Origin: Ferruginibacter sp.
Lineage (GTDB): Bacteria > Bacteroidota > Bacteroidia > Chitinophagales > Chitinophagaceae
Assembly: GCA_030655145.1 (NCBI GenBank)
Contig: JAURWD010000216.1
Coordinates: 1-44,555, forward strand
Reading direction: 5' to 3'
DNA: 44,555 nt
Numbering within the stretch: position 1 is the first letter of the stretch; every line of letters starts with the position of its first letter. The notes under the pieces are model-generated. The model was not told the origin of the DNA, ran no database searches, and saw nothing but the letters and a program-made list of their open reading frames with translations. The position numbers and the translations under genes are program-made. Positions 1 to 44,555 of the stretch are shown here, in pieces.

Positions 1-682
1 TTACCGGGAGCCGGGCGCCGGTAGTTAGCAAAGCGAGATGGCTGTCTTTTTCATAAGGATCAATGCGGGTGATCAATTGCGCATTGACAATGTAGGAACG
101 ATGGATGCGAATGAACTCCTGCGCGGGCAAGCTGTCTTCAAAATATTGCAGGGTTTTCTTTTTCAGAAAAATGCCTTCAACTGTATGAATTTTTACATAG
201 TCATCTGCTGCTTCCAGGTATTGTATCTGCGCAAGCGGTATGATCTTGATCTTGCCATTATCTTTCACCACAACCCTATTGCCTTGGGCGGGTACCTGCA
301 ATGCTGCTTCCACCACTTCGTGCGCCGGGTTCACTTTTTGAACATGTAATTTCTGCATAGCCTTATCAACGCGATCCTTGCTAAACGGTTTTAATAAGTA
401 GTCTGCCGCATGTGCATCAAAAGCCTTGATGGCATACTCTTCAAACGCCGTCGTAAAGATCACCTGCGGAGGATTGTCCACCAGTTCCAACATTTCAAAG
501 CCATTGATCTTGGGCATTTGGATGTCTAAAAAAATGATATCCGGTTGGTGTTGCTGTATCGCCTTCAACCCTTCAAATCCATCATTACATTCCTGGACAA
601 CCAAAATGTGCGGGTAAGATTGTAAGTACTCTTTTACCATCAATCTCGCCAGTGGTTCATCATCAATAATTATAGCTTTCAT
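1..682 (-). CDS. LytTR-family response regulator (C-terminus cut by window edge)
   Basis: This is the output half of a LytS/LytR-type two-component system: a cytoplasmic receiver plus a LytTR DNA-binding domain. Read from the ATG at 682, the receiver opens with IIIDDEPLAR (acidic D7/D8), has the phospho-acceptor D53 in FLDIQMP and the lysine in LLKPF. After a linker, the LytTR domain shows IQYLEAADDYVKI and EFIRIHRSYIVN, both typical of the family. About 227 codons are visible and the frame is still open at the first base, so the last few residues are missing. It lies 16 bp after the histidine kinase gene on the same strand and is surely its partner. The regulated genes cannot be deduced; self-regulation of the upstream LiaF-like operon is an inference. 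Confidence 0.93.
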   Translation of the reverse strand, partial: MKAIIIDDEPLARLMVKEYLQSYPHILVVQECNDGFEGLKAIQQHQPDIIFLDIQMPKINGFEMLELVDNPPQVIFTTAFEEYAIKAFDAHAADYLLKPFSKDRVDKAMQKLHVQKVNPAHEVVEAALQVPAQGNRVVVKDNGKIKIIPLAQIQYLEAADDYVKIHTVEGIFLKKKTLQYFEDSLPAQEFIRIHRSYIVNAQLITRIDPYEKDSHLALLTTGARLPV

Positions 683-698
683 TCTTTCTTTTTGGTCG

Positions 699-1814
699 TT
701 AGTTAAAGTTATCCCGGTCAGCAGGCGGCTGAGCGGTGGAACTTGCTGCCGCTCCCGGGATGGCGAGAGTCTTTACAGGTATCTTGATCGTGGTGGAAAA
801 TTGTCCATCTGTTTGCTTTGTTTCAAGCAGGTCATTTCTTCCAAAAAGCAGGAACAAACGGCGACGCACAGACGACAATCCGAACCCGGTGCCTTTTAGC
901 GGGGAAGCGGTTTCCCTGTCGAAGGGATTTTGAACATTTATGAGCAGGATACCATCTTTATGTGTTGCTGAAATAATGATCTCCACTTCGCCGATGGTAT
1001 CATACAATCCAAACTTGATCGCATTTTCCACGACCGGTTGTAAAAGCATGGAAGGCAACTGCAACTGCAGGATGTCGTCATCGTGAATGATCCGGGTTTG
1101 CAGCCGGTACCCGAAGCGCACTTTTTCAATATCAAGATACAATTGCAAATATTGAAGTTCTTCTTCCAGCGTTGTGCTTTGTTGCTCTTCTTTTTTTAAG
1201 GTTCCACGCAGGAAATCTGAAAGTTGTTGGATCATGTGCCGCGCCTTCTCTGGCTGGCTACCGGTAAGCGCACTGATAGAATTGAGACTGTTAAACAGGA
1301 AATGGGGCTGTAGTTGCTGCCGCAGTTTATTTAATTCCGCTTCGCGGGCCAACCGCTCCAGGTCTGATTTTCGGTTGTCATCTTCTTCCAGGTCTTTTTG
1401 CGTGTACCAGGTAAGGCTCAGTGTGGTCATGACTGCCGTCATTAAAAAAGCGATGGCATACCGTATGTAAATTGTTTTGGAAATAAAAACCATGTATTCC
1501 AGGTCGGTTTTATACAGCGCCCACAAGCTAACGCGAACGATTAGGAGCCAGAGCGTGCTCAATGCAATGCTGATGATGCAAACGTAGAGGTACTTTTCTT
1601 TTCGCGGCAGGTAATAACGCATGTTGTTCATCACCAATAAACACATAGCCGCGAGGACGAGGTTGCTAAGCACACTGTCTGCAACTGCCTGGCCAAAGGG
1701 AACTCCACCATCGAGCAGGAGCACCAGGTGTAACACCATCCACAGGCCCCACCAGCTGGCAAAAGCGACGAAAATTACCCGCTGTTTTTTATACCCTGTT
1801 GTTTGGCTGGCCAA
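699..1814 (-). CDS. LytS-type sensor histidine kinase
   Basis: Inner-membrane sensor kinase that would phosphorylate the adjacent LytTR regulator. The 371-residue product has four hydrophobic segments in roughly residues 12-135, a short coiled linker, then a His_kinase domain with QQLQPHFLFNSLNSI (phospho-acceptor H171) and a GHKL ATPase with the N box VVENAIKFG and a G box GTGFGLSSVRRRL. The start is a TTG at 1814, four bases after the DUF4288 stop; no ATG suits the first membrane segment, so TTG is the best choice. The short extracytoplasmic loops suggest sensing within the membrane or through a partner protein. The LiaF-like protein two genes upstream is the obvious candidate partner, because LiaF controls a kinase in Firmicutes. 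That role here is inferred. Confidence 0.93.
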   Translation of the reverse strand: MASQTTGYKKQRVIFVAFASWWGLWMVLHLVLLLDGGVPFGQAVADSVLSNLVLAAMCLLVMNNMRYYLPRKEKYLYVCIISIALSTLWLLIVRVSLWALYKTDLEYMVFISKTIYIRYAIAFLMTAVMTTLSLTWYTQKDLEEDDNRKSDLERLAREAELNKLRQQLQPHFLFNSLNSISALTGSQPEKARHMIQQLSDFLRGTLKKEEQQSTTLEEELQYLQLYLDIEKVRFGYRLQTRIIHDDDILQLQLPSMLLQPVVENAIKFGLYDTIGEVEIIISATHKDGILLINVQNPFDRETASPLKGTGFGLSSVRRRLFLLFGRNDLLETKQTDGQFSTTIKIPVKTLAIPGAAASSTAQPPADRDNFN

Positions 1815-1818
1815 GAGA

Positions 1819-2178
1819 TTAGTTTGTACTGGTAAATTGATGAAGCCCTGTTTGCAGTAGCTGGCGGGCTTTTCTTTGTGCAGTGCGAATGTACATCTCT
1901 GCGTCTTCTTCTTCGTACACGCGTGAATTTATTTCAGCGCCGTCCATATTCAGTATGATCGGCACCAGGTCGATGACATCGATGAAGCGCCATACCACGT
2001 TTGCCTTTGAGATCGAGGCTGGATGCCTTCCTTCGGCGTCGCCGATCAACCTCGCTTTATGAAAAGCATGGAGGTGATCATCTGCCTGTATCATCCTTAT
2101 TTGTTCATCAAATTGTGGGGTGTGATCCCCGGCGCCGCAGGTAACCTGGTAAACCAACTTTGCGATAAACCAATTCAT
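1819..2178 (-). CDS. DUF4288 domain protein
   Basis: Small soluble protein of about 119 residues, recognised as DUF4288 from its opening MNWFIAKLVYQVTCG, the following HTPQFDEQIRMI, and the central WRFIDVIDLVPI. No enzymatic function is established for the family as far as I know. The chosen ATG at 2178 puts the conserved MNWF block at the N-terminus; another in-frame ATG six codons upstream (2196) would add MTKLIN and cannot be excluded. It sits between the LiaF-like gene and the kinase with gaps of 35 and 4 bases, so it is almost certainly co-transcribed with the signalling genes. Its linkage to an envelope-sensing module is the only functional hint. Confidence 0.85.
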   Translation of the reverse strand: MNWFIAKLVYQVTCGAGDHTPQFDEQIRMIQADDHLHAFHKARLIGDAEGRHPASISKANVVWRFIDVIDLVPIILNMDGAEINSRVYEEEDAEMYIRTAQRKARQLLQTGLHQFTSTN

Positions 2179-2213
2179 GTTAATTAGTTTTGTCATTGAG
2201 AAAAAGCCGTTCG

Positions 2214-2984
2214 TTAGATTCGGGGATTTTTTATTTCGATGCCGCCAAACACGACAGAGCCGCGAAGTATGATGACCTTTGTAGGATTAAGATCCGGCCC
2301 TACGTTTATCCGCCGCTTATCATCTACCCCGTGAAAAATTCCGTCGATCTCGTTTTGAACTGCCCAATGTGGTGGCACGATCAACTTCACCCCACCAAAC
2401 ACCACCTCCGTTTTAATGATCACCGGGCCCGTAAGGTCGGCCTGGCTCAGGTTGATCTCCGAACCTCCAAAGACACAGGTAATGTTTGCTCCCTTAAAAT
2501 TCTTGGAAAGTACCGTCCGGTTAACGCCACTGAACACGGAACTAACGCGGAGAAAATCACTGTTGTCGGCAATACCGGTAAAGGTTGGGGGCTGTGCTTC
2601 TCCAGTAACTGGATCCTGCCAGCGCAGTTGATCATTATCGGTCGGTAGCTCATTGTCCTTTTGGCTGCGCGGGCGCAGGATAAAAACCAATCCTGCACTC
2701 ATTACGAGAATAGGCCAGAAATAAGGTTGCAATCTCAGGGACGGTATCATTTGATTGAAGAGAAAGAACCCGCCGATCGCAAGCATGTAGATCCACGAGT
2801 TTGTGCGGAAATTATTTTTAACGCCGGTGTAAAGTCCTACCAGGATCAATATCATTGGCCAACTGAATATCCAGCGTGGGAAGAAAAAACCCATTTCTCT
2901 TAGTAATAAAGCGGCACCTACGCAAACCAGGATGATACCAGCTACGATCCTACCGCTGTCTGAACTTTTAAAATTGTTACTCAT
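2214..2984 (-). CDS. LiaF-like transmembrane protein (cell wall-active antibiotic response family)
   Basis: A 256-residue membrane protein with the LiaF/DUF5668 plan. Four closely packed hydrophobic segments fill residues 12-105 (for example IVAGIILVCVGAALLL and WPMILILVGLYTGVK), a linker follows, and the C-terminal half (about 145-256) is a beta-rich repeat domain with VFGGSEINLSQ, VFGGVKLIVP and VFGGIEIKN. The three evenly spaced VFGG turns are characteristic. In Bacillus, LiaF inhibits the LiaRS two-component system that responds to lipid II-binding antibiotics. Here the protein is first in an operon that ends with a LytS/LytTR pair, a similar arrangement built on an unrelated kinase class. 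The ATG at 2984 follows an exact -7 box by about 20 bases. Confidence 0.9.
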   Translation of the reverse strand: MSNNFKSSDSGRIVAGIILVCVGAALLLREMGFFFPRWIFSWPMILILVGLYTGVKNNFRTNSWIYMLAIGGFFLFNQMIPSLRLQPYFWPILVMSAGLVFILRPRSQKDNELPTDNDQLRWQDPVTGEAQPPTFTGIADNSDFLRVSSVFSGVNRTVLSKNFKGANITCVFGGSEINLSQADLTGPVIIKTEVVFGGVKLIVPPHWAVQNEIDGIFHGVDDKRRINVGPDLNPTKVIILRGSVVFGGIEIKNPRI

Positions 2985-3003
2985 TGTCTTAATTTTTATA
3001 ACA

Positions 3004-3011
3004 CAAATCTA
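3004..3011 (-). promoter_or_regulatory. Candidate Bacteroidota -7 element for the LiaF-like/DUF4288/LytS/LytTR operon
   Basis: On the minus strand this reads TAGATTTG, an exact match to the Bacteroidota sigma-70-type -7 consensus TAnnTTTG. It lies about 20 bases before the ATG of the LiaF-like gene, giving a short predicted leader. I did not find a clean -33 TTTG at the expected spacing, so this is a candidate only. Confidence 0.45.
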
Positions 3012-3186
3012 TCCTCCATTCCTTTGGCCCGAAAGGTTGATTAGGTAAATAAGGGAGGATCGGCGGTGAACGCCATCCTTTTGTCGGCGAATTTGTTTGG
3101 CCGACGCTGGCTGAATAATAAAAAAAAAGAAGATTTAAATTGTTAAGTTTACCGGGACATATTTTTCATCTTAACCGGATAGCCTT

Positions 3187-4590
3187 ATGTCATCTGATAA
3201 AATCTTCTTCAGCTACTCACGCTTCGATTCGGTCTTTGTACTGAAATTAGCGAGTGATCTTCGTGCCGCCGGCGCCATCGTATGGCTCGATCAACTCGAC
3301 ATTCCACCCGGAAAACATTGGGACAGTGAGATCGAAGACGCACTGAAAAATGCGAATTGCCTGCTCGCCATTCTTTCCCCAAAATCACTGGAGTCTGATA
3401 ATGTGATGGACGAAATTTCCTTTGCGCTGGAAGAAAAGAAAAAGGTAATTCCGATCCTGCTAACGGACCCGGGTACTCCTTTTCGTCTCCGCCGATTGCA
3501 GCGGGTTGACTTTACCGGCGACTATGAAACCGGTTTTAACCAACTGTTGAAATCTATCAATATATCGGTCAAAGCCATGCCGGTAACTCCTGAGATTCTG
3601 CCGGTTGTGAATCCAACGGGTGAAACGGACACCATTGCCAACCTTGTACAGGAGAAAGAAGATTATATGTGGGAACGCTGTTGTTATCTAAATACCATCC
3701 CCGCCTACCAGGACTACCTGCGCAAAACCGCCTTACGCCAGCACGTAGACGAAGCCTGGTCAAAAATAACCTCGTTGGAACAGGAAGTTGGGGTTCAAAC
3801 CAGGCATGCCTTTGCCGGCAAAAGCAATACCGTACAGGGGCAAAAAAAGTACTTACTCATTGCAGCAAGTGTGATCGGCTTGCTCGGCCTGGCCTGGGGA
3901 GCGTACAAAATATTCTCTCCAAAGACTGATGCGATCGTGACAACTTCCAATATGGATAGTACTGCCCCATCGAAGCACGGGAGCCTGGTACAACAGGCGG
4001 ACTCCGGGCTTGCGATAAAAGAGAACGAACAGGCTTCGGATAATGAAAGTGTCGCAACGGGAGCAACCAAACCTACTATTACAAGCGAGGTACAATCGCC
4101 AAAGCCCATTGTAGTAACTTCTAAGAAAATAAAGGATAAAACCCAGGAGCCGACTCAACACCCCCGAGGTAGTAGTGCGGCCGACTCTACCCCGGATTTC
4201 AACATACAGGTTCAAGTTCCTCCCGAAGCGGCGACACCGCCTCCCGCTCCTGCCCCCACGCAAATTCGTCTAGCCTCCAGGGTGGTCGTCTACCTCTCCT
4301 TGCTCGACGCAGTTGATATGAATCAAAAGAAAAAGAGCGCACAGAAAGTTCGCTTCACGGTCACAAGCCCGGTACAATACCAGGGGCATACGCTCATCAG
4401 GCAAGGCTCCACTGCTTACGGCACTATTACGGTCGGAAGCCGCTTGACCGACCTCACGATATACGAGGTGATGGGTGCCAATGGAAAAATGCTTCCATTG
4501 AAATCAGAGCACGATCGCGGCAAGGTAAAGGACATTGAAACCAACAAGAATTTTACTGCTATTTTGAAAGAAGGGACGTACACCTTCTAA
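3187..4590 (+). CDS. TIR-domain protein with one transmembrane helix and a beta-rich C-terminal domain
   Basis: A 467-residue protein in three parts. Residues 1-123 are a TIR domain: KIFFSYSRFD, then VWLDQLDIPPGKHWDSEIEDAL, then LLAILSPKSLES. E76 in NVMDEISFAL sits where bacterial NADase TIR domains keep their catalytic glutamate. Residues about 155-200 carry a short helical segment (YLNTIPAYQDYLR). One membrane helix spans about 222-243 (LLIAASVIGLLGLAWGAY). A long low-complexity Ser/Thr/Pro/Lys linker leads to residues about 355-467, a predicted beta-rich domain (VVVYLSLLDAV, VRFTVTSPV, GSTAYGTITVGS) somewhat like the C-terminal part of conjugation TraM/TrbI proteins. The TIR would be cytoplasmic and the C-terminus periplasmic. 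Stand-alone gene with no recognisable defence partner. NADase or signalling activity is inferred from the family. Confidence 0.88.
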   Translation: MSSDKIFFSYSRFDSVFVLKLASDLRAAGAIVWLDQLDIPPGKHWDSEIEDALKNANCLLAILSPKSLESDNVMDEISFALEEKKKVIPILLTDPGTPFRLRRLQRVDFTGDYETGFNQLLKSINISVKAMPVTPEILPVVNPTGETDTIANLVQEKEDYMWERCCYLNTIPAYQDYLRKTALRQHVDEAWSKITSLEQEVGVQTRHAFAGKSNTVQGQKKYLLIAASVIGLLGLAWGAYKIFSPKTDAIVTTSNMDSTAPSKHGSLVQQADSGLAIKENEQASDNESVATGATKPTITSEVQSPKPIVVTSKKIKDKTQEPTQHPRGSSAADSTPDFNIQVQVPPEAATPPPAPAPTQIRLASRVVVYLSLLDAVDMNQKKKSAQKVRFTVTSPVQYQGHTLIRQGSTAYGTITVGSRLTDLTIYEVMGANGKMLPLKSEHDRGKVKDIETNKNFTAILKEGTYTF

Positions 4591-4712
4591 CCCCGCCCGT
4601 TCTCAACTTTCATTTCACTGTTCGTGACGGCTTTTAATAACAATTTCATACTGGGGAATGGCATGATATTTATCCAGATGAAGAGTAATCTTACATCATC
4701 TAAAAAAATACC

Positions 4713-5132
4713 ATGTCAAAGAAAATTAGCCTCGCGGCCATGAGCGAAAAAATGCGGAAGCTTGATATATGCATGTTCACCACCAAAACCAGTCGTGGCC
4801 TCGTAAGCAGTCGTCCCATGAGTAACAACGGTGATGTTGAGTATGATGGTAATTCCTGGTTTTTCACTTTCGATAAGTCACGTACGGTAAAGGACATTAT
4901 GGAGAATCCACAGGTAAATCTTGGGTTCAATGGTGCGAAAGACCTGTTTATTTCTTTGACCGGGAAAGCCAAACTCATTAAAAGCAAAACCATCATGGCG
5001 GAACATTGGCTGAATGAGTTGAAGCAATGGTTCCCCGAGGGTATCGATACTCCCGGCATCATAATGATTCATGTAAAAGCCACCCGTATCAAATTCTGGC
5101 AGCGCGAAGATGAAGGTGAAATAAAATTATAG
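4713..5132 (+). CDS. Pyridoxamine 5'-phosphate oxidase-like flavoprotein (general stress protein 26 type)
   Basis: A 139-residue split-barrel protein of the PNPOx-like superfamily, closest in form to the general stress protein 26 group. Visible landmarks are CMFTTKTSRGLVSSRPM at residues 21-37, WFFTFDKSRTVKDIMENPQVNLGF in the middle, ISLTGKAKLI, and the C-terminal IMIHVKATRIKFWQ. These proteins bind FMN or a related flavin and are usually not true PdxH enzymes. The substrate is unknown. The gene starts with an ATG 122 bases after the TIR gene and is followed after 46 bases by the DNA glycosylase, so the two may be co-transcribed. A stress-protection role fits the repair-gene neighbour but is inferred. 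Confidence 0.88.
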   Translation: MSKKISLAAMSEKMRKLDICMFTTKTSRGLVSSRPMSNNGDVEYDGNSWFFTFDKSRTVKDIMENPQVNLGFNGAKDLFISLTGKAKLIKSKTIMAEHWLNELKQWFPEGIDTPGIIMIHVKATRIKFWQREDEGEIKL

Positions 5133-5178
5133 GTCCGGGTTGCCCGGATTTTATTATTCCTGTAATATTTTACTCAAC

Positions 5179-5952
5179 ATGCCCGAAGGTCCCTCACTCG
5201 TTTACATAAAAAATGAAATTGCCCATTTTGCCGGTCGAAAGGTAACTGCCGCCGGCGGCTATACGCAGATGGAGACGGGTTGGCTTGTCGGCAAGAAATT
5301 ATTAGAAGTAAAAACCTGGGGTAAGCACCTGCTGTTACGTTTCAACAATGGTACCGTTAGGATTCACCTCATGTTATTTGGCTCCCTGTTGATCAATAAA
5401 ACCAAAAAGGTGAATGCGAGTTTCTACGTTCACTTTGGCAAAGATCAATTGAATTTTTATGTCGCGAAGGCACAGAAAATTGAGGGGCCACTTGAAAAGA
5501 CGTATGACTGGCGCACAGATATTTTGAGCCCCGAATGGAACCAGGCACATGTGCTGAAACTCCTGGACGATAATGGAGATGCAACTATTGGCGACTTACT
5601 CATGGATCAACAGGTATTTACTGGTGTTGGCAATATCATTCGCATCGAAGTGTTATTCCGGGCAAAACTTCATCCGCTATGCCTGGTTAAAAACATCCCG
5701 TTAAAAGACAGGAAGGTTTTGCTGAAGGAAGTCAGAAAATATGCGAAAGAATTCCTGCGGGAGAAGAACGCCGGCACTTTCGGATCTAACTGGCAGGTGT
5801 ACCAGCAGGAAGAATGTCCCCGCGACGGGGCTGTCATAAAGGTCGCAATGCTGGGCAAAACAAAAAGAAAAACCTATTACTGCTCCAATTGCCAGGTGTT
5901 GCATGCGCCGCGAAAAAAAGCGTCTAAACACACAATTCCCGCCAAAGACTAA
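5179..5952 (+). CDS. Fpg/Nei-family DNA glycosylase (endonuclease VIII-like)
   Basis: Base-excision repair glycosylase/AP lyase for oxidised bases. The start is fixed by chemistry: the mature N-terminus must be MPEGP-like, and MPEGPSLVYIKNEI begins at 5179, 13 codons inside the longer open frame; P2 and E3 are the catalytic residues. Further landmarks are KTWGKHLLLRF, RIHLMLFGS, the helix-two-turn-helix LMDQQVFTGVGNIIRIEVLF, and a C-terminal zinc-finger-like segment ending YYCSNCQVLHAP. The first zinc half-site reads C-P-R-D instead of Cys-x-x-Cys, so one ligand is replaced by Asp. At 257 residues the length is normal for the family. It stands 8 bases before the lipoprotein cyclophilin gene. 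Confidence 0.92.
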   Translation: MPEGPSLVYIKNEIAHFAGRKVTAAGGYTQMETGWLVGKKLLEVKTWGKHLLLRFNNGTVRIHLMLFGSLLINKTKKVNASFYVHFGKDQLNFYVAKAQKIEGPLEKTYDWRTDILSPEWNQAHVLKLLDDNGDATIGDLLMDQQVFTGVGNIIRIEVLFRAKLHPLCLVKNIPLKDRKVLLKEVRKYAKEFLREKNAGTFGSNWQVYQQEECPRDGAVIKVAMLGKTKRKTYYCSNCQVLHAPRKKASKHTIPAKD

Positions 5953-5960
5953 ATTGTGAA

Positions 5961-6545
5961 ATGAAAAACATTTTACTGGTTCTTATAACCTGCCTCTTGT
6001 TCCTGGGTTGTTCGCCACCAGGCGGTTCAAATCCCCAGCTCCTCATCAATACAAATTATGGAGAGATCGAGGTGGAAGTATATCCTGCCAAAGCCCCCAA
6101 AACAGTCGCTGCTTTTCTCTCCTATGTTGATTCCGGCTTCTATACCAATACTTCGTTTTACCGTGTTGTACTTGCTGAAGGCATGTCAACCGCGGCGAAC
6201 GTAGGATTGATACAAGGTGGCATCTGGCAAACCAACGACAAACAGCATCCTAATGTTCCGGGTATCTTGCACGAATCAACGAAGCAAACCGGCTTATCCC
6301 ACACCACCGGCACGCTCTCGCTTGCAAGGACCACACCCGGCACTGCTAATACCGAGTTCTTTATTTGTATCGGTGATCAAACACAATTTGATGCCGGCAA
6401 CAGCAATCCCCGAGACGGCGAGGGCTTTGCTGCCTTTGGCAAAGTAATCAAGGGTATGCAGGTTGTAAGAACCATCCAACAGCAAAAGAAGGACGGTGAA
6501 AGTTTTACTCAAAAAATTATCATCAGGGAGATCCGGCGAAAATAA
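5961..6545 (+). CDS. Cyclophilin-type peptidyl-prolyl isomerase, lipoprotein
   Basis: A 194-residue peptidyl-prolyl cis-trans isomerase predicted to be anchored as a lipoprotein. The signal peptide ends in a lipobox LFLGC (lipidated Cys17). The cyclophilin fold then shows INTNYGEIEVEVYPAKAPKTVAAFLSY, the active-site region FYRVV, GLIQGG, the substrate-pocket strand TLSLART, and TNTEFFICIGDQTQFD. The C-terminus GKVIKGMQVVRTIQ is standard. It should speed proline isomerisation in envelope proteins, in the periplasm or on the outer membrane. It begins 8 bases after the glycosylase stop, so it is probably in the same transcript, although the functions are unrelated. Confidence 0.93.
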   Translation: MKNILLVLITCLLFLGCSPPGGSNPQLLINTNYGEIEVEVYPAKAPKTVAAFLSYVDSGFYTNTSFYRVVLAEGMSTAANVGLIQGGIWQTNDKQHPNVPGILHESTKQTGLSHTTGTLSLARTTPGTANTEFFICIGDQTQFDAGNSNPRDGEGFAAFGKVIKGMQVVRTIQQQKKDGESFTQKIIIREIRRK

Positions 6546-6658
6546 AAGCCAGTCATTTTGCGCAAAAACCTTTTTTCCTTCAGCAGTTTCGAAAGTTTTA
6601 CAACTAAGTTTTTCTTTCCTTCCCGTTTTTTATGGATGATGAATAAGAACTTTACCAG

Positions 6659-8800
6659 ATGGAGATAAGGGGCCAGCAGATAAAGTATTTTTTATTTAGC
6701 CAGTACCTGGCAGATGGCATACGCATCACGCTGGAAATTGTGTTGCCAGTCATCATCTGTTCCTATCTCGGCTATGCCGATATCGGCTATACCATCGCCC
6801 AGGGTGCCCTTTGCGTAAGCATCAGTGATGCCCCCGGCCCGGTGGAACACAAAAGAAACGGTATGCTGTACAGTGTACTTTTCGTGGTGTTGATGTCGGT
6901 TCTTACGGGTTTTGCGAACAATAATATCTTATTGATCGGGTTGCTGATCTTATGCAGCAGTTTCTTTTTTACCATGTTCAGTATTTATGGCAACCGTGCG
7001 GCATCGGTCGGCACCGGCGCCCTGCTGATCATGATCCTGCGCCTTTCCGTGGAACTCCTTCCAATCGATGTATTGAAAGAGTCGGTGCTGATCTTAGCAG
7101 GCGGCCTGTGGTATTTTGTAATGGACATGCTTTTTTTCCGCGTAACGCCTTACCGGCCAGAACAACGGGCCTTGGGAAACTGCATCCATGAGATGGCAAA
7201 GTTCCTGCGGGTGAAAGCGCTTTTTTACGATCATAAAACTGACTTCAAAGAAGAATACCGCCAACTCGTTGCGCAACAGATCGTGGTGAGTGAAGCCCAG
7301 GATGCATTGCGGGAATTATTGTATAAGAACCGGGAATTGATGCAGGAAACCACTAAGCGGGGGAAAATGCTGATCCTCACCTTTGCCGATGTGATGGAGC
7401 TTTACGAACAAATAACGGCCATCTGGTACGATTATGAATCACTGCATGAAAAATTTGGCGAGACTGGAATCCTGGAAGACCTGGCCGCAGCCATTCGCGA
7501 AATTGCAGAAGAAATGGATGTGATCGGACTGGCAATTCAATCAAATATTGCTGCGCAGAAAAAACACTTTGTTGAGGAGGCCCTGGAGAAAATAAAAAGC
7601 AGGATTGACGCGCTGGGTAAAGCCGACCCCGGAAATCTCGTGTTAAAAAAGATCCTGGTAAATATGATTAATATTAGTCGCCGTGTAGATGACCTGTACA
7701 GTTATTTCATGGCTGCCAAAATCAACACCCGCCAATTGCAAAGCCAGAACTACTATGCAAGTTTTGTTTCGCACCAGCAAATAGACTTCTCTCTTTTTCG
7801 CAACAACCTAAACCTGGAGTCATCCGTTTTTCGTCACTCACTGCGCATGATGATCACCTGCATGGCTGGCTTTTTTATTGCGAAGATCATCGACTACGGG
7901 CACCATAGTTACTGGATCCTGTTAACCATCATCATCATTTTAAAACCCGGGTTCGGACTCACAAAAGAAAGAAATATCCAACGCCTGCTCGGCACGGTAG
8001 TAGGAGCCATCATCGGGCTTACCATTCTCGGTTTCATCCAGGACCGCGATGTCCTTTTTGGTTTTATCATTTTTTTTATGATCGGCACCTACACCTACCA
8101 GCGGCTGAACTACATCGTAATGGTCATCTTTACTACGCCGTACATCCTGATACTTTTCAACCTGCTGGGCCTACCCTTCTGGACCATTGCACAGGAGCGT
8201 TTGATCGACACCGTTATAGGCTGTATTCTCGCCTTCCTCGCGAGTTACCTGCTGTTTCCGCATTGGGAATCTTCCCGGTTGCAGAGCCATATGGAAACAG
8301 TGCTTAAAGCAAATATTGACTACCTGCGAAAATTGAAAGAGATGATGTGTGGTAAAGAAGTGCCGCTGCTGGATTACAAACTTGTGCGCAAAGAATTATT
8401 CATCAGTATCGCGAATCTCTCCGCAGCATTTCATCGCATGCTCAACGATCCCCGGGGCAAGCAGCAGAACCGAAAAGCAACAGACCAGTTCGTGGTGTTG
8501 AATCACATCCTTTCTTCAAATGTTGCAGGGCTGGCTTCCGGCATCCGCGACAAAGAAAAAAAAATCTATCCCAGGGAGATCTTACAAAAAATAAAGCGGG
8601 CTATCACGATAATGGAAGAAGCTTTGCAAACACTTGATGAAGATTTTAAGCCAGGGATAATAGAAAGTATTCCGGGTACGGCAGCAGAAGAAATTCAGCC
8701 AGGCCAACTCCAGCTCGCCAACCAGGTGGACTTTATAAATAAAGTTGCCGGCGACATAAAAAAAACAACGCGGGATATGGCGGCCGGGTTTAAAAAATAA
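6659..8800 (+). CDS. FUSC-family inner-membrane protein (YccS/YhfK-like)
   Basis: A 713-residue protein with the duplicated layout of the FUSC/YccS family. A first membrane block covers residues about 15-160 (VIICSYLGYADIGYTIAQGALCVS), a long cytoplasmic helical region about 165-370 follows, then a second membrane block about 395-540 with YWILLTIIIILKPGFGLTKERNIQRLLGT, which is the most diagnostic segment, and a C-terminal helical tail. Relatives include aromatic-acid exporter components (AaeB-like) and aluminium-activated malate transporters, but the substrate of YccS-type members is unknown. The ATG at 6659 is preferred because an upstream ATG at 6632 runs into a TAA after four codons. It converges with the drug exporter gene and no terminator hairpin is obvious in the 23-base gap. 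Confidence 0.92.
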   Translation: MEIRGQQIKYFLFSQYLADGIRITLEIVLPVIICSYLGYADIGYTIAQGALCVSISDAPGPVEHKRNGMLYSVLFVVLMSVLTGFANNNILLIGLLILCSSFFFTMFSIYGNRAASVGTGALLIMILRLSVELLPIDVLKESVLILAGGLWYFVMDMLFFRVTPYRPEQRALGNCIHEMAKFLRVKALFYDHKTDFKEEYRQLVAQQIVVSEAQDALRELLYKNRELMQETTKRGKMLILTFADVMELYEQITAIWYDYESLHEKFGETGILEDLAAAIREIAEEMDVIGLAIQSNIAAQKKHFVEEALEKIKSRIDALGKADPGNLVLKKILVNMINISRRVDDLYSYFMAAKINTRQLQSQNYYASFVSHQQIDFSLFRNNLNLESSVFRHSLRMMITCMAGFFIAKIIDYGHHSYWILLTIIIILKPGFGLTKERNIQRLLGTVVGAIIGLTILGFIQDRDVLFGFIIFFMIGTYTYQRLNYIVMVIFTTPYILILFNLLGLPFWTIAQERLIDTVIGCILAFLASYLLFPHWESSRLQSHMETVLKANIDYLRKLKEMMCGKEVPLLDYKLVRKELFISIANLSAAFHRMLNDPRGKQQNRKATDQFVVLNHILSSNVAGLASGIRDKEKKIYPREILQKIKRAITIMEEALQTLDEDFKPGIIESIPGTAAEEIQPGQLQLANQVDFINKVAGDIKKTTRDMAAGFKK

Positions 8801-8823
8801 GCTGATTTACAAACACTAAACTA

Positions 8824-10065
8824 TCAGGAGTTGCAGATCATTTCCACCGTCTCCTCTTCCACTTCGAGTTTCGATGCTTTGTAGCGAATAACTCTGCCCC
8901 CAACCATTAAGATGACAAAACTGGTAATGGCGCATACAGCCATTACCCCCGTCATTGGCAACGCGGTTCCATTACTCAGCAGGCTGACGATCGCGGAAGT
9001 AAGTGCGCCGATCCCCATTTGGATGGCGCCCATCAGGGCAGATGCGCTGCCCGCATTCTGCGAGAAAGGAGCCATGGAAAGCGCGGATGAATTAGGAAAG
9101 GTAAAACCCTGGCAACTGAGGAAGATGAGGATCAGGATAATGGTGCCTGTGAGGCCGATCCAACCATACGCGGAGCCGAGAAAAAGCGATAGCCCGGTTA
9201 GGCCCTGGCAAAAAAGTGCAACGGGAATTATCTGCTCGCTCCTGTACTTCCGTAACAAAACACTATTCAACTGGCTGGATACAATTAGTCCGCCTGCGAC
9301 GAGGGCAAAGATCCAACCATACTCTTGTTCAGTTACTTTATAAATTTCCAGGAACACGGTGGGCGACCCCGAGATGTAGGCATAGAGTCCCGCGGCAGCA
9401 ATTGCTCCCGTGAACGCATATACGTAAAATTGTGGCTCATTCAGCACGGACCAATAACTGGTAACTATGGAGCGTGGACGCAATGAATAAGAAGCATCGG
9501 GCTTCCGGGTTTCCGGCAGGCCAAAATATACAGACAATAGGATCACGACCGCCATTATGGTCAGAACAATAAACACGTAATGCCAACCATATTCAGACGC
9601 GATAAAACCACCCAGTGTCGGCGCAATGATGGGAGAAACACCCACAACTAACATCAACATCGAAAATACTTTTGCATTGTCTTCAACCGAAAACAAATCC
9701 CTTACCATTGCCCGGGAGGCAACCATTCCGGCACAGCCACCAAGAGCCTGTAAAAACCTAAGTCCGATCAATACTTCTATCGACGTAGCCAATGCGCAAA
9801 GCATAGACGCAACGAGGTAGATGCCGAGGCCGAGGTACAACGGTTTTTTGCGGCCATAGCGATCCAACAACGGACCGTAGATAAACTGGCCGATAGAAAT
9901 GCCTATAAAAAAACTGGAAAGAGATAAGGAGACTTCAGCAACGGTTGTATCCAGATCAGTGGCAATACCTGCAAAGGCAGGGAGGTACATATCTATAGAA
10001 AACGGACCAATGGCCGTGATCATCCCGAGGATCAATATGAGTAAAAACTTCCTTTTACCTTTCAT
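8824..10065 (-). CDS. Bcr/CflA-family drug resistance MFS transporter
   Basis: A 413-residue, 12-helix major facilitator antiporter of the Bcr/CflA group, which pumps small toxic molecules such as bicyclomycin, chloramphenicol or sulfonamides out of the cell in exchange for protons. The N-terminus GPFSIDMYLPAF is the hallmark of the subfamily (D25 in helix 1), followed by motif A GPLLDRYGRKKPL (D68, R69, G71, R72) and motif C-like VGVSPIIAPTLGG in helix 5, which marks drug:H+ antiporters. The actual substrate cannot be told. It is transcribed in the same direction as the MFS gene upstream, with a 109-base gap, and may be separately expressed. Confidence 0.93.
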   Translation of the reverse strand: MKGKRKFLLILILGMITAIGPFSIDMYLPAFAGIATDLDTTVAEVSLSLSSFFIGISIGQFIYGPLLDRYGRKKPLYLGLGIYLVASMLCALATSIEVLIGLRFLQALGGCAGMVASRAMVRDLFSVEDNAKVFSMLMLVVGVSPIIAPTLGGFIASEYGWHYVFIVLTIMAVVILLSVYFGLPETRKPDASYSLRPRSIVTSYWSVLNEPQFYVYAFTGAIAAAGLYAYISGSPTVFLEIYKVTEQEYGWIFALVAGGLIVSSQLNSVLLRKYRSEQIIPVALFCQGLTGLSLFLGSAYGWIGLTGTIILILIFLSCQGFTFPNSSALSMAPFSQNAGSASALMGAIQMGIGALTSAIVSLLSNGTALPMTGVMAVCAITSFVILMVGGRVIRYKASKLEVEEETVEMICNS

Positions 10066-10174
10066 AATTTAAAGATATGCGCAAAATGTTCGATTGTTTA
10101 CAGGCTATAAAGTTGTTGACGCAAGTATGGGTAATTATTGTAAGATTAAATATCATGCCCACCTCGAGACCACT

Positions 10175-11377
10175 TTAGTACAACTGTTCGTCGTAGGGTA
10201 AGGCTGCAGGCATTTCCTTTTTCTCATTCACTAAAAACCTGTTTCGCCATGCGACAAAAGCTGCGAGCAACGCCATCAATATCAGCAGGGACAAGCCACG
10301 AGAAAGGTTAGCTCTTTCAGAAATAAAGCCGATCAGGGAAGGACCGGTCAGAAACCCGATCAACCCGCCAGTGGTCACCATCGCGAAACCTTCCACCGTA
10401 CTAACGCCGGGGATATTCGCAGAACTCCGGAACAACACGGGCACGATGCAGGAACTTCCAAACCCAATTAATATATAGCCGAAAATGGCGATCAGCACAC
10501 CCGGGGAAATTACAACGATCGTAAACCCTAATGCGGAAAGAAAGCAGCCGCCGATAACAATTTTTTTACTGCCGGTCATACGGATCAGTCCATCGCCATT
10601 GAGCCTGCCAATCGTCATGGCAATTGAAAAACCGGCATAGCCAAGACTTACCAGCGACTTAGGGGCATGCAGCACTTCCTTCATGTAAATGGCACTCCAG
10701 TCTGCCACGCAACCTTCGGCCATAAACGTGACCATGCAAATAAAACTGATGCCGAGAATTGTGGCAGAGGGTAACTTAATCCCGGAACGGGAGTGAATGA
10801 TATCGGTGTTGGCTAATAACAATAAGCGGTTTGATAAAATAACCATCGCGATCAACGCTGCTACGAGCACGATCTGCCAGCCTGATGGAACGTGTAAGGC
10901 GAAGAGAAATGCGGCAAGCCCGGCAGATACAGCTCCACCCAAACTGTACATACCGTGACAGGTGCTCATCAGTAACACATTGGCCTTTTTTTCAAGCAGG
11001 TTCACTGTCGCGTTGGTAGATACACCGTTCAAAAAACTCACAAGTCCAAACGAATATAAACAGCACCAGAACATGACGCGGTTAACACTGTTGATCTGCA
11101 AGATCATGATACAGCAAAGCAACAGGTACCCGGTGAACATCCATCTGCCAACGGGAACCTTACTAAAAACACGCGTTGAAAGAAGCATGCCAGTGATAGC
11201 TCCCAGGGGTGAAAGCAACAGGGAGAGTCCGAGGCTTCCATCGGTAAATGCAAGGCGGTCCTTAATGCCGGGGATTGAGGCTACCCAGGTTCCAAATAAA
11301 AGACTTGAGGTGCAGAACAGGAAACCCACAGCAAATGCGGGCTTATTTTTAAAGAAGTCGACAAAATTTTTTACCAT
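10175..11377 (-). CDS. MFS transporter (YbjJ/fucose-permease-like)
   Basis: A 400-residue, 12-helix major facilitator protein. The N-terminal GTWVASIPGIKDRLAFTDGSLGLSLLLSPLGAITGM resembles the YbjJ-like group of putative sugar or metabolite transporters, and the central FICMVTFMAEGCVADWSAIYMKEVLHA is also typical of that group. The second half repeats the fold with LIGFGSSCIVPVLFRSS. The subfamily has no firmly established substrate known to me. The ATG at 11377 lies only about 8 bases after an exact -7 promoter element, suggesting a nearly leaderless transcript. It precedes the Bcr/CflA gene on the same strand, but relatedness of function is not implied. Confidence 0.88.
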   Translation of the reverse strand: MVKNFVDFFKNKPAFAVGFLFCTSSLLFGTWVASIPGIKDRLAFTDGSLGLSLLLSPLGAITGMLLSTRVFSKVPVGRWMFTGYLLLCCIMILQINSVNRVMFWCCLYSFGLVSFLNGVSTNATVNLLEKKANVLLMSTCHGMYSLGGAVSAGLAAFLFALHVPSGWQIVLVAALIAMVILSNRLLLLANTDIIHSRSGIKLPSATILGISFICMVTFMAEGCVADWSAIYMKEVLHAPKSLVSLGYAGFSIAMTIGRLNGDGLIRMTGSKKIVIGGCFLSALGFTIVVISPGVLIAIFGYILIGFGSSCIVPVLFRSSANIPGVSTVEGFAMVTTGGLIGFLTGPSLIGFISERANLSRGLSLLILMALLAAFVAWRNRFLVNEKKEMPAALPYDEQLY

Positions 11378-11385
11378 GGGGAAGG

Positions 11386-11393
11386 CAAATTTA
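11386..11393 (-). promoter_or_regulatory. Candidate -7 element for the YbjJ-like MFS gene
   Basis: On the minus strand this reads TAAATTTG, an exact match to TAnnTTTG. The ATG follows after 8 bases, so the transcript would have almost no leader if this box is used. No convincing -33 element was found, and the region is AT-rich enough that a chance match is possible. Confidence 0.35.
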
Positions 11394-11496
11394 CGACTTG
11401 GGCCGAAGTAAACATGCCAGGAGCGAAAATCGCAGCGCTAAATGCGAAAACACATACACGTTACTGTTAGTAACTGCCAACCAAACTGGCTATGAC

Positions 11497-12615
11497 TTAT
11501 TTGTATGTTGTTTTCCAGAGCACCGTCTTCCCGGTTTTTGCAGATTCCCGTGCCGCATCAAGAATGCGGATGACCATTTCGTTGTTGGCGGGGCCAGATA
11601 GGTCATAGGGTTTCATGGTTACATTGCCGTTTACCACGTTGGCAAAATAGATAAACGGGTCGTTGACACCGGCTTCCAATGCCGGGGCAGTGATGTTGGA
11701 TTTGGACTTCTCCTTTGCTTTCCTCACGATCATCTGTTGGTGATCGGTGCAAAACACAAAACCATCTTTCCCGTAGATCTCCATATCCTTTCGGCCAAAG
11801 GGCCAGTTCCAGGAAGCCTGGATGATCACCTGCGCTGACTTGTAAGTGAGCAATATAGTCGCTTCGTCATCCACCTTTGGATACAACTTTGGTTTGATCT
11901 GTTGCGTAATAGCGGTGACGCTGATCGGTGTTTCACCTTGCATGAACCAGGTAGCGAGGTTCGCTCCATAGCAGCCGAAATCGGTGATGGCACCGCCACC
12001 ATTGAGCACTGGGTCGGTCAGCCACTCCAAGAACTCGGGGTTACACCCAATCTCGATCGGTCCTTCGTGCCCGGTATGAAAAACGATCTTCCGCAGTGGG
12101 CCAATATTGCTTTCATCCCGGGTCAATTCAAAGGCTGTTTTATTTGAGCCATACCAGGTGGTTTCATAATTGGTAAGCAGGTAAATTTTGTTTTTCCTGG
12201 CTAACTCCAGCATCCGTTGTGCATGCTCATTACTGACTGCGAGCGGCTTTTCGACCATTACGTGAATCCCTTTGGGAGCACAATATTCAACTGTTTTAAG
12301 ATGGTCAAAAATGGAATTGAAAGCGAGTACGGCCTCTGGCTTTGTTTTGCTCACCATCTCTTCCAGCGTGTTGTATACCAGGTCCATTGAAAACCCGTAC
12401 TGTTTTGAATAGGCTTCGGCAAGCGCCCGGTTTGGTTCAGCAATCCCTACGATCTTAATTTCCCCGGTTTGTTTTCTCCCCAGGATGCCATGCACATGCG
12501 TATGTACCAGCCCGTGAATACCCACGCGAAATTCTTTTTTCAGCGGGGGCAGTGCTTGTGCAAAGAGGGCAACAGAACCAGAAAGCAGGAAGACAAACAG
12601 GAGGATCTTTTTCAT
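11497..12615 (-). CDS. Exported Gfo/Idh/MocA-family oxidoreductase
   Basis: A 372-residue NAD(P)-dependent sugar oxidoreductase of the Gfo/Idh/MocA family with a Sec signal peptide (MKKILLFVFLLSGSVALFAQ, probably cleaved after AQ). The Rossmann region is VGIHGLVHTHVHGILG, which departs from the usual GxGxxG. The family signature VMVEKPLAV lies at residues 120-127. The C-terminal alpha/beta domain includes GGGAITDFGCYGANLATW, with the expected G-x-x-x-D-x-G substrate pocket. Exported members of this family occur in Bacteroidota and act on sugars or glycosides in the periplasm with tightly held cofactor; the substrate here is unknown. It is a single gene, separated by 119 bases from the MFS gene that follows it downstream on the same strand. 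Confidence 0.88.
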   Translation of the reverse strand: MKKILLFVFLLSGSVALFAQALPPLKKEFRVGIHGLVHTHVHGILGRKQTGEIKIVGIAEPNRALAEAYSKQYGFSMDLVYNTLEEMVSKTKPEAVLAFNSIFDHLKTVEYCAPKGIHVMVEKPLAVSNEHAQRMLELARKNKIYLLTNYETTWYGSNKTAFELTRDESNIGPLRKIVFHTGHEGPIEIGCNPEFLEWLTDPVLNGGGAITDFGCYGANLATWFMQGETPISVTAITQQIKPKLYPKVDDEATILLTYKSAQVIIQASWNWPFGRKDMEIYGKDGFVFCTDHQQMIVRKAKEKSKSNITAPALEAGVNDPFIYFANVVNGNVTMKPYDLSGPANNEMVIRILDAARESAKTGKTVLWKTTYK

Positions 12616-13076
12616 AGCAAATGTTAAGGCTACAAATTACGCCTCCATTTTGATGACAACCAAACAAATACGCTGCAAAGCTGACCCCGTTCTTCGACAT
12701 CCATTTCGTGAGGTACGATGTCGGCAGATCAAAAATGCCTTTTTAGTAATTACTGCCAATTGCGCAGCTCCCAGTAATAGGCTAAGTAAAATTTGCAAAA
12801 TTCAGTTCGCTCAAATCTAAAAACCCATTATGAAAAAGCAGGCGTAGTGTCTATTTTTATTAAACAAAACACCCCCGGCAGGCTCCACAAGAAAAGACGA
12901 AAGATTATTGGTCCGGACCAGGATACCTTTCCGTCGCCCCCGCTCATCGTTGATTTCCCACAAACGGCGATGTGCAACATACCATTGATCGCCCTCCCTA
13001 AATCCGTATCGCATGCGAGACTACAGGTTATACACTCATCAACCATTAACCATCAATTAAAAAACGGAGGTTTAAA
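12616..13076. other. Non-coding divergent intergenic region between the oxidoreductase and the beta-helix lipoprotein
   Basis: This 461-base stretch between two divergent genes holds no open frame I can support; the frames over 60 codons here lack recognisable features. It should contain both promoters, but neither strand has an exact TAnnTTTG box at a convincing place (the nearest is TAAAATTTG at about 12787-12795 with one extra base). A perfect 12-base palindrome TGGTCCGGACCA lies at 12909-12920 and might be a regulator site. Confidence 0.5.
13066..13070 (+). promoter_or_regulatory. Strong Shine-Dalgarno sequence before the beta-helix lipoprotein
   Basis: GGAGG lies six bases before the ATG at 13077. 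Such a full anti-Shine-Dalgarno match is rare among the genes of this window, most of which have AT-rich leaders as is usual in Bacteroidota. It supports the chosen start and hints at transfer or high translation. Confidence 0.6.
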
Positions 13077-14237
13077 ATGAAAACATCAAAACTTACAAGG
13101 GAGAACTATGTTTTCCCGGGAACGACATACGCATTGCTGATCCTATTTATAATCCTTTTCGCCGCTTGTAAAAAAGACCTGGCACCAACGCCGGAAAATG
13201 ATCGGCTTGCGGTTGGGCAATCAGCTAACGGAAAGGAAATTCTACCGGTGATCAATGTGCTCGCGGGAGGCTCTATCCAGGCAGCTGTGAATGCGGCTAG
13301 TGGGCCCACGATCATCAAGGTGGCAGAGGGTACCTACCGGGAAGCCATCGTTGTAGAAAAACCTGGTATACAGATTATTGGAGACGGGGAAGTTATTATA
13401 GACAATCCAGGAGGAGCTAACGACGGAGTCAGGGTTCGGGATGCCGGAGATGGATTTGTGCTCAAACACGTTACCATTCAAAACTTCATCCGATATGGTG
13501 TCATCATGATCCGGGCAGATAATTTCGTGCTCGACCATGTGATCACTATTAACGACGGAGAATATGGCCTCTTCCCGATCAGGTGTAATAATGGCATCAT
13601 TTCCCATTGCGTTGCCACCGGACATACTGATTCAGGCATTTATGTTGGGCAATCTTCAGACCTCGAGATCATGCACTGCACGGCGTATGGCAATGTTAGT
13701 GGATATGAAATTGAGAATTGCAGTCGCGTAGTGGCGTCGTTTAACAAAGGATACGATAATGCAGCGGGTGCGCTGGTTTTTCTTCTGCCCGGGCTCAACG
13801 TAAAAACGTCGACAGATATAACGCTCTCAAATAATAATTTTTCCAATAACAACCGGCCAAATTTTTCACCACCCGGATCCGGCTTTGAAAATTACATCCC
13901 TTCTGGATCAGGAATTTTGATCGTTGGGTCAAATAATACGGTGATTGAAAAAAACATTGTGAACAATAACAATTTTGTGGGCATCGCTACCGTAAGCACC
14001 CTGGTGCTTGGCGCTCTTGCAGGAATTCCGCCTGCAGATATCCTCGCAGATATTGAACCCGACCCCGATGGAGTGCGCATTATCCAAAATAGCGTAAGGG
14101 GTAACGGCTCTGCCCCGCCTGCAGGTCTCCCACTGCCTGCTGCAGATCTTTTGTGGGACGGATCAGGAACAAACAACTGTTGGAGCGATAACAAGTATTC
14201 AACTTCGTTCCCTTCCGCCTTACCCGCCTGTAACTAA
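13077..14237 (+). CDS. Right-handed parallel beta-helix lipoprotein
   Basis: A 386-residue predicted surface lipoprotein. The N-terminus has a 12-residue polar lead, a hydrophobic stretch LLILFIILFAAC (lipobox FAAC, lipid on Cys31) and an acid-poor spacer. From about residue 62 the sequence is a right-handed beta-helix: GGSIQAAVNAASGPTIIKV is the usual pectin-lyase-like opening, followed by repeated 20-25 residue coils such as VLDHVITINDGEYGLF, HTDSGIYVGQSSDLEI and SGYEIENCSRVVASFNKGYDN. This parallel-helix format is shared by polysaccharide lyases and NosD-type proteins, but I see no catalytic signature and cannot name a substrate. It has a strong Shine-Dalgarno and ends at a clear terminator, so it is monocistronic. 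Confidence 0.85.
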   Translation: MKTSKLTRENYVFPGTTYALLILFIILFAACKKDLAPTPENDRLAVGQSANGKEILPVINVLAGGSIQAAVNAASGPTIIKVAEGTYREAIVVEKPGIQIIGDGEVIIDNPGGANDGVRVRDAGDGFVLKHVTIQNFIRYGVIMIRADNFVLDHVITINDGEYGLFPIRCNNGIISHCVATGHTDSGIYVGQSSDLEIMHCTAYGNVSGYEIENCSRVVASFNKGYDNAAGALVFLLPGLNVKTSTDITLSNNNFSNNNRPNFSPPGSGFENYIPSGSGILIVGSNNTVIEKNIVNNNNFVGIATVSTLVLGALAGIPPADILADIEPDPDGVRIIQNSVRGNGSAPPAGLPLPAADLLWDGSGTNNCWSDNKYSTSFPSALPACN

Positions 14238-14285
14238 AAATGATGAGTAAATAACCTGGTTGAGGCAAGATCACAGGAAATTTTG

Positions 14286-14334
14286 TCCCTGGCAGCACCA
14301 AACCAGGTGCTGCCAGGGATTGATATAATTTTTT
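14286..14334 (+). terminator. Rho-independent terminator after the beta-helix lipoprotein
   Basis: A perfect 14-base-pair stem, TCCCTGGCAGCACC (14286-14299) with GGTGCTGCCAGGGA (14306-14319), closes a 6-base loop. It is followed by TTGATATAATTTTTT. The T run is ten bases from the stem, so the oligo-U tract is interrupted but the hairpin is very stable. It separates the lipoprotein gene from the peptide/MNIO pair, which therefore needs its own promoter. Confidence 0.85.
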
Positions 14335-14408
14335 CGACCCTGCAACCCTTTTCTTTAAACTGCTGTCAGTAGGTTGAGTACCACTCACATCATCAAAATT
14401 CTATAACG

Positions 14409-14573
14409 ATGAAGCTTTCTAAATCTATTCTCCAGGCAATGGTAATTGCCGTAACTGTTGGCACAATTTGTTCCTGCGAAAAACCATCCGTGGATGCAGA
14501 AAAGAAAACCGCTACAGAAAAATCGAAATCCGTAAATCCACCGGAAGGTTGTCCAGCCTGCGGAATGGGATAA
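14409..14573 (+). CDS. Candidate chryseobasin-like MNIO-class RiPP precursor peptide (54 aa)
   Basis: A short gene, ATG 14409 to TAA 14573. The peptide begins MKLSKSILQAMVIAV, a hydrophobic leader with C21-S-C23, has a polar Lys/Glu/Thr-rich middle, and ends GCPACGMG (C48, C51). An N-terminal LSKSILQA block with a terminal Cys-Pro-x-Cys-Gly-Met-Gly matches my recollection of the chryseobasin-related precursor family modified by DUF692/MNIO enzymes. The next gene, 13 bases downstream, is exactly such an enzyme. The expected chemistry is oxidative cyclisation or rearrangement at the C-terminal cysteines, by analogy with ChrA/ChrH of Chryseobacterium. The hydrophobic leader could also pass as a weak lipoprotein signal. 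No separate protease, exporter or partner protein gene is adjacent. Confidence 0.8.
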   Translation: MKLSKSILQAMVIAVTVGTICSCEKPSVDAEKKTATEKSKSVNPPEGCPACGMG

Positions 14574-14586
14574 CAAATTCGAAACA

Positions 14587-15717
14587 GTGGGTAAAATTCA
14601 TGCGGCCATTTCCTTTAATCTGGATGAGCACATTGTAGCTGCCGCCCTGCCCCTGTTTGAGACTGAAAAGGTATCCGCAATTGAATGGTCGTTCGATACC
14701 CTTTATAAAGTGCCCGACATACCCGGTTGGTTTGTTGAACTTTTGCAGGCCTTCGGCAATGAACATCGTTTGATCGGACATGGTGTGTACTATTCTCTTT
14801 TTTCAGGATCCTGGTCGCCGGACCAGGATAAATGGTTGAAGCATCTCGAAAAAATGTGCGATTCATTCAGGTTTGATCACATTTCAGAACATTTCGGTTT
14901 TATGACCGGTGAAAATTTTCACCAGGGCGCGCCATTACCCATACCCTATACACCATCAACTTTAGCCCTTGGCCGGGACCGGTTGAACAGGATCTATCAG
15001 GCCTGCCAATGCCCGGTGGGACTGGAAAACCTTGCTTTTGCTTATTCATTGGAGGAAGTGAAACGGCATGGCGTATTTCTCGAAGAACTGGTTTCGCCGA
15101 TAAATGGATTCCTGATCCTCGACTTGCACAATGTGTATTGCCAGGCAGTGAATTTCCAGGTTTCCCCGGAGGAACTGTTAAACTGGTACCCGCTGGAACG
15201 GGTGCGGGAAATGCATATTTCCGGCGGAAGTTGGGAAGATTCTACAATTATTCCCGGCAAACAGATCAGGCGGGATACACACGACGATTCGGTGCCGGAA
15301 GAAGTTTTTGTCTTGTTGGAAAAAGCAATAAGGCTTTGCCCGAATGTAAAATTTGTGGTGCTTGAACAGTTGGCAAATGGCCTGAGCAGCCCGGCGAAAC
15401 AGGCAGGTTTCAGGGAAGATTTTGGCAGAATGGAATCCATTGTCGCAAACGCCCATGATGGAAATGCCCGGCTTTTAAATGATTTTTTACCACACGGATT
15501 CAATCCACCGGGTACACCCGTTCATGATACTCAATTAAGCGAGCAGCAGCTTACCCTATCCCGCATTCTTGAGCATGCAGAAGGTTATGAGCAAGCGCGG
15601 CAACAGCTGGAAAGCTCAAGTCTTTCAAACACCGCCTGGCAGATCGAGCATTGGGATCCCTCCATGTTGCAGGCCGCGGTTTCCATTGCCCAAAAATGGA
15701 AAAATGGTTTTGCGTAA
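14587..15717 (+). CDS. DUF692 / MNIO-family iron oxidase, RiPP maturase with C-terminal extension
   Basis: A 376-residue multinuclear non-heme iron oxidative enzyme predicted to modify the peptide encoded just upstream. The TIM-barrel DUF692 core (about residues 3-300) carries the expected metal-binding pattern: H65 in IGHGVYYSL, E101-H102 in ISEHFGF, E147 in VGLENLAF, D179 in LDLHNVY with H181 beside it, H210 in EMHISGG, D230 and H232 in RRDTHDD, and E260 in VVLEQL. About 75 further residues (302-376, ending WDPSMLQAAVSIAQKWKNG) extend beyond typical DUF692 proteins and may do the job of a separate partner protein. The only canonical start after an in-frame stop at 14533 is the GTG at 14587. 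It converges with the amine oxidase gene, 3 bases away. Confidence 0.9.
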   Translation: MGKIHAAISFNLDEHIVAAALPLFETEKVSAIEWSFDTLYKVPDIPGWFVELLQAFGNEHRLIGHGVYYSLFSGSWSPDQDKWLKHLEKMCDSFRFDHISEHFGFMTGENFHQGAPLPIPYTPSTLALGRDRLNRIYQACQCPVGLENLAFAYSLEEVKRHGVFLEELVSPINGFLILDLHNVYCQAVNFQVSPEELLNWYPLERVREMHISGGSWEDSTIIPGKQIRRDTHDDSVPEEVFVLLEKAIRLCPNVKFVVLEQLANGLSSPAKQAGFREDFGRMESIVANAHDGNARLLNDFLPHGFNPPGTPVHDTQLSEQQLTLSRILEHAEGYEQARQQLESSSLSNTAWQIEHWDPSMLQAAVSIAQKWKNGFA

Positions 15718-15720
15718 AAA

Positions 15721-16983
15721 TTAAATTTCACCTCGATTTTTTTTGAAGTGTTGTGCGGCCTCCAGTGCAGTGAAAAATGCTGCTTCTACCGTTCCGGGAT
15801 GTCCACCATTATAGAGTGCCTCACCCGCAAAAAAAATTGTGTCTTCAATGGGCGTGCTAAATGATGTTTGTGCCGCCCGTGTGCCAATCATCGCATAGCT
15901 GTAACCCCCATTGACGTAGCTGGTTTTCTGCCAGTTAAAAACTTTTGCCCATTCCAACTGCTGGTGTAATTCAGCAATGTCGATGTTGTAGAGTGTTGCT
16001 AATGAAGAGAGACCTTTTGTCACCAACTCCTCATCATCTAAATGCGAAAGAGCAGCAGCTGCCGGACCACCAACCCACCCGGTCATTAAAGGGTTTTTAG
16101 AAGGAAGTTGTGTCCACCAGGTGGGAAAAACTTCGTCGCTTAATATGAAGACCGCGTTCGTTTGCCAGAATGGTGTTTTGAATTTCAGAACCAGCTTTAT
16201 TACGGCGCCGAAGCCAATATCATTTGCAATCTCTGTTTCGAAGGGGAGCTTCGGTTCGAACTGAAGAGAAGTTTTACCAAATTGCAGCATCGAAATGGGA
16301 ACGGTTACAAGCACCTTGCTGGCCATAAATGCGGCCCCGGTAGTCGTCGTAAGCGTAACACTTCCCGGCTCCCACCGAACTTTTTGCACGGCAGTATTGG
16401 TGTTAACTCGTACCCCCTCAGCTTTTAATTTTTCGTGGAAATAATTGATGAGTGATTGATATCCACCCCGAACGCGGTAGTTGTCCTGCTCTTCAGCTTG
16501 CCACTCTTTGAGTGTCCCTTGCACACTTGCCCTGGCCACATCTGCCAGGTCAAAACCTGCCAGGTATTTGACTACCTGCCTGCGCAACGCCTCATAACGT
16601 GGACTGCTAAAAGATTTCATCAATAGTTCTTGCATGGTCATGTCCTTTTCGACCTCTTCCATTTTTTGCAGGAGGTCATCCCATCCGTCCGTCATTTCAG
16701 TTACCGCGGAAAATTTCTCCTGCTCATGCCGGAACATTTTGCCCGAAATTTTCACCGGTTTTATGCCGGCTTCTTTTAACAGCGTTAACGTAATGGGCAG
16801 GTTTCCATGTACAAACTCAGCCCCTGCTTCAATGATTTCGCTCTCATGGCTGAGCGAAAAAATGCGGCCGCCAATGCGATCGTTCGCTTCCAGGATAGTT
16901 ATCTCATAAAATGACGTGAGTTCCCGGGCTGCAAGCAGGCCGCTGGCACCAGCCCCGATGATGAGAAGTGTTGGTTTGGTCAT
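15721..16983 (-). CDS. Flavin-containing monoamine oxidase-type FAD oxidoreductase
   Basis: A 420-residue FAD enzyme of the amine oxidase family, which oxidises amines to imines with release of hydrogen peroxide. The N-terminal dinucleotide-binding motif is LLIIGAGASGLLAARELT (G10, G12, G15) followed by ILEANDRIGGRIFS, the family signature with the arginine pair. The C-terminal FAD block is DTIFFAGEALYNGGHPGTVEAAFFTALEAA. The middle part contains the substrate domain with GGYQSLINYFHEKL. No signal peptide is seen, so it is probably cytoplasmic. The substrate (monoamine, polyamine or other) is not evident. It ends three bases from the MNIO gene on the opposite strand; involvement in peptide maturation is possible but unsupported. 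Confidence 0.9.
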   Translation of the reverse strand: MTKPTLLIIGAGASGLLAARELTSFYEITILEANDRIGGRIFSLSHESEIIEAGAEFVHGNLPITLTLLKEAGIKPVKISGKMFRHEQEKFSAVTEMTDGWDDLLQKMEEVEKDMTMQELLMKSFSSPRYEALRRQVVKYLAGFDLADVARASVQGTLKEWQAEEQDNYRVRGGYQSLINYFHEKLKAEGVRVNTNTAVQKVRWEPGSVTLTTTTGAAFMASKVLVTVPISMLQFGKTSLQFEPKLPFETEIANDIGFGAVIKLVLKFKTPFWQTNAVFILSDEVFPTWWTQLPSKNPLMTGWVGGPAAAALSHLDDEELVTKGLSSLATLYNIDIAELHQQLEWAKVFNWQKTSYVNGGYSYAMIGTRAAQTSFSTPIEDTIFFAGEALYNGGHPGTVEAAFFTALEAAQHFKKNRGEI

Positions 16984-17025
16984 GCGAATTAAAGTCCAAT
17001 TTTGCGCCAGAATATTAAGGGCATG

Positions 17026-17058
17026 AAAAAAGGTGAACGACCATTTGGATCGTTCACC
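17026..17058 (-). terminator. Rho-independent terminator of the Pro/Arg-rich peptide gene
   Basis: On the minus strand a nine-base-pair stem, GGTGAACGA (17058-17050) with TCGTTCACC (17040-17032), is followed directly by TTTTTT (17031-17026). The loop can extend the stem by three more pairs (CCA/TGG) around a bulge. It lies 21 bases after the stop of the gene ending at 17080 and also shields the amine oxidase gene from read-through. Confidence 0.88.
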
Positions 17059-17079
17059 CCTAAAAAATTATTGTTCCAG

Positions 17080-17352
17080 CTAGCGTACCGGGCGTGGCGG
17101 CAATGGCGGACGTGACGGACGTGGCGGAAGCGGGCGACGCCTGCGCCTGCGGCGACGGTCAGTTGCTGGCCGTGGCGGGCGTGGCGGGCGGGGAGGCAAT
17201 GCAAGATTAACACTTGTTGGCCTCCGGGGTTTACGCGGCCTTTTTTTCTTTTTCTGAAACAGGTTTTCTGAGCTGCTTTTTTCGGGCGATACAGCAAAAG
17301 CTCCTCCCGAACCTAGCGCAATGATGAGAAGAAAGAGGATGATTTTTTTCAT
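17080..17352 (-). CDS. Small exported proline/arginine-rich basic protein
   Basis: A 90-residue product starting at the ATG at 17352 (the frame is open further upstream, but this ATG begins the signal peptide). MKKIILFLLIIALGSGGAFA is a good Sec signal. The mature part is highly basic and proline-rich: FQKKKKRPRKPRRPTS, then PPRPPRPPRP, then a run of eight arginines, then repeats of P-P-R-P. I recognise no family. Strongly cationic Pro/Arg-rich peptides can bind nucleic acid, cell wall or membranes, and some are antimicrobial, but nothing here proves a role. The underlying DNA is a degenerate GC-rich tandem repeat. A dedicated terminator follows, which argues that the gene is really expressed. 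Confidence 0.65.
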   Translation of the reverse strand: MKKIILFLLIIALGSGGAFAVSPEKSSSENLFQKKKKRPRKPRRPTSVNLALPPRPPRPPRPATDRRRRRRRRPLPPRPSRPPLPPRPVR

Positions 17353-17588
17353 TTTGTGAATTGAGCAAGCATTAAAGAAATTACTATACTTAAAGATACA
17401 GTTCCTTTGCATTCATTCTTCTTCCCGGGGCAAAAGCCCGGAGGGATCGTGGAATAAACATCATAAGATTTTTCGACAGATTTGCAGGTGGCCCGATTTT
17501 AAAGCCGCAAATTTTTGTACCTTTAATCAAATCGCTACCAGGTCCAGGTGGCATCTCCCAACAAAAAACATTAAATTTTAAAGTAAAT

Positions 17589-18041
17589 ATGGCTAAATCG
17601 CAGGAAACATGGAATAAGAAAGACAGGGAAAAGAAAAAACAGGCGAGCAGGAAAGACAAAGCAGAAAGAAAGCAAGAGAGAAAAGACAATGCAAAAGACG
17701 GAAAGAGTTTTGATGATATGATCGCATATCTTGATGAGAATGGTAACCTTTCGTCTACACCACCCGATCCAAGAAAGAAAATACAAGTAAATGCGGAAGA
17801 TATTGAGATAGGCGTGCCGAAACAAAAAGATGTTGATCCGGCCGATCTAGTTCGCACCGGTATCGTAAGCTTCTTTAATGACGCCAAAGGATATGGATTT
17901 ATTAAAGATCTGCAAACCCAGGAAAGCATTTTTGTTCACGCCAATGGTCTCCTCGACCAGGTAAAGGAAAATAACAAGGTTACTTTTTCTGTTGAAATGG
18001 GACAAAGAGGTCCGAACGCAGTGCAGGTAAAACTTGCTTAA
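17589..18041 (+). CDS. Cold-shock domain protein with a lysine-rich N-terminal extension
   Basis: A 150-residue protein. Residues 1-45 are extremely rich in Lys, Glu, Arg and Gln (a probable charged helix), 46-85 are a linker, and 86-150 form a cold-shock domain with TGIVSFFNDAKGYGFIKD (RNP1 core KGYGFI) and ESIFVHANGL (RNP2), ending RGPNAVQVKLA. It should bind single-stranded RNA or DNA as an RNA chaperone. The domain order is the same as other Bacteroidota CSD proteins with charged tails, roughly twice the length of classical CspA. The gene is monocistronic, with a hairpin terminator 35 bases downstream. Confidence 0.92.
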   Translation: MAKSQETWNKKDREKKKQASRKDKAERKQERKDNAKDGKSFDDMIAYLDENGNLSSTPPDPRKKIQVNAEDIEIGVPKQKDVDPADLVRTGIVSFFNDAKGYGFIKDLQTQESIFVHANGLLDQVKENNKVTFSVEMGQRGPNAVQVKLA

Positions 18042-18075
18042 CCGTTTTTAATTTTCTGCTTACATATTTTGATTT

Positions 18076-18105
18076 AGCTGGCTCACCGCGATGGCCAGCT
18101 TTTTT
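18076..18105 (+). terminator. Rho-independent terminator after the cold-shock gene
   Basis: A seven-base-pair stem, AGCTGGC (18076-18082) with GCCAGCT (18094-18100), closes an 11-base loop and runs straight into TTTTT then ATTT. Position 35 bases after the stop codon and orientation both fit the cold-shock gene. Confidence 0.85.
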
Positions 18106-18405
18106 ATTTGCTACCTGCGAAGGCGTTTTGAATTTCTCACACTAAAAAAATACTCCATCGTCTTCGGCCAGTCGAAATCCATTGTCATAGCGCGAGCGCA
18201 TCTGCAGTTGCTATCTATGCGTATTCTCCAGCAAACAAAACACCAATGGACTACAGCCCTCCCTTAACTCGGCAATACTTATTTTCATCGACGCTAAAAC
18301 GTATGGCTTCGAATTGTGTTAAAATAATGGCACAATAATTTGTACTACCATACCTGCCCGTCACACAATAAAATCATTTTCGTTTTTTCTAAACAATCAG
18401 TTCAC
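18106..18405. other. Non-coding region before the AI-2E family gene
   Basis: About 300 bases without a supportable gene. The last 60 bases are open in the frame of the downstream transporter, so the gene could begin as early as a TTG at 18340. A TAATTTG sequence near 18336-18342 resembles a -7 element with one base missing from the spacer. Nothing else stands out. Confidence 0.4.
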
Positions 18406-19512
18406 TTGAGAAATCTTCGCTCGGACAACCTATACAAGCAACTTGCAAAAGCAATATTCCTGGCAGCAACCGTCGTCGTCCTTTTGTGGTTGTGTTACAA
18501 AATGGTAAGTGTTATCCTGTTGTTACTTTTCGCCATCGTGCTTGCACTCGCCATCAACGATCCCATTATCCGTCTTGAAAGGAGAAATATAAAACGCGTT
18601 TGGGCTTCAACCATTGTTTTTACCTGTATACTCTTAAGCTTCGCCGCTATTGCCTTTTTTGCGGGACCAAAGATCAACGACCAGATTTCCCTTTTGATTG
18701 AAAACCTGCCAGGTTATGCGATCCAGGCTTCAGATACAGTTAGCTCCTGGTTTTCCAAATACCCCGAAATTCAAAAAGAAATAAAGATAGATTCCGGTAA
18801 CGTAGGGTCATTGTTTCCTTCCATGTCGAATACGTTAGTGCAGGTCGGAAATTTTTCCTTGTCGATCCTTGCGCAGGTGCTGGTGGTAATTGTATTTATT
18901 AGCATGGTGGGTTACATGGTCACGAATCCCCGGCCATTGTTTGAATTGTACTTACTGATATTCCCGCCGGGACAACGCGACAAGGCGACCATTGCCTTCA
19001 GCAGGATCTCGGTGATGGTTCGTGGCTGGATGCGTTCTAATATAATCGGGGGCATTATGAACGCGGTGTTGGTTACTGGCTTCCTTACCATCATGGGAAT
19101 ACCCGGCGCATTCGTCTGGGGAGCACTGGCATTTTTTGCCGAATTTATTCCCCGCATCGGTTTTTTTATAAAAGCGATTCCGCCGATCCTGGTGGCTTTG
19201 TCAATTAGCGGATACACTGCGACCTGGGTAGTGGTATTTTACCTGGTCGTGGATGAGATCATGGCTGATTTTATCATGCCTCGAATCCGGTCAAACACAA
19301 TGAAAATTCATCCCGTTTCGATCCTTTTCGTGGTACTCGCCATGGGCGTAGCTTTCGGCTTCATAGGCATTTTACTGGCAACGCCTTTAACAGCAATGAT
19401 CAAGGCCTATTTCGAAGTGTTCTACCTGAATAAGTTTGATGATGATAAACTGATGAACAAGAGAATTCATCACATGATGTACCAGAATGAACCGATGCAA
19501 AACAACGGTTGA
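18406..19512 (+). CDS. AI-2E family transporter (PerM-like permease)
   Basis: A membrane protein of about 368 residues from the AI-2E/PerM family, which includes proteins proposed to export autoinducer-2 and others acting as Na+/H+ or K+/H+ antiporters. The layout is normal: two or three N-terminal helices (AIFLAATVVVLLWLCYKM, VILLLLFAIVLALAINDPI), an amphipathic periplasmic segment, then the conserved C-terminal block GGIMNAVLVTGFLTIMGIPGAFVWGALAFFAEFIPRIGFFIKAIPP, split here by family features, and PRIRSNTMKIHPVSILFVVL. No ATG precedes the first helix. TTG at 18406 gives a lead of 14 residues before it; TTG at 18340 would add 22. The transported substrate cannot be told. Confidence 0.88.
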   Translation: MRNLRSDNLYKQLAKAIFLAATVVVLLWLCYKMVSVILLLLFAIVLALAINDPIIRLERRNIKRVWASTIVFTCILLSFAAIAFFAGPKINDQISLLIENLPGYAIQASDTVSSWFSKYPEIQKEIKIDSGNVGSLFPSMSNTLVQVGNFSLSILAQVLVVIVFISMVGYMVTNPRPLFELYLLIFPPGQRDKATIAFSRISVMVRGWMRSNIIGGIMNAVLVTGFLTIMGIPGAFVWGALAFFAEFIPRIGFFIKAIPPILVALSISGYTATWVVVFYLVVDEIMADFIMPRIRSNTMKIHPVSILFVVLAMGVAFGFIGILLATPLTAMIKAYFEVFYLNKFDDDKLMNKRIHHMMYQNEPMQNNG

Positions 19513-19556
19513 AGACCTGGTCGGAAAAGACCGTTTCTCATTAAAGTAATGATGAT

Positions 19557-19940
19557 TTACAGGACGAGTTGTTGGAACAGACTGGATAAGGTCGCGGCAG
19601 GATCAACACAAAAGCCAGGATGAACTTTCGAAGTCTGCACAACGGTACTACGCGTTGCCGTGAGCCAGCGAAAACGGGCCGCATTTTCCAGTTTCCCGAT
19701 CGGACCTGATTTATCTTCACCTGCGCTTATGCGCAACAACGCGTTTAAGGCTTCGGTGACAGCGACAACGTCTAACTTCTCGCAAAATGTTTGCAGGCGC
19801 AAAGGTTCGATGTGAATCTTTGCTGCTAAAAACGCCGGCTTGGAACAATACAAGATCACACCCACGTTCATGAATTCTTCCCGCTCCACGCGGGGAACCA
19901 CGCGGATGACTGCATACTCAAATAAGTTTTGTTCCTGCAT
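19557..19940 (-). CDS. DUF3037 domain protein
   Basis: A 127-residue protein of the DUF3037 family, recognised from FEYAVIRVVPRVEREEFMNVGVILYC near the N-terminus and the closing RSTVVQTSKVHPGFC. The family has no assigned biochemical activity. Its start overlaps the end of the HipA-like kinase gene by 23 bases in another frame, so the two are translationally coupled. DUF3037 and HipA-like genes are paired in many bacteria, which suggests a shared function and makes DUF3037 a candidate partner, target or antidote. None of this can be proved from sequence alone. Confidence 0.88.
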   Translation of the reverse strand: MQEQNLFEYAVIRVVPRVEREEFMNVGVILYCSKPAFLAAKIHIEPLRLQTFCEKLDVVAVTEALNALLRISAGEDKSGPIGKLENAARFRWLTATRSTVVQTSKVHPGFCVDPAATLSSLFQQLVL

Positions 19941-20715
19941 ACAGCGCTTCTTTTACAAAAATTTGAGAATTGGCAAAACGGGTTTCCAAAAACTGCGTGT
20001 ATACTTCACGGTGAGCATCAATGCCTTCAAAGTGATCATCATCGGCAAGCCAGTCTGCGGGAATCAACTGAACGATATTTCGTATTTGTGTATTGGTCAA
20101 CAGAGAATGAAAAGCGGTATCTACTTCTTCCAGCAGCGAAGCCTGCGGAAGTAACACATGGTCTTTCACCAGTGAGAAGGGCCGCAATGCCTGCTCTTCC
20201 CAATTCTGCCAGTTATGATGAAAATACAGACAGGCGCCATGATCGATGAGCCAAAGCTCCTTATGCCACGACAACATATTTGTATTACGTACTGTGCGAT
20301 CCATATTGGTCAGGAGGCAGTCCAGCCAAACAATTTTCGAAGCAAGTAATGGCTCCACGGTGGTAACCGCAGGATCAAAACTGATGGAACCGGAGAGGTA
20401 ATGCAGGGCAACATTTAGCCCGACGCTGGCTTTCAGCAGGTCCTGGATCTCTTCATCAGGCTCAGTGCGTCCGAAAGCGTTGTCGACATTCGCGAAAACA
20501 ATTTCCGGCACCTGTAAACCCAATGCACGAGCAAGTTCCCCACCGATCAACTCTGCAATCAGTGCTTTCACCCCCTGCCCTGCTCCCCTGAACTTCAATA
20601 CATATAAAAATCCGTCATCGGCCTCAACGATCGCAGGCAGTGAGCCACCTTCCCGCAGTGGCGTCACATACCTGGTAACATTTACAGTTCTTATCTGGGG
20701 AATAACTTCAGGCAT
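19918..20715 (-). CDS. HipA-like serine/threonine kinase family protein
   Basis: A 265-residue HipA-type protein. The ATP-binding strand VLKFRGAGQGVKALIAE provides K41. The catalytic loop is WLDCLLTNMDRTVRNTNML with D139 and N144, and the metal-binding segment is LWLIDHGACLYF with D158. It is shorter than E. coli HipA (about 440 residues) and lacks an N-terminal subdomain, as usual for the HipA-like proteins found beside DUF3037. No HipB-type helix-turn-helix antitoxin is next to it. Classical HipA phosphorylates glutamyl-tRNA synthetase and causes dormancy; whether this shorter form does so is unknown. It overlaps the DUF3037 gene by 23 bases. Confidence 0.88.
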   Translation of the reverse strand: MPEVIPQIRTVNVTRYVTPLREGGSLPAIVEADDGFLYVLKFRGAGQGVKALIAELIGGELARALGLQVPEIVFANVDNAFGRTEPDEEIQDLLKASVGLNVALHYLSGSISFDPAVTTVEPLLASKIVWLDCLLTNMDRTVRNTNMLSWHKELWLIDHGACLYFHHNWQNWEEQALRPFSLVKDHVLLPQASLLEEVDTAFHSLLTNTQIRNIVQLIPADWLADDDHFEGIDAHREVYTQFLETRFANSQIFVKEALYAGTKLI

Positions 20716-20755
20716 ACCTTACAATCTTGACAAAACAAACTTGAAATGAGAAATA

Positions 20756-21670
20756 TTAGCGGGCGCCTCTTACTTTCATCGGTAAAATATAGACCGACTC
20801 CGAAGCAGTGATGAATAACACTTTACGATCGCTTCCACCAAAGCAAAGATTAGCGGTCCACTTTGAAGGCACTTCAATTTCCTGGATTTTCTCTCCCTTT
20901 GGATTGTATACCGTTACGCCATTACCGGCCAGGTAGACGTTTCCTTTTTCGTCAACCGTCATGCCATCAGAGAGGTCATCGGCAAATAGCATTCGGTTGG
21001 TAGTTTTCCCATTTTTTGAAATGTTGTACCGGTAAATTTTACTGGCACCAATGTCCGACACGTAGAGGTATTTTCCATCGGCGGAGCCAACAATCCCGTT
21101 GGGTTGTTTTAAATTGGAGTCGATAATAACAGGTTGATTTGTCCCTTTTTTCAGGAAGTAAAGATGCTGGCCTTTTAAGGAGGAGTCTGGTTTGTTGTGT
21201 TTCCAATAATCACGTTTGTAAAAAGGATCAGTAAAATAAATATTGTCGCCACGATCGAGCCAGCAGTCGTTAGGTCCATTCAGGCGATGTCCCTTGAAAT
21301 TTTTTACAAGAACAGATACCTTGCCGGCAGGACTGATCTTCCAGAGTTCATTCTTGTTATCAGCGCAGGTGATGAGGTTTCCTTTTGAATCGAAATACAT
21401 TCCGTTGGAGCGCCCGGCACTGTCCAGGAATACCGTCAGCTTTCCTTTCGTGTCAAATTTCCAGATCTTATTATCGGGCTGATCTGTAAAAAAAATCTCA
21501 CCCGCCTTGTTCGCCGCAGGGCCTTCCGTAAATGCGAATTTATCAGAGATGAGGATGGGCATCATTTGCCCGGTGACCGACTGCTGAGTACCCTGGGCGA
21601 AGGCATTCACAGAAAAAAACAGCACCACACAACGTAACATCCAGGCTTTACAATCTTTCATTTGAAGCAT
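20756..21670 (-). CDS. Exported SMP-30/gluconolactonase-family protein
   Basis: A 304-residue six-bladed beta-propeller of the SMP-30/gluconolactonase/LRE family with a Sec signal (WMLRCVVLFFSVNAFAQ). Metal and substrate features include FTEGPAANKAGEIFFTDQPDNKIWKF (the conserved Glu in TEGP), LNGPNDCWLDRGDNIYFTDP with N and D of the NGPND motif, and DLSDGMTVDEKGNVYLAG with the conserved Asp of SDGM. These enzymes hydrolyse sugar lactones with a divalent metal. Periplasmic forms are common in Bacteroidota and often work with sugar dehydrogenases. Two ATGs are possible (21670 and 21661); the second gives a more typical signal peptide. Confidence 0.9.
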   Translation of the reverse strand: MLQMKDCKAWMLRCVVLFFSVNAFAQGTQQSVTGQMMPILISDKFAFTEGPAANKAGEIFFTDQPDNKIWKFDTKGKLTVFLDSAGRSNGMYFDSKGNLITCADNKNELWKISPAGKVSVLVKNFKGHRLNGPNDCWLDRGDNIYFTDPFYKRDYWKHNKPDSSLKGQHLYFLKKGTNQPVIIDSNLKQPNGIVGSADGKYLYVSDIGASKIYRYNISKNGKTTNRMLFADDLSDGMTVDEKGNVYLAGNGVTVYNPKGEKIQEIEVPSKWTANLCFGGSDRKVLFITASESVYILPMKVRGAR

Positions 21671-21891
21671 ATTTAACTTTTAGTGTATTCGTTCCCGTCA
21701 CCGTTTCAAAAGCACGGGTGCTAAGGTATCCAATAAAAATTTCTCAACGCAACGATGCCGGGCAACTCATGCGCCTGTTGCCGGAAATACCTGGTCCTGA
21801 ACCGGGGAATGGTCGATCATATTACCTGGTTGCGGACAACCTATCCAATGTAGCAGTTCACAACGAAGGTTTGGTTTGGATAAACTGAATA

Positions 21892-23085
21892 TTATTCAAT
21901 TTCCCGTTCGATCAGTTTACCTGTGTGCTTATTTTTCAAGATCAGTTTTTTTGCGCCATAATGCGTCAACTCTTCTTTGATCAGGTAATGATCAGCATCA
22001 TATTCGGCCAGGTGTTTCACTTGCTCCCCGGGTTCTTGGCCGCGCCAAATATCCAGGTTTACAGGTTCCCACAGTTTTGTTTTCGCTGATAAATAGGCTG
22101 CATCTAACACTGCATTCACGACATACCCGTCGTAAAAAGTTTCTTTCGGTGCCACGCCTTTATCCAATGAATTAAGCATGTCGGTAAACATGTGGTTGTA
22201 ACCGAGGTCATTGACCTCATCTCCCATCGGAAACAACCAACCAGAATTGCTTTCAGACTTTTCGGCCACGTAGTCTGTGCTTTTCCCACTTGTAAACATC
22301 TCTAGCCCGGTACGCAAAAAATTATTGATCCAGATGGTTCCTTCCGTTCCCATCACTTCATCCCGAAGATCGAGACCACCGCGAAATGTCCAGCTCACTT
22401 CAAACTGGCCGATCGCACCGCTTGCATATTTTACCAGTGCTATAGCGTGATCCTCCGCATCAATGGGTTTTACCTGTGTATCTGCCCAACACATCACTTC
22501 AATGGGACGCACGTCTTTGCCGATAAAGCTGCGACTGATCTCTACACAGTGACATCCAAGATCAAGGATACAGCCGCCACCGGATTGCTCTTTATCCCAA
22601 AACCAATCGCTGTGCGGCCCCGGGTGGGTTTCGCGGCTCTTGGCCCACAGTATCCTGCCAAGTGCGCCTGCCTTCACCGTTTCCATCGACTTTAAAAATT
22701 TAGGCGTGTACACGAGGTCTTCCAGGTAACCGTTAAAAATTCCAGCTTCTTCTACAGCAAGTAACATACGCTTTGCCTCTTCCGCATTACGGCCCAGGGG
22801 CTTCGTGGTCATTACAGCTTTTTTATGCTTGCAGCAAAGCAGTACTGCCGCTTCATGCAGGTTATTTGGCAGGGCAATACAAACTATATCGACCTCAGGC
22901 CGGTTGATGGCCTCCTCCATTTCCGTTGTAAAGTGTGGACAGGCATAATCTTCCGAAAAACGTTTGGCGGTTTCTTCGCGGCGCGAATAGACGCTTACGA
23001 TCTTGTCCTGGCTGCGTTGGCCGAGTAAGGACATGGCATAAAATCGGCCGATAAATCCGGCTCCGAGCATTGAGATTCTTTTCAT
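21892..23085 (-). CDS. Gfo/Idh/MocA-family oxidoreductase (cytoplasmic)
   Basis: A 397-residue NAD(P)-dependent dehydrogenase. The ATG at 23085 is chosen because it places the Rossmann motif RISMLGAGFIGRFYAMSL (GAGFIG, residues 8-13) at the N-terminus; the frame stays open 15 codons further upstream without features. The family motif usually written EKP reads TTKPLGRN at 93-100. The C-terminal domain contains SGGGCILDLGCHCVEISRSF, the substrate pocket D-x-G-x-H. No signal peptide, unlike the relative at 11.5-12.6 kb. Members with this layout act on inositols, sugars or their keto forms. It is 221 bases upstream of the SMP-30 gene on the same strand, and oxidation followed by lactone hydrolysis is a plausible but unproved pairing. 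Confidence 0.9.
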   Translation of the reverse strand: MKRISMLGAGFIGRFYAMSLLGQRSQDKIVSVYSRREETAKRFSEDYACPHFTTEMEEAINRPEVDIVCIALPNNLHEAAVLLCCKHKKAVMTTKPLGRNAEEAKRMLLAVEEAGIFNGYLEDLVYTPKFLKSMETVKAGALGRILWAKSRETHPGPHSDWFWDKEQSGGGCILDLGCHCVEISRSFIGKDVRPIEVMCWADTQVKPIDAEDHAIALVKYASGAIGQFEVSWTFRGGLDLRDEVMGTEGTIWINNFLRTGLEMFTSGKSTDYVAEKSESNSGWLFPMGDEVNDLGYNHMFTDMLNSLDKGVAPKETFYDGYVVNAVLDAAYLSAKTKLWEPVNLDIWRGQEPGEQVKHLAEYDADHYLIKEELTHYGAKKLILKNKHTGKLIEREIE

Positions 23086-23320
23086 ATAGAGGTTGTTATT
23101 CGTAAAATAAAGCAATTGACCAGCAAGCAAATTTGAAAAAAAACTACAAAAAGCCTAACACGTTGTAAAAGTTCAAATTACACATTCTTGCTGATTCGAA
23201 AATAAGGGTGAAGTACAGAAACTCAACTTTTATTGGCTCAATTAGCCCGGCATTCCCCAACCGGTAAATGCAAAAGTGTTGTTACTAAAACTGCAATTAG
23301 ATTATTAAGGCATAGTTTTT
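23086..23320. other. AT-rich non-coding region
   Basis: About 235 bases between the oxidoreductase start and a weak small open frame. I see no supportable gene or RNA. A TAGTTTTT at about 23309-23316 is one base from the -7 consensus and would place a start just before the small frame at 23321. Confidence 0.35.
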
Positions 23321-23638
23321 ATGGAATTGATAAGCATACTAACCTCACCACGTATGACACTTACTTTATTTACCACCCCAGCCCGACTTTGTTATAGCAC
23401 CATTGCAGTACAGGGGCCGATAATGACAACATTTATCCTGGTTGTTGCAGCCATTGCCAGCATATTGGTTGTGATAGCCGCTACCACAAAACCGAGCGAT
23501 ACGGCGCAAAATTTGCGGCAGCTTCGTAAACAACGGACGAGGCTGATCAAGTTTCACCAGGCAAAGAAATTACAAGGCCGCAGCTCGAATGCCAGTGGTG
23601 ACCCGTTGAATTTCAGTACTAAAATCTCATCCCTATGA
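23321..23638 (+). CDS. Hypothetical small membrane protein
   Basis: A weakly supported gene of up to 105 residues. The first 34 residues look random. From the internal ATG at 23423 the product would be 71 residues: MTTFILVVAAIASILVVIAAT, a clear membrane helix, then a basic tail (LRQLRKQRTRLIKFHQAKK). The shorter form resembles many single-pass small membrane proteins, so a start at 23423 is more likely if the gene is real. A hairpin followed by a T run at 23772-23820 on the same strand could be its terminator. No family is recognised. Confidence 0.4.
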   Translation: MELISILTSPRMTLTLFTTPARLCYSTIAVQGPIMTTFILVVAAIASILVVIAATTKPSDTAQNLRQLRKQRTRLIKFHQAKKLQGRSSNASGDPLNFSTKISSL

Positions 23639-23771
23639 GTAGCAACTATGTTGTAAACCGGAGAAAAAAGATTTGTTCTAAATGGCGCAGTTGTTGTTGG
23701 ATAACCTGCAAAACTATGCGAAGAATATATATTGAATTTTTGCCAGCATAAACGCTTTCAAAGGTCAGAAC

Positions 23772-23820
23772 ACCGGTTTAGCAGTTGTCGACGAACAAAT
23801 GGTAAACCGGTTTATTTTTT
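23772..23820 (+). terminator. Candidate plus-strand terminator between the small membrane gene and NUDIX
   Basis: ACCGGTTTA (23772-23780) pairs perfectly with TAAACCGGT (23803-23811) and is followed by TTATTTTTT. The 22-base loop can form a small inner hairpin. The T run overlaps the stop codon of the convergent NUDIX gene. The orientation fits termination of a plus-strand transcript from the small gene at 23.3-23.6 kb. Confidence 0.55.
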
Positions 23821-24285
23821 TGCTGATGTAAGGAGGATCGTTGAAAGTTGGCCGAGCAATGGAGCCTGTCCGGGCACAATCTTCGCGGCAGCAACATCCA
23901 GGCTAAACCAACCCGCCTTATCAACCTCGGGAAAAGACTTTTTGACCCCCGATTTCGGGGGCCAAATTATTTCAAACAGATTACTGGTAATGTTGTCGAC
24001 GTTAAGATCACCCGCTAGCGCCCACGCATAGACGATCTTTCCGGATTTTTGTTTTACCGGTTCCAAGGGAATAAAATTACCAGCCAACTTCAGCCCGGTT
24101 TCCTCTTCTACTTCCCTGATCGCGGCTGTGAGTGGATCTTCGTCTTGTGTAAACTCGCCTTTGGGAATTGACCAGGCGCCAATGTCTTTTTTCGCCCAAA
24201 AGGGCCCGCCGGGATGGACAAGCATTACCTCCGTGATCGCAGATGTATTCCTGAATAGGAGGATACCAGCACTTTTTTTCTCCAT
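23812..24285 (-). CDS. NUDIX hydrolase
   Basis: A 157-residue NUDIX protein with a complete Nudix box: GEFTQDEDPLTAAIREVEEETGL fits the G-x5-E-x7-R-E-U-x-E-E-x-G-U pattern, which supplies the Mg2+-binding glutamates. The opening MEKKSAGILLFR and the following WSIPKGEF are typical of small NTP or diadenosine polyphosphate hydrolases. The ATG at 24285 is preferred over a GTG-ATG pair at 24303/24300, because it places the first beta-strand of the fold right after the start. The substrate cannot be assigned. Single gene, facing a terminator-like hairpin at its 3' end. Confidence 0.9.
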   Translation of the reverse strand: MEKKSAGILLFRNTSAITEVMLVHPGGPFWAKKDIGAWSIPKGEFTQDEDPLTAAIREVEEETGLKLAGNFIPLEPVKQKSGKIVYAWALAGDLNVDNITSNLFEIIWPPKSGVKKSFPEVDKAGWFSLDVAAAKIVPGQAPLLGQLSTILLTSAKK

Positions 24286-24458
24286 GATACCAATTTGCAT
24301 CACAATCTATACCATAAATTAGTGAATTGATGTAGCGCAAAAAACGAACGATTAAATAACTGCGTGTATACGTTACCGGTAAGCCTACAAATTTTCTAGA
24401 AAATAACAAATAATGATGCTGCACGAGAAGCAAGTGGAGATTGTGAAAACAAGGGATC

Positions 24459-25286
24459 TTAGAAAGTGCAGTGATGAAGTGCCATTACGGGAACCTGGCT
24501 GTGCAGGACCAATTGCTTTGTATGACTTTTGTGCATGAGCTTATACAAAAGGCCATGTGGTTTCGGAAGTACGATGAGTAGGTCGATACTCGCTTCTTCA
24601 GCAAAATATAAAATACCATCATCAATATTGTCACTCGAGATAAAGTGAAACTGCGGAACAACCGGCGCAAATTTCTTATTCAACCGGGAGGAAAGGTGAA
24701 CCACATCGGGGTTATGTTCCCCGGGACGGGCTGTGTTTAAGATGTGAAGTTGAGCATCGAGGTCCTGGATAATTCGTTTGATGTCATTGATAGGTACCAC
24801 CTCCATTACCTGGTCGAAATCGCAGGCAAGACCTACTTTTTTGATCGAACAAAAAGTCACGTTCCCTGGAACCGTGATGAGCGGCCAGTTCAAATGACTC
24901 ATCGCATGTGCGGCATGGCTGCCGAACAAAAAATGCTCGACCCCAGTCGATCCTTGGCAGCCCATGACAACGGCATACGGCCGGAGATGCTGACACACGT
25001 TTTCAAGCTCCGAAAAGAACTGACCAAAGCGTATTTCTGTTTTGATCCCTATTTGCTCCGGGGCATACCGTGCCAGCTCATTTTTCAACGCAAGCATTGA
25101 TTGTTGGATCTCCTCGTGAATGTCTATATCAGTCATGGCTAACGGAACCTCGGCATACACAACCGGTACCTGGTAGGCATGTAATAAAACGATACTTGCC
25201 TCGACCGTTTGAGCGAAGTCGATTGCATACTTCGCAGCATTCAATGCGGTCGAAGAAAAATCGGTAGGAACAAGGATGGTTTTCAT
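24459..25286 (-). CDS. Tandem universal stress protein (UspA)
   Basis: A 275-residue protein with two Usp domains. Domain 1 (about 1-145) opens with MKTILVPTDFSSTALNAAKYAIDFA and carries the ATP-binding pattern VVMGCQGSTGVEHFLFGSHAAHAM (G-x2-G-x9-G-S). Domain 2 (about 150-275) keeps VGLACDFDQV and the closing LHSQVPVMALHH but lacks a good glycine motif, so probably only the first half binds nucleotide. The ATG at 25286 begins the conserved fold; the open frame extends 29 codons upstream without similarity. It follows the baeRF gene by 87 bases on the same strand and is probably co-regulated with it as a stress or low-oxygen response pair. Confidence 0.92.
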   Translation of the reverse strand: MKTILVPTDFSSTALNAAKYAIDFAQTVEASIVLLHAYQVPVVYAEVPLAMTDIDIHEEIQQSMLALKNELARYAPEQIGIKTEIRFGQFFSELENVCQHLRPYAVVMGCQGSTGVEHFLFGSHAAHAMSHLNWPLITVPGNVTFCSIKKVGLACDFDQVMEVVPINDIKRIIQDLDAQLHILNTARPGEHNPDVVHLSSRLNKKFAPVVPQFHFISSDNIDDGILYFAEEASIDLLIVLPKPHGLLYKLMHKSHTKQLVLHSQVPVMALHHCTF

Positions 25287-25373
25287 GATGCCAGGTTTAA
25301 TGATGAACCAATCAACGATTTTTAAACAGGAACACGGGCTGGTGTTTGCAAACACCTCTCTTCTTCCAAACAA

Positions 25374-26471
25374 TTAGAGGATCAGGGCGATATGCTCGTG
25401 CCCGCTAAGAAGACCATCTGGAACTATTTCTACTTCCGCCCCGGTCTCCAGCAGTTTTTCAATCACTTCGTCTACCCCATCCTGGATGTAGGAATACTTG
25501 CTGTAGTGACCAATGGCACGGTACAAAGCGCTGTCACCATCATTACAGTTGGTTGAAGAGGGAAAACATGCTTCTATGACTAACAATTTCCCCTTGCCCT
25601 TCATTACCTGCTCCCGAACAAGTTGAATACCGGTGGCAAGACGGCCGGTCTTCTGAGCAACAGCGATCCGATTCAGTAAATATTCTTCCCGCATCGCTTC
25701 CCAATCCTGCACCAGCGGTCCAACAAATTGCTTAAGCTTCGCGACCGTCAATTGTTCTTGTTCCAGCGGAATGTATTGAACCACCATTGCTTCATGCCGG
25801 GTCAGTTGCCTAAACCGGGCAATCGTTTTCTGCGGCCCAACTACTATGATCGGTATGTGATGAACTCCTACGTTGGCAGTAACAGCCCGGTCGATGCGTT
25901 CTAAAAATTGCTGGGCAAGCGGATCTCCATCTATACTTGAATAAGGCGTGCTAACAGGTACAGGGGATTTCGTCAAACTTGCCCTCGGAGCAACCGGCGT
26001 TATGGTCGCGATCCGTGTAAACTTGTGTTCACTGGCCTGGTACATGTGTCCTTCTTTTTCACTGATAAACAGCACCAGGTATCCTGGTAACGGTTTCCTG
26101 GCAGAGAGCAAATCGCGGACTTTGAAAGACTCGGAGATGGTGATACTGCGCTCGACCTCAAAATCGAGGTAGAGCAGTTTTTCGAAAAAAGGTGAGACGA
26201 AAAGAGCAACACTTTTTTTGTAGGTGTTATAATTCAGGTGCTGAAAAAGCAATTTCATTTTTTGAATTACCAGCATGCCCATGTCATCGCAATGATTGCG
26301 CAATAATTCTATCTCGGTGCTTTCGACTGCCTTCGCAATTGATTGCTGAAGGGTTGCTGACTTATTCATTTTGGGATTGAAGGAAAGAGTAATCGAAACT
26401 GAAGGACCAACCGGGAATTTTTTGGCCACTTCTTCCCTGCTTGTTGAAGTAACTGTTTTCATGGCGCTCAT
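25374..26471 (-). CDS. baeRF-type release-factor-related protein (bacterial archaeo-eukaryotic release factor family)
   Basis: A 365-residue protein that I assign to the baeRF group (family 3-like), bacterial relatives of the eRF1/Pelota middle domain. Supporting features are the N-terminal VSITLSFNPKMNKSATLQQSI, the conserved SITISESFKVRDLLSARKPLPGYLVLFISEKEGHMYQ, the strand VHHIPIIVVGPQKTIARFRQL, and the C-terminal GDSALYRAIGHYSKYSYIQDGVDEVIEKLLETGAEVEIVPDGLL. Such proteins are proposed to act in ribosome rescue, modification or hibernation. The family assignment is from memory of these motifs. Start is ATG 26471 (or 26462, three codons later). It is upstream of the UspA gene in the same direction, a common association. 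Confidence 0.78.
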   Translation of the reverse strand: MSAMKTVTSTSREEVAKKFPVGPSVSITLSFNPKMNKSATLQQSIAKAVESTEIELLRNHCDDMGMLVIQKMKLLFQHLNYNTYKKSVALFVSPFFEKLLYLDFEVERSITISESFKVRDLLSARKPLPGYLVLFISEKEGHMYQASEHKFTRIATITPVAPRASLTKSPVPVSTPYSSIDGDPLAQQFLERIDRAVTANVGVHHIPIIVVGPQKTIARFRQLTRHEAMVVQYIPLEQEQLTVAKLKQFVGPLVQDWEAMREEYLLNRIAVAQKTGRLATGIQLVREQVMKGKGKLLVIEACFPSSTNCNDGDSALYRAIGHYSKYSYIQDGVDEVIEKLLETGAEVEIVPDGLLSGHEHIALIL

Positions 26472-26472
26472 T

Positions 26473-26489
26473 TTAGTAAAAGTACTTTT
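26473..26489. promoter_or_regulatory. Candidate operator upstream of baeRF/UspA, similar to the RIC palindrome half-site
   Basis: TTAGTAAAAGTA at 26473-26484 is 11/12 identical to the half-site TTAATAAAAGTA of the perfect palindrome before the RIC gene at 44096. The core AAAAGTACTTTT (26478-26489) is itself a perfect 12-base palindrome. It sits two bases from the ATG. A chance resemblance of AT-rich DNA is possible. Confidence 0.3.
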
Positions 26490-26799
26490 CTGGTACCATA
26501 ACTTAACTGACGAATATCATGATCTGGACTGCCTTTTATCACTTCGGTTTTCGATGAATGGATTCTTGCTAAAATTAAGTTCCTCCCAACAAAAAAATGG
26601 GGAAAATGGAAAGTACAGATCTTCAATATTTTTTGTCGATGAGTGAGAACTGATCGCAGGCCCGCACGGTTTTAAACACCACTATCATGCCAGTAAAAAT
26701 CGCCGATTTAACACATATTAATCAATACTCCCTGTCGTAACATGATCGACCTCATCTTCGCAACTGTTGATGCTCATACAATTTTAACGTGGCTTCTAA
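26490..26799. other. Non-coding divergent region between baeRF and the PNPOx-like gene
   Basis: About 310 bases with no gene I can support. It must hold the promoter of the baeRF/UspA pair on the minus strand, for which I find no exact -7 box, and ends at the plus-strand promoter element at 26800. Confidence 0.4.
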
Positions 26800-26807
26800 T
26801 AGTTTTG
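26800..26807 (+). promoter_or_regulatory. Candidate -7 element of the PNPOx-like gene
   Basis: TAGTTTTG matches TAnnTTTG exactly. Transcription would begin near 26814, which makes the early ATG at 26815 almost leaderless and supports the internal ATG at 26869 as the translation start, with a leader of about 55 bases. Confidence 0.5.
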
Positions 26808-26868
26808 AAAACTAATGCGGGTGCCCTGTTTGATGCCCGCCATTTACTCACAAAAAAATGATGGTATG

Positions 26869-27315
26869 TTAGGAAACTTAAGTGAACCCCAGGTAAACAA
26901 TATCCTGCTAAGCCAGGCAGTTGGGCGTATCGGTTGTTCAGAAAATGATCAACCATACATTGTACCCGTAAACTATGTGTTTGATGGTACCGCGATCTAT
27001 GGGCAAACCCAACGCGGAAAGAAACTTGACATCATGCGAGCAAATCCGAACGTTTGTTTCCAGGTCGATCTCATTTCACAAATGGGCAGTTGGCAAAGCG
27101 TATTGATCACCGGGACTTTCCATGAGTTGCTGGACGAAGAAGCCGGGGATGCGAGGCGGAGTTTGTACAACAAAGTATTTCCACTGCTTACAGACAATAC
27201 AATTCATTCGCATGAGCACGAAGTGTTGACGGAGATTCATGATGCGAACCGGGTGAAAGAAGTTATGTATCGCATTGTCATTAAAACGAAGACAGGCCGG
27301 TTTGAAAAACCCTAA
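26869..27315 (+). CDS. Pyridoxamine 5'-phosphate oxidase-family flavin-binding protein
   Basis: A 148-residue split-barrel flavoprotein of the COG3467-like group. MLGNLSEPQVNNILLSQAVGRIGCSENDQPYIVPVNYVFDG carries the usual N-terminal helix and first strands; YGQTQRGKKLDIMRANPNVCFQVD is the flavin-phosphate region (G-x-K-x-D-x-x-R). The ending YRIVIKTKTGRFEKP is typical. The frame is open from an ATG at 26815, but the extra 18 residues are unlike the family and a -7 promoter box lies just upstream of that ATG, so the start at 26869 is preferred. The substrate is unknown; related proteins include 5-nitroimidazole resistance (Nim) proteins, so a redox-detoxifying role is possible. Confidence 0.88.
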   Translation, partial: LGNLSEPQVNNILLSQAVGRIGCSENDQPYIVPVNYVFDGTAIYGQTQRGKKLDIMRANPNVCFQVDLISQMGSWQSVLITGTFHELLDEEAGDARRSLYNKVFPLLTDNTIHSHEHEVLTEIHDANRVKEVMYRIVIKTKTGRFEKP

Positions 27316-27554
27316 CCGGCAGAAAATTGCACTTGCTGTCTAAAAATGAAGACGTGATTTATTTCGATAAATGATGATTGCTATAAACCCAACCAGGTAA
27401 ACGACAATAAGAACCGCCCGTGATCCAATCCAACGACAGCTCATCGTTTCGCCTGGCTTGTCTCTCCACGAGCGACCCTAATATGAGATTTTCTGTGCAT
27501 ATTTGTATGATGCTTTATTAATTACTAACCCGCATCAACAAACGAACTGCACAG

Positions 27555-30500
27555 GTGAAAATCCAATTCCGCCAATTCTGTTTAAAAATTCAAAGCTTCT
27601 TCGCCTGGATTTGTGTTCTCTTCCTGGGAACAGTGCCCGCTTATGCGCAGCAGGCGATGTTCACCAATCAACAGCATTTTGGAGTTGAAGAAGGCCTTCC
27701 ACAAAGTTATATCAGTGGTATTACGCAAGACAAGGACGGGTTTCTTTGGCTGGCAACCCTCGACGGTCTCGCCCGCTATGACGGCAGAAGATTCCGAACC
27801 TTCCGGTACAACCCGGGCGACAGTACAGGCCTCGCTGGCAATGCTATCTACTACGTGTACCCGCAAGTAAATAACCAGTTTTCTTTATCCTATGATGGCT
27901 TACTCAATGATGAGTTTGATCTGCAGTCTTTTAAAGTAACTCATAACTCAGGCCGGGAAAAACTGAGACAACTCGCCGGTGAGATCTGGAAAGTATCCTA
28001 CAGCCAGTATGCGTACAATGGTAAAGACTGGATCTTTATCTGCCCTGGCAACCAGGGGATCGGTATATTAAATGTTGCCTCCGAACAAGCCCGTTATTGT
28101 AATAAAAAAAACGGTGCGTTACAACAGGACAGCATATCCGCAATTGTACTCACTGATAGCGGGAAGCTATACATGCTTTCCCCGGGTGGTATCCAGGTGA
28201 GTGATGTTACGCTTAAGAAGTACAAATTCATTCCCATCCCCGGTTTAAGAAAATTAAATGTGCAAACTAAAGCGGGACGGCAGACTTACAGCAGCCTGGC
28301 AGTGCTACCAAATAATCGACTCGCCTATTTTGATCTGAATACGATCGTAATATTCGATCTCACCAGGCAAACATTTGTAGAACATCCCATCCCAGCAGGA
28401 AGAACACCGAAGCCTGTTTACGAACGAAGTACAAAAGTGGATTCAAAGGGACGCCTGTATTTCGAAACAGAAGGCCGCGTCATCCGCATGGAGGCGAACG
28501 GTGAAATGAAATTGCTCTGGGAAAATGTTGCCAACCCTTCGCTGCATATCAGCGCTTATTTTATTGACTGGTCAGATGTTTTGTGGGTAAGCGTAAACGC
28601 ACAGGGGCTTACAAAAGTAGACCTGCAGGCTTTACCATTTTCGACGTATAAGTACAAAGTGAATTTCATTTCCGACATCATGGAACAGGCTGGTGCACGC
28701 AAGCAAGATTTTCCTGGTCATTGGTCGCTGCTGGAGATGTCGTATTACTTCCGCCAGGCAACCGACGGAAAAGGAAACCGCTATGTGTGTCACAATTACG
28801 GCAACAGGAACGAAGTATTTGTTTTAAATGCATCCGGGCTAAAATCTTTCAGGCATGTACCATCCAATGCATTGTATACCGCACTGATCGTAATGCCCGA
28901 TGGCGAAGTGAGGGTATACGATGAAAAAACCGCTGCCTGGTATTGTTGGACAAACCCCGATGCGATTCCAACGATCATACAATTTGATAAACAAAGCATG
29001 GTCGACATGAACCTGGCTGACGCCCGCATGATCGGCGGATACCTCTGGTTATCGACCTACACGGAAGGATTACTGCAATACAAGGATACTACGAGGGTCA
29101 ATCATTTTTCAGGTACGATGCCAACAGGAAAGATGCCGAATGACCTCACGGAAATTTGCCCAGACCCTACCCATGCTGACCGGTTTTGGGTAGGATCAAG
29201 AGGTGGCGGATTGGTGTTGTGGAACGTGAAATCGGGCCTGGAGAAAATTTATACCACGAACGACGGCCTACCGAATAATACCATCTATTGTATTCTTCCC
29301 GGCAAAAATGGCACCATCTGGTGCAGCAGCAATAAGGGTATTTTCAGGTTTGATCCCGCAACAAAACAAGTAACCAGTTTTGAGAAGCCTGATGGGTTGC
29401 AAGGAAACGAATTTAACCGTGCGCATAAATTACTTTTTAATGATGGTCGCATCGCATTTGGAGGCATGGAAGGTTACACGATTTTTCACCCCGACGATTT
29501 TGAGATTAAGGCGACCAAAGTTGAAGTACCGGTAATGGTGACTGCTTTACAGATCAATAACCGACCGCAGGGAATGGGTATTCCGAATGGCTATATTACG
29601 CAGCCTGTTGCTACGATAAAGGAGCTTGACCTGCCATACGATCAAAATTATCTTCGGTTTGAATTTGCCGCCCTACTATTTAATCAACCACAAAAAACGA
29701 GGTACCGTTACCAACTAAAAGGAGCCGATGACGATTGGATCGATAATGGAACGAGTAATGTTGCCGCCTATGCAGCAATCAAGCCAGGAGATTATGTGCT
29801 GCAATTAAACGCGACAGATCAAAACGGGCAATGGAGCAACACGATCAAAGAAATTAATATCCTCATTCGTCCACCATTTTGGGCTACCTGGTGGGCACGG
29901 CTTAGTTATGTCTTACTGGCCGCCGGGCTGTTATTGATCTACCTCCGCTTTCGCGAGAAAGCAATGCGGACAAAACAACAACTCGTTTTTGAACAACGGG
30001 AAGCACTTCGCCTCAAAGAAATGGACGAGGTGAAAGATCGTTTCTTCAGCAACATCACGCATGAATTTCGTACGCCACTTACGTTGATCGTCACGCCTCT
30101 TGAAAAACTGGCGCAAAACACTTCCCTGCCGGCCCCGGTGCTTAACACGGTTAACATTGCTCAAAAAAATTCGCGGCAGTTGTTGAGCCTGATCAATGAA
30201 TTCCTTGATTTTTCGAAGTTGCAGGATGGACAAATGCAATTAAAATTTTCCGCCGGGGAGCTCACGCTTTTTGTGAAAGAGATCATGCAATCTTTTGAGG
30301 CCACCGCCCAGGAAAGAAATGTTGAACTTTCCTTTGTACCTGGCAGCGTCTCCGGATCTTGTTTGTTTGACCAGGAAAAATGGGCAAAGATCCTGACCAA
30401 CCTGCTCGGGAATGCCCTCAAATTCACACCGGCAGGTGGCAAGGTAACGGTAACGCTTAACCTAGATGAAAATGAAGTTGCAGAATTGCAGGTGACGGAC

Positions 30501-31541
30501 ACCGGGCTTGGTATAGATCCGGCCTTTCATACAAAAGTGTTTGATCGTTTTTACCAGGTAGATGACTCGTCAATACGAACAGCACCGGGCACGGGTATTG
30601 GTCTTGCACTCGTAAAAGAACTGACAACGTTGATGAAGGGAAAGATCCGTTTAGAAAGTAAGATCGGCGGACCCACAAGTTTTACGGTAAGCATCCCGGT
30701 ACAAAGAGCGCCGGGTAGCTCTACGATGAAAACAGTGATGCCGTTGGTATCAACTGATGAGCTAGCTGGCGACGCTGTTTTGCCCCTGGTCCTTGTTGTT
30801 GAAGACAATGAAGACCTGCGTTCGTTCCTGGTGGATAGTTTGTCGGAAAAATTCCGGGTGATCGCCGCAAGTGATGGATTAATTGCCTGGGAACAAATAT
30901 TGACCGAGTTGCCCGAAGTGGTTATCAGCGATGTGATGATGCCGGGGCAGGACGGGTTTGATCTCTGTCGCCAATGTAAAGCAGATCCGCGAACGGCCCA
31001 CATTGCCTTCATCTTGCTCACCTCCCGGGCAGCGCATGAGGCACGCCTGAAAGGACTTGGTACCGGTGCAGATGATTATGTAACAAAGCCCTTTCATCTC
31101 GATGAACTGATATTACGAACCAGTAACCTGCTGCAACTCCAGGGAAATATGCGGGCCTACCTGCAGACACAACTTTTGTCTGAAAAACCTGCGGTTGAAG
31201 TTCCGGTTGCGACAGATCCTTTTCTTCAAAAATTGTATGCTGAACTTGAGTCGCGTATTGATGACCCCTCAATGGGCGTTGAGTCGCTTTGCCAGGTGTT
31301 GGGGATGAGTCGTAGCACGTTGAACCGAAAAATGAAATCCCTGCTTGATATTTCCGCGAACGACCTTATCAGGACTTATCGCCTGCAAAAAGCAACCGGC
31401 ATGTTGGTGAAAGGAATGGACATCAGTGGCGTGGCGTACAAAGTAGGCTTCAGCAGTCCATCCTATTTTACCCAATGCTTTCGCGAGCAATACGGTTTAA
31501 CTCCGACAGAGTTTGTTGCTAATAATAACCCCGCACACTGA
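27555..31541 (+). CDS. Hybrid two-component system protein: sensor propeller, kinase, receiver and AraC regulator in one chain
   Basis: A 1,328-residue one-piece regulator of the Bacteroidota HTCS class. In order: Sec signal (to about residue 32, PAYAQQ); two seven-bladed propellers of Reg_prop repeats in the periplasm (GITQDKDGFLWLATLDGLARYDG, LPNNTIYCILPGKNGTIWCSSNKGIFRFD); a Y_Y_Y domain around 690-775; one membrane helix near 776-798 (WWARLSYVLLAAGLLLIYLRF); HisKA with NITHEFRTPLTL (phospho-His near 835); HATPase with NLLGNALKFTPAGG; receiver near 1077-1190 with ISDVMMPGQDGFD; AraC-type helix-turn-helix near 1230-1325 (YKVGFSSPSYFTQCFREQYGLTP). Such proteins usually bind an oligosaccharide and switch on a utilisation locus. 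No SusCD genes are adjacent; the convergent NagP gene is the only sugar gene nearby. Start is GTG. Confidence 0.96.
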   Translation: MKIQFRQFCLKIQSFFAWICVLFLGTVPAYAQQAMFTNQQHFGVEEGLPQSYISGITQDKDGFLWLATLDGLARYDGRRFRTFRYNPGDSTGLAGNAIYYVYPQVNNQFSLSYDGLLNDEFDLQSFKVTHNSGREKLRQLAGEIWKVSYSQYAYNGKDWIFICPGNQGIGILNVASEQARYCNKKNGALQQDSISAIVLTDSGKLYMLSPGGIQVSDVTLKKYKFIPIPGLRKLNVQTKAGRQTYSSLAVLPNNRLAYFDLNTIVIFDLTRQTFVEHPIPAGRTPKPVYERSTKVDSKGRLYFETEGRVIRMEANGEMKLLWENVANPSLHISAYFIDWSDVLWVSVNAQGLTKVDLQALPFSTYKYKVNFISDIMEQAGARKQDFPGHWSLLEMSYYFRQATDGKGNRYVCHNYGNRNEVFVLNASGLKSFRHVPSNALYTALIVMPDGEVRVYDEKTAAWYCWTNPDAIPTIIQFDKQSMVDMNLADARMIGGYLWLSTYTEGLLQYKDTTRVNHFSGTMPTGKMPNDLTEICPDPTHADRFWVGSRGGGLVLWNVKSGLEKIYTTNDGLPNNTIYCILPGKNGTIWCSSNKGIFRFDPATKQVTSFEKPDGLQGNEFNRAHKLLFNDGRIAFGGMEGYTIFHPDDFEIKATKVEVPVMVTALQINNRPQGMGIPNGYITQPVATIKELDLPYDQNYLRFEFAALLFNQPQKTRYRYQLKGADDDWIDNGTSNVAAYAAIKPGDYVLQLNATDQNGQWSNTIKEINILIRPPFWATWWARLSYVLLAAGLLLIYLRFREKAMRTKQQLVFEQREALRLKEMDEVKDRFFSNITHEFRTPLTLIVTPLEKLAQNTSLPAPVLNTVNIAQKNSRQLLSLINEFLDFSKLQDGQMQLKFSAGELTLFVKEIMQSFEATAQERNVELSFVPGSVSGSCLFDQEKWAKILTNLLGNALKFTPAGGKVTVTLNLDENEVAELQVTDTGLGIDPAFHTKVFDRFYQVDDSSIRTAPGTGIGLALVKELTTLMKGKIRLESKIGGPTSFTVSIPVQRAPGSSTMKTVMPLVSTDELAGDAVLPLVLVVEDNEDLRSFLVDSLSEKFRVIAASDGLIAWEQILTELPEVVISDVMMPGQDGFDLCRQCKADPRTAHIAFILLTSRAAHEARLKGLGTGADDYVTKPFHLDELILRTSNLLQLQGNMRAYLQTQLLSEKPAVEVPVATDPFLQKLYAELESRIDDPSMGVESLCQVLGMSRSTLNRKMKSLLDISANDLIRTYRLQKATGMLVKGMDISGVAYKVGFSSPSYFTQCFREQYGLTPTEFVANNNPAH

Positions 31542-31549
31542 GCAAACGG

Positions 31550-32869
31550 TTAGTTTGCAACTACATCCTGGTGCAGGCTTTTTTCAACCATTACTTTCTT
31601 TTGGCTACCTACCGCGAAACCTTTGAGCGCATAGTACAATATATATGCGTATGCCGGCACGGTGCACAACAGGAAGGCGGTTTGATTGCTGGTGATGCCT
31701 TTATCTTTCAAACTGGTGTACAACAACGGAACAATTGCACCACCTGCGATGCCCATGATCAATAATGCTGACCCGATCTTGGTGAACCTTCCCAGGCCCT
31801 TTATCGCAAGTGGAAAAATAGCGGGCCACATCAGTGCATTTGCCAACCCTAACAAGGCAATAAAAGTTATCGCAACATAACCGCTGGTAACGAATACGCC
31901 TACACTAAAGATCAATCCGAGCACGGCGGAAACCGCAAGCGCATTTTGTTGAGAGATGTATTTGGGAATCGCGATGATGCCAATGATATACCCGGCAAGC
32001 ATCGCACACAAAGTGAAGGTTGTAAAATATTTCGTTTCGTCTAGCGGCATGCCTAACTCCCGCCCATATGCGCCGATCGCATCTCCGGCCAAAACCTCTA
32101 CACCTACGTATAAAAATAAACAGATAACACCCAGTACCAGATGACTGTATTGAAATACACTTGTTTTCGCAGGACCTGCTGTGGCCGTGGTTGGTTCGTC
32201 TTTGTCGACATCTATTTCAGGCAGGGAAGACCATTTGATGAATATCGCGAGGAGCACCAGCATTACTGTCATGATCACGTATGGTGTAATCACTCTACCT
32301 GCCAACTGATCCAGAAGCTGATTCTTAGTGACTTCATTCGTGGTCGTCAGCACTTGCTCTTCGATTGCTGTAGCATTCTTCAATACCAGCGCGCCAACGA
32401 TGAGCGGACTTAACATACCGGCCACCTTATTACAAATGCCCATGATGCTGATTCGTTTTGCTGCACTCTCGATCGGGCCGGCAATACTGATGTAAGGATT
32501 TGAAGCGGTTTGCAACAGCGCAAGCCCCATACCTTGTACAAACAACCCGGTGAGAAATAACGCAAAATTTCTCGCGTTAGCAGCGGGCACAAAAATGATA
32601 GAGCCCACGGCCATCACGAGAAGACCAAGGGCCATCCCGTTTTTGAACCCGGTTCGTTTTAAAATGTATGAGGATGGAATTGCCAGGAAAAAGTAAGCCA
32701 TGTAAAATGCCGAAGTCACAAAAAAAGCCTGGATGTCATTCTCAAGCTGGCAGGCCAGTTTTAAAAATGGGATGAGCGTTCCATTTAGCCAGGTAATAAA
32801 CCCGAATACAAAAAATAATATTCCGATGATAACAATGGCGCGGGTATGGTTTTGATTCGGCTGCTGCAT
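31550..32869 (-). CDS. nagP: Sugar MFS permease, glucose/galactose or N-acetylglucosamine type
   Basis: A 439-residue, 12-helix permease of the FucP/GluP/NagP group of the major facilitator family. Diagnostic segments are FFVFGFITWLNGTLIPFLKLACQL in helix 1, AFYMAYFFLAIPSSYILKRTGFKNGM, and GLALLQTASNPYISIAGPIESAAKRISIMGICNKVAG in helices 4-5. The assignment to amino-sugar uptake rests on its divergent neighbour, a NagB-PIG-L gene, and is an inference; glucose or galactose uptake is the alternative. The ATG at 32869 (MQQPNQNHTRAIV) is preferred over the open extension upstream. It converges with the hybrid regulator gene with an 8-base gap, so both transcripts must overlap at their 3' ends. 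Confidence 0.88.
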   Translation of the reverse strand: MQQPNQNHTRAIVIIGILFFVFGFITWLNGTLIPFLKLACQLENDIQAFFVTSAFYMAYFFLAIPSSYILKRTGFKNGMALGLLVMAVGSIIFVPAANARNFALFLTGLFVQGMGLALLQTASNPYISIAGPIESAAKRISIMGICNKVAGMLSPLIVGALVLKNATAIEEQVLTTTNEVTKNQLLDQLAGRVITPYVIMTVMLVLLAIFIKWSSLPEIDVDKDEPTTATAGPAKTSVFQYSHLVLGVICLFLYVGVEVLAGDAIGAYGRELGMPLDETKYFTTFTLCAMLAGYIIGIIAIPKYISQQNALAVSAVLGLIFSVGVFVTSGYVAITFIALLGLANALMWPAIFPLAIKGLGRFTKIGSALLIMGIAGGAIVPLLYTSLKDKGITSNQTAFLLCTVPAYAYILYYALKGFAVGSQKKVMVEKSLHQDVVAN

Positions 32870-32939
32870 ATAAATATTGCGAACTGGTGAATGCGTAAAA
32901 TACAACTACTATCAATCATTTGACCACACAGCACCAAGT

Positions 32940-33002
32940 CAAACGATTGCATAAACCTCAAGATGCCTGAAAGAAGCATGGTAACTTTTAAACAATCGTT
33001 TG
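32940..33002. repeat. Inverted pair CAAACGATTG / CAATCGTTTG upstream of nagP
   Basis: CAAACGATTG at 32940-32949 recurs in inverse orientation as CAATCGTTTG at 32993-33002. The centres are 53 bases apart, about five helical turns, which is favourable for DNA looping between two bound repressors. Both lie 70-135 bases before the nagP start. Confidence 0.5.
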
Positions 33003-33086
33003 CGGCTCAATTGCTTTACTTCATCAAGTAAATTTGAAAATTGACAAATGAAAAACAGGAAGGCTGGACTGCAACATGTATATACC

Positions 33087-33100
33087 GGTAACTAGTTACC
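33087..33100. promoter_or_regulatory. Perfect palindrome GGTAACTAGTTACC, candidate operator
   Basis: A 14-base perfect palindrome (GGTAACT/AGTTACC) in the middle of the nagP-nagB region. Its form suits a LacI- or GntR-type dimeric regulator. The regulator is not encoded in this window. Confidence 0.45.
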
Positions 33101-33337
33101 ATCCGCATAAGAATTTTTTTAGCTGCAAGGAATGAAGCTCATGAAGAGGATAGCAATCAACAATGTTTTCTTTTTCATAAAGTCTTTAAAAAATTGTCAG
33201 TTGAAAAATACTGATCAACGGATAATAAGAGAAAACAGTTTCCAACCAAAACGGAACCTCGACTTATGTTGCGATCCAAATAAATATTTTTTAGAATAAT
33301 GTTCCGAATTTCTGTGCTACAACCTTTTTATAATATT

Positions 33338-33345
33338 TACTTTTG
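33338..33345 (+). promoter_or_regulatory. -7 promoter element of nagB
   Basis: TACTTTTG matches TAnnTTTG exactly. Transcription would start near 33352 and give a leader of about 135 bases before the ATG at 33488. The -33 region (around 33311-33318, TTTCTGTG) is only a weak match. Confidence 0.55.
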
Positions 33346-33357
33346 CCCCGAAAATGT

Positions 33358-33438
33358 ACCGCAGTATAGCGGTTAAGATACCCGGCCCGCGTTTTTCATA
33401 AGACAGGGCCGTTTGTACATAACGGTTTCCTTCGAAAC
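33358..33438 (+). promoter_or_regulatory. Structured 5' leader of nagB (three potential stem-loops)
   Basis: Downstream of the predicted transcription start lie three inverted repeats in a row: ACCGC (33358-33362) with GCGGT (33369-33373), CGGCCC (33383-33388) with GGGCCG (33406-33411), and GTTTC (33425-33429) with GAAAC (33434-33438) closed by CTTC. This could be a cis-acting RNA controlling nagB, but it matches no riboswitch class I can recall. Confidence 0.35.
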
Positions 33439-33487
33439 GATTAGACATTAACAACCAGGCAAACAACCAACCACTTAATACTTGATT

Positions 33488-35410
33488 ATGTTACCAGAAG
33501 TCATCGCACCGCAAAAGACAATCTCCTTCGAAAAGATCGAAACCGCAATTTATACGAGCGAGGAGCAAGCCTGCTCTGCTGTCGCAGAAGAAATAGCGGA
33601 TCTGATCAATAAGCGCCAGGAATCGGGTCAACGGACTGTGCTTGGCCTTGCCACAGGCGCTACACCGAAAAAAGTATACGCTGCGTTAATCCAGTTGTAT
33701 GTGTCGGGCAAACTGAGTTTTAAAAATGTGGTCACATTTAACCTCGACGAATATTATCCCATGAAGCCAGGTGCGCTTCAAAGCTATCACCGCTTTATGG
33801 AGGAGAATTTATTTAACCACATTGACATTGATAAAAACAACTGCTTTATTCCGAACGGCGACATCCCGCAGGAAGAAGTAAAAGCGCACTGCGAGGCTTA
33901 TGAAAAAAAAATCGAGGAGTACGGTGGTATTGATTTTCAACTGTTAGGAATTGGACGGAACGGTCACATTGGTTTCAATGAGCCGGGTAGCCACGTGAGT
34001 TCTGCAACAAGGCTGATCACGCTCGATCACCTTACACGTTTTGATGCAGCCTATGAATTTGGCACCCTTGCCAATGTTCCAAGGAAAGCGATCACTGCAG
34101 GGATGGGTACAATCTTAAAAGCACGCAGGATCGTATTGCTGGCCTGGGGCGAAAGAAAAGCGATGATCGTGCGGCAGGCGGTTGAAGGACCGGTGACGGA
34201 GTTTGTTCCTGCGTCTTATTTACAGGGACATCACAATGTAACCTTCGTGTTGGATGAAAGTGTTGCAGCGGAATTAACGCGGAAGAAAACGCCCTGGCTA
34301 ACAGATGAAGTTGCCTGGAACAATGGCATGATCAAGAAGGCGGTTACCTACCTTGCGCTCACCTTACACAAACCCATCCTTAAACTAACCAACAACGACT
34401 ATAATCAAAACGGTCTCAGCGACCTGCTCGCTCTTTACGGCCAGGCGTATGACATAAACATTGAAGTATTCAATCAATTACAGCGCAGCATTACCGGTTG
34501 GCCAGGCGGCAAACCAAACGCAGATGATACACATCGCCCCGAACGTGCCTTACCCGCTAAAAAACGCGTGGTGATCTTTAGTCCCCACCCGGATGATGAC
34601 ATCATCTCCATGGGCGGAACTTTTCAACGGCTCGTTGACCAGGGACACGAGGTACATGTTGCATATCAAACAAGCGGGAACATTGCCGTAGCAGATGATG
34701 AAGCATTGCGCTTCATCGAATTCGTGAAAGATTATAATGCGCAGTTCAACATTGACAGTCCACAGGCAGAACATATCTACGATGAAGCGCTGAAATTTAT
34801 CCAGGTTAAAGGTAGCGGTGAAAAGGACACGCCGGAACTACGTTATGTGAAAGGCATCATTCGTCGCGGTGAAGCAAAAAACACCTGTCGCTTTGTTGGG
34901 ATTCCGCCGGAGCAGGTACACTTTTTAAATCTCCCGTTTTATGAAACGGGATTGGTGGAAAAAAGCCCGATCGGGCCCGCTGATTTTGATATCATCGAAG
35001 CACTGATCCGGAAAATTGAACCACACCAGGTATATGCTGCGGGAGATTTAGCGGATCCTCATGGCACGCACAAAGTTTGTCTTGATGGAATTTTTGAAGC
35101 CATGCATCGCCTGAAGAATGAAGCATTTTTCAAGGACTGCTGGCTTTGGTTGTATAAAGGTGCCTGGGCTGAGTGGGATATTGACCTTATTGAAATGGTG
35201 GTGCCTATGAGCCCTGACCAGGTTTTGAAAAAAAGGAATGGCATTTTTAAACACCAGAGCCAGAAAGATGGCGTGGTGTTCCAGGGCGCCGATAGCCGGG
35301 AATTCTGGCAGCGGGCTGAAGACCGTAACCGGGCAACTGCCGAATTATACAATAAGCTTGGCCTTGCGGAATATGCGGCAATGGAAGCCTTTGTTCGTTG
35401 GAAGTTTTAG
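33488..35410 (+). CDS. nagB: Glucosamine-6-phosphate deaminase fused to a PIG-L/LmbE-type deacetylase domain
   Basis: A 640-residue two-domain protein. The N-terminal domain (about 15-275) is a NagB isomerase/deaminase: VLGLATGATPKKVYAAL (phosphate loop), VVTFNLDEYYPM (the LDEY signature with catalytic Asp), LLGIGRNGHIGFNEPGSHVSSATRLITL with the catalytic His, and WGERKAMIVRQAVEGPVTEFVPASYLQGH. It converts glucosamine-6-phosphate to fructose-6-phosphate and ammonia. The C-terminal domain (about 360-610) is PIG-L/LmbE-like with VVIFSPHPDDDIISMGGTFQR (zinc-binding HPDD) and DLADPHGTHKVC. The domain is known in Bacteroidota NagB proteins and may remove N-acetyl groups from an amino sugar. The start is the ATG at 33488; a TTG two codons upstream is unlikely. 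Confidence 0.93.
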   Translation: MLPEVIAPQKTISFEKIETAIYTSEEQACSAVAEEIADLINKRQESGQRTVLGLATGATPKKVYAALIQLYVSGKLSFKNVVTFNLDEYYPMKPGALQSYHRFMEENLFNHIDIDKNNCFIPNGDIPQEEVKAHCEAYEKKIEEYGGIDFQLLGIGRNGHIGFNEPGSHVSSATRLITLDHLTRFDAAYEFGTLANVPRKAITAGMGTILKARRIVLLAWGERKAMIVRQAVEGPVTEFVPASYLQGHHNVTFVLDESVAAELTRKKTPWLTDEVAWNNGMIKKAVTYLALTLHKPILKLTNNDYNQNGLSDLLALYGQAYDINIEVFNQLQRSITGWPGGKPNADDTHRPERALPAKKRVVIFSPHPDDDIISMGGTFQRLVDQGHEVHVAYQTSGNIAVADDEALRFIEFVKDYNAQFNIDSPQAEHIYDEALKFIQVKGSGEKDTPELRYVKGIIRRGEAKNTCRFVGIPPEQVHFLNLPFYETGLVEKSPIGPADFDIIEALIRKIEPHQVYAAGDLADPHGTHKVCLDGIFEAMHRLKNEAFFKDCWLWLYKGAWAEWDIDLIEMVVPMSPDQVLKKRNGIFKHQSQKDGVVFQGADSREFWQRAEDRNRATAELYNKLGLAEYAAMEAFVRWKF

Positions 35411-35470
35411 AAAAACAGTGCCCAGTCCTCCTAACCAAATGGAACGTGTAGACGAAGTTTGTGTTGCCCT

Positions 35471-36238
35471 TTACAGGTCCTTTGATTTAAATTTCTTTAG
35501 AGAAGTCAGCAGTGGAAAAAATATCCAGGCACACAGGCCTGCAAATGATAAAGCGATCCCGGTTGTGTTGCCAAAAAACTCCCGGAAAATGGCACCGGTA
35601 TAGCCCATCAGCGCAGAGATATCCATCTTCAAAAGTATCTGGATGCGGCTAAGGTCGATGGGATTAAAAAAACTTACAAACACCATGATCTTTTCCAGGG
35701 GATAATCCTGGAACTGGAATAACAAGAATAATAACAACGCATCGAATATGAGGGAGAAGTAAAGCCAGAGCAGGATAGAGACGCCAATTCCCTTTGCTTT
35801 ATCCCGGGTTAGACCCGCAGCCATCATAGCAATGCTAACAAAAACCACCGTTAGGGAAAGCCCCATCAAGATCATAATAATTCCTGTAGGGTCCGCATGA
35901 TACAACAGGATCGGTATTCCGGCGCCGAGAAAAAATGCAAGGCAAAGGGAGCCCGACAAACCAGAAAAAATGCTCAGCCAGATCGTTCTTCTTTTCAAGG
36001 GCTGGCTCACGAGCAACTCAATAAATTCTGCGCTGTTATAAATATAGATGGTTGAAAAGATTATACAGATGAGAGGGACGATGATGAGGATGATATTCAA
36101 TAAACTTAGCAATCCCTTTGACGCATTGTTCTCCAGGTTAAACACACTGAGAGAGATCACCAGCAATAACAAAGTGTAAATAAGCACGATCTTATTCTGG
36201 ACAATATCCACGAGTACATATTTAAAGATCTTTTTCAT
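35471..36238 (-). CDS. nosY: NosY-type ABC transporter permease
   Basis: A 255-residue inner-membrane protein with six hydrophobic segments (for example IVLIYTLLLLVISLSVF, LLNIILIIVPLICIIFSTIYIY, ILMGLSLTVVFVSIAMMAAGL). The AEFIELLVSQPLKRRTIWLSI stretch is characteristic of ABC-2 permeases in the NosY group. It partners with the ATPase encoded just upstream, overlapping it by four bases (ATGA). NosFY with NosD move a sulfur species or assist copper-site assembly for NosZ in the periplasm; exactly what is carried is still debated. It is the last gene of the operon and converges with nagB, 60 bases away. Confidence 0.92.
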   Translation of the reverse strand: MKKIFKYVLVDIVQNKIVLIYTLLLLVISLSVFNLENNASKGLLSLLNIILIIVPLICIIFSTIYIYNSAEFIELLVSQPLKRRTIWLSIFSGLSGSLCLAFFLGAGIPILLYHADPTGIIMILMGLSLTVVFVSIAMMAAGLTRDKAKGIGVSILLWLYFSLIFDALLLFLLFQFQDYPLEKIMVFVSFFNPIDLSRIQILLKMDISALMGYTGAIFREFFGNTTGIALSFAGLCAWIFFPLLTSLKKFKSKDL

Positions 36239-36948
36239 ACTTCCTGCACCCGCATTAGTTTGGCAATAGCTTTTGATAATTTATGTTCCCCTGTTTCTTC
36301 CCGCAACACAGCCAGTTTTTTATGGAATGCCAGTTTTCCTTCCTGCATATAAAACACTTCTGTCACCAGGTCATCCAACTCGCTTAGTACGTGAGAGGTA
36401 ATGAGGATCAGTTTACCCGCCTGTTTTTCTTTAATGATCTTCTGTTTCAATAATTCAGATGAAAGAGGGTCAAGACCTGCGGTTGGCTCATCCAGAATCA
36501 GCACATCCGGTTTAAAAAGGAATGCTAAGCTGGCGCTGACTTTTTGTGTAGTTCCCCCTGAGAGCGTCCGCATTTTCTTTTGCATCAGGTTGTTTAATCC
36601 AAAGCTTTTCACCAGGTCTTCGTCATATTGTTGGTGCTCTTTTTTCCTGATGTCTTTCATCATGTCAAGCACCTGGGCAATGGTCATGTTTTCCGGGTAA
36701 CGCCCAATCTGTGGCATATAACCCAACCGGCTGCGGTACCTCCATTTGCCCGTGATCAATTCATGATCAAAATGAATCGTTCCACTATCGGGCACTACCA
36801 TGCCAAGCAATGATTTGATCAACGTCGTTTTACCGCTTCCGTTAGGTCCGAGCAAGGCAATGCATTCTCCTCGTTTAAAACTAACTGACACATTATCCAA
36901 GGCAGTTAGTTTGCCGAATTTTTTCCTGATATTTTTTATTTCGATCAT
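36235..36948 (-). CDS. nosF: NosF-type ABC transporter ATP-binding protein
   Basis: A 237-residue ATPase. Walker A is GPNGSGKTT (residues 34-42), the Q-loop GYMPQIGRYPENMTIAQVLDMM is of the NosF/CcmA type, the signature reads LSGGTTQKVS, Walker B is VLILDEPTAGLDP, and the switch His lies in LITSHVLSELDDL. It energises the NosY permease for assembly of the CuZ centre of nitrous oxide reductase. Both junctions are tight: its start overlaps the NosD stop by four bases and its stop overlaps the NosY start by four, indicating coupled translation. Confidence 0.95.
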   Translation of the reverse strand: MIEIKNIRKKFGKLTALDNVSVSFKRGECIALLGPNGSGKTTLIKSLLGMVVPDSGTIHFDHELITGKWRYRSRLGYMPQIGRYPENMTIAQVLDMMKDIRKKEHQQYDEDLVKSFGLNNLMQKKMRTLSGGTTQKVSASLAFLFKPDVLILDEPTAGLDPLSSELLKQKIIKEKQAGKLILITSHVLSELDDLVTEVFYMQEGKLAFHKKLAVLREETGEHKLSKAIAKLMRVQEV

Positions 36949-38192
36949 AGCGGTAAACTCTTCATGAGGGGTTTCTCATCTTTTAAATTTTCGGGCGTGA
37001 TACCTGGTATCACTTTCTCTGTTTTATCCAATAAAGAAACAATCAGGCTCCTGAAGAGCATGAGGGATGCGGGATTACTGTCGATGATCATGGAGTACAT
37101 GCTTACCGGGTGATAGGGCACATCCCCCGTGTTGTTCCGGTTGAGGTCGTAGCCCTCGTACTTATCCCAGTAATTACCATCAAAACTATTCAGTACAAGC
37201 GACCCGTTTGTAGCGATGTCGAAAGTATTACCGATAAAATTGTTACTGGTAAAGGAATTCTGGTCGCAACTGGCCTGAACTTTTATGGCCCATCCGTTAT
37301 TGTAAAAAGCATTTTTATACAAGTTGATGCGGCTGCAGCCTTCCATGTGAATTCCAACCGTGTTACGCGTAAAATGATTCCCGGAAATTTCACTGTCTGT
37401 AATGTCTTTTAACAGGATCCCGTAAGTGGCATCGCCCCAGTTGTTTAGAAAATGATTGTTATACATATGGATATTATTCGTGTACATCACCGCTACACCG
37501 GATTCATTTTCTTCAAAAACATTCCCGATGTAAGTGTCATGGTGTGAAAACATGAAGTGAATGCCATAACGAATATTCTTTCGGCTGATATTTCTCCAGG
37601 TTAGTGAATTTGTAACGAACTCGAAATAAATGCCGTCGCGGTGCCCCGTGATCTTGTTGCCAATGATGAGGAGGCTATCGCTGCGCCAACAATTGATTCC
37701 ATTGCCACTCTGTACCTCGTTTTTGCCGTAGGCGGTCAAAAAATTATTTTTTATGGTGCAGTTTGTGCTGTTCTGCACATAAATTCCAAAATTTGTATCA
37801 TCCAGGATATTGTTGATGGCAACCACGCGGTAGCTGTCGTAAATCATGAGGGCTCCAATATCTTTGATCTCTGACCTCCCGGAATGTTGCATTTTAAATC
37901 CGTCGATCACCGCATCACGTGCGTTCACCCGGATTATTCCATATTTATTTCTCCCATCCAGAACAGGGTAGTTGATCCCTTTTAAAATAATGGATTTTTG
38001 AACGAAGATTTCTTCCTCCTGGTACAGCCCCGGATCTACCAAAACAGTGTCGCCGTCGATGGCAAGATCGATGGCCTTTTGAATCGCCTGCACAGTCCTG
38101 GACTTTCCCACGCGAATGGTTTTTGCCTCCAGTTCACCGCCAGCGGTAACCAAAAAAATCAGGAGTGTGTAAATAGGTAAAAGGGTCTTCAT
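36945..38192 (-). CDS. nosD: NosD, periplasmic copper-site maturation protein
   Basis: A 415-residue periplasmic right-handed beta-helix protein with the Sec signal MKTLLPIYTLLIFLVTAGGELEA. The opening IRVGKSRTVQAIQKAIDLAIDGDTVLVDPGLYQEE is the usual NosD start, followed by CASH-type coils (GIYVQNSTNCTIKNNF, HDTYIGNVFEENESGVAVMYTNNI, DSEISGNHFTRNTVGIHMEG). FDGNYWDKYEGYDLNRNNTGDVPYHPVSMYSMI and the tail ENLKDEKPLMKSLPL are diagnostic for NosD. It works with NosF and NosY to assemble CuZ. The ATG at 38192 is five bases past the nosL stop; a TTG three codons earlier (38201) is less likely. Confidence 0.95.
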   Translation of the reverse strand: MKTLLPIYTLLIFLVTAGGELEAKTIRVGKSRTVQAIQKAIDLAIDGDTVLVDPGLYQEEEIFVQKSIILKGINYPVLDGRNKYGIIRVNARDAVIDGFKMQHSGRSEIKDIGALMIYDSYRVVAINNILDDTNFGIYVQNSTNCTIKNNFLTAYGKNEVQSGNGINCWRSDSLLIIGNKITGHRDGIYFEFVTNSLTWRNISRKNIRYGIHFMFSHHDTYIGNVFEENESGVAVMYTNNIHMYNNHFLNNWGDATYGILLKDITDSEISGNHFTRNTVGIHMEGCSRINLYKNAFYNNGWAIKVQASCDQNSFTSNNFIGNTFDIATNGSLVLNSFDGNYWDKYEGYDLNRNNTGDVPYHPVSMYSMIIDSNPASLMLFRSLIVSLLDKTEKVIPGITPENLKDEKPLMKSLPL

Positions 38193-38197
38193 GCTCG

Positions 38198-39223
38198 TCA
38201 ATTTTCTGTCGGCGGCCAGGAAATCTCTTCGCCCTGAAATTGCTGCTCTGCTTTGATTAAAGCTGCCTTAGTGTTAAAGGCGGCTGTATTTCCGCCCATC
38301 GGGGAGCGAAATTCAATGCTTTTGAAAAGGAAGGATTTCGGTGCTTCAATAAATTCGTGTGGTGCTTGAAAATCGACAAAGTAGGTTTGTTTTATTTCTG
38401 TTGAAGGAACTACATTTTCTTTCCTGAATTGGAACAGGCATTGAAGGTCATCAAACTTGTAGGTTCTTCCTTTCCGGGTCAGAATTTCTCCACCGAAGCG
38501 GCGGTCACTGATTGTCATCCTGCAAGAACTGCATGCGTCCACACCTAACTTGATCGGGTCTGGACCACTGGTACAGGAAGACAACGCAATAACAATGGAA
38601 AAGGTTACGGCCACCTGCTTATGTGAGATGGGTTGACGGGAAAATTTTCTTGTCTTTTTTGCTTGGGCGACAAGGGCCGTTAATAAAAGAATACCCACGG
38701 CGATAAATATCCAACCCCCAATATCAGGGACGGAATAGGCGCCAAAATTCAACAACTGTTTGTAGCCAATGAGCGGTGGCTGGTACGACATTCCCGGCAC
38801 CTGAATGGCCGCATTTGGATCAAGGTCGTGGCCATAATTGTAATTCCACCTGTAAAAATCAACCATAGCCACAATACCGAATAAAAGAAAAGAGATGAAC
38901 AAGGCCATCAGCCATTTTTTCTTATTGATTAACGCAACGATAAAGGAGAACAACACAAAAAATCCAACGATATACGGCAGTATAGTGAACTCGATAAAAT
39001 TCTCGTCATGCAAGGTCTTCATTCCTATATAGTGATTTAGCCCATTAATGATCTCTACGTTGCCGCCGAGTTTATGCGGATACATCTTTAACACCAGCCC
39101 TTCAGGATACTGTGGTGCCACCAATTGAATCTGCCAGAGTGGAACAAATAAAACCACGATCAACGCGAGGCCACAGAAAATCGTGAGCACTCTCGCCAGG
39201 CTGATTAATTTTTCATTTTCCAT
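38198..39223 (-). CDS. nosL: NosL copper chaperone fused to an N-terminal membrane domain
   Basis: A 341-residue composite protein. Residues 1-190 form a four-helix membrane domain (LTIFCGLALIVVLFVPLWQIQL, ILPYIVGFFVLFSFIVALI, LMALFISFLLFGIVAMVDFY, GGWIFIAVGILLLTALVAQ) with a periplasmic loop. At 203-217 there is a second, lipoprotein-signal-like segment VAVTFSIVIALSSC, and residues 218-341 are NosL: GVDACSSCRMTISDRRFGGEI (C231, C234, M236, the Cu(I) site), YKFDDLQCLF and SPMGGNTAAF. NosL delivers copper to apo-NosZ. The internal lipobox suggests a fusion of a membrane gene with a former lipoprotein NosL; whether the chain is cut there is unknown. Confidence 0.9.
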   Translation of the reverse strand: MENEKLISLARVLTIFCGLALIVVLFVPLWQIQLVAPQYPEGLVLKMYPHKLGGNVEIINGLNHYIGMKTLHDENFIEFTILPYIVGFFVLFSFIVALINKKKWLMALFISFLLFGIVAMVDFYRWNYNYGHDLDPNAAIQVPGMSYQPPLIGYKQLLNFGAYSVPDIGGWIFIAVGILLLTALVAQAKKTRKFSRQPISHKQVAVTFSIVIALSSCTSGPDPIKLGVDACSSCRMTISDRRFGGEILTRKGRTYKFDDLQCLFQFRKENVVPSTEIKQTYFVDFQAPHEFIEAPKSFLFKSIEFRSPMGGNTAAFNTKAALIKAEQQFQGEEISWPPTEN

Positions 39224-39250
39224 ATGCTATTTTTTATAGTACTTCAACCA

Positions 39251-39294
39251 ATGCCGCCGAACCAAAACCGGCGGTCGTTAAAGTTTAGCGGCAT
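39251..39294 (-). promoter_or_regulatory. Mutually exclusive stem-loops in the fasciclin-nosL spacer
   Basis: In the 83-base spacer, CCGCCG (39254-39259) can pair with CGGCGG (39269-39274), or ATGCCGC (39251-39257) can pair with GCGGCAT (39288-39294). The two stems share bases and cannot form together. They could tune processing or translation of nosL, or serve as an mRNA stability element. Confidence 0.4.
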
Positions 39295-39306
39295 CCGGAA
39301 GGCTGC

Positions 39307-39873
39307 TTATTTCTTGGGGGGCAGCAGAACACCATCGATCACATGCACAATACCGTTAGAGGCAGTAATAGAAGTAACAATGGTTGCAGAATTATTCAAC
39401 ATGATCTTCCCGTCTTTACCACTGATGGTAACATTGTCACCGTTTACCATCCCCAGTGTTTGCCCATCTGTTAGCGACTCTGCACTTTGAGCCGACATGA
39501 ACACATGGTACTGCAGCATATTCTGAAGATCTTCTTTCTTTTCTTCTTTCATTAATTCATCGACCGTACCCGCAGGGAGCTTATCGAAGGCTGCATTTAC
39601 CGGGGCGAAAACCGTGAAGGGGCCGGCATTAGAGAGCGAGGTCACCAGGCCGGCTTGTTTTAAAGCAGCAACAAGCGTGGTATGATCCTTTGAGGACGCG
39701 GCAACTTTTACCACATCCTTTTGTGATTCGTCATCCTGCACAGCTTCCTGCCCGCCTGCCGGGTTTTCGCCCGGTGCTACCGTGGTAGTTTCCGACGAAT
39801 TGGTTGCCCCATCGTTACACGAAAGAAAGGCGGCAAGAAAAAAAATTGCGAACAATCGTGTGAATGTTTTCAT
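39307..39873 (-). CDS. Fasciclin (FAS1)-domain lipoprotein within the nos operon
   Basis: A 188-residue lipoprotein. MKTFTRLFAIFFLAAFLSC gives a clear lipobox (Cys19), a Ser/Thr/Glu-rich linker follows, and one FAS1 domain covers about 55-186: TTLVAALKQAGLVTSLSNAGPFTVFAPVNAAFDKLPAGTV (H1 motif), QYHVFMSAQSAESL (YH motif) and ASNGIVHVIDGVLLPPK (H2 motif). FAS1 domains mediate adhesion, but single-domain lipoproteins of this kind also appear in respiratory contexts. It is between nosZ and nosL on the same strand, which suggests a role in NosZ maturation or in holding it near partners; that is inference. The ATG at 39873 is preferred over a TTG three codons earlier. Confidence 0.9.
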   Translation of the reverse strand: MKTFTRLFAIFFLAAFLSCNDGATNSSETTTVAPGENPAGGQEAVQDDESQKDVVKVAASSKDHTTLVAALKQAGLVTSLSNAGPFTVFAPVNAAFDKLPAGTVDELMKEEKKEDLQNMLQYHVFMSAQSAESLTDGQTLGMVNGDNVTISGKDGKIMLNNSATIVTSITASNGIVHVIDGVLLPPKK

Positions 39874-39916
39874 GTGTGACAAAATTTTTATTAAAGAGTT
39901 GGTTAGGTTAGGGGAA

Positions 39917-39951
39917 AGAACAAACAGGCCCTGTTAAGAACTGTTTGTTCT
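39917..39951 (-). promoter_or_regulatory. Stem-loop between nosZ and the fasciclin gene
   Basis: AGAACAAACAG (39917-39927) pairs perfectly with CTGTTTGTTCT (39941-39951), an 11-base-pair stem with a 13-base loop, 6 bases after the nosZ stop. On the minus strand no T run follows, so it is more likely a 3'-end stabiliser or partial attenuator than a full terminator, allowing more nosZ than downstream mRNA. Confidence 0.6.
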
Positions 39952-39956
39952 GGTGT

Positions 39957-41954
39957 TTAGAGCTTCTTAAGAACCGAGTCAGGCGTCGCGGAGTTTTTGC
40001 CCAGGCTGAACGAAATCGGTACAGAAGATCCTTTTGGAGATACCCGCACATAGCCGGACATTTCCTGGTGCAAGGCACTGCAGAAGTCTGTGCAATAAAT
40101 AGGGAATATCCCCACCCTGTCCGGCATCCATTTAAGGGTTTGGGTTTCCCCTGGCATGATCAGTAATTCGGCGTTGTTGTTTCCTTTTACACCGAAGCCG
40201 TGTGGTACATCCCAGTCCTGCTCCAGATTGGTGATGTGGAAATACACTTCGTCACCCATCCTGACACCCTCGATATTATCCGGGGAAAAATGGGAGCGCA
40301 TAGCCGTCATGTATATATGCACCTTATTTCCTTCGCGAACCACATTTGATTTTTTCTCACCCATGGTTACGTAAGGATGCTTGTTTTCTTCCAGCTTAAA
40401 TATTTTCAGGGAACTTTTGCTTATCAGCGTTGCAGGCAACGCCTGTGCATAGTGTGGTTCGCCGATACTTGGGTAATCTGCGAGCAGCTTCATTTTATCA
40501 CCGCTGATGTCAAAGAGTTGCGCACTTTGTGCCAGTTCAGGGCCCGTTGGAAGATACCTGTCTTTCGTGATTTTGTTGTAAGCTATCAGGTACTTACCGT
40601 AAGGTTTTCGGGTGTCACCACCAGGTATACAAAGGTGGCCAGGTGAGTAATAGGTTGGTTGCCGGTCGAGGACTTTTAAATCCTTCAGGCTCCATTTTAC
40701 AATTTCAGACGAGATAAAAAACGTCGTGTAGGCATTACCTTTAGCGTCGAACTCTGTATGTAAAGGGCCAAGGCCGGGCTTCTTAACTTCACCATGCAGG
40801 GCAGCTTCATATTTAATTACCGGGATGCCTTCGTAATCTCCATCATAGGTTTTGTTTGCAATTGCCTGCTTGATCTTGCTGAAAGAAAATACCGGGATAA
40901 GTGCGGCCAGTTTACCACTACCGACAATATATTCGCCGGAAGGATCCACATCGCAGCCGTGCGGTGATTTGGGACAAGGGATCATATAAACGATGTCTGG
41001 AAAATCTTTCACATCAATCACCGTAGTTTCTGTCTCCATTGTAGAAGTGGCGCTGTGCGTAGAATCGCTGTACACGTTGTGCGTATATTTAACAGCCTGC
41101 TTTCTTCCTTTGCCGGCTTTCACATATTCTTCTGCTTTTTTCCAGTTAACGGCCAGGATGTAATCCTTGTCACGCTTGGATGCATTCACTTCTAACAAAG
41201 TGTGCGCCTGCTCGGAATTATAACAGCTAAAGAAAAACCAGCCGCTACTCGGCCCTTTACCGCTGTGGCTGAGATCAAAATTCATCCCGGGCAATGCGAG
41301 CTGGAACGCAAGCTTCATTTCTCCATTTGTTGGCGCTACACTCACAAAGCTGATAGTGCCTTTAAAATTCTTTTTATAGGTATCGATGGCAACATCACCC
41401 GAAGCATCATCAAGGGGCACGCTGAAACGGGTGCCCGCAACAACGTATTCGGTATTCTCTGTAATGAAGGGAGAAGAATGGTTACCGGCACTGTTCGGAA
41501 TTTCGATGATCTCAGCCGTACGGAAAGTCTTCAGGTCAATGCGTGCAATCCTTGGCGTGTTGTTGGCGTTGGCAAATAACCAGCGGCCATCTATCTCGCC
41601 ATTTGTTTGCGACAGATCGAGGTGATGCTGGTCATCCCAGGGCACTTCCCCATGAGAAGTATTGAACATGGGCTTGGTTTCCTCACTGTACCCCCAGGCC
41701 TTTTCAGGGTCAACGGAAAAAACCGGTATCACCCGTAAAAGGCGACCTGACGGTATGCCATATACGCTGACCTGGCCACTGAACCCGCCAGAAACAAAAT
41801 TGTACAGCTCATCGTATTTACCAGGTGGCACATACACGCGGGAAGCCACATCCGACCCGGTGGCATCTGCAGCGCTCTTGGGCTTGCAACCCGACAAGTT
41901 CACCAATATTAACAGGGTTAGAACAGGTGCAATGGACAAAAAAAACTTTTTCAT
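39957..41954 (-). CDS. nosZ: Nitrous oxide reductase, clade II (Sec-dependent) NosZ
   Basis: A 665-residue copper enzyme that reduces N2O to N2. The signal MKKFFLSIAPVLTLLILVNLSGC is Sec/lipoprotein type (Cys23), with no twin-arginine motif, as in clade II NosZ. The seven-bladed propeller carries CuZ histidines, for example in PWDDQHHLDLSQTNGEIDGRW, AGNHSSPF, CPKSPHGCDVDPSGEYIV, LHTEFDAKGNAY and GEPHYAQALP. The C-terminal cupredoxin has a complete CuA site: DWDVPHGFGV (H585) and YCTDFCSALHQEMSGY (C621, C625, H629, M632). The length fits the clade. It is transcribed with a lipoprotein cytochrome c upstream and with fasciclin, nosL, nosD, nosF and nosY downstream. No nosB/nosG/nosH-type genes are seen. 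Confidence 0.97.
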   Translation of the reverse strand: MKKFFLSIAPVLTLLILVNLSGCKPKSAADATGSDVASRVYVPPGKYDELYNFVSGGFSGQVSVYGIPSGRLLRVIPVFSVDPEKAWGYSEETKPMFNTSHGEVPWDDQHHLDLSQTNGEIDGRWLFANANNTPRIARIDLKTFRTAEIIEIPNSAGNHSSPFITENTEYVVAGTRFSVPLDDASGDVAIDTYKKNFKGTISFVSVAPTNGEMKLAFQLALPGMNFDLSHSGKGPSSGWFFFSCYNSEQAHTLLEVNASKRDKDYILAVNWKKAEEYVKAGKGRKQAVKYTHNVYSDSTHSATSTMETETTVIDVKDFPDIVYMIPCPKSPHGCDVDPSGEYIVGSGKLAALIPVFSFSKIKQAIANKTYDGDYEGIPVIKYEAALHGEVKKPGLGPLHTEFDAKGNAYTTFFISSEIVKWSLKDLKVLDRQPTYYSPGHLCIPGGDTRKPYGKYLIAYNKITKDRYLPTGPELAQSAQLFDISGDKMKLLADYPSIGEPHYAQALPATLISKSSLKIFKLEENKHPYVTMGEKKSNVVREGNKVHIYMTAMRSHFSPDNIEGVRMGDEVYFHITNLEQDWDVPHGFGVKGNNNAELLIMPGETQTLKWMPDRVGIFPIYCTDFCSALHQEMSGYVRVSPKGSSVPISFSLGKNSATPDSVLKKL

Positions 41955-42014
41955 ATGATGTAATATTTATTGATACTTCTAAGAAGTGAAATGTGTGAGC
42001 ATAGGGGTAGAGGG

Positions 42015-42039
42015 CTCATAACAAATCAATTTTTATGAG
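42015..42039. promoter_or_regulatory. Inverted repeat CTCATAA...TTATGAG upstream of nosZ
   Basis: CTCATAA (42015-42021) and TTATGAG (42033-42039) flank an 11-base AT-rich spacer, centred about 73 bases before the nosZ start. It may be a regulator site or a small hairpin at the end of the cytochrome transcript. No T run follows on the minus strand, so a terminator is unlikely. Confidence 0.35.
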
Positions 42040-42100
42040 CGTAAAAAATAAAAGAGGTTAGTGTAACGGGCGGTGCAAGGCCGGGTGTAAACAGCAGGTT

Positions 42101-42592
42101 TTATTTTACACCGTCATTCTTTCGCATGAACTCAAGCAGGCTGCGGGCATCTTCATCGCTGAGGTTTTGATTTGGCATACGCACCATACAGATCTCAAGC
42201 ATGGCCTGTGCTTTTGGATCTTTGTCTATCATCGCATCTGTGTTGGTCATAAAATTCAGGATCCACTCAGGTGCATGCCGGCTGGTGACGCCTTGCCAAC
42301 CTGGACCAACTAATTTCTCATCTGTCATCTTGTGGCAGGACGCACATTTCAGGTCTGAAACTTTTTCACCTTTATCCGCCATAGCCGGGTCAAGTTTTGC
42401 TTCCAGTTTCACATCACGAAATTTCCCTTCTCCACGCTTAGGATCGTAGGTTGGGTTGGCCGCCGCGGTATTTTCCTGGGCCGGCCCGGTGCCCGCAGCT
42501 GAAGTAGTTTCGTTAGTAGAAGTCTCATTACTGCCTCCGCCACAACCGGATAAAAAAGCAACAAACAAACAAAGAGCAATCAATTTTTTCAT
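42101..42592 (-). CDS. Lipoprotein mono-heme cytochrome c, probable electron donor to NosZ
   Basis: A 163-residue lipoprotein cytochrome. MKKLIALCLFVAFLSGC is a lipoprotein signal (Cys17), followed by a Thr/Ser/Ala-rich linker of about 35 residues that would act as a tether. The cytochrome c domain (about 70-163) has one heme site CASCH (C83, C86, H87), KLVGPGWQGVTSRHAPEWILNF, and the axial methionine probably M139 in VRMPNQNLSDEDARSLLEF. It resembles class I cytochromes c found beside clade II nosZ in Bacteroidota, where they are thought to pass electrons from the quinol pool to NosZ. It is the first gene of the nos transcript, 146 bases before nosZ. Confidence 0.93.
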   Translation of the reverse strand: MKKLIALCLFVAFLSGCGGGSNETSTNETTSAAGTGPAQENTAAANPTYDPKRGEGKFRDVKLEAKLDPAMADKGEKVSDLKCASCHKMTDEKLVGPGWQGVTSRHAPEWILNFMTNTDAMIDKDPKAQAMLEICMVRMPNQNLSDEDARSLLEFMRKNDGVK

Positions 42593-42680
42593 ACAACTAG
42601 TTTTGATTTTAACTGAGCAATATTAGAACGGCTGTGTAAGTTTTTCTATGAGTTGAGTCAGTAAAAAAAATCATTTAATA

Positions 42681-42692
42681 TGATCTATATCA
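42681..42692. promoter_or_regulatory. FNR/CRP-type site TGATCTATATCA in the nos divergent promoter region
   Basis: TGAT-N4-ATCA is a perfect dyad that keeps eight of the ten conserved positions of the FNR/DNR/NnrR box TTGAT-N4-ATCAA. It is 89 bases before the cytochrome c start on the minus strand and 64 bases before the heme-copper-like gene on the plus strand, so it could control either. A minus-strand TAATATTG at 42625-42618 is a near -7 box. Confidence 0.55.
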
Positions 42693-42755
42693 GGTTTCGT
42701 TCGCTTTTTTGAAAGTATCATGCACATCTATTGAAAAGCTCGATAGTCACGATCT

Positions 42756-44024
42756 ATGGTAATAACTTCCTTTAAAACACGCGAGTGGATGGGCGTGGCC
42801 CTGGTTAATTTGTGCATCGTAGCATTGGCCGGGATCACCCTTCGGTATAAGATCAATTTTTCATTACCCTTTGTTGATCAGAAATTCCTGTTGCATGCGC
42901 ATTCTCATTTTGCTTTTACGGGTTGGGTTGCCCTGGCCTTGATGGCGCTGATGATTGATTACCTGCAGACAGCAGGGCTGGTAACCGATTATAGAAAGTA
43001 TACCAGGCTACTTGTCGCAAATTGCTTGCTTGCTTATGGTATGCTCATTTCATTTGCGCTGCAGGGATATGCAGCCTTTTCTATAGCCTTCTCTACCCTC
43101 ACCATCTTTGTATCGTACCTATTTATCAATTACTATTGGCGTGACCTTAACCGGCTAGCCGATCCCTCTTATGCACCGCATTGGTTCAGAGCAGGGTTAG
43201 TTACCTGGGCAGTTTCATCGCTGGGAGCATTTACGCTGGCTTTTTTAATGGCGCGGCACATACGGGTGCAGGATTATTATTTTGGCGCAGTATATTTCTT
43301 TCTTCATTTTCAATACAATGGATGGTTCCTCTTTGCATGTTTCGGTTTATTATTTTCTTTTTTGCATAAAGCAGGGTTTCAGCTGTCGCCAGCAACCCAT
43401 AAAAAATTGTTCGGGGTAATGGTCATAACGGTAGCGCCTACCTACTTTTTATCCATACTCTGGCTAAAGCTCCCGAAATCGTTGCACCTCATCGCAGACC
43501 TGTCAGCCATCTTCCAATTGTTGGTGTTGATATTTGTCACACGCATTTTCGTGGTAATAAAAAAGCGCCGCGATGCCCGGCTTGCTCCTCTTACAAACTA
43601 CCTCTGGGGTATGGCCTTCATATCTTTTGTCCTGAAAATAATCTTACAACTTCTCTCAATTATCCCTTTTTTAAGCAGCTATGCCTTTGGGTTCCGGCCA
43701 ATTGTGATCGGTTACTTGCACCTCTCCTTTCTTGGTATTATTTCATTTTTTATCCTGGGGTATATTAACCAGGTGTGGTGCGGTGTCAAAAACGGGCTCT
43801 CCAGAACCGGGGTTATTTTATTCACAATAGGCGTACTCGCGCAGGAGATTATACTCATGATGCAGGGACTTGAAGTGATGGAGCTGGAGGCGCTGCCCTA
43901 TGCCAATCAATGGTTGCTGGCAGCCGCATTGCTGATGGGGATCGGGCTTATATGGATCGCGATTAAATTCAATAACTTAAAAAAACGACGTCAACATGAA
44001 ACCAGCGCGAACTTCCCCGTGTAA
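42756..44024 (+). CDS. Heme-copper-oxidase subunit I-like membrane protein beside nos
   Basis: A 422-residue protein with about 12 membrane helices. Histidines sit in contexts resembling cbb3-oxidase/NorB-type subunit I: HAHSHFAFTGWVALALM (H47, H49, H51, the low-spin heme region), YFFLHFQYNGWFLFACFGL (H184), and GYLHLSFLGIISFFILGY (H322). I do not see the paired histidines of a CuB centre or the usual length of a catalytic subunit, so it may bind heme without oxygen or NO chemistry. Divergent from the nos operon and followed by the RIC gene, it plausibly serves NO handling or quinol-to-cytochrome electron flow. Function is inferred from context; ATG at 42756. Confidence 0.72.
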   Translation: MVITSFKTREWMGVALVNLCIVALAGITLRYKINFSLPFVDQKFLLHAHSHFAFTGWVALALMALMIDYLQTAGLVTDYRKYTRLLVANCLLAYGMLISFALQGYAAFSIAFSTLTIFVSYLFINYYWRDLNRLADPSYAPHWFRAGLVTWAVSSLGAFTLAFLMARHIRVQDYYFGAVYFFLHFQYNGWFLFACFGLLFSFLHKAGFQLSPATHKKLFGVMVITVAPTYFLSILWLKLPKSLHLIADLSAIFQLLVLIFVTRIFVVIKKRRDARLAPLTNYLWGMAFISFVLKIILQLLSIIPFLSSYAFGFRPIVIGYLHLSFLGIISFFILGYINQVWCGVKNGLSRTGVILFTIGVLAQEIILMMQGLEVMELEALPYANQWLLAAALLMGIGLIWIAIKFNNLKKRRQHETSANFPV

Positions 44025-44095
44025 CTAAAGCAAGAGGAAAAAAAAGAGACTGGCTTTCAAAATATGATTCTCGTCAGGATTTCAAAATACTCGTT

Positions 44096-44125
44096 TTAAT
44101 AAAAGTATTTGTATACTTTTATTAA
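44096..44125. promoter_or_regulatory. Perfect 13-4-13 palindrome, probable operator of the RIC gene
   Basis: TTAATAAAAGTAT (44096-44108), spacer TTGT, ATACTTTTATTAA (44113-44125): every arm base is matched. It ends directly at the -7 element, so a bound protein would cover the -33 region and block transcription. The regulator is unknown; an NO- or redox-sensing repressor is likely from the gene it controls. Confidence 0.8.
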
Positions 44126-44133
44126 TAACTTTG
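44126..44133 (+). promoter_or_regulatory. -7 promoter element of the DUF2249-RIC gene
   Basis: TAACTTTG matches TAnnTTTG exactly and touches the palindrome. Predicted transcription start is near 44140, about 23 bases before the ATG at 44163. Confidence 0.7.
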
Positions 44134-44162
44134 CTCTATCACCAAATGTTAAACCTCATTTT

Positions 44163-44555
44163 ATGCAACTTACACCAACCGAAAACGTATTAGACGTCAC
44201 ATTAATAGAGCCAAGACAAAAGCATCCCACCATCTTTGTAAGGTTCGACAAACTGGGCGAAGGTGAAACCCTGACCATTCACAATGATCACGATCCAAAA
44301 CCACTTTACTACCAATTGCTGGGCGAGCGGGGAAATATCTTTACCTGGGACTACCTGGCAGAAGGCCCGGAATGGTGGATCGTAAATATTACGAAAAGAA
44401 AAACCGGAGAAGGAGATGAAACACTGGGAGAAATTGCCGCCGAGGACCTGGCAAAAGCGGCCATCTTCAAAAAGTATGGACTAGATTTTTGCTGCGGAGG
44501 AAAAAAGACTCTAAAAGAAGCCTGCAAGGAAAAAGGGTTGGATGTTGCTAGGATC
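44163..44555 (+). CDS. DUF2249 - RIC (ScdA/YtfE) iron-sulfur repair protein, N-terminal part (cut by window edge)
   Basis: 131 codons are visible from the ATG at 44163 and the frame is open at the end. Residues about 10-80 form a DUF2249 domain (FVRFDKLGEGETLTIHNDHDPKPLYYQLL, then EWWIVNITKR). Residues about 88-131 are the ScdA_N segment of RIC proteins: IAAEDLAKAAIFKKYGLDFCCGGKKTLKEACKEKGLD, with the DFCCGG signature at 108-113. The missing part should be the di-iron hemerythrin-like domain. RIC proteins repair iron-sulfur and di-iron centres damaged by nitric oxide or peroxide. The gene has its own promoter overlapped by a perfect palindrome. Confidence 0.93.
   Translation, partial: MQLTPTENVLDVTLIEPRQKHPTIFVRFDKLGEGETLTIHNDHDPKPLYYQLLGERGNIFTWDYLAEGPEWWIVNITKRKTGEGDETLGEIAAEDLAKAAIFKKYGLDFCCGGKKTLKEACKEKGLDVARI

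Follow-up and report, generated by a model that had tools for sequence, protein, structure and literature searches.

The closest described relatives of the locus analysed here are pairs of a short ribosomal peptide and its MNIO (DUF692) enzyme from Bacteroidota. In the published report (PMC12636315), the enzyme DybH acts without a partner protein on the CPACGMG end of its peptide DybA, causing a shift of -4 Da with formation of a macrocycle and a hydantoin, and the same -4 Da shift is described for ChsAH of Chitinophaga sancti and HymAH of Hymenobacter gelipurpurascens. The host lipoprotein pathway attaches lipid to a cysteine inside the DybA sequence (PMC12636315). In a GFP test the C-terminal motif was enough for DybH, and the published view is that recognition of this motif alone relaxes selection on the N-terminal part; the DybAH product showed neither methanobactin- nor bufferin-type UV-vis absorbance (PMC12636315).

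The locus in our window (the whole stretch of DNA that was analysed, 44,555 nucleotides) is a dyb-type, chryseobasin-related DAG-RiPP system, i.e. a member of an already described peptide class and not an uncharacterised minimal system. What appears to be new is the link of the precursor promoter to a sigma factor and the conservation of the signal peptide, both suggested by comparison of sequences. We consider it highly probable that this is a dyb-type operon whose peptide receives a ring from the MNIO, is lipidated at Cys23 and is transcribed with the help of an ECF sigma factor (Table 1).

Table 1. Features of the precursor-MNIO locus, with positions in the window.
Feature	Position	Strand	Remarks
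Hairpin, 13-bp G+C-rich stem, terminator-like	14287..14318	+	between beta-helix lipoprotein gene and precursor unit; T-run 14329-14334
ECF-sigma-type promoter element TGCAACC-N17-GTCA	14341..14368	+	40 nt between element and ATG
Precursor gene	14409..14573	+	54 aa; ATG 14409, TAA 14571-14573; NF050125 ChrA_rel_RiPP
Predicted lipoprotein signal peptide, residues 1-22, MKLSKSILQA...ICS	14409..14474	+	unusually conserved sequence
Cys23 codon, predicted lipidation site, lipobox I-C-S-C	14475..14477	+	by pattern; lipobox Cys of DybA has the same residue number
Core CPACGMG, residues 48-54	14550..14570	+	predicted MNIO oxidation site; chemistry from PMC12636315
MNIO (DUF692) gene	14587..15717	+	376 aa; GTG start; DybH orthologue
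C-terminal helical region, residues 315 to 373	15529..15714	+	AF2 model; hallmark of the ChrH subfamily

The initial annotation had described a 54-codon gene ending GCPACGMG, 13 bases before a DUF692 gene and with no other gene in the unit, and this layout holds. Thirteen bases separate the precursor stop codon from the GTG of the MNIO gene, a start supported by its alignment with that of DybH, and the two genes, without a third, are followed by a convergent amine oxidase gene on the minus strand (15721-16983) whose end lies 3 bases past that of the MNIO gene. The strong terminator proposed upstream stands only in part: the region 14275-14340 folds well (-33.5 kcal/mol, z -6.6), but the T-run begins 10 nt past the stem and the hairpin is absent from the output of a consensus terminator scan. 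Immediately 5' of the hairpin lies a beta-helix/NosD-like, lipoprotein-like gene (13077-14237), and on the minus strand at 19557-20715 overlapping genes for a HipA-like kinase (PF20613) and a DUF3037 protein (PF11236) possibly form a regulatory or toxin-antitoxin pair. Among the 40 largest families of neighbouring proteins, none except the MNIO was common to the window and its relatives, and no ChrI (DUF1772) gene was found in the two-gene unit and the seven neighbours scanned.

The assignment of the peptide to the MNIO RiPPs was right, as were its CPACGMG core and the absence of a partner gene. In a search against RiPP precursor models, NF050125, the NCBIfam model of chryseobasin-related MNIO RiPPs, recognises it with 62.8 bits (cut-off 40), residues 1-54 covering model positions 1-56 of 56. 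DybA scores 61.1 bits with this model; we identified it in the genome of Dyadobacter crusticola DSM 16708 (L085), where M26/D27, A46 and the 13-residue LysC fragment TRTLDPCPACGMG match the published description (PMC12636315). The LSKSILQA-type leader that had been ascribed to chryseobasin precursors belongs to the chryseobasin-related family, but two peptides of ChrA proper (L196 and L197) have the signals MKIPAILMASLLAV and MKIPALLMASLLAV. The exact pattern CPxCGxG-stop, to which the GCPACGMG terminus belongs, occurs once in the 5.3-Mb genome and not at all in its reversed control, and revealed no further MNIO substrates. For the LysC fragment SVNPPEGCPACGMG we calculate an [M+H]+ of 1318.52 unmodified, 1314.49 after the -4 Da shift and 1328.51 if methylated.

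A loose pattern finds a lipobox cysteine in all 88 precursors that were collected, a stricter one in 79 of the 88; in the window peptide, lipobox and signal peptide were assigned by pattern only. The close vicinity of Cys21 to Cys23, shared with locus L050, is unusual and counts against our main reading. The surface-export signal of Bacteroidetes, C-x-K-(D/E)2 after the lipobox cysteine (described in PMC5080379), was found in 13 of 88 precursors vs 3 of 56 background lipoproteins, which is suggestive only, and was rejected for the window peptide as its CEKPS does not match.

The enzyme matches PF05114 with 120.7 bits (cut-off 25), the sole match in the genome, and is 57% identical to DybH over its full length (215 of 375 columns). 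With the ChrH model NF050165 it reaches 382.7 bits, below the cut-off of 600, which counts against our main reading, although DybH itself likewise remains below at 385 bits. H65, H102, E147, D179, H181, N182, H210, H232, D233 and E260, which we take to be the metal ligands, are invariant in 18 of 18 aligned sequences including that of the window, in keeping with the metal-binding positions noted earlier in the DUF692 protein. Most of them fall within the region alignable to TglH (8hci), and TglH followed by MbnB and 3bww are also the closest PDB folds to the AlphaFold (AF2) model. This model (mean pLDDT 88.9) consists of a TIM barrel and C-terminal helices (315-330, 334-342 and 358-373) in a region present in all 18 aligned sequences, and as modelled the enzyme belongs to the MNIOs (PF05114) and therein to the ChrH subfamily, which has a C-terminal helical bundle fused to the barrel.

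The peptide is conserved beside the enzyme: among the best 80 of 291 related loci in public genomes, 76 have a precursor ending in CPxCGxG upstream on the same strand and three more a peptide ending CLACGMG, CLSCGMG or CQGCGMG, giving 79 of 80 and showing that the proline of the core is not invariant. The one locus of these 80 lacking a precursor beside the enzyme is L090. Two precursors occur in 11 of the 76 loci and three in one family genome, where some of the extra ones end CPPCGRG; upstream members of tandems before a single MNIO (L004, L007, L018, L031) end in some cases CPPCGRG or CITCGRG. An MNIO relative from another family of the order (L119, G434:C76, 1-1706) adjoins a frame, truncated at the edge of its contig, of at least 67 residues that ends CPPCGKG; its product may be a larger protein substrate of the sort reported for Melainabacteria. 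No neighbour gene is conserved beyond the enzyme, the commonest family of proteins of at least 90 residues being found in 17 of 81 loci. The distribution is patchy: 20 of 294 genomes in a sample of the family contain a precursor above the cut-off, and 3 of 88 genomes of the genus the locus (exact motif with adjoining MNIO), the latter counting against our main reading. A tree of 77 enzymes mostly tracks the host families, and in it the window forms a group (99/94) with L046 and two other genomes of the genus; 29 of its 74 inner branches are open and its bootstrap is still unsettled, and four of the 80 loci were omitted since their crude translations contain a stop (L041, L052, L092, L098). Horizontal transfer is disfavoured by this tree and by the grouping of the window with its own genus and L046, so descent with loss is likelier.

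Three control lipoproteins have signal peptides that are clearly less conserved in sequence than the signal peptide of these precursors. Identity over residues 1-17 amounts to 47-56% between orders and 60-72% within them, vs 11-28% for the 12 residues after the lipobox cysteine and 91-96% for the core (orders were assigned by hand, which placed 77 of 88 peptides and left 11). The pattern MK[LIV][SP]..[LIV][LI].[AT] matches 82 of 88 precursors and none of 56 background lipoproteins, and three proline-less precursors outside the set that defined it match if N is allowed at position 2. When the same genomes are compared in pairs, the precursor signal peptides resemble each other more closely than the BamD signals do in 135 of 153 pairs, the GldD signals in 103 of 105 and the GldH signals in 169 of 171, based on 18, 15 and 19 shared genomes, respectively. 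For this comparison lists were merged by hand from a first extraction lacking 1 of 21 BamD, 10 of 21 GldH, 3 of 20 GldD and 2 of 20 precursor rows and a second lacking 6 of 20 BamD and 8 of 20 GldD rows; these lists omit G192, which nearly duplicates G031, as well as the GldD of G320, which is doubtful, and the GldH rows are the 20 residues preceding the cysteine instead of true starts. Most of the seven codons that were checked show synonymous variation (position 8 has six Leu codons, and Lys5 varies least, with AAA in 63 of 68), so the constraint looks to be one on the protein. Since the C-terminal motif suffices for the enzyme in the GFP test (PMC12636315), the conserved leader may be read by something other than the MNIO.

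Elements consisting of AAC and GTC so spaced are the usual form of ECF-sigma promoters. For a flavobacterial ECF motif, a CGT box has been described (PMC9723704). In the regions upstream of the first precursor (the window and 79 loci), C[AC]AC[CG]-N17/18-GTC occurs in 30 of 80, vs a mean of 0.8 and a maximum of 5 in 300 first-order resamples, and the spacing is sharply defined, with 17 in 19 cases, 18 in 11 and any other value from 8 to 30 in at most two. On the other hand, the strict element is missing from 50 of the 80 regions, including that of DybA. A housekeeping Bacteroidetes promoter was rejected, with 5 of 77 regions matching vs a resample mean of 3.1. Precursors in genomes lacking the sigma factor discussed below (L004, L007, L008, L018, L019) have CGTCT boxes about 45-65 nt upstream and possibly a different ECF factor. 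The Saprospiraceae and Dyadobacter precursors have the related elements CCCAACC and TACAACC, which may belong to other factors. In 93 genomes of the genus, TGCAACCNTT-N14-GTCW gave 73 matches vs 12 in the reversed control (summed rows), although a single genome supplies 14 of these 73 and, among 30 loci inspected, several lie within long frames. The window genome contains two such matches (control: one), one before the precursor and one, at 4567-4594 of L235, before a gene for an LVIVD-repeat lipoprotein, whereas the looser TGCAACC-N17-GTC shows little excess there (10 vs 6).

The LVIVD lipoprotein gene lies two genes after an ECF sigma gene of the window genome (G000:C171:2499-3056) that has its own copy of the element (L235, 2450-2476), and we regard this C171-type sigma factor as probably the best candidate activator of the precursor promoter. 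It is encoded with a protein ending in an outer-membrane-barrel domain, for which Pfam shows only OMP_b-brl_2 and which, judged by gene order, is a probable anti-sigma factor. A search of 25 genomes gave sigma orthologues, 63-100% identical, in 12, and in all 12 CAAC[CGT]-N17-GTC lies 14-22 bp before the start. The operon that follows has a further copy in front of it in 10 of the 12 loci, the exceptions being G272 and also G149, where the contig ends soon after. All nine family genomes with both a precursor and a sigma orthologue have the element 31-43 nt upstream of the precursor, vs none of 11 without an orthologue within 400 nt (loose matches occur at 492, 1086 and 1142 nt). Sigma orthologue and precursor element thus agree in 20 of 20 genomes, with a Fisher value of 6e-6 that overstates independence because the genomes are related (by genera 5 vs 5, 0.008). 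A real precursor occurs in 22 genomes of the family, and the 20 counted here are all of these except G192 and, because of a contig end, G271. In eight of the nine genomes the sigma site and the precursor site share their fifth base, which is C in G321 and G in the remaining seven, all of them from other genera; the window genome is the exception, with T in the sigma site and C in that of the precursor. An element that is shared and found only together with the sigma gene, in 20 genomes of one family, would place the precursor in the regulon of this factor. In G339, G367 and G126, three genomes of the window's genus that possess the sigma orthologue, the exact motif revealed no precursor, so the factor would not be dedicated to the peptide and would have other work too. 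Our literature search, which reached subscription journals only to a small extent, found no published link of the dyb-type family to a sigma factor; in the main text of PMC12636315 neither 'promoter' nor 'regulat' occurs, and 'sigma' occurs once.

The peptide could be as described with another sigma factor reading its promoter, the link to the C171-type factor then reflecting shared genome ancestry only. The genome contains 21 Sigma70_r4_2 matches, 20 of them above the cut-off and some response regulators by sequence, and the CCCAACC and TACAACC elements might likewise point to other factors. However, only one of 18 sigma paralogues has the element nearby, at 100 bp, many having another box instead, and the agreement in all 20 genomes extends to within the genus, where G000 and G321 have both sigma gene and element and G320 has neither, its -10 reading GTT. 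We therefore regard this alternative as unlikely, though worth keeping in mind.

With the C171-type factor as activator, the route of the window peptide can be sketched; we infer its -4 Da chemistry, the triacylation of Cys23 and the action of the sigma factor from characterised orthologues and sequence comparison. In the cytoplasm, a four-electron oxidation (-4 Da) of the C-terminal CPACGMG of the 54-mer by the MNIO alone would link C48 to C51 in a macrocycle that contains a hydantoin, with one thiol left free and no S-methylation. After export, Lgt would attach diacylglycerol to Cys23, signal peptidase II would cut, and N-acylation would follow, leaving a membrane-anchored lipopeptide of 32 residues with the ring at its far end. 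Given a sigma factor with a barrel-domain probable anti-sigma factor, it is probably an envelope signal that triggers production of the peptide. The initial annotation proposed that product and processing might be unlike those of known systems; this is not supported, since the arrangement is published for DybAH, ChsAH and HymAH with its -4 Da shift (PMC12636315), and the argument from the lack of protease and exporter genes overlooked the lipobox at Cys23, for which the ordinary lipoprotein machinery serves. This question was already answered in print by the passage of DybA through the host lipoprotein pathway (PMC12636315).

A role in metal handling like that of bufferins or methanobactins, in which thiols of the product would bind a metal, copper or some other, at the membrane and metal would be sensed by the sigma factor, would find parallels in RpoE7 of S. 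meliloti, which controls a DUF692 operon (PMC6180224), and in the sigma and anti-sigma genes of Buf1 clusters (PMC12452194). Yet the enzyme scores 101.7 bits with the bufferin maturase model NF050167 (cut-off 310), DUF2063, DoxX and DUF2282 are absent from the seven neighbouring proteins scanned, and the UV-vis properties of the DybAH product cited above do not fit, which makes this function rather improbable. More doubtful still is that the ring-bearing lipopeptide is the output, perhaps also the input, of an envelope-spanning signalling circuit. In it, a sigma factor held by the barrel-fused anti-sigma factor would switch on the precursor gene, the circuit would read the modified tail at the membrane, and the signal peptide would do more than direct secretion, being recognised in its own right as a tag for the timing of export or as a peptide signal that is released. 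A true chryseobasin, S-methylated with +10 Da, perhaps with a ChrI-like partner elsewhere and secreted via signal peptidase I, would share the CPACGMG core and the MNIO subfamily, but is very improbable in view of the 12.5 bits with the model of chryseobasin proper (NF050124, cut-off 50), the lipobox cysteine, and an enzyme tree that, with ChrH not in it, contains DybH and Dyadobacter, Chitinophaga and Hymenobacter, genera with -4 Da enzymes (PMC12636315). That the locus is a decaying, non-functional remnant is hardly credible: it is patchy in the genus (3 of 88) and its enzyme branch is long (0.96), but frames, invariant active-site columns, core, lipobox and promoter are intact.

Chemistry and lipidation of this family are already published, whereas PMC12636315 calls its function unclear. 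The proposed sigma link opens this question to experiment: the promoter is sharply defined and has a candidate sigma factor, and knowing what activates that factor would show at what times, and perhaps for what reason, cells produce the peptide. That the signal peptide is conserved fits oddly with the published idea of relaxed N-terminal selection (PMC12636315).

Compared with known systems, the locus is most similar to the dyb cluster, with which it shares the order of precursor and MNIO, the lack of a partner, the CPACGMG end, a lipobox cysteine at residue 23 and the same NCBIfam models with near-equal scores. It differs from dyb in genus and order, in its unlike linker sequence, in the extra Cys21 and in its promoter TGCAACC-N17-GTCA, whose strict form DybA lacks upstream. 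ChsAH and HymAH, for which a -4 Da shift is likewise published, belong to this Bacteroidota subfamily too (PMC12636315) and were compared through other species of their genera, their own sequences being outside our sets. Chryseobasin (ChrA/ChrH/ChrI of Chryseobacterium) has in common the core motif and the MNIO subfamily with the C-terminal helical bundle, whereas ChrA is longer and has an SPI signal and no lipobox cysteine, the product is S-methylated with +10 Da, and the conserved operon is larger (PMC10214503, PMC12636315). TglH, MbnB and the bufferin and oxazolin MNIOs share the TIM-barrel fold and most of the presumed metal-site residues but work with separate partner proteins and perform other chemistry, and MbnB and TglH are described as having no C-terminal helical bundle (PMC12636315).
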